Positions 1-48,620 of a DNA stretch of 48,620 bases are shown here, one piece after another. The notes below the pieces were generated by a model. That model was not told the origin of the DNA. It worked only from the letters and a program-made list of their open reading frames with translations, and searched no databases. The position numbers were made by a program, and so were the translations under genes. Every line of letters starts with the position of its first letter. Position 1 is the first letter of the stretch. The DNA is from Candidatus Zixiibacteriota bacterium (GTDB lineage Bacteria; Zixibacteria; MSB-5A5; GN15; FEB-12): NCBI GenBank assembly GCA_020351995.1, contig CP070674.1, positions 2,823,521 through 2,872,140 of the forward strand, read 5' to 3'.

Positions 1-827
1 CGGCTCAGTTTTTCAAGCAACTCAGTCAGAGTTTTCTCTACCTGGGCGATAACGGCCGGGGCGGATTCTAACGGTTCGAACAAAGAAACCCTGGCCGACA
101 GTTTTACCCGGGCAAATTCCGGCAGAAAAAAATCAGTGTCATCACCCCGGGAAAGGCGCGATATAACCGCGCCTTCCTCACTGAATCTCGTGGTCATCTC
201 ATTCGAGGGAAAGGCCGCTACCTGCCCGATAGTCTTAAGCCCCAGCGCTAACAGCTTCTCGTGGGTGTCCTCGGAAAAAGGCAAATAATCGAGACTCAGG
301 TTATTCAAAAACCTTCGCTCGGTCTCGGCCGGTACTATCGTGAACGAATCAACCGGCGATGTCAGGGCGGAAGCCCTGGCCACGAATTTGTTTTTGCTGA
401 TCCCAACTTTCACCGGCATCTTCAAAGTGGTTATAAGAGCAACCAGCTTTTCGGCTAACTCATCTTCACTTTTGTAGAGCCAGTGAAGACCCGAAGCATC
501 GAGGAAAAAACATCCCGGTTCGGTTTCCTCGATAAACGGACTGGCGGTAAACAGAAGGTCACGAAGTTTTTCCGAGGCGGCGATTTCTCTTTTGGTGTCC
601 CTGACCTTGACCACAAGGTCCGGGCAGTACGAATACCCCTGTGCCACCGTCATATCACAGTCAACGCCGGTACTTTTAGCGATATTGTTAATGGCCAGCA
701 GGGGGGAGGACTCGCTGTCGACTTCCACCAGCGCTACCGGTTTATCATAAAGTGATTGATCTATCCTCATGCAAACCGCCATCGGGAAATCAGGAATCAT
801 AACACAGGCTATTCTGTCTTTAGTCAT
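1..827 (-). CDS. imuB: ImuB-like Y-family DNA polymerase homolog (partial)
   Basis: The gene starts at 827 (ATG) and runs off the left edge, so about 275 N-terminal residues are visible. It reads like ImuB, the catalytically inactive Y-family relative that works with ImuA and DnaE2 in mutagenic lesion bypass. Visible family features are an N-terminal IACVMIPDFPMAV segment where an active Y polymerase would have DxD, the palm-like FFLDASGLHWLY, and a VGISKNKFVARASAL stretch resembling the usual thumb region. The usual second metal-binding aspartate is absent in the first motif, as in ImuB. AGGTGG lies 7 nt before the ATG, and the start overlaps the stop of the upstream imuA-like gene by 8 nt, implying coupled translation. 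A dnaE2 partner is not in the window. An active DinB-like polymerase is the alternative, but the missing acidic residue argues against it. Confidence 0.75.
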   Translation of the reverse strand, partial: MTKDRIACVMIPDFPMAVCMRIDQSLYDKPVALVEVDSESSPLLAINNIAKSTGVDCDMTVAQGYSYCPDLVVKVRDTKREIAASEKLRDLLFTASPFIEETEPGCFFLDASGLHWLYKSEDELAEKLVALITTLKMPVKVGISKNKFVARASALTSPVDSFTIVPAETERRFLNNLSLDYLPFSEDTHEKLLALGLKTIGQVAAFPSNEMTTRFSEEGAVISRLSRGDDTDFFLPEFARVKLSARVSLFEPLESAPAVIAQVEKTLTELLEKLS

Positions 828-1452
828 AAAGCACCACCTGGGTTTTAAGCCCCTCTTTCGAGATCCTGCTTTTGGTGATTTCGATTTCGACCTGCCTGCG
901 AGTCAGCCGATTGATGGAAAGCCGCAGAGAGACAATACTGGACGGTATGATGTGCGAATTGTTCTCGGTCAGAAAGATCGTTAACCCTTTGCTTCTGGTG
1001 GTCTGCATGCGAAGGCGGTGCAGAAGGGTCATGGGAAGAACTTTCTTCTGGTCGGCTAGGTCGATTACCACACAGGCGGTTTGCTGCTGTTCTAAGAGCA
1101 TCTCGGCGGCCCGCATCCCTTCGAGGGAATCGTTGGTCTTAACTACCGCCAGGCGCTCGATATCCACGCCGTAGTAGGTCGCGGCGGAAGGGAAGAAGGA
1201 GTTGCTCAAGTCAAAATACACCGCCGAACCCTGTTTGGTGATCTTGGCCATGATTTTGTACAGAAGGCTGGTTTTGCCCGACGAGGCCGGACCGGTTATC
1301 TCGATCATCTGGCCGAACGGGATACCGTGCTGGGGCAAAAGGGCATCGATCGGTTCGATATTGGTGCTGAAGACCGACCCGTTACCGCTTTTAAAAACCG
1401 CCCCGGGCCATTTCTTGCCCAGCATATCTTTCAGGTCAGTTACGGTATCCAT
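820..1452 (-). CDS. imuA: ImuA / RecA-like ATPase of translesion cassette
   Basis: RecA-fold protein of about 210 residues. A Walker A motif, GPASSGKTS, lies near residue 49, followed by a Walker-B-like AVYFDLSNSF and CVVIDLAD. This size and placement directly before an ImuB-like gene match ImuA (SulA/RecA-like), which recruits the mutasome. The reading frame extends up to a TTG at 1542, but those 30 extra residues are translated from a palindromic element (1471-1520) and have no homology-like character. The ATG at 1452 gives the usual ImuA-like N-terminus and is preferred. A TATAAT reading leftward at 1569-1564 may be its -10 box. No LexA-type operator was recognised. Confidence 0.7.
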   Translation of the reverse strand: MDTVTDLKDMLGKKWPGAVFKSGNGSVFSTNIEPIDALLPQHGIPFGQMIEITGPASSGKTSLLYKIMAKITKQGSAVYFDLSNSFFPSAATYYGVDIERLAVVKTNDSLEGMRAAEMLLEQQQTACVVIDLADQKKVLPMTLLHRLRMQTTRSKGLTIFLTENNSHIIPSSIVSLRLSINRLTRRQVEIEITKSRISKEGLKTQVVLYD

Positions 1453-1470
1453 ATCATCTTCTTCTCGTAG

Positions 1471-1520
1471 GTCGAAATCCCCTGCCGTTAGGTCCCCCGC
1501 CTCGCGGGGGAGGTTTCGAC
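1471..1520. repeat. Nested palindrome at 5' end of imuA
   Basis: Outer arms GTCGAAA (1471-1477) and TTTCGAC (1514-1520) enclose an inner perfect stem CCCCCGC/GCGGGGG (1494-1500, 1504-1510). A ten-base piece of it, ATTTCGACCT, recurs on the plus strand near 1740-1750, suggesting a small dispersed element. It lies between two possible start codons of imuA. Confidence 0.5.
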
Positions 1521-1563
1521 ATTCTTCCTCTATATCGGCCAATATTACACATCTGTGCAGTAT

Positions 1564-1591
1564 ATTATACGCAAATTCCCCCGGCCGTAAA
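1564..1591 (-). promoter_or_regulatory. Possible imuAB promoter
   Basis: On the minus strand a perfect TATAAT (1569-1564) is preceded, 16 nt away, by TTTACG (1591-1586), a 4/6 match to TTGACA. Transcription would start near 1557 and give a leader of about 105 nt to the ATG at 1452, containing the nested palindrome. Inferred from motifs only. Confidence 0.35.
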
Positions 1592-1789
1592 TCACATTAA
1601 TTTGATTTGTGAAAAGGGCTATATGTTGTGGTGCAGCGAAGACAAAAGCGCAAGCGGTAGTCTCACCCTTGCAGGCTCAGAAAAATGACTGTATACTGAG
1701 AAGGTCGCGACCTTCCTGGCAGGCGGGGTCTCCAATAGGTATTTCGACCTGCCGCATACATTTCTGTCCAAATTGAGTGGAGGAAAGTG

Positions 1790-2065
1790 ATGAAGAAACA
1801 TCCCCTAAGCCGAAAAACGAACAAGGTGATGATAGCTAAGCGCAAGGACGGATACCACGAAATACGCGTGTACCATAAAAAGCGGCAAGGCAGCAAGCTG
1901 CCAAGATATCGATTCAAATGTGGATGCTGTGACGAGAGTCTGGAAATCTATTATGATCATGAAGGTACCAGCCACAGCCTCGAAATCAACGGCGTCATGG
2001 GATCGATACAGAACTGGAGGGAACTCCTTCTTCCGCTCCTGAAACTACCGAATAAGACCTCGTAG
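1790..2065 (+). CDS. Small hypothetical protein, basic, cysteine-containing
   Basis: A 91-residue protein I do not recognise. GGAGG at 1779-1783 lies 6 nt before the ATG at 1790; a GTG at 1787 is in frame but too close. The N-terminal half is very basic (many K/R). A short FKCGCCDESLEIYY stretch then carries three cysteines, followed by an acidic/hydrophobic end. The stop codon TAG falls inside a dispersed CGTAGGGCAG repeat, so the C-terminus may have been set by repeat insertion. It stands alone between imuA and the minus-strand lipoprotein. The good ribosome site supports a real gene; function is unknown. Confidence 0.55.
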   Translation: MKKHPLSRKTNKVMIAKRKDGYHEIRVYHKKRQGSKLPRYRFKCGCCDESLEIYYDHEGTSHSLEINGVMGSIQNWRELLLPLLKLPNKTS

Positions 2066-2130
2066 GGCAGGAGCCGCCTTCGTAGGGCAGAACCCGGTTT
2101 TAGGTGCTGTCAGATATCCTCACCTGACAG
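2061..2130. repeat. Tandem CGTAGGGCAG repeat units plus hairpin
   Basis: CGTAGGGCAG occurs at 2061-2070 and again at 2081-2090, followed by an inverted repeat CTGTCAG/CTGACAG (2107-2113, 2124-2130). A related copy with palindromic continuation lies at 3146-3174. No T-run follows, so it is not an obvious intrinsic terminator. Confidence 0.55.
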
Positions 2131-2222
2131 TTAGCAACGACTGTGGATCCCCCCACCCGACGAAGTAAATCTTCTCATGAGGACCTTCCAATATGGTCGG
2201 TGTACATTTACGTGGTGCTGCT

Positions 2223-2858
2223 TCAATACGATCTTAGTTCGAAATCATCGAGAGCTACCGCCAGGGTAGCTTCATTCGCGTCACCAATTACTTGCACCCA
2301 TATCCAGCCGCAACCGCTCCCCGTAACCGTCAACTCCGCGGATACTCGCTGCCACGACTCGGTCAGCTGCATCGGACTGGTGTGATAAGTGCCGCCGGCG
2401 AGAAACAGCCAGGCCCAGGCAACGGTCGGAATCGAATCGGTATAGGCACCATCGGGTCGCTCCATTCGGCCCCAATACGAAAAACGATAGCGTGGAGAGT
2501 TGCCATCAATGTGAACGCAGCAATAGTCGGCGTTATACAGCTCAACGTTGACCCACCCGGATCCGCCGGGAGCAGTATATCGGGCGCATTTCTCGCCGCC
2601 GTGGGGGTTATCGGTAGATATAGACCATCCCGCGTCTGGCGAATACTGCCAGCAAGAGAACCCATATTCAAAGCCAGGGTTATCAATCAGGTTCTCCCCG
2701 CGCCCGGGTGCAACCGGCTTCTCGTTCAGCTCGGGCTGATCGTTATTGATGCTCACGTCCGACACGGTCGGGCTGTCACTTGAACAGCCGAAACCGATTG
2801 CCAACAGAAGAGCCAATCCTATCAGACTGGCCAGTAGGGCTTGAAAAAATGCACGCAT
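2223..2858 (-). CDS. Lipoprotein with carbohydrate-binding-like (CBM4/9-type) domain
   Basis: A 211-residue lipoprotein. ATG 2858 is chosen because GGGAGG sits 5 nt upstream; an in-frame GTG at 2864 is inside that spacing. Residues 1-24 form a hydrophobic signal ending in a lipobox-like GFG before Cys25. After a low-complexity linker, residues from about 55 on begin with NLIDNPGFE, the typical opening of CBM4/9-like jelly-roll domains, and include FSYWGRM and WQRVSAELT segments characteristic of that fold. No catalytic domain is attached, so it may bind polysaccharide or cell-surface glycan. It is monocistronic. Confidence 0.7.
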   Translation of the reverse strand: MRAFFQALLASLIGLALLLAIGFGCSSDSPTVSDVSINNDQPELNEKPVAPGRGENLIDNPGFEYGFSCWQYSPDAGWSISTDNPHGGEKCARYTAPGGSGWVNVELYNADYCCVHIDGNSPRYRFSYWGRMERPDGAYTDSIPTVAWAWLFLAGGTYHTSPMQLTESWQRVSAELTVTGSGCGWIWVQVIGDANEATLAVALDDFELRSY

Positions 2859-3042
2859 ACACACCTCCCGGTCAGGGTAAAGTACTTGAGTGATCAGAGC
2901 GGTGAGGAACTCTTGAGCGCAATAACACCTTGCGGCGACATATTCAAGAAGGTGGATTACAGTACGGGAGTACAGTCCAGTTGATATTTATATATACTTC
3001 TCTCGCAGTGACCTGTCAAGGAGAAGCGGCGGGGCCGGGTGG

Positions 3043-3059
3043 CCCACCCTTTGGGTGGG
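3043..3059. repeat. GC-rich intergenic hairpin
   Basis: Seven-base perfect stem CCCACCC/GGGTGGG with a TTT loop, followed by TTTCT on the plus strand. No gene ends just upstream on that strand, so it is more likely an intergenic palindromic element than a terminator. Confidence 0.4.
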
Positions 3060-3145
3060 TTTCTGAGCACCAAAAGCAATCGCCGTAGTGAAAATGTCAG
3101 ATCACGCCGTGCGCTATTGTTCCTCCCCAAAAATCACTAGTCCTC

Positions 3146-3174
3146 GTAGGGCAGAACCCGGCAGTGGTTCTGCC
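3146..3174. repeat. CGTAGGGCAG-family palindrome
   Basis: The family core is followed by a perfect 9-bp inverted repeat, GGCAGAACC (3150-3158) and GGTTCTGCC (3166-3174), with a 7-nt loop. It is the fuller form of the copies at 2061-2100. Confidence 0.55.
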
Positions 3175-3495
3175 GGTAAGTCTGAACTCGCCTCTACAGC
3201 AAACAGCTACATCATCTGCACCAGCGGTATCTCAACTGCGAAAAAAAGAAGTTGCCTCACGACTGCTCATGTCTTACAGTAACACTACGCTCACAATATC
3301 TTCAACGAATGACTTCCCGGTATTTCGGTAACGGTCTGTGCCCCTTTTCGGTGATGCTCCGCTGAAGATTCGTCTGATGGATCGGCGCTACACTCCGGGA
3401 ATGAGGCAGTGGACAATACTATCGGGGGCAATGCTTGCCTCGCGCATTGTCAAGAGTAACAATGGTCAAAGAACATGACCGAGGAGGTGAAGAGA

Positions 3496-3699
3496 ATGAA
3501 GAAACTTCTCAGCATCGTACTGGTAGCGGTTTTCGCGCTGTCGTTTGCTGCGGCTTTTGTGCCAACCCGGGCTGAAGCTCACACCTACGAGTGCCCGACT
3601 TATTGCGAGGATGGGATACTGTACGCTTGTGAGGCCATTCCGATCGGCCACGGACAGAACTACAAATGTATCTGCCGGGCAGTGGGTTATTGCTGGTAA
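3496..3699 (+). CDS. Secreted six-cysteine micropeptide
   Basis: A 67-residue precursor. The ATG at 3496 is preferred because GGAGG (3483-3487) lies 8 nt upstream; an ATG at 3475 would sit before that site. Residues 1-28 are a textbook Sec signal (MKKLL, a hydrophobic run, then a TRAEA cleavage site). The mature peptide of about 39 residues contains six cysteines and ends in YCW. It is followed by a clear intrinsic terminator (3743-3769), so this is a self-contained transcription unit. Even cysteine number and small size suggest a disulfide-bonded extracellular peptide. Whether it is an antimicrobial, signal or surface peptide cannot be told from sequence. Confidence 0.75.
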   Translation: MKKLLSIVLVAVFALSFAAAFVPTRAEAHTYECPTYCEDGILYACEAIPIGHGQNYKCICRAVGYCW

Positions 3700-3742
3700 T
3701 AATACCGCCAGGAATTTCTGCTCGACATGAAAGTCACTTCCG

Positions 3743-3769
3743 GGCAGGAGCTTTCGGCTCCTGCCTTTT
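3743..3769 (+). terminator. Intrinsic terminator of the micropeptide gene
   Basis: Perfect 9-bp stem GGCAGGAGC/GCTCCTGCC with a 5-nt loop, directly followed by TTTT (3766-3769). It lies 43 nt after the stop codon at 3699. Confidence 0.85.
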
Positions 3770-4342
3770 CCTGAAGTGGCAAAATGCCCCGATTTTGTGG
3801 CCTCATCAGGTCGGGTTCCGATTCGAAGACATACGATTGTGAATAACCCGGCATGCCGGTGCCGACTCCACCGACAATTTCCCTACACCATTACCGTAAT
3901 TCACTACACAGGCCTCTTTAGTGAACACGGTACCCCACCGCCTGCGGTGGTATCCTACCGAGAAGGCGGAAACACAGAAAAACCAGAAAATGACAAAACG
4001 AACCCAAATCGTGCTAAGCGTCGAAACGGCAATTTCATATTTGGAGGTTTTGGGACACAGCGGGACTTTCTTCCTCCCCCTGACAAGGGGGATTGAGGGG
4101 GTTTAGACTGGATTCCCGCTTTCGCGGGAATGACTTGTCCTGGCGGACAAGCTTTGTCTTCCTCCCCCTGATAAGGGGGATTGAGGGGGTTTGGACTGGA
4201 GCCCCGCGTGCGCGGGGATGACCAATGGAGTGTAAACGAAAAACGACAAAACGAACCCACATCGCCGCAACCATAACGGAAGCATATAGTTATGGGGAAT
4301 GTAAGAAAAGGCCAATTACAGTAGTTGTAGCGACAGTGTCAG
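3770..4342. other. 573-bp intergenic repeat region
   Basis: No gene seen. It contains a 65-bp unit present twice (4070-4134, 4158-4222), a CTTGTCC/GGACAAG hairpin between the copies, and a 15-base direct repeat, gacaaaacgaaccca, flanking the whole block (3992-4006 and 4245-4259). Open frames here are translations of the repeats. Confidence 0.6.
4070..4222. repeat. Two diverged copies of a 65-bp double-palindrome repeat
   Basis: Copy 1 is 4070-4134 and copy 2 is 4158-4222. Each has a CCCCCTGAnAAGGGGG palindrome, the sequence ATTGAGGGGGTTT, and a second palindrome (ATTCCCGC/GCGGGAAT in copy 1, CCCCGCG/CGCGGGG in copy 2) ending in ATGAC. The second palindrome carries compensatory differences between copies, so the hairpin rather than the sequence is conserved. 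This resembles REP-type dispersed elements. Confidence 0.75.
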
Positions 4343-5839
4343 TTATTCCCCCTCCCCAAAAATCACTGCCTGAAATCGTTCGATCAGGGCGTCAGGGGAG
4401 AGGTAGGCGTCGAACGGAAGACCCGCTTTACGGCAGGTCTGCTGAAGAAACTCGGTTTCGGACCATCCGTAACTGGTCGCCACCTGCGGCAGAAGCAAAC
4501 CGCGCTGTGCGCCCAGCGTAATCATCAGTCCGTCGCGGCCAACTTTGATTTCGTCGAGCGACTCAACCTGCTGCAGCGGCGTCAGAACGGAGATCTCTAT
4601 ATGAAGGCCGGGCAATTCAGATGCGATAACAGGAGGAAACCGATAATCCTGCACCGCGGCCTTGATAGCACACTCGGATACCGCTTTATGCAGCGGCATG
4701 AAGGCGGTGGTGTAACCGATGCATCCGCGAAGCCGACCTTGTTTGGTCAGCGTCACAAAGGCGGCGCCGTTATCGCGCAGGATATCGGAAGTCTCGAAAG
4801 AGGGCAGCGGTTTCTTGTTCAAATGGCAGTCAATCGAGGTCCGTGCGATTTTCAGCAGTGTCTCCCGGTCGGCGGCGGTTAACTCATAATCCGTTGATTG
4901 CTCTTCGCGTGGTTCTTTCTCAGAGGATTTAACCGTATCAACATCGCCGGATTTGTAGATCGCGGCGGCGAGGTACCCGACTACAGTGGCTTTATCGCCG
5001 GAAGCATCACCCGAATCGCCGTATTTCAGTATCTTGACCTTGTCGGCGCCTTTAGCGATAGCGGCCCGCATAACCGCCACGGTCGCGATACCGCCGCAGG
5101 CCTCGGTCTTGCCCTGCTTCAGGTAAGACTCAAGGTCGTCGGGGTTCAGGCGCCTGATACAGTCGACGCCCACGGAGTCATACTTCCAGCCTTCCGAAGC
5201 CGGGCGGTAATGTTGCCAGTCGGTCGACGCCACCAGTATCGCGTCCTTACCGATATCGATACCGGCCATGGCGTCGGCGACATTCTCGACGACCTCCTGG
5301 TCGGGGTAACCGATCAGGAGCGGGACGATTTCGAAGTCTCTGAGAATCATCTGTAGGAATGGAAGCTGAACCTCCAGGCAATGCTCGGGCGCGTGCGGCT
5401 CCGGGAGTACGGAGATATTTTCATGGGAGGCCACCATTTGTTGACACACTTCTTTGTCGCACGGTATTTCCCCCAGCGGTGTTTGCCAGGTAATGTCCGG
5501 TCCGTAAACCGAAGCACCCTGAAAACCGATACGGTGAGCCGGACCGCACAGCACAACCGTTTTAACGTCGCTCCCTTCCAACAGCTTGTAGCTGTAGGCC
5601 GCAATTTGCCCGGAATAGACCAGGCCGGCGTGAGGCACAATCAGAGCCATTAACTGGCCGTCAACTTCAGGCAGGTCTTTGACTTTTCTCAAATAGTCCC
5701 TGACCACCTGGGTCAGTCTGGTGCTGTCACCAGGATAGAACGTTCCCGCCACGGCCGGTTTTCGGGTTTCGCCGTTGGCGCCGGCAAAACAGAGGACCAG
5801 CAGCAGGACGATCGCTGAAATCGGAAATAAGCGCTTCAT
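4343..5839 (-). CDS. Secreted MEMO-AMMECR1 fusion (AmmeMemoRadiSam system)
   Basis: A 498-residue two-domain protein. ATG 5839 is chosen because GGAGG lies a few nt upstream and it starts a clear Sec signal (residues 1-23). Residues about 27-300 are a MEMO domain. PHAG (His70), GPAHRIG (His102) and ACGG (Cys248) correspond by position to the metal-site residues known in human MEMO1. Residues about 320-498 are an AMMECR1 domain with the invariant LRGCIG (370-375). In most bacteria these domains are known as AmmeMemoRadiSam proteins B and A. Here they are fused and apparently exported. The gene is divergent, with a 92-bp gap, from a DUF362-radical SAM operon. Biochemical function is unknown. 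Confidence 0.85.
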   Translation of the reverse strand: MKRLFPISAIVLLLVLCFAGANGETRKPAVAGTFYPGDSTRLTQVVRDYLRKVKDLPEVDGQLMALIVPHAGLVYSGQIAAYSYKLLEGSDVKTVVLCGPAHRIGFQGASVYGPDITWQTPLGEIPCDKEVCQQMVASHENISVLPEPHAPEHCLEVQLPFLQMILRDFEIVPLLIGYPDQEVVENVADAMAGIDIGKDAILVASTDWQHYRPASEGWKYDSVGVDCIRRLNPDDLESYLKQGKTEACGGIATVAVMRAAIAKGADKVKILKYGDSGDASGDKATVVGYLAAAIYKSGDVDTVKSSEKEPREEQSTDYELTAADRETLLKIARTSIDCHLNKKPLPSFETSDILRDNGAAFVTLTKQGRLRGCIGYTTAFMPLHKAVSECAIKAAVQDYRFPPVIASELPGLHIEISVLTPLQQVESLDEIKVGRDGLMITLGAQRGLLLPQVATSYGWSETEFLQQTCRKAGLPFDAYLSPDALIERFQAVIFGEGE

Positions 5840-5895
5840 ATTTCCTCCATATCTCAGGATGCATAAGCGGCCATCCGGCGTCAAGGGGAAAACAG

Positions 5896-5931
5896 TTGTC
5901 GGATATTGGTTTGATTTAGTATAATATTTAT
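5896..5931 (+). promoter_or_regulatory. Sigma-70-like promoter giving a leaderless mRNA
   Basis: TTGTCG (5896-5901), an 18-nt spacer and a perfect TATAAT (5920-5925) are followed after only 6 nt by the ATG at 5932. Initiation at the usual distance would place +1 at the start codon. There is no Shine-Dalgarno, which fits a leaderless transcript. Confidence 0.6.
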
Positions 5932-6852
5932 ATGAGTCGGGTTATCGTGGTAAGATGGGCAGGTGGGAAAGCCGATTTCGGCCTTGATAAGGCCACCTAC
6001 GGGATTATGCTCGAAGCCGCCTTGAGAGCTCTGAGACAGACCGCTGATCTCGACTCGGTTATCGGCGATATGTTTCCGCGCGGAGCTATCGGCATCAAGA
6101 CCAATTGCCTGACGCGCAAGTTAAACTCTACGCCGGTAGCCCTGGCCGACGGCCTGGCCGAGATTCTGACCGAGCGCGGCGTTGACGAAAACAATATCGT
6201 CGTGTGGGACCGTTCCAATCGAGAACTCAGCGAGGCCGGTTTCCTTCTAAACGCCTCGTTCACCGGGCGTCGCTGTCTGGGCACGGACACCAGCGGTGTC
6301 GGCTACAGTAGCCGGTTTTTTGAGTCTGGTGGGGTCAACTCACTAGTGTCCGAGATCCTGACACGAACGGTTGAGCACAGTATCAACCTGCCAGTGCTCA
6401 AGGATCATTCTTTGGCCGGGATGTCGGCCGGGATGAAGAATATGTACGGAGCCATTCATAATCCTAACAAGTATCACGGAAACAACTGCAGTCCCTACTG
6501 CGCTCATGTTAGCAACCTGGCACCGATTAGGAGCAAACATCGCATGACAATTTTAGATGCCGTGCGCGTGCAGTTCAACGGTGGTCCGGGTTATATGGCG
6601 CAATACATTGAGACCTATGCCGGCATTATAGTCTCCGCTGATCCGATCGCCTGCGATCGGGTCGGTCTTGAGATACTGGAGCATATGCGCAAGAAATACG
6701 GTTTGCCGACACTCGAGAATGATGGTCGGCCCGTGAAGTATCTTCAGCCGGCAACCGAACTTGGCCTGGGTGAATCGGACCTGAGCAAGATTGAACTGAA
6801 AGTCCTCAGCGCTGACCAAACCGGAAGCGTGCGTGATGGAGAGTTATACTGA
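5932..6852 (+). CDS. DUF362 family protein
   Basis: A 306-residue DUF362 protein without an obvious export signal. The family hallmark LKDHSLAG-x-SAGMKNMYG is near residues 155-175, and a second conserved block, ILDAVRVQFNGGPG, follows. DUF362 proteins are often fused to or encoded beside ferredoxins and are thought to be linked to iron-sulfur redox chemistry; the reaction is unknown. The short NNCSPYC segment is the only cysteine pair. The stop TGA shares one base with the ATG of the radical SAM gene, so the two are co-translated. It is paralogous to the Tat-type DUF362 at 11813-12769. ATG 5932 is the only good start, just after the -10 box. Confidence 0.85.
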   Translation: MSRVIVVRWAGGKADFGLDKATYGIMLEAALRALRQTADLDSVIGDMFPRGAIGIKTNCLTRKLNSTPVALADGLAEILTERGVDENNIVVWDRSNRELSEAGFLLNASFTGRRCLGTDTSGVGYSSRFFESGGVNSLVSEILTRTVEHSINLPVLKDHSLAGMSAGMKNMYGAIHNPNKYHGNNCSPYCAHVSNLAPIRSKHRMTILDAVRVQFNGGPGYMAQYIETYAGIIVSADPIACDRVGLEILEHMRKKYGLPTLENDGRPVKYLQPATELGLGESDLSKIELKVLSADQTGSVRDGELY

Positions 6853-7988
6853 TGGATAGACGGGCATTCATGCGTTGTGTGGGTTGCACCGCCGCAGTTG
6901 CCGCTTCCCAGAACACTTTCCTGCCCCGATTTCTGGGGGGAATTCAAAACGCCATGGCTTTTGACTATGCCGACCAGCTTTCGTCGGTGGAGGCTCGCTA
7001 TTATAAAAAACGCGAAGGCGGGGGTGTTGAATGCGGCATCTGTCCCCGTCATTGTTATGTGACCGATCTCGAACGCGGTTACTGTGGTGTCAGGGAAAAC
7101 CGTGGCGATATCTACTACACGCTGGTATATGGGTTGGCCTGTTCGTTGAATGTCGATCCCATTGAGAAAAAACCCCTGTATCATTTTCTTCCCCGGACCA
7201 CCGCCCTTTCCATGGCTACCGCCGGATGTAATGTCAACTGCAAGTTCTGTCAGAACTGGGAAATTTCACAGGTGCGTCCGGAACAACTCAATAACCTTGA
7301 GTTGCCCCCCCGGGCGCTGGTTGACATCTGTCGTCAGCGAAACGTGCCCACAATCGCCTATACTTATTCGGAACCGGTTATCTTTTACGAATACATGTAT
7401 GATACCGCCGAGCTGGGACACAAACACGATATCAGGTCGGTCATGATAACCGGGGGATACATTGAGGAGAAACCGCTGGCGGACTTGCTTCCTCACCTCG
7501 ACGCGGTCAAAGTGGATCTGAAGGCAATCCGCGAGCAGTATTATAAAGACGTGGTCGACGGCGAACTCCAGCCTGTTCTGGACCGACTCGTTCAGATCAA
7601 GGAATCCGGCGTCTGGCTGGAAATTGTGTACCTGGTGGTGCCGACCCTCAATGATACCGATGCCGAGTTCAGAGAACTGGCTCAGTGGATAAAGACCAAC
7701 CTCGGGGCTGATACCCCGGTTCATTTTTCGCGATTCTTCCCGCAGTATCTTCTAAAAAATCTCCCGCCCACCCCGGAAAATACCCTTCAAAATGCCCATG
7801 ATATATGCCAGGCGGAAGGCTTGGAATTTGTTTACCTGGGAAACCTGCGAGGCCACCAGGCCGAATCAACCTATTGCCCCAAGTGCAGTAAAATGTTGAT
7901 TGGCCGACGTGGCTACACTATCTTCGAGTACAATTTGGACGGTAACCTCTGCAAGTTTTGTGGAAGGGAAATTCCCGGGCTGTTCTAA
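6852..7988 (+). CDS. AmmeMemoRadiSam-type radical SAM enzyme with Tat-like N-terminus
   Basis: A 378-residue radical SAM protein. The SAM/4Fe-4S motif CNVNCKFC is at Cys126, 130 and 133. An N-terminal cysteine group (C61, C64, C68, C78) and a C-terminal CPKC...CKFC pair suggest additional metal sites. The sequence from GICPRHC to the radical SAM core matches the pyruvate-formate-lyase-activase-like group found with MEMO and AMMECR1. The first residues, DRRAFMR followed by a hydrophobic AAVAA run, resemble a twin-arginine signal. If used, it would place a SAM-dependent enzyme outside the cytoplasm, which is unusual. It overlaps DUF362 upstream by 1 nt and abuts the next gene. Confidence 0.85.
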   Translation: MDRRAFMRCVGCTAAVAASQNTFLPRFLGGIQNAMAFDYADQLSSVEARYYKKREGGGVECGICPRHCYVTDLERGYCGVRENRGDIYYTLVYGLACSLNVDPIEKKPLYHFLPRTTALSMATAGCNVNCKFCQNWEISQVRPEQLNNLELPPRALVDICRQRNVPTIAYTYSEPVIFYEYMYDTAELGHKHDIRSVMITGGYIEEKPLADLLPHLDAVKVDLKAIREQYYKDVVDGELQPVLDRLVQIKESGVWLEIVYLVVPTLNDTDAEFRELAQWIKTNLGADTPVHFSRFFPQYLLKNLPPTPENTLQNAHDICQAEGLEFVYLGNLRGHQAESTYCPKCSKMLIGRRGYTIFEYNLDGNLCKFCGREIPGLF

Positions 7989-10121
7989 ATGAAACGCAGG
8001 GCATTCTTACTTGGGTTCTTTGCCATAGGGGGGCAGGTTCTTCTCCTGCGCGAACTGGTCGCGTCCCTTAATGGCGACGAGCTTTTCATATCCACGGCAC
8101 TGTTCGGCTGGCTGCTGGCGGTCGCGCTGGGAGCCTATTTTGGAGGGAAACCACAGCTCAGGGCCGACTCAGCCAGGCTTTTTGCCGTCGGCGCCGTACT
8201 GCTTGTTCTGACCGTAATTGCCATCAGGGTAATACCGATGATCATCGGTCAGCTACCCGGCGAGGTTGTGACGTTTAGCACCTCGGTCCTGATTTCGATA
8301 CTGGCCATGCTTCCCGTCGGGTTCATCACGGGCTGGTTGTTCCCCACCATTGCCGTGTTTGAAACGCGTGTCCGGGCAAGCATTGTCGGGGCATACCTTT
8401 TCGAAGGTCTGGGTGCCTTCGTCGGCGGTCTGGCTATTCTGTTTGTGGTCGGCGGCTTGCTTTCAGCTCTCGAAACCGCCGTGGCCATCGGAGCCATCGT
8501 TTCGGCCGCGGGTTTTGTCTTCAGCTACCGGCGCTGGTGGATAAGGGTTCCGGTGCTGGCTGCGCTGGTGGCCTTCCTTTGGTTTATAGTACCGCTGATT
8601 TCCATCGTGGAGCTGAGCCTGGAGAGATACCGGCATGAACCCTTCGAAATCAAAGAAACCTTTGACACACCCTACGGGCGCCAGACACTTCTCGCGCGAG
8701 AAGGGGAGCTTGTCCTTCTGACGGACAACACCGTCGAAGCTGTTTCCCCTGAACATTCGGCCGCCGAAAACCGGATCATCGCACCGCTGGTCTATCGTCC
8801 GGACGCGCGATACGTGCTTCACATCGGTCGGGCCGAATTCGGGGTGGGGCAGATCGTCGATAGCATAGGACGAGTAGAAATCTGGAGTGTCGATCCACGG
8901 ACACAACTGACTCAAACCGTTGACCGACACATCTTACCGCCTTTCACTCTTACCCGTAGTGAGGGAGACCTGTTCACCTACACCGCGGGCTTGAAGGTAC
9001 GGCGGCATGATATTGTCATCCTTGATGTGGGTTCGCTCGATACTTATAAGAGCAGTCGCTATGTAACTCCGTATGCCATGAGCCGGGTAAAATCGACTCT
9101 CGCTCGCGGAGGCGTACTGCTCATTCCGGTCGCCTACGATACCGACCGCTTCGTTGGGCCCGAGGAAGAGCAGATTCTGTCAACCATTCATAGTGTGATT
9201 GGAGACAATTTCGAATACACCGAGATTTGGCCGGGTAATCCAACATTGTTCTTTGCGTCTGACTCCTCGCTTTTTGACCTACCTTACGATACCATGATTG
9301 CCCGATTGGACAGTCTTCCTTATCAGGCCCAGTTCATAAGTGACAACTATCTGTTTGATCGTCTTGAAGGACTCAAACGAGAACGTCTGTACAATGCCGC
9401 CTTTCAACCCGCCATGCCGAACACTGTCGATAGACCGCTGTTGCCACACCTTCAGGCGTTGTTCCGGTCAAAAGCAAACGCGATTGACCACGCCGTGATA
9501 GGTGAAATTGTCAAACGCCCATACTGGACCATCGCCGTTCCGGCCGTCTTTGTTCTGTTTTTCCTGATTACGATTGTCACAAGATCTATCCGTGGCCGGT
9601 TTGCCCTGTTTTTATATTTTGTCGCGGGTTTCGTGTCACTGTCTCTTGAACTTGTATCTTTCTACGTTTATCAATCGTTTGCGGGGTCCTTGTATTCGGA
9701 GATGGCGGTACTCATCGGAGCTTTCATGCTTGGACTGGCGCTGGGTACCTTCTTTGCATCCCGGTCAGCCAGGGGCGAAATCGCTCATATTGGACTGTTT
9801 ATCTTATTCGTCATCACCATAGGTTTTGAACTTAGCTATGCGAGGCTGCCGATCAGCTGGGCGTTGTACTATCATACTTTTTTCCTCCTTGTATGCGCCG
9901 CAGCAACCGGAATACTGTTTGTGGGAGCGACCAGACAATTCTATGGTGAGCAGTCGCGCGAGAATCGTGGGCTTGGATATGCTTACGAAATTGCCGGTTC
10001 CTCGCTGGGCTCACTCTTTACCGTGACGGTGTTACTTCCGGTGATAGGTCTGACCTGGCTGCTTATCGGGATAGCGGCCCTGGTTGCGCTGGCCTACTTG
10101 GGGTTGTTAATTTCTCGCTGA
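7989..10121 (+). CDS. Polytopic membrane protein with spermidine-synthase-like domain
   Basis: A 710-residue protein starting immediately after the radical SAM stop codon. About seven hydrophobic segments (residues 5-205) precede a soluble domain of roughly 300 residues. This contains a spermidine-synthase-like Rossmann segment (RYVLHIGRAEFGVGQ, then VEIWSVDP). About six further membrane segments follow from 515 to the end. The GxGxG of true aminopropyl/methyl transferases is degenerate, so catalysis with SAM or decarboxylated SAM is uncertain. Such fused membrane/spermidine-synthase-like proteins are common and mostly uncharacterised. Its tail overlaps the convergent Fe-S gene by 15 bp. Context suggests a role with the MEMO/radical SAM set. 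Confidence 0.75.
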   Translation: MKRRAFLLGFFAIGGQVLLLRELVASLNGDELFISTALFGWLLAVALGAYFGGKPQLRADSARLFAVGAVLLVLTVIAIRVIPMIIGQLPGEVVTFSTSVLISILAMLPVGFITGWLFPTIAVFETRVRASIVGAYLFEGLGAFVGGLAILFVVGGLLSALETAVAIGAIVSAAGFVFSYRRWWIRVPVLAALVAFLWFIVPLISIVELSLERYRHEPFEIKETFDTPYGRQTLLAREGELVLLTDNTVEAVSPEHSAAENRIIAPLVYRPDARYVLHIGRAEFGVGQIVDSIGRVEIWSVDPRTQLTQTVDRHILPPFTLTRSEGDLFTYTAGLKVRRHDIVILDVGSLDTYKSSRYVTPYAMSRVKSTLARGGVLLIPVAYDTDRFVGPEEEQILSTIHSVIGDNFEYTEIWPGNPTLFFASDSSLFDLPYDTMIARLDSLPYQAQFISDNYLFDRLEGLKRERLYNAAFQPAMPNTVDRPLLPHLQALFRSKANAIDHAVIGEIVKRPYWTIAVPAVFVLFFLITIVTRSIRGRFALFLYFVAGFVSLSLELVSFYVYQSFAGSLYSEMAVLIGAFMLGLALGTFFASRSARGEIAHIGLFILFVITIGFELSYARLPISWALYYHTFFLLVCAAATGILFVGATRQFYGEQSRENRGLGYAYEIAGSSLGSLFTVTVLLPVIGLTWLLIGIAALVALAYLGLLISR

Positions 10122-11816
10122 TTGCTGCGTGGTGGAGCGAGGGGCAGGGGCTTTTTTGCGGTTTTTCTCCAGTAGAAACTGATTCTCGACGGAACGGGTC
10201 TCTCCTGCCGAGGTAATGTAAATCGCGGCACGATCGCTGATGGGGCAGGCATATTCGCAGGCGCCGCAACCGGTGCACAGATGCGGATCGACATAGGGAC
10301 GCTTGACTGCTACCGGGTTGCCCTTGCTGTCAAATACCGTTTCTTCTTTTAGATACACAGCTTTGGGTGAAGTCGGACACCATTCTTCGCACACGATACA
10401 CGGCGTAGCCATCGCCCACGGTAGACATCGACCCTGGTCGATAAAGGCGGTGCCGATACGATTCGGTGGTGTCTCTTTATCGCCCACTTTCTCCTGCAGG
10501 CTGAGTTCCATGATGGCTCCGGTAGGACATACTTGGCCGCACAAAGTGCACGTAGGCTCGCAATATCCGATTTTGGCGATCAGTATCGGCGACCACATGC
10601 TTTCAAGGCCGGCTTCGAGAAGAGTTGGATGCAGAGCGTTGTTCGGGCAGACTCGCATGCACTGCCCGCAACGGATACAACGCGCGGTGAACTCTTCTTC
10701 GGGAAGTGAGCCCGGCGGACGAATTAATCGCGGATTGGCGTTGACCGCAAAAGCATCACCTGACCGAAACAGGGGAAATAGAAGCAGGCCGCTCCCAACC
10801 GACAGCGCGGCCTTGCGACGGGTGATGTTTATCTGAGGTGTCCCGGCCGGATTGGCGGGGGTAACTTCCTGATTCGGGAACAGGCGGAAACTCAGGCAAG
10901 CTTCCGGGCAACTGGCCTGACAATTCAAACACAAATGACATTCGGCCTGACGCCACTTCCGGCCAATCTCCGGGTCATCGGCACCCTGACACGACAGCGA
11001 ACACAACTGGCAATGCTTGCACGAGGCTTCTTCCTTCTGCAGGCCCAGAAATGAGAATCGAGAAAAGATGGCCAGCAGAGCCCCCAGCGGGCAAATTCCA
11101 CGGCACCAGAAGCGGGTGAATAGTCGGTTGAGAGCCAGGATGATCAAAAACAGGGTGCCGATAGTGAGGATGGTGTGAAAGAAACTCTGCTTGTAGGTCA
11201 GGAGCAATGGTGCCACTGTGTCGTAGACACTCTGGGCACCACTTGCGAGCGCCGGCAGACCAAGCCCCTTTACCCATTCGAGCGTTCCATTTGCTGCTGT
11301 GTGAAGCATCGGCAGCACAACGGTTCCTATAGAACGCGCCAGAAGCGCCAAAGGATCAAGAAGACCGATCTGGAGAGAACCGAGAAACGCCGCCCCCAGG
11401 AAGACCAATAATACATAGTATTTGATGCGCTGATACTTCATGTACCGGTTAGACCGGATTTTTCCCACCCCTTTGCGGCGTAACCGTTCCGAAGGAATCT
11501 CCGATACCCAGTGATTGAGTGTTCCCATCGGACAAACCCAGCCGCAGAAGAAGCGACCGAAAAAGATGGTGGGGATAAGTATTACCAGCGACCAGAGTAA
11601 TCCTTTATAGAGCGTGCCGCTCGATAGAATTGTCCCCAGGGCTACCAGCGGGTCAAATTCAAGAGCGATCGATACCGGGTAGGGCAGACGAATCTCCGAT
11701 GGATCGGCGGGGTTGAAGTTTACCTCGAACGTTGTTTTCAATATCAGCCAGAAGAAGATTCCGAAAAAGATAATCTGTGAGATTCGCCGAAGGTTTCTGA
11801 CTGCTTTGATTGTCAT
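10107..11816 (-). CDS. NapH-NapG-like membrane polyferredoxin fusion
   Basis: A 569-residue iron-sulfur protein. Residues 1-250 are NapH/MauN-like: several membrane helices with CGWVCP (91-96) and CRGICP (238-243). Residues 266-305 hold two cysteine clusters (CKHCQLCSLSC, CHLCLNCQASCP). At 333-357 there is an internal Tat-like signal (TRRKAALSVGSG then a hydrophobic run). After it comes a NapG-like module with four cysteine clusters (CIRCGQCMRVCP, CEPTCTLCGQVCP, CIVCEEWCP, CTGCGACEYACP). NapGH proteins pass quinol electrons to the periplasm; here both halves are one chain. ATGA overlap with the upstream DUF362 gene indicates one operon. Confidence 0.85.
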   Translation of the reverse strand: MTIKAVRNLRRISQIIFFGIFFWLILKTTFEVNFNPADPSEIRLPYPVSIALEFDPLVALGTILSSGTLYKGLLWSLVILIPTIFFGRFFCGWVCPMGTLNHWVSEIPSERLRRKGVGKIRSNRYMKYQRIKYYVLLVFLGAAFLGSLQIGLLDPLALLARSIGTVVLPMLHTAANGTLEWVKGLGLPALASGAQSVYDTVAPLLLTYKQSFFHTILTIGTLFLIILALNRLFTRFWCRGICPLGALLAIFSRFSFLGLQKEEASCKHCQLCSLSCQGADDPEIGRKWRQAECHLCLNCQASCPEACLSFRLFPNQEVTPANPAGTPQINITRRKAALSVGSGLLLFPLFRSGDAFAVNANPRLIRPPGSLPEEEFTARCIRCGQCMRVCPNNALHPTLLEAGLESMWSPILIAKIGYCEPTCTLCGQVCPTGAIMELSLQEKVGDKETPPNRIGTAFIDQGRCLPWAMATPCIVCEEWCPTSPKAVYLKEETVFDSKGNPVAVKRPYVDPHLCTGCGACEYACPISDRAAIYITSAGETRSVENQFLLEKNRKKAPAPRSTTQQSARN

Positions 11817-12769
11817 TCGGTGATTTCCTTGTATCCGGCGGCCCTGTAGTCGATAGTTCCCAACCCAGTCTTTTCGGCCAATACAATGTGACCGACATTC
11901 TCGGCGCTCAGGCCTAAGAATTCCGCCGCGCGCGCGTCGGCCGCAACCTGATCGGTGGCGCAGATAACTGAGTCCTCGATCGCCACATCATCGAGTGACC
12001 CCCCGGTGGGCCCGTTTCGAAAGAGGATTCTGGTTGCGTCGGTCACTGTAAGCGTCGGTGTGCTGAATGCGGCCAGGTCCACAATCGACTGGTCAATCTT
12101 CTGATGAAGTTGGCTGCGGCGTCCCCCAAGGATGCCGTACAGGTTCTTCATAGCGACGGTACAGCCCGATAAAGAGTGATGCTTGACAATAGGCATATTA
12201 ATGAGCCGGTCCGTCTGGACGAAGTATTTGAGAACCGGCCAGGTCGTAAGTAATTTGCCGCCGATATCGGTGGTAATGTAGTCCGAGGCTTGCGGCAGTA
12301 TCACGGTTGCGCCGGCTTTTTCTGCAGCCTCGCGGATCCCCGAACGGATAAAACAGCGGCGAGCGTCGTGACAGGGAACATCGGTAACAATAACTTCACT
12401 TGCCCCGGCTTGGAGGCAAAGTCGTACTACTTCTCCAACGAGGATAGGATTAGTGTCGGCAGCCTGCTGCGGGGTCCGATCCCATCCTATATTGGGTTTT
12501 ATGGTAACTTTTTCCCCGGGTTGTACGAATCGCTTGATGCCACCAACGGCGTCAAGCGCATAGCCAAGCGCCGCTATGGGGTCTTCATGTTTTGAAAGTG
12601 TGATGCGGGGGAGAGTCGGATCCGGTGGGACCTCAAACGAGCCAGTTTTTACCGTCAGAGGTGTAAATCTGGCCGTCGACCGGTTGTGAAAAAAGCCGTA
12701 AGCACTGGCGGTACCGGCCGCTAACAGTGCGGCTTTACCTGCTTTTTGAAGAAACTCGCGACGACGCAT
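11813..12769 (-). CDS. DUF362 protein with Tat signal peptide
   Basis: A 318-residue DUF362 protein. From ATG 12769 it begins MRRREFLQK followed by a hydrophobic AALLAAGTA stretch, a canonical twin-arginine signal, so it should be exported folded. An in-frame GTG at 12778 would only add three residues. It shares VKHHSLSG and AMKNLYG with the DUF362 at 5932-6852, making the two paralogs. It overlaps the start of the NapHG-like gene by four bases (ATGA). A periplasmic DUF362 coupled to a membrane polyferredoxin suggests it is an electron acceptor or substrate-handling partner of that protein; this is inference. Confidence 0.85.
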   Translation of the reverse strand: MRRREFLQKAGKAALLAAGTASAYGFFHNRSTARFTPLTVKTGSFEVPPDPTLPRITLSKHEDPIAALGYALDAVGGIKRFVQPGEKVTIKPNIGWDRTPQQAADTNPILVGEVVRLCLQAGASEVIVTDVPCHDARRCFIRSGIREAAEKAGATVILPQASDYITTDIGGKLLTTWPVLKYFVQTDRLINMPIVKHHSLSGCTVAMKNLYGILGGRRSQLHQKIDQSIVDLAAFSTPTLTVTDATRILFRNGPTGGSLDDVAIEDSVICATDQVAADARAAEFLGLSAENVGHIVLAEKTGLGTIDYRAAGYKEITE

Positions 12770-12859
12770 CGTTATCACTCAATGGCTTAGGTCTGTGTGA
12801 AAAATATACGGGTTGTTGAAATGATTCGCAAGGCTGGACTTTCGACCCAGAAGGTATCC

Positions 12860-14041
12860 TCAGGATACGTCCTTTTCGAGCGAAACCGCTATTATCAGGA
12901 GCATAATCAGTGTCAATGCCGACCCGCTCAGAAAAGCAAGTTTAATGCCTCCAAGCGTAAAGAATACACCGATGAACAGCGGGCCGATAGTTTGTCCCGC
13001 CCGCAGTACCATTGAGTTCATTGACATAAAGGCGGCCCGGTGTTCCAGCGGCGCGAAACCTGACATGAGTGTCAGGAGGCTTGGAATATTCACGCCATGT
13101 CCGAGCCCGAATATGACGGTCGGGACGAGCAGAAGCCAGACCGTTGGCATGTACGGCGTGATAGCCATAGCCGAACCGTATAGAACAAAGCCGCCAAGCA
13201 GGAGTTTTTTGGCGGTGAATTTCTGACTGAGCTTACCAAGACGAGCCGAAGTGATAGCTGTTGTGAGCGACATGGTCGACATTAATAAACCTATTGTGAC
13301 CGGAGAACCGTTGAAAGCAATCTCAACCAGGAACGGAAAGTAGCTCAGATATACGCCGTACAGAATGATGAAAGTAATCAGGCTCGCAAAAAACAACCCA
13401 ATTACCTGGCGGTTAATCGAGCGCCAAACACCGTGCAGATACTCGCTCATACTTTCCGGTTTCTTTGGCTCCGGGTTTTTCAGCTTAAGCAGGACCAGAA
13501 ATCCTATCGGTATTGCGATAAGAGATAGGAGGAACGGATAATGCCATGCCAGTGCGGCCAGAGCCCCTCCGATCAGGGGATAACTGGCCGTACCCATACT
13601 CAGCACACTGGCATTGTAACCCATCGCCGCCGCGCGCTGGCGGCCCTCATAGAGATCGCCTATGAGTGTTGTGTTAATTGACCCCAGAGAACTCCCTCCC
13701 ATCCCCTGAAAAAACCGCAGGATCAAAAGCAGGTGAAAATCCCGTGCGAAAAAACAGGCGCCACCAGCTACACCGAAGAGCATAAGGGCTGGAATTACGA
13801 CTTTCTTCCGCCCGTAGCGGTCAGCCAGCACACCTAACACCGGCACCAGGAAAACGCCGGGGAGGGTGAAGACGGTAATGAGCAATCCTACTTTTTGGGC
13901 TGAGATGTCAAGGTCGCGAGCGATGGTGGGGAAAGCCGGCGTGATTGACGCGACTCCCATTACGGCCATCAAAGTTATGCCGAAAATGATCCGCAAGTTG
14001 CTGTCACGGTAGATCTTCCGCCCGGATGTGTTTGTGTCCAT
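12860..14041 (-). CDS. MFS transporter, drug-efflux type
   Basis: A 393-residue major facilitator with twelve predicted helices. The start ATG 14041 has GGAG 9 nt upstream; the longer TTG at 14089 has none. The motif-A sequence GVLADRYGRKK between helices 2 and 3 and the RFFQGMGGSS region in helix 4 place it with H+-coupled multidrug/metabolite efflux (DHA1-like) transporters. Substrate cannot be inferred. It ends 90 bp from the DUF362-Tat gene on the same strand, and is divergent from sixA. Confidence 0.8.
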   Translation of the reverse strand: MDTNTSGRKIYRDSNLRIIFGITLMAVMGVASITPAFPTIARDLDISAQKVGLLITVFTLPGVFLVPVLGVLADRYGRKKVVIPALMLFGVAGGACFFARDFHLLLILRFFQGMGGSSLGSINTTLIGDLYEGRQRAAAMGYNASVLSMGTASYPLIGGALAALAWHYPFLLSLIAIPIGFLVLLKLKNPEPKKPESMSEYLHGVWRSINRQVIGLFFASLITFIILYGVYLSYFPFLVEIAFNGSPVTIGLLMSTMSLTTAITSARLGKLSQKFTAKKLLLGGFVLYGSAMAITPYMPTVWLLLVPTVIFGLGHGVNIPSLLTLMSGFAPLEHRAAFMSMNSMVLRAGQTIGPLFIGVFFTLGGIKLAFLSGSALTLIMLLIIAVSLEKDVS

Positions 14042-14220
14042 AGACTTCGGCTCCGCCCAGTTCGGGATTGTCCGCTGTGTTTGATCCAAGATAGTAGCTG
14101 GCGGCTCAAAATCAAAAGGTATAGCTGAACAAACGAGAAATTCTTGTCATCGGTGTCGAGTTCTTGTAGCTTACAATTGATTGGGCAGGGACAGGACAGG
14201 CTCGTGAAGGAGGGCGGAAG

Positions 14221-14688
14221 ATGAATCTGTACCTCGTTCAACACGCGGAGGCAAAATCGAAGCAGGAAGATGCCGGGCGGTCGCTGACCGACAAGGGTTA
14301 CGCTGATATTGACAAGACCGCTAAGTTGTTATCATCCAAGTTGCGACCGTCGATAAATGTTATCCTTCACAGTGGCAAGCTGCGGGCACGGCAAACCGCC
14401 GAGGTTCTGGCCGATTATCTGAACCCGGCTGGCGGAATCAGAGCGGTTGATGGACTGGATCCAAAAGCCGATCCGGCGGTATGGGCTACCCAGCTCAAAT
14501 CAATAACCGAAAATGTCGTCCTCGTCGGACACCTGCCGCATATTAGCCGACTGGCGTCGCTCCTGTTATGCGGGGAAACTGAAAGGACTGTAGTAGAATT
14601 CAGGAATGCTGGAATAGTGAATATAGTGAGGGACGATCAAGGTGACTGGAAGGTGCAGTGCATTATCCTTCCAGGAATCTGCGATTGA
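14221..14688 (+). CDS. sixA: SixA-like phosphohistidine phosphatase
   Basis: A 155-residue histidine-phosphatase-superfamily protein of SixA size. GGAGGGCGG precedes the ATG. The catalytic His is His8 in LVQHAEA. The usual RHG is QHA here, so the phosphate-binding Arg is replaced by Gln, a variant I recall from other SixA-like proteins. LRARQTAEVL and VLVGHLPHISRL supply the second Arg and His. SixA removes phosphate from phosphohistidine on HPt/PTS proteins. It heads a run of closely spaced plus-strand genes (HDAC, archease, RtcB). Confidence 0.8.
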   Translation: MNLYLVQHAEAKSKQEDAGRSLTDKGYADIDKTAKLLSSKLRPSINVILHSGKLRARQTAEVLADYLNPAGGIRAVDGLDPKADPAVWATQLKSITENVVLVGHLPHISRLASLLLCGETERTVVEFRNAGIVNIVRDDQGDWKVQCIILPGICD

Positions 14689-14731
14689 CAATGTAACTGC
14701 GGTCTGTCTGCAAGCCCGCGGGTGAAACTTG

Positions 14732-15577
14732 ATGGTGAAGATCATCTATTCGAAAAAATGTCTGGAGTTCGGCCAGCCCGGGCACCCCGAATCGCCGGAA
14801 CGGATACGCTCCATTTATGAACATCTCAAAGATGACTGTGAGATTGTCCAGCCGATGGCCGCGACCGAGGCCGACATCCTGTCCGTGCACACCGCTGACC
14901 TCGTACAGCAGGTGAAATCCGGGCGATTTTACGATGCCGACACCCCTGCTTATTCTGACATCTTTTCGTACGCGCTTCTGGCCGCAGGTGGAGCGCTAAC
15001 CGCGACGGAGTTGATGCTGGGCGGTACGCTGTCCATGTCGCTGATGCGTCCGCCGGGTCATCATGCCGGCAAAGGTTTTCTGGGTGGGTTTTGTTATTTC
15101 AATAACGTGGCTATTGCGGTTGTCAGAGCTCTCAACGATATTGACAGGGTGGCGATAATCGATTTTGATTGCCATCACGGTAACGGTACCCAGGATATTT
15201 TTGTGGGACACGACAGGGTCCTGTACGTCTCTTTGCACCAGAGCCCGCTTTACCCGGGAACCGGATTTCGCTCCGAGCTGAATTGCCTGAATTATCCTGT
15301 AATGGCAGGTTCGGGCGAAGTTGAGTATCTGGACGAACTCGACCGGGCTCTTGATGAAGTGAGTGATTTCGAACCGGGTGTGGTGGCTGTTTCGGCAGGC
15401 TTCGATACTTTCAAAGAAGATCCGCTAACGAACGTGGTACTTGATGTAGGTACCTATGAGAAAATAGGCGATCGTATAAAATCGCTGGGCAAACCGATTC
15501 TTACGGTGCTTGAAGGGGGATATTCAGAAAAGCTGGCCGAGTGTGTTAGCAGCTACCTTAAAGGATTGGAGCGGTGA
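14732..15577 (+). CDS. Histone-deacetylase-family amidohydrolase
   Basis: A 281-residue class II HDAC/acetoin-utilisation-like protein with all metal and catalytic residues: PPGHH (His110, His111), DFDCHHGNG (Asp146, His148), SAGFD (Asp225) and EGGY (Tyr264). It is a zinc deacetylase acting on acetyl-lysine, acetyl-polyamine or similar amides; the substrate is unknown. ATG 14732 is used; a preceding TTG is possible. The stop TGA is followed directly by the GTG of archease, implying tight translational coupling. Confidence 0.85.
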   Translation: MVKIIYSKKCLEFGQPGHPESPERIRSIYEHLKDDCEIVQPMAATEADILSVHTADLVQQVKSGRFYDADTPAYSDIFSYALLAAGGALTATELMLGGTLSMSLMRPPGHHAGKGFLGGFCYFNNVAIAVVRALNDIDRVAIIDFDCHHGNGTQDIFVGHDRVLYVSLHQSPLYPGTGFRSELNCLNYPVMAGSGEVEYLDELDRALDEVSDFEPGVVAVSAGFDTFKEDPLTNVVLDVGTYEKIGDRIKSLGKPILTVLEGGYSEKLAECVSSYLKGLER

Positions 15578-16033
15578 GTGGGGAACAACAAGCAGGGCGG
15601 AAATCGTTCGCAAGGTCATTATGAATTTATCGAACATACCGCTGATATAGCTATCAAAGCGTATGGTGACAGTCTGGAGCAGGCTTTTGCCGTGGCTGCC
15701 TCTGCCATGTTTGACATTATGACCGACGGCGCCGCCGTGGTGTCCGAAGAAAGCATCGACTTCGACACTGAATCTGTTGATCGGGAGGGTTTACTTGTTG
15801 GCTTCCTATCGGATCTTATTGTTCTGCACGAGGTGCAGGGCTACGTCTTTGGGGAATTTGAAATTACATTTTTCGGTGAGAACCGGCTGAGGGCGCGCTG
15901 CCGTGGGGAAATGTTCGACGAAAGCAGACATGCCTCCGGACTTCACGTGAAGGGCGTATCATATCATATGCTGGAAATGTTTGACGGGGCCGGCGAGAAG
16001 CCCAGTTTTGTTCAGGTCCTATTCGATGTCTGA
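15578..16033 (+). CDS. Archease
   Basis: A 151-residue archease, the activator that speeds multiple-turnover guanylylation of RtcB. It begins with GTG immediately after the HDAC stop. Conserved features are FIEHTADIA (Asp23, a metal-site residue in the family), the mid-protein FLSDLIVLHE, the KGVSYH block and the VLFDV end. Its position 69 bp upstream of rtcB is the standard functional pairing. The first 12 residues are polar and may be an extension. Confidence 0.9.
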   Translation: MGNNKQGGNRSQGHYEFIEHTADIAIKAYGDSLEQAFAVAASAMFDIMTDGAAVVSEESIDFDTESVDREGLLVGFLSDLIVLHEVQGYVFGEFEITFFGENRLRARCRGEMFDESRHASGLHVKGVSYHMLEMFDGAGEKPSFVQVLFDV

Positions 16034-16102
16034 TAGAATCCGTATTTGGGCCCGGTTCTCCGTATATCTTAAGGCATAAAACCTCGGCAGGAAGGACAAA
16101 GA

Positions 16103-17581
16103 ATGGCCTGGAAAGGACCAATTGACAAATTAGATGCCAACCGGTTTCAGATTCCGGCCTCATATCAGAGTCAAACGATGAAGCAGCACGGTGTGCGAAT
16201 GAGTGTGCCGGCGGTCATCTATGCCGATGACCGGATGCTGCAAGCCATTATTCGGGATGATTCCCCCGAGCAGGTGGCTAATGTTGCGACGCTGCCGGGG
16301 ATAGTCGGTCGGTCGATAGCCATGCCGGACATTCATCATGGGTATGGATTCGCGATTGGTGGCGTAGCCGCATTCGACTCACAGAGCGGAATCATATCGC
16401 CCGGTGGCGTAGGGTACGACATAAATTGCGGCGTCCGGCTGCTTCGCACCGATCTTACCGTGCCCGATGTCAAGAAACACATCGAAAAGCTGGTCAACAC
16501 CATGTTCAGCAACATTCCGTGCGGAGTAGGCTCGGAAGGTAAAGTACATCTTTCACCCGCCGACATGAACCGGGTACTGGAGGACGGCGCCCGGTGGGCC
16601 GTAGAGAATGGCTATGGCTGGGCCGAGGATTTGACCTTCACCGAGGAATCGGGCAGCATCGAGGGCGCCGAGGCCAATGTCGTAAGCGATGCCGCCAGGA
16701 AGCGCGGTTCGCGCCAACTCGGCACACTGGGAGCCGGGAATCATTTTCTGGAAATTCAACGTGTGGAAGAAATCTATGACACGGTAGTCGCGGAGGCTTT
16801 CGGTATTACGGCCGTCGACCAAATTACTGTGATGATTCATACCGGTTCTCGAGGCTGCGGTCACCAGATCTGCACCGATTACCTCGAATTGATGCGCCGG
16901 GCCAACAAGAAGTACAACATACCGCTCATTGACCGTGAACTGTCCTGCGCGCCCGCAACCAGCCCGGAGGGGCAGCAGTATTTCACAGCCATGAAGTGCG
17001 GGGCTAATTTCGCCTGGGCTAACCGTCAGATGATAACACATTGGGTAAGAGAGTCGTTTGAGTCGGTCCTGGGTCAATCATCTCAGAGTATGGGACTGCG
17101 CCAGATATATGATATCGCCCACAATATCGCCAAACTCGAAGAGCATGAGTTTGAAGGGAAGAATCGTTGGCTTTACGTCCATCGCAAAGGAGCCACCCGG
17201 TCATTCGGGCCGGGGCATAAGGATATTCCCGAAAGATACCACGGTGTCGGCCAGCCGGTGCTTATCCCCGGCGATATGGGTACCGCCAGCTATCTGCTGG
17301 TCGGTACGGAGCAGGCCATGCGCGACACTTTCGGCTCGTCTTGCCACGGAGCCGGGCGGAGCCTGTCCCGTCATGCCGCTCGCAAGCAGCATCCGCCCGG
17401 GAAAGTGTTTTCCGATCTGGAGAGGAAAGGTATATACCTGCAGGCAAAGAGCCGAAAGGTAATTTCTGAGGAAGCTCCGGAGGCTTACAAGAACATCGAT
17501 GAGGTCGTTGAAATATCCGATCGCGCGGGCATTGCCCGTAAGGTCGCGCGCATGAAACCACTTGGTGTTGTCAAAGGGTAG
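16103..17581 (+). CDS. rtcB: RNA-splicing ligase RtcB
   Basis: A 492-residue RtcB, which joins 2',3'-cyclic phosphate or 3'-phosphate RNA ends to 5'-OH ends using GTP and Mn2+. Metal ligands align with those known in the Pyrococcus enzyme at a near-constant offset: Cys109, His214, His246, His340. The guanylylated His is His415 in CHGAGR. GVGYDINCGVR, GAGNHF and HTGSRG are all intact. AGGAAGGA precedes the ATG. It is full length, with archease directly upstream. No RtcR-type sigma-54 regulator is adjacent, so the genes may be constitutive. It may serve in tRNA or stress RNA repair. Confidence 0.95.
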   Translation: MAWKGPIDKLDANRFQIPASYQSQTMKQHGVRMSVPAVIYADDRMLQAIIRDDSPEQVANVATLPGIVGRSIAMPDIHHGYGFAIGGVAAFDSQSGIISPGGVGYDINCGVRLLRTDLTVPDVKKHIEKLVNTMFSNIPCGVGSEGKVHLSPADMNRVLEDGARWAVENGYGWAEDLTFTEESGSIEGAEANVVSDAARKRGSRQLGTLGAGNHFLEIQRVEEIYDTVVAEAFGITAVDQITVMIHTGSRGCGHQICTDYLELMRRANKKYNIPLIDRELSCAPATSPEGQQYFTAMKCGANFAWANRQMITHWVRESFESVLGQSSQSMGLRQIYDIAHNIAKLEEHEFEGKNRWLYVHRKGATRSFGPGHKDIPERYHGVGQPVLIPGDMGTASYLLVGTEQAMRDTFGSSCHGAGRSLSRHAARKQHPPGKVFSDLERKGIYLQAKSRKVISEEAPEAYKNIDEVVEISDRAGIARKVARMKPLGVVKG

Positions 17582-17585
17582 TTTA

Positions 17586-17606
17586 GCGGTTTTCAAAACC
17601 GCCTTT
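17586..17606. terminator. Bidirectional terminator between rtcB and convergent gene
   Basis: Perfect 8-bp inverted repeat GCGGTTTT/AAAACCGC (17586-17593, 17595-17602) with a one-base centre, followed by CTTTT. It begins 4 nt after the rtcB stop and overlaps the final codons of the minus-strand gene ending at 17593. Confidence 0.6.
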
Positions 17607-18255
17607 TCGCATCTCTAAAAGGTAACGCAAAGCCGGCTATATACAGGACCAACCCGGCGATCAGCCAGAAATATTGATATGGCTCCGGCATCTGCTGCTG
17701 AAAGGCTGCTTCAGTGTCTCGCATGAATGAAAATAGAATCGCCGCCGTGCCGATCAGTGCAAACACCCATGATATTGCCCCCGGGCGGAATGCTTTCTGC
17801 TGAGCATATAGGCGTGTGATAAGGACCCCACAGATAACCATTAGAACCGAGATCAGAACCGGTGCCAGTACCGGGCCTATCCATGGCACCGGGATCAAAA
17901 ACAGAATGTCAAACTCCGCCAGTGACGACGGCCAGTCAATTGCCACCTTGAGCCAGACGTAGTAAAAAATGTCCCAGATGCCGAAGACAATGAGAAAAAA
18001 ACCAAACCTCTCTCCAAGTCGACTTCCCGCCGATGTCGCGACCGTGACAAGCATAACTATTGTGGCAAGTTCGCGAATTAGCTCGACCGCTATCAGTTTT
18101 ACCGGTATGGTCTTGAGGGGAAAGGCGAAACCTTCGGGGTAGACGATTTCTCTAAGGTACACTACAACTGCAGCCTCGACAAAGGCGAAAGCCAGAGAGA
18201 AAAAGACCAACAGGATGAGCTTGCCAGAATACCCGGTTTTTTCTATTATGCTCAC
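17593..18255 (-). CDS. Integral membrane protein, unknown
   Basis: A 220-residue hydrophobic protein with about six membrane segments (residues about 11-33, 52-75, 83-105, 120-147, 158-178 and 190-210). The second half of the first helix contains FVEAAVVVYLR. There are no recognised catalytic motifs and I do not recognise the family. It is single, convergent with rtcB and divergent from the flavoprotein gene at 18356. Confidence 0.7.
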   Translation of the reverse strand: MSIIEKTGYSGKLILLVFFSLAFAFVEAAVVVYLREIVYPEGFAFPLKTIPVKLIAVELIRELATIVMLVTVATSAGSRLGERFGFFLIVFGIWDIFYYVWLKVAIDWPSSLAEFDILFLIPVPWIGPVLAPVLISVLMVICGVLITRLYAQQKAFRPGAISWVFALIGTAAILFSFMRDTEAAFQQQMPEPYQYFWLIAGLVLYIAGFALPFRDAKRRF

Positions 18256-18355
18256 AGCCTGGGATATAACCTCTTAGAAAAACGCTTGATGGCAATTTAG
18301 GCGTCAAATTGAGCCCTGACAACCTCAAATATACAGGGTTGAGCATCCTGCTGGA

Positions 18356-19600
18356 ATGATTCATATGGTCGAAGCGTTGTCTGGAACACCTTATCAGCCT
18401 GTCGAATGGCAGATCCCCATCGAGAATGTCCCGGAGCAGTTGTGGGACGTGATCATTATCGGTGGCGGGCCGGCCGGTTCTTCTATGGCATTTCACCTCG
18501 CCCGCAGGAAGTTCCGGGTACTTATGGTGGACATGGCTCGATTTCCCAGGGAAAAGGTTTGCGGTGACTGCATGATAACAGACGTGGAACCAAATCTCAG
18601 GGCGATGTGTCTGTCCGAGGAAGTGCGGAAGCAGGGCATGAGCCTGCAGGGTGTAACAATCTTCAGCCCCTCCCGGAGTCACTTCACCGTTTCCGGTGAT
18701 TTCGTTACGCTCAGGCGACCGGTTCTCGACAGACTGCTGGCCGGAAAAGCGGTTGAGACCGGCGTGATCTTTGCCACAGGCAAGGCTGTGGAAATGAACG
18801 TCGGTGAGGATGAAGCCGTAACCGTCAGGTTCAAAGATATTGATAAAACCCTTCAGGCTCGAATCGGCGTTATTGCCACTGGCGCTCACCTGGGGTTAGC
18901 CAGGAAACTGGGAGTTGTGGTTACGGAAAAGCCGAGCGCCGTGGCTATGCGCTGTTATGTTAGATCGCCCGGGCGAACAGAGAACCTTGTTCTGCACTAT
19001 CAAAAAGATATTCTTCCCGGATACGGATGGATAGTACCACTTGGCAAGGATGTATATAATGTGGGCTGCGGTCACTATCTGGATGAACACCATCACTTGA
19101 CTATGCGAGAGTACTTCAAGGCATTTGTCGCCGGTTCTCCTCTAGCGCGGCGTGTCATGAATGGTGCGGAGATAATTTCACCGGCCCGTGGCGGGGTGTT
19201 AAGATGTGGTCTTAAGGGAGTTCGCCCTCTTTACCGGCGAAGTATTGTCCTGGTTGGAGAGACAATTGGGACAACTTTTACTCTTACCGGTGAAGGTATC
19301 GGACAGGCTATGTCAGCCGGTGTCATCGCGGCCGCTTGCGTCGGGGACGCCTTATCAACAGGGGATCGCGGCAAACTTGAGTTGTATCCTTCGCTTCTGG
19401 AGGCAAAGCTTGGCCCGCGCCACAGGGGTTTTGAACAAGCACAGCGATGGGTAGCGCGACCCTGGCTCGCCGATTTCATGGCCAGGCGAATCCACCAAAG
19501 CCGGTATCTGCACAGCGCCTGCGTGGATCTCGTTGCGAATGGCAGGAATCCTCGCCGCATCTACTCGATAAAGGCGGTGCTAAAGTCATTCTGGAGCTGA
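18356..19600 (+). CDS. Geranylgeranyl-reductase-family FAD oxidoreductase
   Basis: A 414-residue flavoprotein. After an N-terminal extension of about 28 residues comes the dinucleotide-binding fold VIIIGGGPAGSS (about 32-43), then FPREKVCGD (PREKxCGD, typical of the geranylgeranyl reductase/aromatic monooxygenase group). A distal FAD-contact GEGIGQAMSAG follows near 310. Members reduce isoprenoid chains of lipids, quinones or chlorophyll or hydroxylate aromatics. The CGD cysteine favours the reductase group. Start choice between ATG 18356 and ATG 18365 is open. It precedes folE by 183 bp; a functional link is unproven. Confidence 0.75.
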   Translation: MIHMVEALSGTPYQPVEWQIPIENVPEQLWDVIIIGGGPAGSSMAFHLARRKFRVLMVDMARFPREKVCGDCMITDVEPNLRAMCLSEEVRKQGMSLQGVTIFSPSRSHFTVSGDFVTLRRPVLDRLLAGKAVETGVIFATGKAVEMNVGEDEAVTVRFKDIDKTLQARIGVIATGAHLGLARKLGVVVTEKPSAVAMRCYVRSPGRTENLVLHYQKDILPGYGWIVPLGKDVYNVGCGHYLDEHHHLTMREYFKAFVAGSPLARRVMNGAEIISPARGGVLRCGLKGVRPLYRRSIVLVGETIGTTFTLTGEGIGQAMSAGVIAAACVGDALSTGDRGKLELYPSLLEAKLGPRHRGFEQAQRWVARPWLADFMARRIHQSRYLHSACVDLVANGRNPRRIYSIKAVLKSFWS

Positions 19601-19783
19601 AAAGCAGATTCTGAAAGTGCCGGGGCGTTATTATTGTGCAATTGGGCTTGTAATCGACCACGAATGAGCGTATTGTTTAAACCTGAAGGTCACTCTTGTT
19701 GTTATGAGAGTAAGCGTTCGGCTTTGACCGTCTATCGATGAGTCGAGATCAAGATCTATAGATTCATAGCGAAAGGTAATCAT

Positions 19784-20338
19784 ATGGAAAACCTCTACCG
19801 TCAGATACTTGAAAAGGTTGGTGAAGACGTTAACCGGCAAGGTCTCAGGGATACTCCGAAGCGGGCCGCCAAAGCCATGGAATACCTTACGCAGGGATAT
19901 AATGTTGATCTCGACAAGCTGGTCAACGAGGCCCTGTTCGATTCAGATACCAGCGAGATCGTCCTGGTGAAGAACATTGAACTGTATTCCTTATGCGAAC
20001 ACCATCTATTGCCGTTTATAGGCAAATGTCATGTAGCGTATATTCCGGATGGAAAAGTGATCGGTGTCTCCAAAGTGGCACGAATCGTGGATGTCTTCGC
20101 GCGTCGCCTGCAGATTCAGGAGAACTTAACTCGCCAAATAGCCGAAACGGTGGAAAAATACACAAAGGCTATCGGCGTCGCGGTAGTCATTGAGGCGCAA
20201 CATCTCTGTATGATGATGCGCGGTGTGGAGAAACAGAATTCGATTATGACAACGTCATGTGTTCTCGGAGAGTTTCATGATGATCCGTCGACACGGGCCG
20301 AGTTCTTTAGCCTGATAAAACCATGCATCTTTCCATAA
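19784..20338 (+). CDS. folE: GTP cyclohydrolase I
   Basis: A 184-residue FolE, which converts GTP to 7,8-dihydroneopterin triphosphate. Zinc ligands Cys71 and His74 (LCEHHLLPF) and Cys142 (HLCMMMRG) have the same 71-residue separation as in the E. coli enzyme. The catalytic-region sequences [11 protein letters not shown] and RLQIQENLT are intact. Its last 16 bases overlap the start of the PTPS gene in another frame, so the two are translationally coupled. A 10-base palindrome ATCTATAGAT (19754-19763) lies just upstream. Together with the next two genes it would feed tetrahydrobiopterin synthesis. Confidence 0.95.
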
Positions 20339-21555
20339 GCAAGCGTTTTGAGTTTTCCAGTTCGCACCGATCGTTTGTGAGGGGCTGGACTGAAGCGCAG
20401 AATCAAGCTTTCTTTGGACGGGAGGCCCTGAGCCCCAACGGACACGGCCACAATTACGTCGCCAGTTTCGCCTTCAACGGTCCGGTTGACCCAAAGACGG
20501 GGATGATGATCAATGTCGTGATCATCAAAGAAAAGATCAAGGAGGTCATTGATAACCGTTACGATCACAGGTATCTAAATGATGACGTGCCGGCCTTCCA
20601 AGACATCGTTCCCACTGCCGAGAATGTTACGGTGTCCCTCCTGCGCGATGTTGTTCCACTATTCAACGACGTAACCGCGCAACCGAGCGTGTGCCACCTA
20701 GCTGAATCGCCCGCGAGCGAGGCCACTGCCTATGCCGGGGGAGAAGTCGAGAGACATCTCTGGATGAATTTCTCGGCGGCCCGAAGAACCTGCTCACCGC
20801 ACCTGACAGATGCGCAGAACGAGGAGTTGTTTGGGCGGGCGGCATCGACCTCCGGCCACGGACATCATTACCGACTAAGGGTGACACTTCAAGGCCAGGT
20901 TGACGGCGTCCATGGGATGATCTTCCCTGAGAGGGAAGCCAGGGAGATTTTATCGGAACTGCACCATCAGCTCGATCACCGAAACTTGAGTACGGATGTC
21001 CCGCAGCTGCGAGACATGCCTATGACCACGGAGATGCTGTCGCTCTATTTCTTTGACTACTTGAAAACTCGCATGCCCGTGAGCAGAGTGAAACTTTACG
21101 AAAATGATGAGTTCTTCGCCGAATACTTAGGCAGCAACAGATGGTTTATGGCATACACCGGTGAGTTCCATGCCGCCCACCGCCTGCATTGCCGGGAGTT
21201 AACCGAGGCGGAAAATCTTTCCGTCTACGGAAAATGCAATAATCCTCGTGGTCATGGTCACCTGTATCGTGTGGAGTGTTCCATCGAAGGAAGCGCTGAC
21301 AGGGAATCGGGAGTGCTGTATAAACTTGATGACCTCATTCGTTCCATCAATACTCAATTAGATGACTGGAACTATAAACATCTGGACCTTGATACGTCTG
21401 ATTTCACAGACAAAACCACTACCGGCGAGAATATTCTAATGGTGTTGTGGTCCAAACTTGAGGTGTCTCTTGGCAACAGATTGAGTCGTCTTCGCCTGTG
21501 GGAAACACCGAACAATCGTTTTTCACTTCGCCGCGGTATTGACGATCGAACGTAA
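20323..21555 (+). CDS. Tandem triple 6-pyruvoyltetrahydropterin synthase-like protein
   Basis: A 410-residue chain of three PTPS/QueD-type domains (about 1-130, 143-268, 275-403), where the family is normally one domain of 120-150 residues. Domain 1 keeps zinc ligands His15, His41, His43, Asp81-His82 and Glu100 but has no catalytic Cys. Domain 2 has Arg154 in place of the first zinc His, keeps His179/His181, Asp218-His219 and Glu237, and also lacks Cys. Domain 3 has His286, Cys305, His311, His313 and Glu369, but Asn350-Tyr351 where Asp-His is expected. All three retain a C-terminal pterin-anchor Glu (128, 260, 394). Placed between folE and an SDR it is likely the second step of pterin synthesis. 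Confidence 0.85.
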
Positions 21556-22260
21556 ATGGAAACAGGTATGAAAAGGTGTTTGATAACCGGCGCCAGCCGG
21601 GGCATAGGTCGTGCGATAGCAGTAAAATGCGCGGCAGACAGATATGATGTCATTGCCCACGGTCGCGACCAGAACGCTCTGATAGAAACTGTCGGTTTGA
21701 TTGAAGCGAGCGGTGGACGTGCTCGGATGATGATTGCCGATTTGTCGACACGTGCGGGGATCGACAGGATCATCGGTGACCTGGGAAAAGGTTCTCTTGA
21801 CCTCTTGGTCAACAATGCCGGGGTGGCGATAGTGAAGCCTTTTGAGCAGATTTCTGACGAAGAATGGTCACAGACGCTGGCAGTGAATGTGACGGCTCCA
21901 TTTATGCTAATCCGTGGACTTGCGCCCATTATGCCTGAAGGATCCTCAATAGTGAACGTTCTGTCCGTGGCCGCCCGGACTGGATTTCCGCACTGGAGTG
22001 GATATTGCATGAGCAAATTCGCTCTTGATGGTCTCGCCCGGTCGATCCGGGAGGAGTTACGGGCACGCCGGATCAGGGTCATAAATATTTATCCCTCAGC
22101 GATCAGGACGTCGATGTGGGAGGGGATAGAAGGGGACTGGTCGGCTGACCGAATGGTTTCCCCGGACGAGGTCGCCGAGGCTGTTCATTTCGCGATATCG
22201 AGGCCTGCCGGAGTGCTGATAGAAGATATTTCCGTAGGTGACATAAGTGGCACCCTTTAG
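21556..22260 (+). CDS. Short-chain dehydrogenase, candidate sepiapterin reductase
   Basis: A 234-residue classical SDR. It has TGASRGIG (cofactor glycine motif), NNAG, a catalytic Ser in NVLSVAA and YCMSK (YxxxK). The first ATG follows the PTPS stop directly; ATG 21568 is an alternative start. By sequence alone it could be a 3-oxoacyl-ACP reductase or other SDR. The folE-PTPS-SDR order makes a 6-pyruvoyl-tetrahydropterin/sepiapterin reductase the favoured role. The usual PG-x-V-x-T segment after the active site is YPSAIRTSMW, a divergence that could reflect substrate. Confidence 0.75.
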   Translation: METGMKRCLITGASRGIGRAIAVKCAADRYDVIAHGRDQNALIETVGLIEASGGRARMMIADLSTRAGIDRIIGDLGKGSLDLLVNNAGVAIVKPFEQISDEEWSQTLAVNVTAPFMLIRGLAPIMPEGSSIVNVLSVAARTGFPHWSGYCMSKFALDGLARSIREELRARRIRVINIYPSAIRTSMWEGIEGDWSADRMVSPDEVAEAVHFAISRPAGVLIEDISVGDISGTL

Positions 22261-22316
22261 TTCTCCGGTGTCTTGTTAGTTATTTAACGAGGGCCTTTAC
22301 AAAAGCAGGAGAGAAA

Positions 22317-24377
22317 ATGATCAATGGCATCAATACGCTTGTACTGAGTCTGCTGCTGTCGGTCGGATTATGCGTCCCCGCCCAGTCGCAGGAAAAGGAT
22401 ACCCTTTATTTGAGTCTGGCGAACCTCGAGGCTCTCACTGAATCCTGCACAACTTCAACCTTCTGGAAATATTATGCCGGGGACGATCCGGCCTACGCGG
22501 AGTCCGGATTCGACGACACCCGGTGGGCAAGGACTCCAACCGCCATTGACGTTGAACAGTGGGTTGGGGGGACCGGGCCGAGCTTGCATTGGTTTCGTCT
22601 GCATCTGAAAATTGACTCCTCACTCTGGAACCGGCCTATTTATCTTGATTACGACATTGCCGGTGCGGCCGAGTTCTATCTCGATGGCAAACTGCTTCTG
22701 AGCGTGGGAGTAGTCGGGGCCACCGAAGAAACAGAAGAAGCCATGTATACCGATCGGGCCCTGCCGCCGGCTATCGTCTTCCCGGCGAAGGAATATCAGA
22801 TTTTGGCTGTCCGCTTCTCTGCTGCCGACCCTACCCTGGCTAAACTGACCACGGAAGTACTGGGATTTATTCTATATCCCCTGGCATCCGATCAAGAAAA
22901 CAGGGGTGTTGTCAATCAGCTGATGGAGCACGCAAGGCAACACTGGTTCTTTACCGGGGTGACACTTTCATTCGCGTTGTTGCACACCCTCATGTTCTTT
23001 CTTTATCCGCGTTTTAGAGAGAACTTGTACTTCGCGCTACTCGCATTTTCGTGTGCGGGATTGACATCCGCCCCGGCCTGGTTCCTGACTCTTCCTCGAC
23101 TAGAATTGCTTACAATATCGATGAGCGTTCTCAAGATAGCCATGGTTGTCAGTGTTATGTGCGCCCAGGCCATTCTGCACTCATTGTTTCGACCCGGACT
23201 GCCCTGGCGATTCTGGGTCTTGTTGGTCCTCGGTTTGGGAATGATGGTTTTGTCGGTACATATTCCGACGAATATTTTCTTCCTGTTTGTTGCTGTTGCT
23301 TTGTTGGACACAGTCAACGATGCGATCAGGGCTATGCTCACGCACAAGCCGATGGCCTGGGTCCTCGGGGTTGGATTTGCGACTTTCACCGTGACCGCGA
23401 TATGGGAATTGTTGGCCGCGATCCGTATCCTGCCTTATATCAAACTGGGGGTGCCGCTCTATCTACTGGGGATAATGGTGCTTATCGTATCGCTTTCCCT
23501 GTACCTGGCCCTGCGGTATGCCCAAACCAGTCGTTCTTTGGAGGACAAGGTGGCTCTTGAAAATGCACATCGAGAGCTTGAAGAGGCGCACCGAAAACTG
23601 CACGAAACGCAGTCGCAGTTGATCCAATCGGCTAAGATGGCCTCGCTCGGGCAATTGGTGGCCGGGGTGGCCCACGAGATAAATACTCCTGTGGGGGCCG
23701 TTGCCAGTATGCATAATACCCTGGTCAGAGCCACAAAAAAGATTGCTGATGCGGTCGGCGGCGAAATGCAATCAGGATGCGAACGCTGCGAAGAGGTCCG
23801 GTCGATGCTGGCCCTCATTGAGGATGCTAACAAAGTCATAGAAACAGGAACTGGCAGGGTCACCGACATCGTCAAGCGCCTGCGTAGCTTCGCCCGCCTG
23901 GATGAAGCCGATATGAAGGAAGTTGACATCCATGAGGGACTCGAAGACTCTCTGCTGTTGATTCATCATGAGATCAAGAATCGGATAAGAATAATCCGGC
24001 AATATGGCGATCTTCCACCGGTAAATTGCTTTCCCGGCAAGCTGAACCAGGTTTTTCTGAACATTCTCAATAATGCCCGACAGGCTATTCCAGATGAGGG
24101 CCAGATAACGGTAACCACCTTTGCCAGAGGGGATAAGGTGCATGTTTCCATCGAGGATACGGGAATCGGGATTCCAAAAGACAAGATTGATAGGATTTTC
24201 GACCCCGGCTACACCACCAAAGGGGTTAAAGTTGGTACCGGGCTTGGACTGGCCATCTGTTATCAGATTGTACAGGAACATAGGGGCAAGATTACGGTGG
24301 AAAGCGAGCCCGGTAAGGGAACAAAGTTCACAGTAATTCTCCCGATTAACTTCGAAAAAACGGTTGAAAAGCGGTAA
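22317..24377 (+). CDS. 7TM-DISM-like sensor histidine kinase
   Basis: A 686-residue membrane kinase. Residues 1-24 are a signal peptide. Residues 30-190 are an extracytoplasmic jelly-roll-like domain with the beta-galactosidase-like FDDTRW and HWFRLHL signatures. Seven membrane helices span about 210-400. A coiled coil (405-440) leads to HisKA with His453 in VAHEINTP and a complete HATPase (NILNNARQAI, DTGIGIP, GTGLGLAI). The layout matches 7TMR-DISM receptors that couple ligand binding to kinase output. The kinase core is closely similar to that of the gene at 27803. No receiver is attached; the receiver at 29186 is the obvious partner. Confidence 0.85.
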   Translation: MINGINTLVLSLLLSVGLCVPAQSQEKDTLYLSLANLEALTESCTTSTFWKYYAGDDPAYAESGFDDTRWARTPTAIDVEQWVGGTGPSLHWFRLHLKIDSSLWNRPIYLDYDIAGAAEFYLDGKLLLSVGVVGATEETEEAMYTDRALPPAIVFPAKEYQILAVRFSAADPTLAKLTTEVLGFILYPLASDQENRGVVNQLMEHARQHWFFTGVTLSFALLHTLMFFLYPRFRENLYFALLAFSCAGLTSAPAWFLTLPRLELLTISMSVLKIAMVVSVMCAQAILHSLFRPGLPWRFWVLLVLGLGMMVLSVHIPTNIFFLFVAVALLDTVNDAIRAMLTHKPMAWVLGVGFATFTVTAIWELLAAIRILPYIKLGVPLYLLGIMVLIVSLSLYLALRYAQTSRSLEDKVALENAHRELEEAHRKLHETQSQLIQSAKMASLGQLVAGVAHEINTPVGAVASMHNTLVRATKKIADAVGGEMQSGCERCEEVRSMLALIEDANKVIETGTGRVTDIVKRLRSFARLDEADMKEVDIHEGLEDSLLLIHHEIKNRIRIIRQYGDLPPVNCFPGKLNQVFLNILNNARQAIPDEGQITVTTFARGDKVHVSIEDTGIGIPKDKIDRIFDPGYTTKGVKVGTGLGLAICYQIVQEHRGKITVESEPGKGTKFTVILPINFEKTVEKR

Positions 24378-24418
24378 TGGAAACGGTTAATTTGGGGTAT
24401 CGCGTTATCTGGTAAGAT

Positions 24419-27208
24419 ATGAAAAAGTATCTTCAGTCCATCATCGACATTCGTAAGGGAGAGGTAGCCGTTACGCTGCTGCTCTTTGCGAACATCTATT
24501 TGCTGCTGCTTACGTATTATCTTCTTAAGCCCGCGAGCAGGAGCCTGTTTCTGGCCAAGGTCGGACCTGACCAGCTTCCATTTGTCTTTATCGTGATAGC
24601 CTTTGTCATTGTACCGGTGACAACGCTGTATTCGCGGGCCAGTCGTGGTCTGAGACTGAATCATCTGATAACCGTAACCATGACGATCATAGTGATTTGT
24701 CTGTTTGCATTGCGCTGGCTGATGACTTTGCCTCATTTCTGGGTCCCATATGTTTACTACACTTTTGCCAGTATATATGGCGTGCTATCAACGTCTCAGT
24801 TCTGGCTTCTGGCCAACGCCGTTCTCAACGCGGCGCAGGCTAAACGTCTTTTCGCCCTGCTAGGTCTGGGCGCCATTTTTGGGGCCTGGACGGGAGGTGA
24901 GGTTACGAGCATTATTGTCAAAACCTTTAATATTGCCACCGAAGATCTCGTTTATTTCTCCGCAGGTATCATTGTACTAAGCATGGCTGCTACGTGGGCG
25001 GTCTGGTCGATGAGAAAAGCAGAAATTGAAGAGCCGGCGCCGGCGCAAGCTAGAAAGGCGGTTAAAAGAGAAACGATTGGCGACATGTTCGGGTCGATAA
25101 AGCGCTCGCGGCATTTGCTGTTAATCGTCGGTATCATGACAATGACCATGATGGTAGCGGCGTTGGTCGAGTGGCAGTTTCAAACCGTGTCAACCTTCCA
25201 TTTTACCGACTTAGCCAACGGCGAGGTGGATAAATCGGCGCTGACGTCCTTTCTCGGCAAGTTTTATGGCCGATTGAGTCTCGTTTCAATCCTGTTGCAG
25301 ATTGTTTTTGCCTACCGCTTTCTCCGGGTTCTCGGTGTTGGGGGCGTTATTCTCTTCCTTCCGCTGGGTCTTCTCCTTGGTTCAACTGCTCTAATTTTCA
25401 ATGTGAGCCTGTTAACGGCCGTATTGTTGCGGGGCGCCGACGGTAGCCTCAAGTATTCTATAGACAAGACCGGCCGCGAATTACTTTACCTTCCAGTCCC
25501 TCTCGAACTGAAGAAGAAAACAAAGGTGTTCATCGATATGTTCATCGACCGGTGGGCGCGTGGTGCCACCGGTGTCCTGTTGATTCTTTTGATGGCGGCG
25601 TTTGGTTATGATTCCGATCCCATGGAAGCTGTCCGTAGGATGGGTTTTGTTGTCCTAGTGTTTCTCGCGGTTTGGATTGTGTTTGCGTTAAAGATGCGGC
25701 GCGAGTATGTCAATACTTTTAGAAAAGCGGTAGAAAAGAGAGAGATAGATCTGAGCGAGGTCCGCGTACGCCTGAACGAATCAGCGACCATTGCCACTCT
25801 GGTCAATAGCTTGAAGAGTGAGAACGACCGGGAAATAGAGTACGCTCTGGGTTTACTGGCCGGATTGCAGAACCCGAATCTGGTGGAACCCCTGAAGCCG
25901 CTTTTGAACCATCGCTCGGCCGACATAAGAAGGAAAGCAATTCATGTGCTTATGGCCCAGGCTGACAAGACCTTAGTACCGGAAGTCGAAAAGCTGATGG
26001 ATGATGATAATGTCGAGGTGCGCCGGGATGCGATGTATTTCATGTCAAAATTGGCCGATAGCGACCGTAAGCAGATGCTGAAGGAATTCTTAGCCCATCC
26101 TGAACCGAAGTATCGCTGTGCTGCTGTTTCGAGTATCGCCGTTTATGGCTCTCCCGACGAGAGACGGATGATAGACGAAAACAGCCTGGAGTCGCTTGTC
26201 AACCTTCCCGGCGAAGAGGGGGTGATTGCCCGTCGGCAAGTTGCGGGGGCACTTGGCTATCTTGGTGACGCCGGATTCAACAAGTACATCAGGCGCGTCC
26301 TGGATGAACCCGATCCCGGAGTCGTATCTAACACAATCTGGAGTATCGGCAGGCTAAGAGTCCGCGAACTCGTGCCCTGGCTACTGAACGCTCTGGCGGA
26401 TAGCCGTTATCGCCCCGACGCACGCGCAGCGCTGGCATCGTATGGAAGCTCTGTATTAGGAACACTGCTTGATTATTTGATGGACGATAGAACAGCATCG
26501 GCGATCCGGCGCAACATTCCTCGCGTAATGAGCCAGATTCCGGTACAGGAGTCGGTCGATGGTCTTACGGCTAGCATAAGCAAGGTCGACCCGTATCTGA
26601 AGTATTATGTTGTAAAAGCCCTGAATCGACTGCGCAATGAACATCCGGACTTGAAAATAGATGCTGTGAAAGTGGACGATGCTTTGATTTATGAAACCAA
26701 ATCTTACTACCGATCCGTTCAGCTTATTCGGGCACACGGTACCGAGCCCAGCGATGGCTCACGTCTGCTGTTGCGGGCTCTGCAGGAGAAGCAGGATCAA
26801 AATCTGGAACGTATCTTCCGTATTCTCGGATTAACATACCCGCCTTCCGACATACACAGCGCTTACCTTGGCATCGTCAGTACGAAGCGCACGCAGCGGG
26901 CCAGCGCTGTAGAGTTTCTTGATAATCTGCTGAAAAGTAACATCAAACGATATCTGTTTCCAATACTGGACGAGTCTTCCGCAGAAAGAGTTGTCCGCAA
27001 GGGCGAAGAACTTTTCGGCATCAGAGTGACCACCAGGGAAGAGGCTCTGGAGGGAATAATAAAGGGCCGCGATGCCTGGCTAAAGGTGTGCGCCATATAT
27101 TGCTGCAAGGGGGGTATGACTGAGCGGCTCCGGGCGGCCATAGAGTCAGCGGTCGGCGACGGTGACCCGGTTGTCAGGGAAACAGCTGAACTGGTGTTAA
27201 AGTCCTAG
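24419..27208 (+). CDS. NTT-like nucleotide transporter fused to HEAT repeats
   Basis: A 929-residue protein. Residues 1-440 form a 12-helix transporter whose opening LLKPASRSLFLAKVGPDQLP resembles ATP/ADP translocases (Npt/NTT family). The middle contains the polar RPAR-like and FYGRLSLVS segments. Residues about 455-929 are HEAT repeats with recurring HRSADIRRKAI and NVEVRRDAMYF helices. Similar Npt-HEAT proteins in other bacteria often end in a cyclic-nucleotide-binding domain. Here that domain is encoded separately 81 bp downstream. Whether it transports nucleotides or acts as a sensor is unknown. Confidence 0.75.
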   Translation: MKKYLQSIIDIRKGEVAVTLLLFANIYLLLLTYYLLKPASRSLFLAKVGPDQLPFVFIVIAFVIVPVTTLYSRASRGLRLNHLITVTMTIIVICLFALRWLMTLPHFWVPYVYYTFASIYGVLSTSQFWLLANAVLNAAQAKRLFALLGLGAIFGAWTGGEVTSIIVKTFNIATEDLVYFSAGIIVLSMAATWAVWSMRKAEIEEPAPAQARKAVKRETIGDMFGSIKRSRHLLLIVGIMTMTMMVAALVEWQFQTVSTFHFTDLANGEVDKSALTSFLGKFYGRLSLVSILLQIVFAYRFLRVLGVGGVILFLPLGLLLGSTALIFNVSLLTAVLLRGADGSLKYSIDKTGRELLYLPVPLELKKKTKVFIDMFIDRWARGATGVLLILLMAAFGYDSDPMEAVRRMGFVVLVFLAVWIVFALKMRREYVNTFRKAVEKREIDLSEVRVRLNESATIATLVNSLKSENDREIEYALGLLAGLQNPNLVEPLKPLLNHRSADIRRKAIHVLMAQADKTLVPEVEKLMDDDNVEVRRDAMYFMSKLADSDRKQMLKEFLAHPEPKYRCAAVSSIAVYGSPDERRMIDENSLESLVNLPGEEGVIARRQVAGALGYLGDAGFNKYIRRVLDEPDPGVVSNTIWSIGRLRVRELVPWLLNALADSRYRPDARAALASYGSSVLGTLLDYLMDDRTASAIRRNIPRVMSQIPVQESVDGLTASISKVDPYLKYYVVKALNRLRNEHPDLKIDAVKVDDALIYETKSYYRSVQLIRAHGTEPSDGSRLLLRALQEKQDQNLERIFRILGLTYPPSDIHSAYLGIVSTKRTQRASAVEFLDNLLKSNIKRYLFPILDESSAERVVRKGEELFGIRVTTREEALEGIIKGRDAWLKVCAIYCCKGGMTERLRAAIESAVGDGDPVVRETAELVLKS

Positions 27209-27289
27209 CCGGGAAAGAGTAATAAGTGGAAGACTCATTTGTGAAAGACAGCAACCTGAAATCGAGATTTAATAAGTGAAGTTCGAGTT

Positions 27290-27736
27290 ATGCTTACCGT
27301 AATTGAAAAAGTCATGTTTCTGCAGAATGTCGAAGTCTTTTCAGAGGTACCTTCAGAGCAACTGGCCTTCCTCGCGGCCATTGCTGAAGAAGTGACGTAT
27401 GCGAAGGGTAATGTCATATACCAGGTTAATGATCCCTCGGATGCTCTCTACCTGGTGCTTGATGGCAGCGTAAAGTTGCACACTGATGAAACCGAAATTA
27501 CCCTGGCAGGTTCGAGGGAAGCCTTCGGGGCCTGGGCATTATTTGACGAGGAGCCCCGGGTGGTTACGGCCACTGCTGTAGAAGACACCCGGCTGCTTCG
27601 AATCGACCGCGAAGATTTCGTGGATCTTCTCGCAGATCACGTTCAGATTACCCAGGCAATACTTAAGTCTATGGTTTCTCGTCTGAGGAATCTCGTGGAT
27701 CGGGTGGGCCTCGATCGCGCCTCGCCGAATCCATAG
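27290..27736 (+). CDS. Stand-alone cyclic-nucleotide-binding-domain protein
   Basis: A 148-residue CRP-like effector domain without a DNA-binding helix-turn-helix. NVEVFSEVPSEQLAFLA begins the fold, YLVLDGSVKLH forms the core, and PRVVTATAVEDTRLLRI is the beta-roll end. The phosphate-binding-cassette region reads AFGAWALFDEEPRVVTATA, so the usual cAMP-contact Arg-Ser pair is only partly present. It is probably co-transcribed with the NTT-HEAT gene, and looks like the detached C-terminal domain of that protein. Confidence 0.8.
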   Translation: MLTVIEKVMFLQNVEVFSEVPSEQLAFLAAIAEEVTYAKGNVIYQVNDPSDALYLVLDGSVKLHTDETEITLAGSREAFGAWALFDEEPRVVTATAVEDTRLLRIDREDFVDLLADHVQITQAILKSMVSRLRNLVDRVGLDRASPNP

Positions 27737-27802
27737 CAGGATAAGAAACCCACGGGTTCCGGCAAAGGTGCCCCCGGAGGCCCCGGTAGGTGGGGAACGT
27801 GT

Positions 27803-29035
27803 ATGAATGACAGAGCTGAAGAAATACGACGCCTGAAGGACTCTGAGGAGAAGTATCGAAAAATGGTCGAGCTGGCCAATGACGCGATCTTTGGAATCGA
27901 TGTTGACAGTGGCGGCATACTATATGCTAACCCAAAAGCCGAGAAGATGTGCGGTTACTCTTGTGACACTCTCACGGGAATGAAAGCCTGGGAGCTGCAT
28001 CCGCCGGAAGAGCAGGAATCGGCTCGAAAGCTGTTCGCGGAGGTTGTTGAAGAGGGGAGTAGTTACCGGAGGGACATGCATTTTGCTCGCGAGGACGGTT
28101 CCCGGATAATAGTAGACGTGAGCGCGGTGGTAACATCCTGCGGTGAGAAAAAAATCATCCAGCGTATCTGCCGTGACGTTACCGAGCGCAGGCAGCTGGA
28201 GGATGAACTGAAACAGCTAAATAAGGACCTGGAAATACGAATCGAGCAAAGGACTCGGGAGCTTAATAGAAAGCAGATGCAACTTGCCCAGTCGGAGAAA
28301 ATGGCAGCGCTGGGAAATCTGGTGGCCGGAATCGCACACGAAATCAACACCCCTCTGGGGGCACTCAACAGTAACAATGATGTTTTTATTCGGCTGGTTG
28401 CCAGGCTTAAGGCAGCTCTTGATGAACTCAAGGGATGCGATGAACTGCGCGACAATCCCGAACTGGAAACCATCTTTGAAAATATCGAAAAGCTCAATGA
28501 TGTGAGCCGAACCGCAGCCGATCGTATTGTCAATATAGTAAGCAGTCTGCGCAAGTTTGCCCGGCTGGATCGGTCCGAAAAGGATACTGTGGATATCCAC
28601 GAGGGTCTGGAGACCACTCTGACGCTGGCTCAACATGAGCTGAAAAACCGCGTGGAGGTAATAAGAGAATACGGTGACATTCCCATGATTGACTGTTATC
28701 CCAATCAGCTCAACCAGGCCTTCCTGAATCTGCTGGTCAACGCCAGCCAGGCGATTGAGGGACAGGGGAAGATATGGATTCGTACCCTCCAAAAAGATAA
28801 TAACGTGATTGTCGAAATAAGGGATTCAGGGAGGGGAATCCCCCCTGAAAACTTGAGTAAAGTTTTTGATCCGGGATTCACTACCAAGGGCTCCGGAGTT
28901 GGTACCGGTCTCGGACTGTCAATAGTGCATCAGATTATTCAGGATCATGGTGGAAACATCGAATTGGAAAGCGAGTTGAATAAAGGAACGACTTTCAGAG
29001 TGATACTGCCAATCAATGGTGGCGAGAAGTCATAA
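27803..29035 (+). CDS. PAS sensor histidine kinase (soluble)
   Basis: A 410-residue kinase with one PAS domain (about 12-130), a coiled coil (130-165), HisKA with His179 in IAHEINTP, and HATPase motifs NLLVNASQAI, DSGRGIP and GTGLGLSI. There are no membrane helices, so it senses a cytosolic cue. GGTGGGGAA precedes the ATG. The catalytic core is nearly collinear with that of the kinase at 22317 (both have VDIHEGLE), pointing to duplication. It is followed by the receiver at 29186. Confidence 0.9.
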   Translation: MNDRAEEIRRLKDSEEKYRKMVELANDAIFGIDVDSGGILYANPKAEKMCGYSCDTLTGMKAWELHPPEEQESARKLFAEVVEEGSSYRRDMHFAREDGSRIIVDVSAVVTSCGEKKIIQRICRDVTERRQLEDELKQLNKDLEIRIEQRTRELNRKQMQLAQSEKMAALGNLVAGIAHEINTPLGALNSNNDVFIRLVARLKAALDELKGCDELRDNPELETIFENIEKLNDVSRTAADRIVNIVSSLRKFARLDRSEKDTVDIHEGLETTLTLAQHELKNRVEVIREYGDIPMIDCYPNQLNQAFLNLLVNASQAIEGQGKIWIRTLQKDNNVIVEIRDSGRGIPPENLSKVFDPGFTTKGSGVGTGLGLSIVHQIIQDHGGNIELESELNKGTTFRVILPINGGEKS

Positions 29036-29185
29036 GGTCACCCGGGTGCCGGACCCGGGACATTGTGCGTTCCGCGGCGAGTCGGCACCTTATAATAACG
29101 AAACTGTTCAGGTCTGCCAACAAGAGGCAAGCATTTGAAGATAATAATCGTATACTGTAAAATAAGGATAGTTCAGGAGTAATAT

Positions 29186-29668
29186 ATGTCGGAGCAAACC
29201 GCAAAAGACACCATAGTACTTGTCGATGATGAGGAAATAGTTCTGACCAGTCTGAGTTCATTTCTCTCGCTGGAAACCAATTACGAGGTTCTCACTTTCG
29301 TTTCGGCGAAAGCGGCTCTGGAACACATTAAGCAGAAGGGCTGCGATCTGGTAATTTCCGACTACCTGATGCCTGAGATGGATGGTATTACCTTCCTGTC
29401 GAAGGTTAAGGAACTGGTACCCGAGGTGCCGCGAATAATTCTTACCGGCTACGCGGATAAGGAAAACGCCATCAAGGCTATTAACGATGTCGGCCTCTAT
29501 CAATACATCGAAAAGCCCTGGGCGAACGAGGACATTCTCATTATCATCCGCAACGGTCTGGAACGGCAGCTCTTGATGAAGAAACTTGATCAGAAGATTG
29601 ACCAGATAAATGCCGCCTATGCCGAGCTGCAGGGTCTGCACAAAGAGATTGTCAAGACCTTCGTGTAG
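29186..29668 (+). CDS. Single-domain response regulator
   Basis: A 160-residue receiver (REC). VDDEE near residue 13 is the acidic pocket, the phospho-acceptor is Asp59 (VISDYLMPEMDG), and ILTGYAD and IEKPW carry the conserved Thr and Lys. The last 30 residues are a coiled coil rather than an output domain. The KPW ending and helix are typical of receivers of the RpfG/HD-GYP type, but no HD domain follows. GGAGTAATAT precedes the ATG. It is likely the phosphate acceptor for the two upstream kinases. Confidence 0.9.
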   Translation: MSEQTAKDTIVLVDDEEIVLTSLSSFLSLETNYEVLTFVSAKAALEHIKQKGCDLVISDYLMPEMDGITFLSKVKELVPEVPRIILTGYADKENAIKAINDVGLYQYIEKPWANEDILIIIRNGLERQLLMKKLDQKIDQINAAYAELQGLHKEIVKTFV

Positions 29669-29686
29669 TCCGATATCAGAGTGCTA

Positions 29687-30535
29687 TTAGAATTTGAAGT
29701 TGATTGATATCATCATCGGTGTCGCTTCGCCATCCAGGGCGGAATAGGCACCATTCCCGAAATGGTAGAACAGTTCGGCTACAAGATAGCCCACTGTGGC
29801 ACCCACCAGAACATCCGAGACAAAGTGTTTATAGGCGTGGATTCGGCTCCATCCCACGAAACCGGCCCAGCCATATAAGAGCGTGGGGGGCAACCACCGC
29901 CACCTGCGGTACTCCGACGGAGTTATCTCGCTGCGCATAATAGAACGTATGCGTATATTGGCGAACGATGCAGCGAAAAACGCGCCCGACGTATGGCCGG
30001 AAAAAAACGAATGGCGATTATAGGATTTGTTGGCATCCGTGTGCCGAGCGTTGTTCTCCGGGTAAAGACTGAGCATGGGTCTTTCACGGGCAATCAGACC
30101 CTTGGCCAGATCGGTCAGTCCGCTGGTTGTCATAAGACCCGTAGAATACAGGAAGAAATCCTGTAAGATAGTTTTGCTCTTGTCACCCTGGGGCCAACAC
30201 ATATCGGCCGTCAGCAGCGCGACTCCCGCAACCAGCGGTGTTGCTACCGAGCCAAAAGAATTGTCCAGAAAGTTGGATTTACCCTCATAGTAACTTCCCC
30301 CTAAAAGTCGCTGCAGCTTCCGTTCAAGCGGCAACGGCCCGCCTATAAGCTGGGCGCGGCTTGAATCCACGTTGAGAACCATCCATCCGGCCACGGCAAC
30401 TCCCGCTGATCCGGATCCAATGGCGGCTATTTCGCCTCCACCTATGTACTCCTGGGCGAGCGGACTGCCGACAAAGCATCCGCAGATAAGAATGATGATC
30501 AGTAGGGGGATGGGGCTGATTGGCGTCGCTCGCAT
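29687..30535 (-). CDS. Periplasmic PAP2-family phosphatase
   Basis: A 282-residue protein with a signal peptide (1-27) and the three PAP2 motifs: KGLIARERP, SFFSGHTS and SRIHAYKHFVSD. This family dephosphorylates lipid phosphates such as undecaprenyl pyrophosphate or phosphatidic acid. The C-terminus ends in INFKF, with an aromatic last residue as in outer-membrane proteins, though the rest is not a barrel. It is the last of four minus-strand genes with 36 nt to the preceding one, and is convergent with the receiver gene. Confidence 0.85.
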   Translation of the reverse strand: MRATPISPIPLLIIILICGCFVGSPLAQEYIGGGEIAAIGSGSAGVAVAGWMVLNVDSSRAQLIGGPLPLERKLQRLLGGSYYEGKSNFLDNSFGSVATPLVAGVALLTADMCWPQGDKSKTILQDFFLYSTGLMTTSGLTDLAKGLIARERPMLSLYPENNARHTDANKSYNRHSFFSGHTSGAFFAASFANIRIRSIMRSEITPSEYRRWRWLPPTLLYGWAGFVGWSRIHAYKHFVSDVLVGATVGYLVAELFYHFGNGAYSALDGEATPMMISINFKF

Positions 30536-30571
30536 AAGTGTAAGAAACCGATCATAAACAGCAAAGGCAAA

Positions 30572-31843
30572 CTAGAATTTGCTTACAAGAACATCTCCGT
30601 ATTCTATGCCCAGCGACCTGAGAGCCTTAAAAAAGTGCCCCAGAGTCATCAGGTAATGATCCGACCTGAGGGAAATATCTTCGCGAATGGTCGGTGAAAC
30701 ATTACTGTAGAAGTAGTGCCCCGATTGAGCTGTGATCTCTACGATTTTCGGCGATCCATTGCGTTCGACAAAAAACGCTCCGGCGGTCAGGATGGGCTCG
30801 CCGGGAAAAAGGAAAGCGTGATTGGCGCGGGGAACCTTTTGGCCGGTTTCTTTCTCAATACGCTCTACCTCGGCTCGCAACAATTCCCGTCCAAACCTTA
30901 TCTTTCCCGTGATACCGACGGCAAAAAAGTACTCCCCGGTCTGCAGCGTGTCAAAACCCGCCGCGGTGAGAGTCTCCATGACTCGAACGTCACCGTTGCG
31001 ACCGAAGAACTTACGGTATTCATTCTGGAGCATGGGCGCCTCTTTGTTGGGGAATGCTTCGGCCGGAGCCCGATTGATAATCAGATCAAGGAGTGAGTCG
31101 GTCGGCACAAAAGCCTTCACTCCACGGGCAAAATCGGTTCTAATTTCGCGGTGGGCATACAGGTAGTTCATGTAGTTGTCGTATCCCTGTATAACATAAT
31201 CGGGAGGAGTCGCGAATATATCGCACCTCTCAGGGACGCCGAAATCAGTTGCTACTGGCGGTTCTGCCTGCAGATTTCCCAAATCCAATTGGTACAGATA
31301 ATCCGACACCGACTCGGAATACTTCTGAAGCGATTCCACCCCGGCATCTGGAATTGTCCCCGACACGAATTGCTTAAACCAGATTAGCCAGCGGATTTGC
31401 TGTGTGGTGCATATCAGGAGAGAGAAGGACTTGTCTTGCCATGTGATATCCATCAACACCCCGCGAAAACCGACCGGCTCTTTCTTGCTGGCGGTTGAGA
31501 GGTGATTAGCCATTGAACCGACAGATATTTCCTGAGTAGATTTAATGGCGGATATAACGGAGTCCACCGAGGCAAGATCCGGGCAGACTATGCGGATGGC
31601 TCGATAGATTCGGTCGACTATATCATCGGTCGATACTCGCACGTCCAGAGGTCCGGTGATGAGATATCCTCCGGATTCCGGGACAATCAAATCGAGCTCT
31701 GACTGCAATTGGGGATATTGAAGTTGTTGGAACTGCGCGTAAACATCCCCGGTCACGGGGTCTTTTTCCCCCGCCTGAACGGAAACAGAGACAACAAGCG
31801 TCGTCAGAATCAGCAGAGTAGCGAGTTTGCGGCAAGTAAGCAT
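30572..31843 (-). CDS. Secreted protein of unknown function
   Basis: A 423-residue protein with a Sec signal (about 1-24, ending VQAG). I do not recognise the family as a whole. The C-terminal 83 residues contain HAFLFPGEPILTAG, a short variable stretch, then TAQSGHY (SGHY at 374-377). I recall this Ala-Gly then SGHY pattern from the end of assorted uncharacterised bacterial and eukaryotic proteins, but cannot assign chemistry. It starts 12 nt after the lipoprotein-kinase gene, so it is part of the envelope operon. Confidence 0.75.
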   Translation of the reverse strand: MLTCRKLATLLILTTLVVSVSVQAGEKDPVTGDVYAQFQQLQYPQLQSELDLIVPESGGYLITGPLDVRVSTDDIVDRIYRAIRIVCPDLASVDSVISAIKSTQEISVGSMANHLSTASKKEPVGFRGVLMDITWQDKSFSLLICTTQQIRWLIWFKQFVSGTIPDAGVESLQKYSESVSDYLYQLDLGNLQAEPPVATDFGVPERCDIFATPPDYVIQGYDNYMNYLYAHREIRTDFARGVKAFVPTDSLLDLIINRAPAEAFPNKEAPMLQNEYRKFFGRNGDVRVMETLTAAGFDTLQTGEYFFAVGITGKIRFGRELLRAEVERIEKETGQKVPRANHAFLFPGEPILTAGAFFVERNGSPKIVEITAQSGHYFYSNVSPTIREDISLRSDHYLMTLGHFFKALRSLGIEYGDVLVSKF

Positions 31844-31855
31844 CGGCGATCCAGG

Positions 31856-33598
31856 TTAGTCGAGGTGTTCGATCCCGACAAGCTTGAACTGTCGCTCGTC
31901 GGGGAAATACCACAGCCAGAGCCGAGTTGGCTTACTCCATCGCTGGTTGGAGCGCTGTGTTTCGATTAGAATCTCGTAGAGGAAATTGTCGGAATCGCCA
32001 TCCTTTTCAGGGGGCGCGAAATAGGAGGCCATCTGGTCAAGATCATCCGATGTTAACAGTAATTCGGTGTCCTCCAAAGCACGTTTGGAAATAATTTTGC
32101 GACCGTCATATTTGACCGAATGACGATACCGGGTATCGGATTCGGTTTCAAGGCCATATTTCACAGCTAAATCTTCGAAGGCAATCCGAAAGTCCGGCGA
32201 GTTGTAGGAAGCAGAGAAATGATCAAGGGGATTGACCTTGCTAAACCAGTGACGCCCTATCTTGTCACGCCGTTCCTTGAGGGTATTGAAGAGATATTCC
32301 GCGGCCTCCGGGTCAGAGAACTGTCCGGCGTCGACCAGCGCCCTCAGGTCATCGTCACGAAAAGCCATGACAATTTTGGCACCCCAATAAGCATCGCGGC
32401 CGGTCATCTCATCGAAGGCCGGGTTGGGAAATATCGGATCGAATTTATGGGGCTTAAAAAGCTTTGATTCGAAATAACCTATCGAAGGATACTCGTATGG
32501 CTCCGCGTATTCCCAGGACCAGGTCTTCAGACCGAGAGTTATTAGCGAAACAAAGATGTCTCTTATATCAAAAAAGTTAGCGTATCCTTTTATCGCAGGC
32601 TTTGGCTTGTCGCCGTCGGAGCCGAAGGTCGAACCGAAATCTATCAGGTAGTGCCTCAAGAAGCAGCGACCGTCTTCTTCTTCGTATGCGTCAAGGGTAT
32701 TTTGATCCTTGGTGTCGTAGTGGTTAATCAGCGAAGCCATTACATACAGCCCACGCAGCTCCCGGCGGTGCTGGTGCTTACACCAATCGTTAGGGTCGTC
32801 TTTACGGGTTCCATCGTAACTGAAGGGGCCCTTCACATTCTTGAGTGCCAGCGAGGCGAGGGAGCGTATGTATCCGTCGGGACTGCGCTCAACATTCTCC
32901 AGAACCTCGTCCAGCACTTCCACGGTTAAAGGTCTAACCTGGCCGGCATTATCCGTGTAGGTCACGCCTTCCTTTATCCTGAGCAGGTGGGGCTTCCAGT
33001 ACACGATAGTCTCTTCGGGGACATTATATCCACAGGCATGGAAGAACCTGGATCCCATAGCGGCAGCGGCCGTGGCCATCTCCGGGAAACCGGGCGGGTC
33101 GAATTTGATGATATACTGATTGCCATGGATGTCTTCTATCCAGAATCCCACGGTGGCACCCTGGAGTTTCGGACGGAAAACGGTCCACTCACCCGACGTG
33201 TCCGGCCCGCCGGTTGTGGTCAGACCCAGGCGAATTTCTTCCGGGGTCATCCTGAACTGTCCGTGTCGATTCTCGAACCAGGTGCTATTGGGAACCTCGT
33301 CAAAACTGTTGATATTGAGAGCCTGTTTCGGACAGCCAAAAAGCTTGCACAAGTTTCGATCGAGATTAACAAACTGGTCGCCTTGCTCGAATACGGAACG
33401 TTCAAAGGTATCCCAGACCAGGTTGTAATTGCTGCTTGCGGGCTCGGCGATGTCTTTCTTGTCATCGTCGTACAGGTAAGGACCTTCCTTGCGCAACTTG
33501 TGTTCTGTGGCGCAGGAAGTCAGCAAAATCAGGGTCACTATCAAGCCCGGGACTATCAGTATATTTGGTGTGATGCAGTTAAATAACCGTGTCCTCAT
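31856..33598 (-). CDS. Outer-membrane-type lipoprotein with protein-kinase-like motifs
   Basis: A 580-residue lipoprotein; LLTSC gives lipidated Cys29. No family name is known to me. The core looks like a HipA/PI-kinase-type fold. DIHGNQYIIKF supplies a beta3-like Lys165 and FPEMATAAAAMG a helix with Glu173. NHYDTKDQN (293-300) matches the HxDxKxxN catalytic loop residue for residue, and LIDFG (DFG at 320-322) is the metal-binding motif. Such motifs on an exported lipoprotein suggest a secreted kinase-like enzyme comparable to FAM20 or SelO relatives; activity is inference. It is the second gene of the operon, 12 nt after the barrel gene. Confidence 0.75.
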   Translation of the reverse strand: MRTRLFNCITPNILIVPGLIVTLILLTSCATEHKLRKEGPYLYDDDKKDIAEPASSNYNLVWDTFERSVFEQGDQFVNLDRNLCKLFGCPKQALNINSFDEVPNSTWFENRHGQFRMTPEEIRLGLTTTGGPDTSGEWTVFRPKLQGATVGFWIEDIHGNQYIIKFDPPGFPEMATAAAAMGSRFFHACGYNVPEETIVYWKPHLLRIKEGVTYTDNAGQVRPLTVEVLDEVLENVERSPDGYIRSLASLALKNVKGPFSYDGTRKDDPNDWCKHQHRRELRGLYVMASLINHYDTKDQNTLDAYEEEDGRCFLRHYLIDFGSTFGSDGDKPKPAIKGYANFFDIRDIFVSLITLGLKTWSWEYAEPYEYPSIGYFESKLFKPHKFDPIFPNPAFDEMTGRDAYWGAKIVMAFRDDDLRALVDAGQFSDPEAAEYLFNTLKERRDKIGRHWFSKVNPLDHFSASYNSPDFRIAFEDLAVKYGLETESDTRYRHSVKYDGRKIISKRALEDTELLLTSDDLDQMASYFAPPEKDGDSDNFLYEILIETQRSNQRWSKPTRLWLWYFPDERQFKLVGIEHLD

Positions 33599-33610
33599 AA
33601 TACGAAATCC

Positions 33611-34918
33611 CTAAAATTCCTCGGCCACTTCAAGATAGAACTGTACCGTCTCGCTGCTGCCGGCTACTTGAAGGCTCATCACGCTACTTTCAACTCCCCA
33701 AATCCTCAGGCCGCCGCCAAAGGAGTATTTCCAGTTGCGGAGAGTGAATTCGTCGAAGATGTCATTGAAAACTCGAGCTTCGTCGATAAAAACAAAGGCA
33801 TCAACAATTTGCCAGATGGGATAGCGGTACTCTATAGTCATCAGGGCCATATCATTGTCGATAAACCGGTATTCACGGTATCCACGCATGATATCCCATC
33901 CCCCCAGCTTACTACGCAGATAGAACGGCAATTCCGGTGAATCACCCTGTGTGTCAATTGACTGAGCCATGACCCTCACCGCGAACAACCGCTTTTTGAA
34001 CACTTCGAAATAGTGTCGAAGGTCAAGGCTGTAGGCAAGATATTCGAGATCCTTGGCGCGATTTACTCCCTTGTTGTAGGATAGCGAAAGGATCTCGACG
34101 CCACCCCGAGATGGCTGGAACTTGCTGTTCCTCCAATCGTGTGTCACGGTTGAAGTCAGGGACAAGACACGCGCTGGACCAACGGACTGGCGGTTCAGGC
34201 CAAGAGTCTGGCGAATCACGTCCAGATCCCCTTCTTGATCCGGGTTCTGTCCGTCATACAGGTTAACGACGCGATAACCACCAACCACCTCAGCGGACCA
34301 CTTGGCGTAAAGATCCCAGCTCCCGATCATGCGGAAGTTGGTTTCCTCGGAGCAATAGGTTACCTCGTCGTCCTCGTTACTATCGAAGCCGATACCGAAA
34401 AAACTCTCCCACGGTTTCTTGTCGTAGGAGAGATAGAATGTCACGCCCTCTTTTGAAGCCAGAACGGGAGCTATATAAACGGCTTTGTACCGCTGGTAAT
34501 CGTGGGTGGAATAGCTCCCTTTCAGCTTGAGCCGTTCCCCTTCGCTAAGGACGCCTTTAGAGCGAAAACCGATCCCCCCCTTGATCCCCATGTTGGCTCC
34601 GTAGCCGAGCGTCGGGTAGAAGCCGTAAATACGGTGAAGATCATCGAATACCTGGTACGTGCGTCGGGTGAAACGAGTATCTATAACATCATCAATAATA
34701 ACCTTCGAAGTGAACTCAAGAATTTCAAAGGGAAGATCAATGATGAATTGCGGCACGGCCAGAATTTTCTCTGAGAGAGTTTTTTCCGGCTTTTCCGGGG
34801 TGCGCATCTGGATTGAGTCCACCGGTTCCACTGCCTGTTCCTCAGCCGAAACCCCGGACACGATGAACGCGCAAATGGCCGTGGCGAGCGTTATCCTGAT
34901 TTGATGAAGCTTTGTCAT
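33611..34918 (-). CDS. Omp85/BamA-superfamily outer-membrane barrel
   Basis: A 435-residue outer-membrane protein with a signal peptide (1-25). The Omp85 C-terminal signature is at 338-368: LGGWDIMRGYREYRF then an EYRYPIW strand. Alternating beta strands fill 95-435 and the chain ends in Phe. No POTRA domain is apparent: only about 70 residues, with an amphipathic helix IIDLPFEILEF, precede the barrel. Small POTRA-less members are often paired with periplasmic enzymes. It is the first gene of the four-gene minus-strand operon. Confidence 0.8.
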   Translation of the reverse strand: MTKLHQIRITLATAICAFIVSGVSAEEQAVEPVDSIQMRTPEKPEKTLSEKILAVPQFIIDLPFEILEFTSKVIIDDVIDTRFTRRTYQVFDDLHRIYGFYPTLGYGANMGIKGGIGFRSKGVLSEGERLKLKGSYSTHDYQRYKAVYIAPVLASKEGVTFYLSYDKKPWESFFGIGFDSNEDDEVTYCSEETNFRMIGSWDLYAKWSAEVVGGYRVVNLYDGQNPDQEGDLDVIRQTLGLNRQSVGPARVLSLTSTVTHDWRNSKFQPSRGGVEILSLSYNKGVNRAKDLEYLAYSLDLRHYFEVFKKRLFAVRVMAQSIDTQGDSPELPFYLRSKLGGWDIMRGYREYRFIDNDMALMTIEYRYPIWQIVDAFVFIDEARVFNDIFDEFTLRNWKYSFGGGLRIWGVESSVMSLQVAGSSETVQFYLEVAEEF

Positions 34919-34952
34919 TGTTAAAGTGTGATTCAGATACCCTGTCGAACGT

Positions 34953-34982
34953 AATCTACACCTTCCGGTGAGAATAAGTCAA
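34953..34982 (-). promoter_or_regulatory. Promoter of the envelope operon
   Basis: On the minus strand TTGACT (34982-34977), an 18-nt spacer and TAGATT (34958-34953) precede the barrel-gene ATG at 34918 by about 35 nt. 5/6 and 4/6 matches to consensus; motif inference only. Confidence 0.45.
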
Positions 34983-35068
34983 ACGCTTTTTTACCTAATT
35001 GCACTCAAAGTTGAGGGAATTGGTCTATTCTGGCGGTCATGTGCGCTTGCGGGCCCATAATGTATTGT

Positions 35069-35096
35069 TTGACAAACGGACAAAATAGGTTAATTT
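35069..35096 (+). promoter_or_regulatory. Promoter of the five-PAS kinase gene
   Basis: Perfect TTGACA (35069-35074), a 16-nt spacer and TAATTT (35091-35096) end 6 nt before ATG 35103. As with the promoter at 5896, transcription would begin at or next to the start codon, implying leaderless initiation or a start further downstream. Confidence 0.45.
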
Positions 35097-35102
35097 AGGT
35101 AT

Positions 35103-37883
35103 ATGTTCCGGAAAGTCCTGAACCCAGCTTCGATTGTCATCTGGACTCTGCATTTTCGCGCAAAGGGTTACGCCGCAGAACCAGAACAACACGCCGCCGA
35201 AGAAGGTGCTCACCATTTCCTCACTGTCTGGCACGACTGGGTGCTTCTGGCACTGGTTCTGGCCATGATAGCAGTTCTCATAATCAATTATTACCGGATC
35301 AAGAGTCAGAAGGCGCTCAGGGAATCGGAAGGACGATTCAAGGCTCTGGCAGAGCGCTCGATGGTGGGCATCAGCGTCGTACAGGATGGTCTGTGCCGAT
35401 ATGTCAATCCGCGGCTGGCCGAGATACTGGGCTACAGCGAGTCGGAAATCGTCGACAGGAAAGGTCCGATCGATTTTTGTCATCCCGAGGAACGGGCCCG
35501 TGTTGAGCTTAGCCTGAATAGAAGAATCGCCGGGGACGAGGATTTCGCTCACTACGAAGTACGGATTATAACAAAGGCGGGCGAGATAAGGGATGTTGAG
35601 GTATTCGGTTCTCGAATGATTTATCAGGGCCGCCCCGCTCTTATCGCCAGTATGCTGGATATCACGGAACGGAAACGAATCCAAAATGAACTTAGAAAGA
35701 CGCACTCTGACCTGGCACAGGTACTTGAGTCGGCTCCGCCGTTGCTGGTAGTGGGCAAGGATCTTACAATTCTGCGGGCAAACAACAGCCTTTGCTCGAA
35801 AGTCGGACAAAGTCACGAAGACGTGATAGGAGGGAAGTGCTACGATATCTGGAATTCGTCTCTCTGCCATACACCGGATTGCCCGATGGAGAGGATTCTG
35901 AGCGGTTCGCCTCAGGCAAATTACGAACGCGAGAACGTTGATGAGAATGGCCAAACCGCAATCCTGGCGGCTACGGCGCTGCCATATTTTGCGGTTGACG
36001 GTTCGGTTCAAGGTATGATTGCCAGTTTCAATGATATCACGGAGCTGAAGAGAAGGGAACAAGATCTTAGACAGAGTGAAGAGAAGGCACGGGCCCAGTT
36101 TCTATCGATTCCGGTAGCAACCTATATATGGCAGTACGTCGATGGCGATTTTGTCTTCACAGATTTCAACGACGAGGCCATGAGGATTACGGGAGGAGTG
36201 TTACCCTCTCTGCTGGGCAAGAAACTGAGCGAAGCTTTCCCGGACCGGGCCGACTGGAGAACTGACATGCTGCGTTGCCTCAGGGACAAAACGACGGTCA
36301 GACTGGACAAGCCCGTGCCATATAACTATCGGCTGACCGGCGAGACCCGCAATCTGATGGTGAGTTATGCCTATGTCCCCCCTGATTATGTGATGGTTCA
36401 TACCGCCGACATTACGGCACGCATCAAAGCCGAGGAGGCGCTGAAGGCGTCCGAGGATCGGTTCAAAACGCTGGCCGAACAGTCGCCGGTCGGTATCTAT
36501 GTCTTTAGAGATAGAGCCTTCGCATACGTTAATCGGAAGGTCGCCGAGATTATGGGGCGCTGCGCCGATGAACTCGTGGAAATGGCTGATGCCTACAGCA
36601 TGGTGCACCCCGACGACAAAGACGAGGTAATCCGTGTTTTTGAGGATTTCGAATCCTCGTCGGATGTCAGTACCAGCGTGGGGTTCCGTGTCCTTACCGC
36701 TGAAGGAAAATCCAGAAACGTCGAGGTGTATGTTTCAAAGATTATTTATGAAGGTCAACGGTCGCACATAGGTACGTTACTTGATGTGTCGGAGAGGATA
36801 AGAGCGGAAGAGGCCCTCAAAGAGAGTGAAAGGAAATTCCGCGCCCTGGCCGAGACGACAAACGCCGCCATTCTCATTTATAACGAAGATGGTCCGCTAT
36901 ATCATAATCCGGCGGCCGAATTGATTACCGGGTTTTCCGCCGCTGAGCTATCCAGGATGGATCCATGGGGGATGACCCGTCCCGACTACTGGGACTCGCT
37001 CAAGGAGATGTCCACGAAGCGACTGGCCGGTGATGGCTCAGTCCGCAGAAGCTACGAAGTACCCATTATTACCAAGTCTGGTGAAGAAAAATGGGTACTG
37101 TATTCGGCTGAGACAATTCAATTCGGCGGCAAACCGGCGGTTCTGGGGACTGCCGTGGATATAACGGAACGCCGACGGGCCGAAGCTGAACTTCGTACGG
37201 CTCACCTCGAAAGGTATGAGCAGATCAAGCAGATCGCCGGAGGCGTTGCTCACGAGATCTACAACGCTCTGTTTCCGGCCGCCACCTCGATCGATAAACT
37301 CAAGGGCCGAATAGGAAATGGCGACGACGAAGACACAGACCGCGACATCAAATTGCTCGATCTGGCCGAAACCTCTGTGGAGCGGGCCATACAGATGACA
37401 GATTTGGTGACCCAGTTCTCGCGACTTGAATCGGATACGGATGCAGAGGCCGTTGATTTGCGCACACTCTTTCACGAAATTCTCAAGGATCGAACACGCA
37501 TCGATCAAATGGGTGTCAAGCTTACCGTGAAGGCCGCTGATGGAAGTGTCGTGAGAATGAATCGTCTACATGCTCACAGTCTCTTCTCAAATGTGATAAA
37601 TAACGCCCTTGATGCCATGGAAGATGTTGAGAAAAGAACACTTAGCGTCAGCGCAAGCCGGAACGCCAGGGGAGTAGTTGTCAAAATATCCGATACCGGT
37701 TCGGGCATCGCCCCCGATATCAAAGCCAAGCTCTTTAGCCCGTTCTTTAGCACCAAACCACGAACCGGGACAGGGCTCGGGCTGGCTATCTGTAAGCGAA
37801 TTGTGGATATCTACGGTGGCCAGATATGCGTGGACTCCGCCCTTGACAGAGGAACCACATTCAGTATATTCTTGAAAACATAG
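35103..37883 (+). CDS. Sensor histidine kinase with five PAS domains
   Basis: A 926-residue kinase with one membrane helix (about 45-63) and five PAS domains (about 75-190, 195-315, 325-445, 446-565, 566-690). HisKA follows with its His in GVAHEIYN, then a HATPase with DTGSGIAP and GTGLGLAI. PAS2 contains a cysteine set, GGKCYDIW...LCHTPDCPM, that could bind a metal or sense redox state; the others have the ordinary PAS-PAC ending DITER or similar. The N-terminus before the helix is not a good signal peptide, so the true start may differ. It lies 34 nt upstream of the sigma-54 regulator, the likely cognate response regulator. Confidence 0.85.
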   Translation: MFRKVLNPASIVIWTLHFRAKGYAAEPEQHAAEEGAHHFLTVWHDWVLLALVLAMIAVLIINYYRIKSQKALRESEGRFKALAERSMVGISVVQDGLCRYVNPRLAEILGYSESEIVDRKGPIDFCHPEERARVELSLNRRIAGDEDFAHYEVRIITKAGEIRDVEVFGSRMIYQGRPALIASMLDITERKRIQNELRKTHSDLAQVLESAPPLLVVGKDLTILRANNSLCSKVGQSHEDVIGGKCYDIWNSSLCHTPDCPMERILSGSPQANYERENVDENGQTAILAATALPYFAVDGSVQGMIASFNDITELKRREQDLRQSEEKARAQFLSIPVATYIWQYVDGDFVFTDFNDEAMRITGGVLPSLLGKKLSEAFPDRADWRTDMLRCLRDKTTVRLDKPVPYNYRLTGETRNLMVSYAYVPPDYVMVHTADITARIKAEEALKASEDRFKTLAEQSPVGIYVFRDRAFAYVNRKVAEIMGRCADELVEMADAYSMVHPDDKDEVIRVFEDFESSSDVSTSVGFRVLTAEGKSRNVEVYVSKIIYEGQRSHIGTLLDVSERIRAEEALKESERKFRALAETTNAAILIYNEDGPLYHNPAAELITGFSAAELSRMDPWGMTRPDYWDSLKEMSTKRLAGDGSVRRSYEVPIITKSGEEKWVLYSAETIQFGGKPAVLGTAVDITERRRAEAELRTAHLERYEQIKQIAGGVAHEIYNALFPAATSIDKLKGRIGNGDDEDTDRDIKLLDLAETSVERAIQMTDLVTQFSRLESDTDAEAVDLRTLFHEILKDRTRIDQMGVKLTVKAADGSVVRMNRLHAHSLFSNVINNALDAMEDVEKRTLSVSASRNARGVVVKISDTGSGIAPDIKAKLFSPFFSTKPRTGTGLGLAICKRIVDIYGGQICVDSALDRGTTFSIFLKT

Positions 37884-37917
37884 CTTAATTGGTCTTTCTT
37901 GACGCATTAACAAATCG

Positions 37918-39270
37918 GTGGAAAAATTAGGAAAAATCTTAGTAGTTGATGACGACCCGCTCGTCCTGGAAGCGCTTCATCAGGCTTTTATGGACGAGTA
38001 CGAGGTTGTCTCAGCCTCCTCGGGCTTCCAGGCAATCGATATTGTGTCTTCCGATCCGGCTGTCGAGACCATTGTACTCGATATCAAGATGGCCAAGATG
38101 GATGGTCTGAAAACCGCATCAAAGCTAAAACAGCTCAATCCGGAAATTCCGATAATTTTCCACACCGGATATCCTGGCGACTATTCTGAGGATGAAATAG
38201 AGAAAGGGCACGCACCTTTCGATTACGTCGGAAAGAACGAGCGACCTGCCCGGTTAACCCGCGCCGTAAAGAACGCCGTCAGTTTCTATCGGCTCAAAAG
38301 AAGCCACTCGGACTTGGCTACGTTGGCGCGCGAACAGTATGGGCTGGTAGGTAAGTCCAGGGCAATGCTCGACGTCTACCAGACCATTGAGAAGATCGGG
38401 CCTACGGCCAATAAGGTCATGATCCTGGGGCAGACCGGTACCGGTAAGGAGTTGGTAGCCCGTGCTATTCACAAGCGGAGTCTCAGGGCGAATAAGACCC
38501 TGGCTATTTTTAACTGTAATCACAAAGCGCCGGATCTGGTCGAATCCGAACTGTTCGGACACCTGAAAGGCTCGTTCACCGGAGCCGTGGCTGACAGAAT
38601 CGGTATGTTTGAATACGCCGACCACGGCACCGTCTTTCTGGACGAAATCGGCGATCTTGATATTACTACTCAGGCCAAGATTCTGAGGGTTCTGGAAACG
38701 GGAGAAATGCAGCGGATCGGATCGCCTGAGACGATCAAAGTCGATGTACGTCTGATTTGTGCCACCCATCACGATCTTACGGAACGGATCGCCGAGAAGC
38801 GGTTCCGAGAAGACTTGTATTATCGTCTTAAAGGTGTGACGATAACGCTTCCGCCCTTGAGAGACAGGCGCGAAGATATCCCTGAATTGATTGATTTCTT
38901 CTCCCGACGTTATTGTGCCAAGATCGGGTGTGGTTTGAAAATCTTTGAACCAGAAGCCCGCGACTATATGATTGAGTTCGAGTGGCCCGGAAACGTTCGC
39001 CAGTTGCTGGACACCGTCCAGTCATTGATCGACCTGTCGCCTTCGTATTATATCACCCGGCAGGAAGTGGCCAGTTATCTCGTGCTTACGGAGAACCCCG
39101 CTGATGGTGATGGCAGTTTCGCTCAGCGACTGAGAGAGTTCAAAAGAACCCTGATTCTCAAGAGCCTTGATCGAAACGCCAACAACGTGAGTGCCGCCGC
39201 CCGCGAACTGTCGCTCGACCCATCAAACCTTCGCAAAATCATTAAAGACCTAAAAATTACTCTTGGTTAA
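37918..39270 (+). CDS. NtrC-family sigma-54 response regulator
   Basis: A 450-residue regulator with a GTG start. The receiver (1-120) has VVDDDP and phospho-acceptor Asp in VLDIKMAKMDG. The AAA+ domain (about 140-375) has Walker A GQTGTGKE, FLDEIGD, and KGSFTGA in place of the usual GAFTGA that contacts sigma-54. A Fis-type helix-turn-helix ends the chain (NVSAAARELSLDPSNLRKII). It pairs with the kinase upstream. Its proximity to hyp genes recalls HoxA/HydG-type control of hydrogenase genes, but no good -24/-12 promoter was found before hypA. Confidence 0.9.
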   Translation: MEKLGKILVVDDDPLVLEALHQAFMDEYEVVSASSGFQAIDIVSSDPAVETIVLDIKMAKMDGLKTASKLKQLNPEIPIIFHTGYPGDYSEDEIEKGHAPFDYVGKNERPARLTRAVKNAVSFYRLKRSHSDLATLAREQYGLVGKSRAMLDVYQTIEKIGPTANKVMILGQTGTGKELVARAIHKRSLRANKTLAIFNCNHKAPDLVESELFGHLKGSFTGAVADRIGMFEYADHGTVFLDEIGDLDITTQAKILRVLETGEMQRIGSPETIKVDVRLICATHHDLTERIAEKRFREDLYYRLKGVTITLPPLRDRREDIPELIDFFSRRYCAKIGCGLKIFEPEARDYMIEFEWPGNVRQLLDTVQSLIDLSPSYYITRQEVASYLVLTENPADGDGSFAQRLREFKRTLILKSLDRNANNVSAAARELSLDPSNLRKIIKDLKITLG

Positions 39271-39863
39271 TTTCACCTGTCCGATTTTGGCAAATTCAGG
39301 TGAATTGTACCCGGCCCCGATCACCGGGGAAGCTGCCCGGAACGCAATACGCTGTACAACAGCGCCTTACAAATCACTTGTGGACGAAAAATTGGGCATG
39401 AAATTTGTAGGCTTTAGGGTGGATAGGCCTAATGTCAGAATTGCAGGACATTCTGCCATGGTGGTCTACGGGATAGCAGAGATCACTGTGAAGAGAGAGC
39501 AACTTGAGTGGGAGGCGGGGAGGTAGAGGTCTCGGGCGAAGCAGAGTCTGGTCTGAGACAGACAGAGGGCGCCAAGGGAACCTCCTTGATTCACACTTTT
39601 GTGGATATCGCCTGGTGGAGACGTGCTCGCTCCATCAGGTCTTTTTATGTGGATTCGGACCTAACGGGTCGCGAACCTGCTGTCAATTCCATGTTTCAGC
39701 CGCAATGATCTGACCTCCCAGGAGACTTCCGCTCTGCGGCTTCTCCGAAAACGCCCATTGCCGCTGGTCGCTACAGATTCAGTATGACAACTTGGTTTGA
39801 AACTCCTTATATTGTCTTCGTTAAATTACGTGATTCTGAGACTGGCCACCGATTGAGGTAACA
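39271..39863 (+). other. 593-bp intergenic region before hyp cluster
   Basis: No supported gene. Frames at 39263-39526 and 39504-39713 lack ribosome sites and homology-like character. A weak TGGGCATGAAATTTGTA near 39390 has GG-N10-GT rather than the GG-N10-GC of sigma-54 promoters. A GTCTG/CAGAC hairpin occurs near 39550. Nothing else is clear. Confidence 0.4.
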
Positions 39864-40211
39864 ATGCACGAGTTGGCAATTGCGAATTCGATAATGAATA
39901 CGGTCCTTACCGAAGCCGACAAGCAGAATCTGAAGTCAATAATTGCCGTGGGGCTCAGGATAGGGGCCCTTACGGATGTGGTACCCGAAGCACTGGAATT
40001 CGGTTTTGGTGCCCTCACCGCCTGAACCAAACTCGAGGGTACCAGGCTCAAGATTGAAAGTGTACCGGTTGCCGGATTGTGCAACGAGTGCCACCGCAAA
40101 TTCGAAGTAGAGGGATTCATTTTTGTCTGCCCTGAATGCGGCTCCTACGATGTAACCGTGGAACAGGGTCAGGAGCTTGACATAGCATATATTGAAGTTG
40201 ACGACAGATGA
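39864..40211 (+). pseudogene. hypA: hypA interrupted by an in-frame TGA
   Basis: Read through, this is a 115-residue HypA, the nickel-insertion chaperone of [NiFe]-hydrogenase. It has MHEL with nickel ligand His2, and zinc motifs CNEC and CPEC spaced as in the family. The frame is intact from 39864 to the TGA at 40209-40211, except for one TGA at 40023-40025 (codon 54) in GALTA-stop-TKLEG. Family members usually have Gly at this place, so a single GGA-to-TGA change explains it. Nothing downstream is frameshifted, and the C-terminal half remains well conserved. It may be a recent nonsense mutation, a sequence error, or recoding. hypB starts 21 nt after the stop. Confidence 0.8.
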
Positions 40212-40232
40212 TAATAGAGGTAACGATACAGT

Positions 40233-40904
40233 ATGGCAGAAAAGGTACCGTTTGAACAAAAGGTCTTATCGGAGAATGATCGCATCGCCGCCGAAATACG
40301 CGGGGCACTCAATCAGCGAAAAATATTCAGTTTCAATATGGTAAGTTCGCCTGGTTCAGGCAAAACCAGCCTTCTGGAGAAAACCATTAGTGCAATTGGG
40401 TCTCAGGTAAATATTGCGGTGATCGCAGGGGACGTTCAGACCGAAAACGACGCTCAGAGGCTGCTGCGGGCAGGATGTAAGCTGGTTCGGCCGATCGTGA
40501 CAGGGGGGGCCTGTCATCTGGACGCTAATATGGTCTCCAGAGCGCTCAAAGAACTGGAGCTCGAAAACACAGATCTGCTGGTGATTGAAAATGTCGGCAA
40601 CCTGGTCTGCCCGTCGAGCTATGATCTCGGCGAGGACATGAAAATCGTGGTCATGAGTACCACCGAGGGTGACGACAAACCGCTGAAATATCCGGCGATG
40701 TTCCGGCGGTCATCGGTCATGGTCGTCAATAAGATCGACCTGTTGGGGACCTCTGATTTCGATCTCGAAATGGTTAAAGCGAACGCCCTCAAAGTCAACG
40801 GTACCCTTACCATTATCGAAACCTCGTGCCGGACCGGCGCCGGGTTGGATCAGTGGTACGCCTGGCTGCAAGAACAGATAGCACACAAGAAACAGAAATC
40901 TTAA
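40233..40904 (+). CDS. hypB: Hydrogenase nickel-incorporation GTPase HypB
   Basis: A 223-residue HypB, the GTPase that works with HypA to deliver nickel. It has SSPGSGKTS (P-loop), the metal-site segment GGACHLDANMV, and VNKIDL (guanine specificity). The N-terminal Cys-rich or His-rich metal-storage extension of some HypBs is absent. It lies directly after hypA and 15 nt before hypF. Confidence 0.95.
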   Translation: MAEKVPFEQKVLSENDRIAAEIRGALNQRKIFSFNMVSSPGSGKTSLLEKTISAIGSQVNIAVIAGDVQTENDAQRLLRAGCKLVRPIVTGGACHLDANMVSRALKELELENTDLLVIENVGNLVCPSSYDLGEDMKIVVMSTTEGDDKPLKYPAMFRRSSVMVVNKIDLLGTSDFDLEMVKANALKVNGTLTIIETSCRTGAGLDQWYAWLQEQIAHKKQKS

Positions 40905-40919
40905 CAACGACACCAATCC

Positions 40920-43238
40920 ATGCCTGACAAATCTCACCTGAAGAGCAAGCCAGAGGCCCGGTTAACCCGAAAAAGAATTCGCATCAACGGCATTGTCCAG
41001 GGAGTTGGATTTCGTCCTTTTGTCTACCGACTCGCGACTGAAGCCGGCCTGGGGGGATTTGTAAATAACGATGCCGAGGGTGTTCTGATTGAGGTCGAGG
41101 GAGCTTCTGAATCCCTTGATGGATTTTGCGGGCGCCTCCGCAGCGAAGCCCCGCCCCTGGCAAAGATCGTCGAACTGACGGATGAAGAGATGAAAGGTCG
41201 CGGGGACCAAACGTTTACCATACAGGTCAGCACCTACGACAAGCTACCTTCCACATTAATCTCTCCTGACATAGCCGTCTGCGATGACTGCCTGAGCGAG
41301 TTATTCAACCCGAATGATCGGCGCTATCGTTATCCGTTTATAAACTGCACCAACTGCGGGCCGCGGTATACGATTGTCGAAGGTATTCCATATGACCGGC
41401 CGCTTACGTCAATGAAGGTTTTCCCGATGTGCCCCGATTGCGAAAGAGAATACCACGATCCGTCGGACCGTCGATTTCACGCCCAGCCCAACGCCTGCCC
41501 TGAATGCGGGCCGGCCTTGACGCTCCGCGACAGTACCGGGGTGGGCATTGAAACTGCTGACCCGATTGCAGAAGCAGTAAAGCTGCTTCGGGATGGGAAG
41601 GTTGTTGCCGTGCGCGGAGTCGGGGGATACCATCTTGCCGTTGACGCCCATAATACCGAGGCAATCGGGGAACTCAGACTGCGTAAAGGGCGAGCTCAGA
41701 AGCCATTTGCCTTGATGGCGCCCGACCTGGAGAGTATCCGCAAGTATTGTCATGTTGATTCTGAACACGAAGTGCTTCTCAAGCATTACACCCGACCGAT
41801 CGTGCTGCTCCGCAAGCGCCATGACTGTCAATTGCCCGAGTCGATAGCTTCGCGCAATCGGTATTTGGGTTTCATGTTACCGTACAGTCCACATCACCAC
41901 TTGCTCATAAGAGGAAATTTCGATGCCCTGATCATGACCAGCGGGAACTACTCCGAAGAACCGATTGCGATTGGCAATGAAGAAGCTTTTGAGCGTCTCA
42001 AGAGCATGGCCGATTACCTGTTGACCCACAACCGCGAAATCCTTCAACGTTGCGACGATTCTATCGCGATTATCTCCGCGGGGGGAATACAGGCCATCCG
42101 GCGGTCACGGGGTTATGTCCCGCAACCGATCTTTTTGAAAGAGAGTACTCGAAGGAGGCTGCTGGCAGTGGGTGGTGAGCTGAAAAATACTATCGCTCTG
42201 TCCCGGGGGAATCAGGTGTTCTTGAGTCAGCATGTCGGCGATCTGGATAACCCTTCCGCCTATGAGTTTTTCCAGAACTCGATCGAGCACCTGGGCCGGA
42301 TACTTGAGATAGCCCCGGAGGCGATTGTGTGCGACATGCACCCCGAATATCTTAGCACCAAGTGGGCCACCGGCCAGCAGTTGCAAACAGTGGCAGTGCA
42401 GCACCACCACGCCCATCTGGTTTCGGTGATGGCCGATAACTCAATCTCCGAGCCCGCCATCGGCATCATTCTCGATGGTACGGGTTATGGCACAGACGGA
42501 ACGATCTGGGGAGGCGAGGTCATCATTGGTGATGCCGGGAGTTTTGAACGTTTTGCGTGGCTTGAGCCGGTGGCTATGCCCGGTGGCGCGGCGGCTATAA
42601 AAGAGCCCTGGCGCATGGCCATAAGTTACCTGTATCATACTTTTGGTCCGGAAATCACAAAACTCGACCTACCTTTTCTAAAAAATATCGGCGCGAAGGA
42701 TATTGAGTTGCTCATTCAAATGATTGACAAGGAAATCAATTCCCCGATGACCTCCAGTTGCGGAAGACTGTTTGACGGTGTTTCGGCGATACTGGGAATA
42801 AGAAGCGAAATCAACTTCGAGGCCCAGGCGGCCGTTGAGCTGGAGATGACAGCCTCGGAAGCATACATAACACCGGGGCAGGCCTCGAACGCTTCGGCTG
42901 AGCGGGCAATAGATGTCACGAATATCATTCGAGCTATGTTAGATGGAATTGCTCGCGGAACGCCGGTCGAGGAGTTGGCCAGCTTATTTCATACTACTCT
43001 GGCCGAGACGTTCGTGGTTTCGGCTAAGCGCGCCCGCGAGAAAAGTGGAATTAACCGTGTCGGTCTTAGTGGCGGCGTGTATCAGAATAGATACTTTACA
43101 TCGTATATAGTAGAGCGTTTCAAGGAAGAGGGTTTCGAAGTTCTCCAGCACCGCCAGGTTCCGCCGAACGATGGCGGACTCGCTCTGGGGCAGATTGTAG
43201 CCGGTGACGCAAAGCTTCGTGCGTCTGGTACTTCATGA
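40920..43238 (+). CDS. hypF: Carbamoyltransferase HypF
   Basis: A 772-residue HypF, which makes thiocarboxamide on HypE from carbamoyl phosphate and ATP for the cyanide ligands. Domains in order: acylphosphatase-like (GIVQGVGFRPFVYRLA), two zinc fingers (CDDC...CTNCGP and CPDC...CPECGP), YrdC-like (about 200-380), and the Kae1-like carbamoyltransferase with VQHHHAHL and GLSGGVYQN. All expected motifs are intact and the length is normal. It follows hypB in the same strand. Confidence 0.95.
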   Translation: MPDKSHLKSKPEARLTRKRIRINGIVQGVGFRPFVYRLATEAGLGGFVNNDAEGVLIEVEGASESLDGFCGRLRSEAPPLAKIVELTDEEMKGRGDQTFTIQVSTYDKLPSTLISPDIAVCDDCLSELFNPNDRRYRYPFINCTNCGPRYTIVEGIPYDRPLTSMKVFPMCPDCEREYHDPSDRRFHAQPNACPECGPALTLRDSTGVGIETADPIAEAVKLLRDGKVVAVRGVGGYHLAVDAHNTEAIGELRLRKGRAQKPFALMAPDLESIRKYCHVDSEHEVLLKHYTRPIVLLRKRHDCQLPESIASRNRYLGFMLPYSPHHHLLIRGNFDALIMTSGNYSEEPIAIGNEEAFERLKSMADYLLTHNREILQRCDDSIAIISAGGIQAIRRSRGYVPQPIFLKESTRRRLLAVGGELKNTIALSRGNQVFLSQHVGDLDNPSAYEFFQNSIEHLGRILEIAPEAIVCDMHPEYLSTKWATGQQLQTVAVQHHHAHLVSVMADNSISEPAIGIILDGTGYGTDGTIWGGEVIIGDAGSFERFAWLEPVAMPGGAAAIKEPWRMAISYLYHTFGPEITKLDLPFLKNIGAKDIELLIQMIDKEINSPMTSSCGRLFDGVSAILGIRSEINFEAQAAVELEMTASEAYITPGQASNASAERAIDVTNIIRAMLDGIARGTPVEELASLFHTTLAETFVVSAKRAREKSGINRVGLSGGVYQNRYFTSYIVERFKEEGFEVLQHRQVPPNDGGLALGQIVAGDAKLRASGTS

Positions 43239-43259
43239 TAAAGGGAGATTTAAAATCCA

Positions 43260-43559
43260 ATGTGTCTGGCCATACCCGGTAAAGTCATCGAGATAACCGA
43301 AGAGAACGGTATACAAATGGGCCGCATCGACTACGCCGGAACAGTCAATACCGCCTGTCTGGCCTACGTGCCGGAGGTCAAAATTGGCCAGTACGTAATA
43401 GTCCACGCGGGATTTGCCTTGAGTATAGTCGATGAAGAAGAGGCCAAGAAGACGCTGGAGTTGTTCGGTGAGATAGCTGATCAGGCCGCGAGGAAAGGGC
43501 TTGATGTGTTCGGGATGCCGCTCAAGCCCGACGATGAGCGAGGGGAGAAGGATCAATGA
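43260..43559 (+). CDS. hypC: Hydrogenase assembly chaperone HypC
   Basis: A 99-residue HypC starting [12 protein letters not shown], with the essential Cys2 that holds the iron with HypD. It includes the family [27 protein letters not shown] core, beginning near residue 27. The last four bases overlap hypD (ATGA). The C-terminal 20 residues are charged and probably disordered. Confidence 0.95.
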
Positions 43560-44662
43560 AGTATCTCGAGGAATTTCGCGACCCGCACCTCGCCCAGAAA
43601 CTGCTTTCGGGGATTGCCACCGTCACGACTAAGCCGTGGGTGATAATGGAGGTTTGTGGTGGTCAGACCCACGCCATAATAAGAAACGGAATTGACCAGC
43701 TGCTCCCCCGGCAAATCGAACTGGTCCACGGCCCGGGGTGCCCGGTGTGTGTAACTCCCCTGGAAATGATTGACAGAGCCCTCGCCATAGCCTCCCGTGA
43801 GGAGGTTATTTTCACCTCCTTTGGTGACATGCTGCGCGTTCCGGGGTCAGAGAAAGACCTGTTTATGGTAAAATCGGAGGGCGGTGATGTGCGAATGGTT
43901 TACTCTCCGCTTGATGCGGTCAAGCTGGCCAGGGAGAATCCGAACAGGCAGGTCGTATTTTTCGCGGTGGGTTTCGAAACCACGGCCCCGCTTACGGCCA
44001 TGGCAGTCTGGCAGGCAAAACAGCAGGGTCTTGACAACTTTACCATGCTGGTCGCGCATGTTCTTGTTCCCCCGGCCATGACGGCCCTACTCAGTTCTTC
44101 CGAGAATCGGGTACAGGCATTTCTCGCGGCCGGTCACGTCTGCACTGTCATGGGATGGGAAGAGTACCTTCCAATTTCCGAAAGGTACCGGGTGCCTATA
44201 ATCGTCACTGGCTTTGAGCCGGTGGACATTCTTGAAGGTATCTTCATGGCTGTCCAGCAGCTTGAACAGGGGCGAGCCGAGGTGGAAAACCAGTACCGCC
44301 GGGTAGTGAAGCGAGAGGGTAACCGTCCGGCCCAGGAACTTATTCGCCGGGTATTTCAGGTTGGCAGCCGCAAGTGGCGGGGGATTGGCGAGTTTCCGCA
44401 GAGCGGGCTGTCGCTCAGACCGGAGTTTGAGGAATATGACGCCGAAAAGCGTTTTGACACCGAAAGCATTAATGTGGAGGAACCTCCGGAGTGCATAAGC
44501 GGACTGATCCTTCAGGGGCTGAAAAAACCTCACGAGTGCGACCAGTTCGGTAAGCGCTGTACTCCTCAGAGCCCCATGGGTGCCACGATGGTTTCGTCGG
44601 AAGGAGCCTGCGCGGCTTATTATAATTATCATCGTCATCAGGACGACAGGGTGGAGAGTTAG
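43556..44662 (+). CDS. hypD: Hydrogenase maturation protein HypD
   Basis: A 368-residue HypD, the iron-sulfur scaffold on which the Fe(CN)2CO unit is built. [11 protein letters not shown] carries the conserved Cys and His, followed by [19 protein letters not shown] and HVCTVMGW. The C-terminal 4Fe-4S cysteine set ([21 protein letters not shown]) is complete. It overlaps hypC by 4 nt and is followed by hypE after 6 nt. Confidence 0.95.
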
Positions 44663-44668
44663 AACATT

Positions 44669-45730
44669 ATGAAAAAGAGTATGAAGCCTGAGCAACTCAC
44701 TTGCCCTTTACCTATTACTGAACATGACGCCATCCAATTAAGCCACGGCGCCGGCGGCAAGATGATGAATGAACTGATCAGCAAGCTCTTTGTCTGGGCC
44801 TTTGATAACCCTGCCCTCAGTAAGCAGGATGATCAGGCAGTTGTTGAAATCGGTGACCAGAAGCTATCGTTTACGACGGATTCTTTTGTGGTGGACCCGA
44901 TATTCTTCCCCGGTGGCGATATTGGCGATCTGGCCATTAACGGCACTATTAATGATATCTGCATGAATGGCGCCAGGCCGTTCTGTCTCAGTGCCGGGCT
45001 GATAATCGAGGAAGGTTTCCCGCTTAAAGATCTTGAGCGGATCGTTCTGTCGATGAAAAGGGCCGCCGATAAGGCCGGCGTGACGATAGTCACCGGCGAC
45101 ACCAAAGTGGTGAATAAGGGCAACGCTGATAAGATATTTATTAACACCGCCGGTATTGGCCTTATTGAACATAATCACGATATATCCTCCTGCAACCTGA
45201 AGCCGGGCGATGTTGTCATCATCAGCGGTACCGTTGCCGACCATGGCATTGCCGTAATGTCCCAACGCGAAGGGTTGTCATTCGATACACCCATTCAGAG
45301 CGATACGGTTGCCTTGAACACACTTGTCGAGGCGATTGTGAAAGCCGCGGGCGGCGATGTTCACGCCATGCGGGACCCGACCCGTGGGGGACTCGCAGCC
45401 ACACTCAACGAATTTGCCCGGGCATCCGAGGTGGGTATAAAAATCCGGGAGGATTTGATTCCGGTCAAGCCCGCCGTGACCGGAGCCTGTGAAATCCTCG
45501 GTCTTGATCCGCTCTATGTTGCCAACGAGGGTAAGCTGGTGGCTGTGGTCGCGAAACAGAAGGCTGATTCAGTCCTCAAGGCTATGCAGGGCCACGAGTT
45601 AGGCAGGGATGCCGTGGTCATCGGAGAAATCGATTCAGACCGGCCTGGTATGGTCTCAATGATGACGAGAATCGGCGGACAGCGCATAGTGGATATGCCC
45701 GTTGGCGAACAGCTACCGCGAATCTGCTAG
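44669..45730 (+). CDS. hypE: Carbamoyl-dehydratase HypE
   Basis: A 353-residue HypE, which dehydrates the C-terminal thiocarboxamide to thiocyanate. It has HGAGGKMMNELI at the ATP site, GDIGDLAINGTINDICM, and the invariant C-terminal PRIC whose Cys accepts the carbamoyl group. Full length. The stop region overlaps the convergent lipoprotein gene by 18 bp. No hydrogenase structural genes occur in the window, so HypA-F must serve enzymes encoded elsewhere. Confidence 0.95.
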   Translation: MKKSMKPEQLTCPLPITEHDAIQLSHGAGGKMMNELISKLFVWAFDNPALSKQDDQAVVEIGDQKLSFTTDSFVVDPIFFPGGDIGDLAINGTINDICMNGARPFCLSAGLIIEEGFPLKDLERIVLSMKRAADKAGVTIVTGDTKVVNKGNADKIFINTAGIGLIEHNHDISSCNLKPGDVVIISGTVADHGIAVMSQREGLSFDTPIQSDTVALNTLVEAIVKAAGGDVHAMRDPTRGGLAATLNEFARASEVGIKIREDLIPVKPAVTGACEILGLDPLYVANEGKLVAVVAKQKADSVLKAMQGHELGRDAVVIGEIDSDRPGMVSMMTRIGGQRIVDMPVGEQLPRIC

Positions 45731-47242
45731 AAGCTTCGCATCAGCTTCTTCCTCGGGATGCTGCCAGATACGGCCGTTTTTATCGGTCTTGACCACATAC
45801 AGGTCACAGAGGTCGGTCGAAAAACTCATGGTCCGGCCTACCACCACAAAACCATCGTCCTTGGTACAGACAAGTCCCTGACCTTCCTCAAGCTCCGATC
45901 CGCCGAACGTGCTGCCCCACTCAAAGGTGCCGCCTCCGTCGAATGCGGTCAGGTACATGTCCCAGCCGCCTTCACCGAATGATTTTGTATACCCCGCAAC
46001 AGCAAAGCCTCCTTGCGGCCTGTTCACTACATCACGGACAAGGTCATCCGAGCTCCCGCCAAAATCCGTCCACTTTGTAAGATTACCCTCGTGGTCGGTA
46101 AGAAACAAAAAGCCATCAGTGTCTCCATTGCTTGGCGAGTAAGCCTGACCGGCTATGGCAAAACCACCGCTTGGCGTCTCTATCACTGCGAAGCTTAGTT
46201 CGCCATCAATGTCGCCGTAAGTCAGCTGGCGAATCATGTTGCCGTCGGCATCAACCATTAGCAAAAAGACATCGGACGCACCCACGCACCAGATGCCAAT
46301 TTCACCGGTTATGGCATAGCCACCGTCCGATGTGGCAATAATTGATGTTCCGCGCATTCCAGGGTAAGTCTTTTGCCAAAGCAAATTTCCATCGGCGTCA
46401 ATCCGGACCAGATAGACTCCCTCTCCAGCACCGCCAAAAGAACCGGTCCCGCCAACTACAAGTAAGCCGCCGTCTGGCGTGGCCACGGCATCGTATCCCG
46501 CGTCACCGCCTTCGCCGCCGAATATCTTCTGCCACAACAGGTTTCCCTGGGCGTCTAACCTGAGCACAAAAACATCCCATAGTAATGCAGTGCCGTCTGA
46601 TACCCGCCGGCCGCCTGTGATGGCGTAGCCGCCGTCAGGTAAGGCAGTGACCGATCGAGCCCAGTATGAACCTCCCAGGACGTACAGTCGACGCCACAGG
46701 ATGGAGCCGTCGGCGGCTATTTTGACCAGGTTTACACCGCCGTGGGAGACGAGAACAACATATCCGCCATCGCCGGCGATTAGTACATCCTGGCCGTCCT
46801 CATATGATCCGAGATTGTAACTCCTCTCCCAGGTATGGCTCGATAGAATACCCAGTCGAAGGGTATCGCCTGCTTGCTGATGACCGTCCGACACCGTTAC
46901 GGCGATCTCAGCTGATGCGTTCGTGTCTGGAGCAACCCACTCGACGGCGCAACTGTCAGTACGATTAAACTCCCCGCAATTCGCCGACCACAGGGTTGAT
47001 AAGTCGGCACCATCGGCGCCGCTTGATTTGCACATAAGGGTCAGTTTCTGACCCGTAGGTACGACGTCATACTGAGATGGGGACAGAACGGTCGAAAGTG
47101 ATGACACCGTCACCGACTCTATCCTCAGTGCGTCATCATTATCTGGTGCGACAGGGCTTCCCGTGTCGCTACAACCGATTACCAGGGCTGCCATAGTAAT
47201 CAGGATCGCCATCGGTATCTGGAGTATAAATGCGTTCTTCAT
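45713..47242 (-). CDS. Lipoprotein with beta-propeller-like repeats
   Basis: A 509-residue lipoprotein. ATG 47242 is preferred because GGGAGG lies 7 nt upstream; an in-frame ATG at 47248 would be only 1 nt from it. LVIGC marks the lipidation site. After an Ig-like region (about 45-130), seven or so repeats of about 50 residues follow. They share DGGY-x-ITG then a DADGNLLWQK strand, typical of WD40-like/PQQ-like secreted propellers. Several repeats have imperfect ends, and the last ends in KNGRIW. It is single, upstream of the intergenic region. Probable binding or surface protein; ligand unknown. Confidence 0.8.
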   Translation of the reverse strand: MKNAFILQIPMAILITMAALVIGCSDTGSPVAPDNDDALRIESVTVSSLSTVLSPSQYDVVPTGQKLTLMCKSSGADGADLSTLWSANCGEFNRTDSCAVEWVAPDTNASAEIAVTVSDGHQQAGDTLRLGILSSHTWERSYNLGSYEDGQDVLIAGDGGYVVLVSHGGVNLVKIAADGSILWRRLYVLGGSYWARSVTALPDGGYAITGGRRVSDGTALLWDVFVLRLDAQGNLLWQKIFGGEGGDAGYDAVATPDGGLLVVGGTGSFGGAGEGVYLVRIDADGNLLWQKTYPGMRGTSIIATSDGGYAITGEIGIWCVGASDVFLLMVDADGNMIRQLTYGDIDGELSFAVIETPSGGFAIAGQAYSPSNGDTDGFLFLTDHEGNLTKWTDFGGSSDDLVRDVVNRPQGGFAVAGYTKSFGEGGWDMYLTAFDGGGTFEWGSTFGGSELEEGQGLVCTKDDGFVVVGRTMSFSTDLCDLYVVKTDKNGRIWQHPEEEADAKLLADSR

Positions 47243-47720
47243 AAACATTCCTCCCTATAAATCATACCAGACCAAGGTATCTCAAATATCACTTAAGGAC
47301 TAGCGCGCCGCTATACGTTTTACAACTACCGCCGCCGCGTGAGCCGATCCATATCCCATATCTCAAGCTCAAAGCGACAATGACCGTACGCCAGAACCTT
47401 ATCCCCTCGGCTGAGAAGTGCTGAACGGTGATGTTTGGCAAACGAGGGACAGAATCACCTCTGATTACAATTTATCTACTAAGCCGTTTCCTGTCAACAA
47501 CTTTCGGGACGCGATAAAAGCGTAATTCACTGAGGCTCAGTCACTAACCCCGCCTTATGAGCTGCATAAATATGACGCCCGACACAAGAGAAATGTGCAG
47601 TTTGACCAGTGGACGTGAGACTCTCACCTGGTCCGAGAGCGGTGCACGGACCACGTCCACTATTAATAGTAGCTGACCAGGCAGAAATACGGATTTTTTT
47701 CAAATCGGCTAAAAAAAGTT
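47243..47720. other. Intergenic stretch with a long imperfect palindrome
   Basis: No gene seen; minus-strand open frames here and at 47527-47893 lack ribosome sites and would oppose the promoter at 47721. The main structure is the palindrome at 47608-47661. AT-rich sequence before 47500 may hold the promoter of the lipoprotein gene. Confidence 0.4.
47608..47661. repeat. Two-step inverted repeat
   Basis: An outer stem of nine bases, AGTGGACGT (47608-47616) with ACGTCCACT (47653-47661), surrounds an inner stem GGTCCG/CGGACC (47630-47635, 47647-47652). A 13-nt left bulge separates them. No T-run follows on either strand, so it is not an intrinsic terminator. Confidence 0.6.
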
Positions 47721-47749
47721 TTGACAACGTCGAAAACATTCCGTAAAGT
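47721..47749 (+). promoter_or_regulatory. Strong sigma-70-like promoter of small transcript
   Basis: Perfect TTGACA (47721-47726), a 17-nt spacer and TAAAGT (47744-47749). The predicted start is near 47756. No protein gene of normal size lies between it and the terminator at 47924. Confidence 0.6.
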
Positions 47750-47755
47750 GGAAAC

Positions 47756-47958
47756 AACTGTAAACCGCGTACGTAAATTAGATTTGTGATTTACTAAAGC
47801 TAACAGCAGAAAGTACCATTTCATGAATAACGCTATTATGACATTCCAGGTATGCCCTCTTGGGAGAGTACGCGGCGGAGGTAGTGCATTCAAGCCATAG
47901 ACCGACTTTTAAATAAAGACTTGACCCGCCGCAACTGAAAGGTTCGGCGGGTTTTTTT
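47756..47958 (+). ncRNA. Candidate structured small RNA, unknown class
   Basis: Runs from the predicted start after the 47721 promoter to an intrinsic terminator, about 200 nt. A perfect long-range pair CCGCGTAC (47765-47772) with GTACGCGG (47868-47875) closes a domain that contains a GTAAAT/ATTTAC hairpin (47773-47794). I do not recognise a known riboswitch, 6S, SRP or tmRNA consensus. It could also be a short mRNA: the open frame 47823-47900 encodes a 25-residue peptide, but no Shine-Dalgarno precedes it. A riboswitch for the downstream ABC gene is a third possibility. Confidence 0.45.
47924..47958 (+). terminator. Intrinsic terminator of small transcript
   Basis: 8-bp stem ACCCGCCG/CGGCGGGT (47924-47931, 47945-47952) with a 13-nt loop, followed by a run of seven T (47952-47958). 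Confidence 0.85.
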
Positions 47959-48017
47959 GTTGGGAGTCGTCCGAGCCGACGGTTGACGGTGAAAACAATC
48001 AGGCAAGGACAAGGAAA

Positions 48018-48620
48018 ATGACAGCAGATTTTTTTGAAAACGAACGGATAAGCGATCGGGAAAAGCAGATTGGGTCCCGAAAAGCTTTCGCGAGGCTTCT
48101 GCCTCTTCTAAATGAACATAGAAAAGGGTTGTTTCTATGCCTGTTGTTGCTGGCCGGAGCCACCGTGCTCTCGCTTGCATGGCCCCTTCTGTTGAAACGA
48201 GCCCTTGATGTAGATATAGCCGGCGGCGATCTCCGGGGATTGCTGATGACGGTGGCCGGCATCGGTCTCATCCAGATTACGACCATGGTGCTTCAATACC
48301 TGATGAGGGTTAAGCTCGAAACCATTGGGCAGGATGTAATGCTGACATTGAAGCGAAAGCTGTTTCATCACATTCTGTCGCTCGACATAGACTACTTTGA
48401 CAAAAACCCGGTGGGCCGCTTGATGGCACGGGTCGAATCGGATACGGAAGCCCTGCGGATGCTGTTTACCAATACCGTAGTCATGCTGGTCGGTGACGCG
48501 ATTCTCATCCTGGGGATATATAGTGTGCTGTTTTATACCGAGTGGCGTCTGGCACTCATATTGTTCGCCAGCATCCCGGTGATCGGCACCATGGTGTGGA
48601 TTTTCCACAGGAAAACCACG
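48018..48620 (+). CDS. ABC exporter transmembrane domain (partial)
   Basis: The first 201 residues of an ABC-type exporter, cut by the right edge. After a soluble leader of about 40 residues there are membrane helices. Cytoplasmic loop sequences include LKRKLFHHILSLDIDYFDKNPVGRLMARVESDT, split here as LFHHILSLD then DKNPVGRLMARV, the hallmark of MsbA/MdlB-like half-transporters. AAGGACAAGGAAA precedes the ATG. The ATPase half lies outside the window. Substrate unknown; possibly lipid or drug. Confidence 0.85.
   Translation, partial: MTADFFENERISDREKQIGSRKAFARLLPLLNEHRKGLFLCLLLLAGATVLSLAWPLLLKRALDVDIAGGDLRGLLMTVAGIGLIQITTMVLQYLMRVKLETIGQDVMLTLKRKLFHHILSLDIDYFDKNPVGRLMARVESDTEALRMLFTNTVVMLVGDAILILGIYSVLFYTEWRLALILFASIPVIGTMVWIFHRKTT

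Follow-up and report, generated by a model that had tools for sequence, protein, structure and literature searches.

A paralogue of the AmmeMemoRadiSam system whose proteins carry Sec and Tat signals, and which is accompanied by a conserved set of envelope partners, probably works outside the cytoplasm, on the periplasmic face of the membrane, a location that we infer from export signals and predicted topology. It is encoded in the window, by which we mean the whole stretch of 48,620 nucleotides analysed here (C1:2823521-2872140), within a 3.6 Mb single-contig Zixibacteriota genome. Judged by sequence, its radical-SAM enzyme (rS) belongs to an old exported clade that travels with a DUF362 protein (DUF362a), a 14-TM membrane protein, a NapH-NapG fusion (NapHG), a Tat-signalled DUF362 protein (Tat-DUF362) and a DUF6599 protein. 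Radical-SAM enzymes are regarded as cytoplasmic in view of their need for SAM, for a strong reductant and for shielding from oxygen; the existence of a Tat-tagged clade in more than 10 phyla, together with exported partners, makes both extracytoplasmic radical-SAM chemistry and the delivery of SAM testable. Searches of open-access literature gave nothing usable on periplasmic radical-SAM enzymes, periplasmic SAM or the function of AmmeMemoRadiSam.

Organization of the Locus

The six open reading frames singled out in an earlier sequence-only reading were verified in place by sequence and profile searches (Table 1). DUF362a, rS and the membrane protein follow each other head to tail with zero spacing, the stop of DUF362a overlapping the start of rS, and the MEMO-AMMECR1 fusion is divergent from this run. 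NapHG is convergent with the membrane protein, and its start shares a 4-base overlap with Tat-DUF362. The genome encodes TatC (234 bits). This genome has two AmmeMemoRadiSam sets, the second represented by an rS at C1:675815 (326 bits) and a MEMO-AMMECR1 fusion at C1:877692; inspection of the N-termini of these two proteins revealed no signal peptide. The same division holds in the relatives examined, where signals are found on the cassette copies and on none of the other rS or MEMO-AMMECR1 copies. The duplication in compartment-matched pairs suggests that rS and MEMO-AMMECR1 need to be on the same side of the membrane. This offers a lead on what MEMO1 and AMMECR1 do, proteins that humans also have and that are of medical interest. 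The window set differs from the other AmmeMemoRadiSam copies seen here, all unsignalled, in its Sec and Tat signals and its envelope partners.

Table 1. Features of the signalled AmmeMemoRadiSam locus, in positions of the window.
Feature	Position	Strand	Basis
MEMO-AMMECR1 fusion (AmmeMemoRadiSam proteins B and A), exported paralogue	4343..5839	(-)	TIGR04336, TIGR04335
Sec-type signal peptide MKRLFPISAIVLLLVLCFAGANG of MEMO-AMMECR1	5771..5839	(-)	sequence, orthologues
TTGTCG-18-TATAAT promoter before DUF362a	5896..5925	(+)	box in relatives
DUF362a, LarA-like fold (predicted), unsignalled here	5932..6852	(+)	PF04015, AlphaFold2, Foldseek
AmmeMemoRadiSam radical-SAM enzyme (rS), exported paralogue	6852..7988	(+)	TIGR04337, tree
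Tat signal peptide MDRRAFMRCVGCTAAVAASQNTFLPRFLGGIQNAMA of rS	6852..6959	(+)	RR and AxA-type site kept in the order
14-TM protein with spermidine-synthase-like soluble domain (about 8655-9470)	7989..10121	(+)	profile, AlphaFold2, positive-inside rule
NapH-NapG fusion polyferredoxin (NapHG)	10107..11816	(-)	NF007012, TIGR02163, 16 Cys
Internal Tat segment TRRKAALSVGSGLLLFPLFRSGDAFAV of NapHG, fifth TM	10734..10823	(-)	sequence; RRK kept in 24 homologues
Tat-DUF362, signal MRRREFLQKAGKAALLAAG; ATG 12769, GTG at 12778	11813..12769	(-)	PF04015, 157 bits

Export Signals of rS and MEMO-AMMECR1

The sequence-only reading had proposed a Sec signal on MEMO-AMMECR1, a Tat-like N-terminus on rS, a clear Tat signal on one DUF362 protein and an internal Tat-like segment in a NapH-NapG-like fusion. 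All four are borne out by the comparisons below, and signals and topology prediction together support the broader proposal that the MEMO, AMMECR1 and radical-SAM set is targeted outside, with its partners facing out. Unsignalled homologues with this gene context were looked for and not found: the signals are kept over many phyla, and it is the second set that is unsignalled.

The radical-SAM enzyme scores well above the cut-off of its family (TIGR04337, 364.2 bits versus 220), whose domain begins at residue 48, downstream of MDRRAFMRCVGC...NAMA|FDY; the M-x-RR-x-F...AxA pattern of this N-terminus is preserved in nearly all of 25 relatives from the order. The Tat pathway takes folded, cofactor-loaded proteins and hetero-complexes as its cargo. 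Signal calls rest here on a home-made rule together with conservation, the strict Tat version asking for RR, hydrophobic residues at the +3/+4 positions and an uncharged 12-residue stretch. It called 88 of the 105 members of the exported clade (25/25 in the order and 63/80 at distant loci), against 0/16 unsignalled rS paralogues and 18 of 939 background flanking ORFs (2%), counts that rule out a chance RR motif. Four further members score Sec-like, and of the 13 left uncalled RR, KR or RK motifs can be seen by eye in eight, the other five being truncated or unclear. A mis-annotated start can also be dismissed, since in the window the reading frame extends just five codons further upstream before it closes, and the start with RR is itself conserved. 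With an RR-x-F-hydrophobic motif, an uncharged stretch and an AxA-type site, all conserved in orthologues, rS has the sequence features of a putative Tat substrate.

The 80 distant loci, nearly all in MAGs, were chosen for their resemblance to the core patterns and the whole query, without the signal rule, so that the rS signals found there are largely an independent observation. In other phyla these are typical Tat signals with no sequence relation to the window's own. The Omnitrophota enzymes L161 and L175 begin instead with a strongly hydrophobic segment of Sec-like character; in their case the Fe-S clusters would have to be loaded outside, or the protein anchored in the membrane. What is conserved across phyla is therefore exportability and not sequence. 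This diversity makes it very unlikely that the rS N-terminus is a conserved cytoplasmic extension, for instance a docking segment with RR and CxGC, and that MEMO-AMMECR1 alone is exported. Within the window's order the segment is indeed conserved beyond most signal peptides (CxGC, LGGIQNAxAFD) and its hydrophobic stretch is modest, as such an extension would have it, but unrelated Tat or hydrophobic Sec-like signals take its place elsewhere, none of the 16 unsignalled-class enzymes has it, and the neighbouring MEMO-AMMECR1 is itself predicted to be exported.

A tree was built from 121 rS cores stripped of their N-termini; in it the exported class, the unsignalled class and a third class, also unsignalled, form one clade each (supports of 98, 100 and 100), and the exported clade spans at least 13 phyla. 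The possibility that its members are decayed enzymes is ruled out by their invariant catalytic residues: CxxxCxxC, Lys224 and the auxiliary Cys 61/64/68/78 are present in 105/105, Glu174 is Glu in 103/105 and Asp in the other two, and a C-terminal CxxC pair is found in nearly all. The closest solved relative by sequence is pyruvate formate-lyase activase (PflA; PDB 3c8f/3cb8), which aligns with rS at the CxxxCxxC motif, at the GGE-like Glu and at the Lys; PflA, however, is cytoplasmic and lacks both the auxiliary N-terminal Cys motif and the C-terminal CxxC pair.

The MEMO-AMMECR1 fusion matches TIGR04336 (250.9 bits, cut-off 26) and TIGR04335 (173.5 bits, cut-off 99), as well as PDB entries of human MEMO1 and archaeal AMMECR1 proteins, and preserves the metal-site His/Cys and the LRGCIG motif; all three domains of the system are thus above the NCBIfam cut-offs, with Cys motifs and SAM-site residues intact. 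Read from its ATG at 5839 (the mechanical ORF opens at TTG 5884), the protein starts with the classical Sec signal MKRLFPISAIVLLLVLCFAGANG. A hydrophobic-signal rule recognized 51 of 57 fusions encoded beside exported rS, most of the other six being acceptable by eye, and 0/21 unsignalled paralogues of relatives. Nearly all of 16 distant genomes have a signal-bearing fusion, even unlinked from rS as in Aminicenantes, and most of them also have a signal-less MEMO, usually unfused. In the MEMO tree the signal-bearing copies group together, with 4 changes versus 28 in shuffles. Conserved in orthologues and absent from the unsignalled, cytoplasmic paralogue, the signal argues for Sec export of MEMO-AMMECR1.

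NapHG, DUF6599 and Co-occurrence with Exported rS

NapHG matches NF007012 with 97 bits and TIGR02163 with 76 bits, below the NapG equivalog cut-off (269) and the NapH subfamily cut-off (213), respectively. Its layout comprises a 4-TM NapH part, inner Fe-S motifs, an internal RR and a four-cluster C-terminal half predicted to lie in the periplasm, the twin-arginine ITRRKAALSVGSGLLLFPLFRSGDAFA preceding the ferredoxin half with its 16 conserved Cys. Four TM segments, an internal twin-Arg, TM5 and a multi-cluster C-terminal domain are all shared with the NapH-NapG fusion PFD of delta-proteobacterium MLMS-1, whose dual targeting by Sec and Tat was shown experimentally (PMC5449189). Unlike PFD and NapGH, the window protein is tied to the exported rS set; the NapGH quinol dehydrogenase is a partner of periplasmic nitrate reductase, and no nitrate reductase genes were noticed in the window. 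The seventh partner of the exported set, DUF6599 (PF20244), is either a lipoprotein or secreted; it recurs in 29 loci and in L107 is fused to the outer, periplasmic end of NapHG. In the window's genome it is unlinked, at C1:3338358.

Among 61 genomes of the order, counted as both, rS only, other only and neither, exported rS and Tat-DUF362 gave 32/3/4/22, and exported rS and NapHG 33/2/4/22. In genomes at least 90% complete both comparisons became 25/0/1/13, the sole exception being a genome in about 400 contigs (G051). Fisher tests returned p values of about 1e-9, uncorrected for kinship. In many genomes of the order the NapHG group is unlinked from rS, and the persistence of co-occurrence there indicates more than the hitch-hiking of neighbours. 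That unlinked position, together with the lack of NapHG within 10 kb at many distant loci, is what would be seen if DUF362a, rS, the membrane protein and MEMO-AMMECR1 were one module and NapHG, Tat-DUF362 and DUF6599 an independent electron-transfer module. We hold such a pairing of unrelated modules to be highly improbable, given that co-occurrence is near-perfect even without linkage and that the six genes are found together once more, differently ordered, in Acidobacteriota (L107, L108, L118, L129, L130, L134).

The DUF362 Proteins

DUF362a (PF04015, 60.8 bits) gave an AlphaFold2 model with a mean pLDDT of 97, for which Foldseek returned the malate racemase 7s91 (E 1e-5, probability 1.0) as well as 9eid and 4nar (probability 1.0). 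The modelled fold thus resembles the LarA superfamily (DUF2088; nickel-pincer racemases), with a TM-score of only about 0.5 and an identity of 11-14%. This likeness is consistent with the Pfam clan common to DUF362 and LarA (PMC11770544), the one link that open-access papers on DUF362 provided. No conserved Cys was found among 64 homologues, which rules out a ferredoxin-like electron carrier and, along with the LarA-like fold, makes DUF362a a poor candidate for an electron carrier. In Tat-DUF362, Cys 121, 136 and 142 are conserved and a ferredoxin motif is absent; orthologues also have the Tat N-terminus corresponding to MRRREFLQKAGKAALLAAG. The electron route drawn in the sequence-only reading through the polyferredoxin and DUF362 is supported in part: the polyferredoxin is a real partner by co-occurrence and is of the dual Sec/Tat type, but a carrier role for DUF362 is not supported.

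The proposal that the whole chemistry takes place outside fares in a similarly divided manner, being favoured by the targeting of rS and MEMO-AMMECR1 but not by DUF362a, which has no signal peptide in this organism. Its ATG lies 6 bases past a TATAAT box, and since a TATAAT-like box occupies the same place in 20 of 27 relatives, the start is apparently leaderless in the window's order; a mis-annotated start hiding a signal is ruled out by this promoter. Chemistry wholly on the outside would consequently need either piggy-back export of DUF362a or a cytoplasmic role for it. An unsignalled DUF362a with its stop on the start of rS is as expected of a piggy-backing partner, and would fit a scheme in which the SAM chemistry of rS is cytoplasmic, directed at rS itself or at a partner folded together with it (DUF362a, for example). 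Tat export would then follow only afterwards, delivering an enzyme or complex that is finished, perhaps one-shot, and still has SAM or product bound. Free periplasmic SAM would in that case be unneeded and the supply problem removed, and Tat export of folded, cofactor-loaded proteins and hetero-complexes is described in the literature (PMC10924467). Export after the reaction is nevertheless unlikely in our judgement: MEMO-AMMECR1, exported by Sec and hence unfolded, would meet rS outside only, the electron-wire gene NapHG still co-occurs, and DUF362a has a Tat signal of its own in Acidobacteriota (14/26 by the strict rule), so that piggy-backing is not general.

A Proposed Mechanism

In the preferred reading of a system working on the periplasmic face, rS would fold and gain its Fe-S clusters inside, be exported by Tat and then work outside jointly with MEMO-AMMECR1, the passage of the latter through Sec leaving the periplasmic side as their only meeting place. 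With SAM, rS would generate a 5'-deoxyadenosyl radical and might activate or modify MEMO-AMMECR1, following the logic of a PflA-like activase; alternatively, the target of rS would be a substrate for later processing by MEMO at the metal site of the latter. NapHG may serve as the wire that brings an electron to the rS cluster. The potential required by a radical-SAM cluster, about -450 mV or below, is out of reach of quinol, and the quinol electrons proposed in the sequence-only reading are therefore a doubtful source. Since quinol alone would be too weak a donor, a cytoplasmic low-potential donor such as ferredoxin, feeding the inner Fe-S sites of NapHG, would be more plausible.

The 14-TM Protein and the Supply of SAM

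We know of no periplasmic source of SAM, and the puzzle of its supply raised in the sequence-only reading persists. The 14-TM protein, left uninterpreted in the sequence-only reading, may bear on SAM supply. Its family profile matches PDB 1uir with 132.6 bits over residues 223-494, and the AlphaFold2 model (pLDDT 93) has a 7TM-soluble domain-7TM architecture, whose soluble domain finds 1uir again by Foldseek (E 1e-9). Loops of 65 homologues alternate in K+R content between 1.6-3.7 on the inner side and 0.1-0.8 on the outer side, a positive-inside pattern that places the soluble domain on the periplasmic face by prediction. In fold and profile this domain resembles spermidine synthase (1uir, 3o4f), from which it differs in being set between two 7-TM bundles, with a predicted periplasmic location, and in having the catalytic (aminopropyl-transfer) Asp region replaced by NxPxPxTAQ. 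An ordinary spermidine synthase is ruled out, as neither the dcSAM motif nor the catalytic Asp is in place; open-access papers on membrane-bound spermidine synthases were uninformative.

The protein is a candidate SAM carrier or binding protein. A bolder reading, which we regard as doubtful, would put a full radical-SAM pathway on the outer face of the membrane in many phyla, with the 14-TM protein carrying SAM or an analogue and NapHG low-potential electrons of cytoplasmic origin; in it, an adenosyl-sulfonium compound would be moved across the membrane and presented via the periplasmic nucleoside-binding domain. The SAM/dcSAM-site motif is degenerate in the window's order (IGRAEFG/DPR in the window copy), which counts against the simple carrier version, and the nucleoside motif GGG..VELDP is kept in most homologues beyond that order.

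Partners and variants of the AmmeMemoRadiSam radical-SAM enzyme

The set formed by MEMO-AMMECR1, two DUF362 proteins, the signal-bearing AmmeMemoRadiSam radical-SAM enzyme, a 14-TM membrane protein and the NapH-NapG fusion has a seventh partner, the DUF6599 protein, whether its gene is linked to the others or not. This gene is found in the same genome as the window and at 29 related loci, in one of which (L107) the NapH-NapG protein carries a fused DUF6599 at its end.

Oddly for Fe-S proteins, the radical-SAM enzymes of two Omnitrophota loci (L161 and L175) begin with a strongly hydrophobic Sec-like N-terminus rather than with a Tat signal. A third class of the enzyme, without signal (L069-L072, from genomes G011, G022, G007 and G024), occurs in a few genomes of the family and gives the top scores with the family profile TIGR04337 (600-653 bits).

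As to expression, the transcript of the first DUF362 gene appears to be leaderless (window 5896-5932). A TATAAT-like box lies directly before its ATG in 20 of the 27 relatives compared, often with a TTGACA-like box upstream.

Other genes of the window

Coordinates of the additional features
Feature	Location	Remarks
DUF6599 (PF20244) protein	G000:C1:3338358-3339239	secreted or lipoprotein; not linked to the window
Short RecA-like protein (PF00154) with adjoining Y-family polymerase-like ORF	window:3-1542	(-) strand
HDAC-like deacetylase, archease (PF01951), RtcB-like RNA ligase genes	window:14729-17581	consecutive
GTP cyclohydrolase I, triple-PTPS protein, SDR reductase	window:19784-22260	consecutive
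TLC-type ATP/ADP transporter domain with HEAT repeats	window:24419-27208	one 929-aa fusion
Hydrogenase maturation genes HypB, HypF, HypD, HypE-like	window:40233-45730	assigned by sequence

The row starting with GTP cyclohydrolase I looks like a tetrahydropterin pathway, in which a single 410-aa chain holds three tandem 6-pyruvoyl tetrahydropterin synthase (PTPS) domains, an unusual fusion. A Y-family polymerase-like ORF adjoins the RecA-like gene, and both make up an ImuA-ImuB-type mutagenesis pair. The transporter-HEAT fusion occurs in a genome with free-living size.
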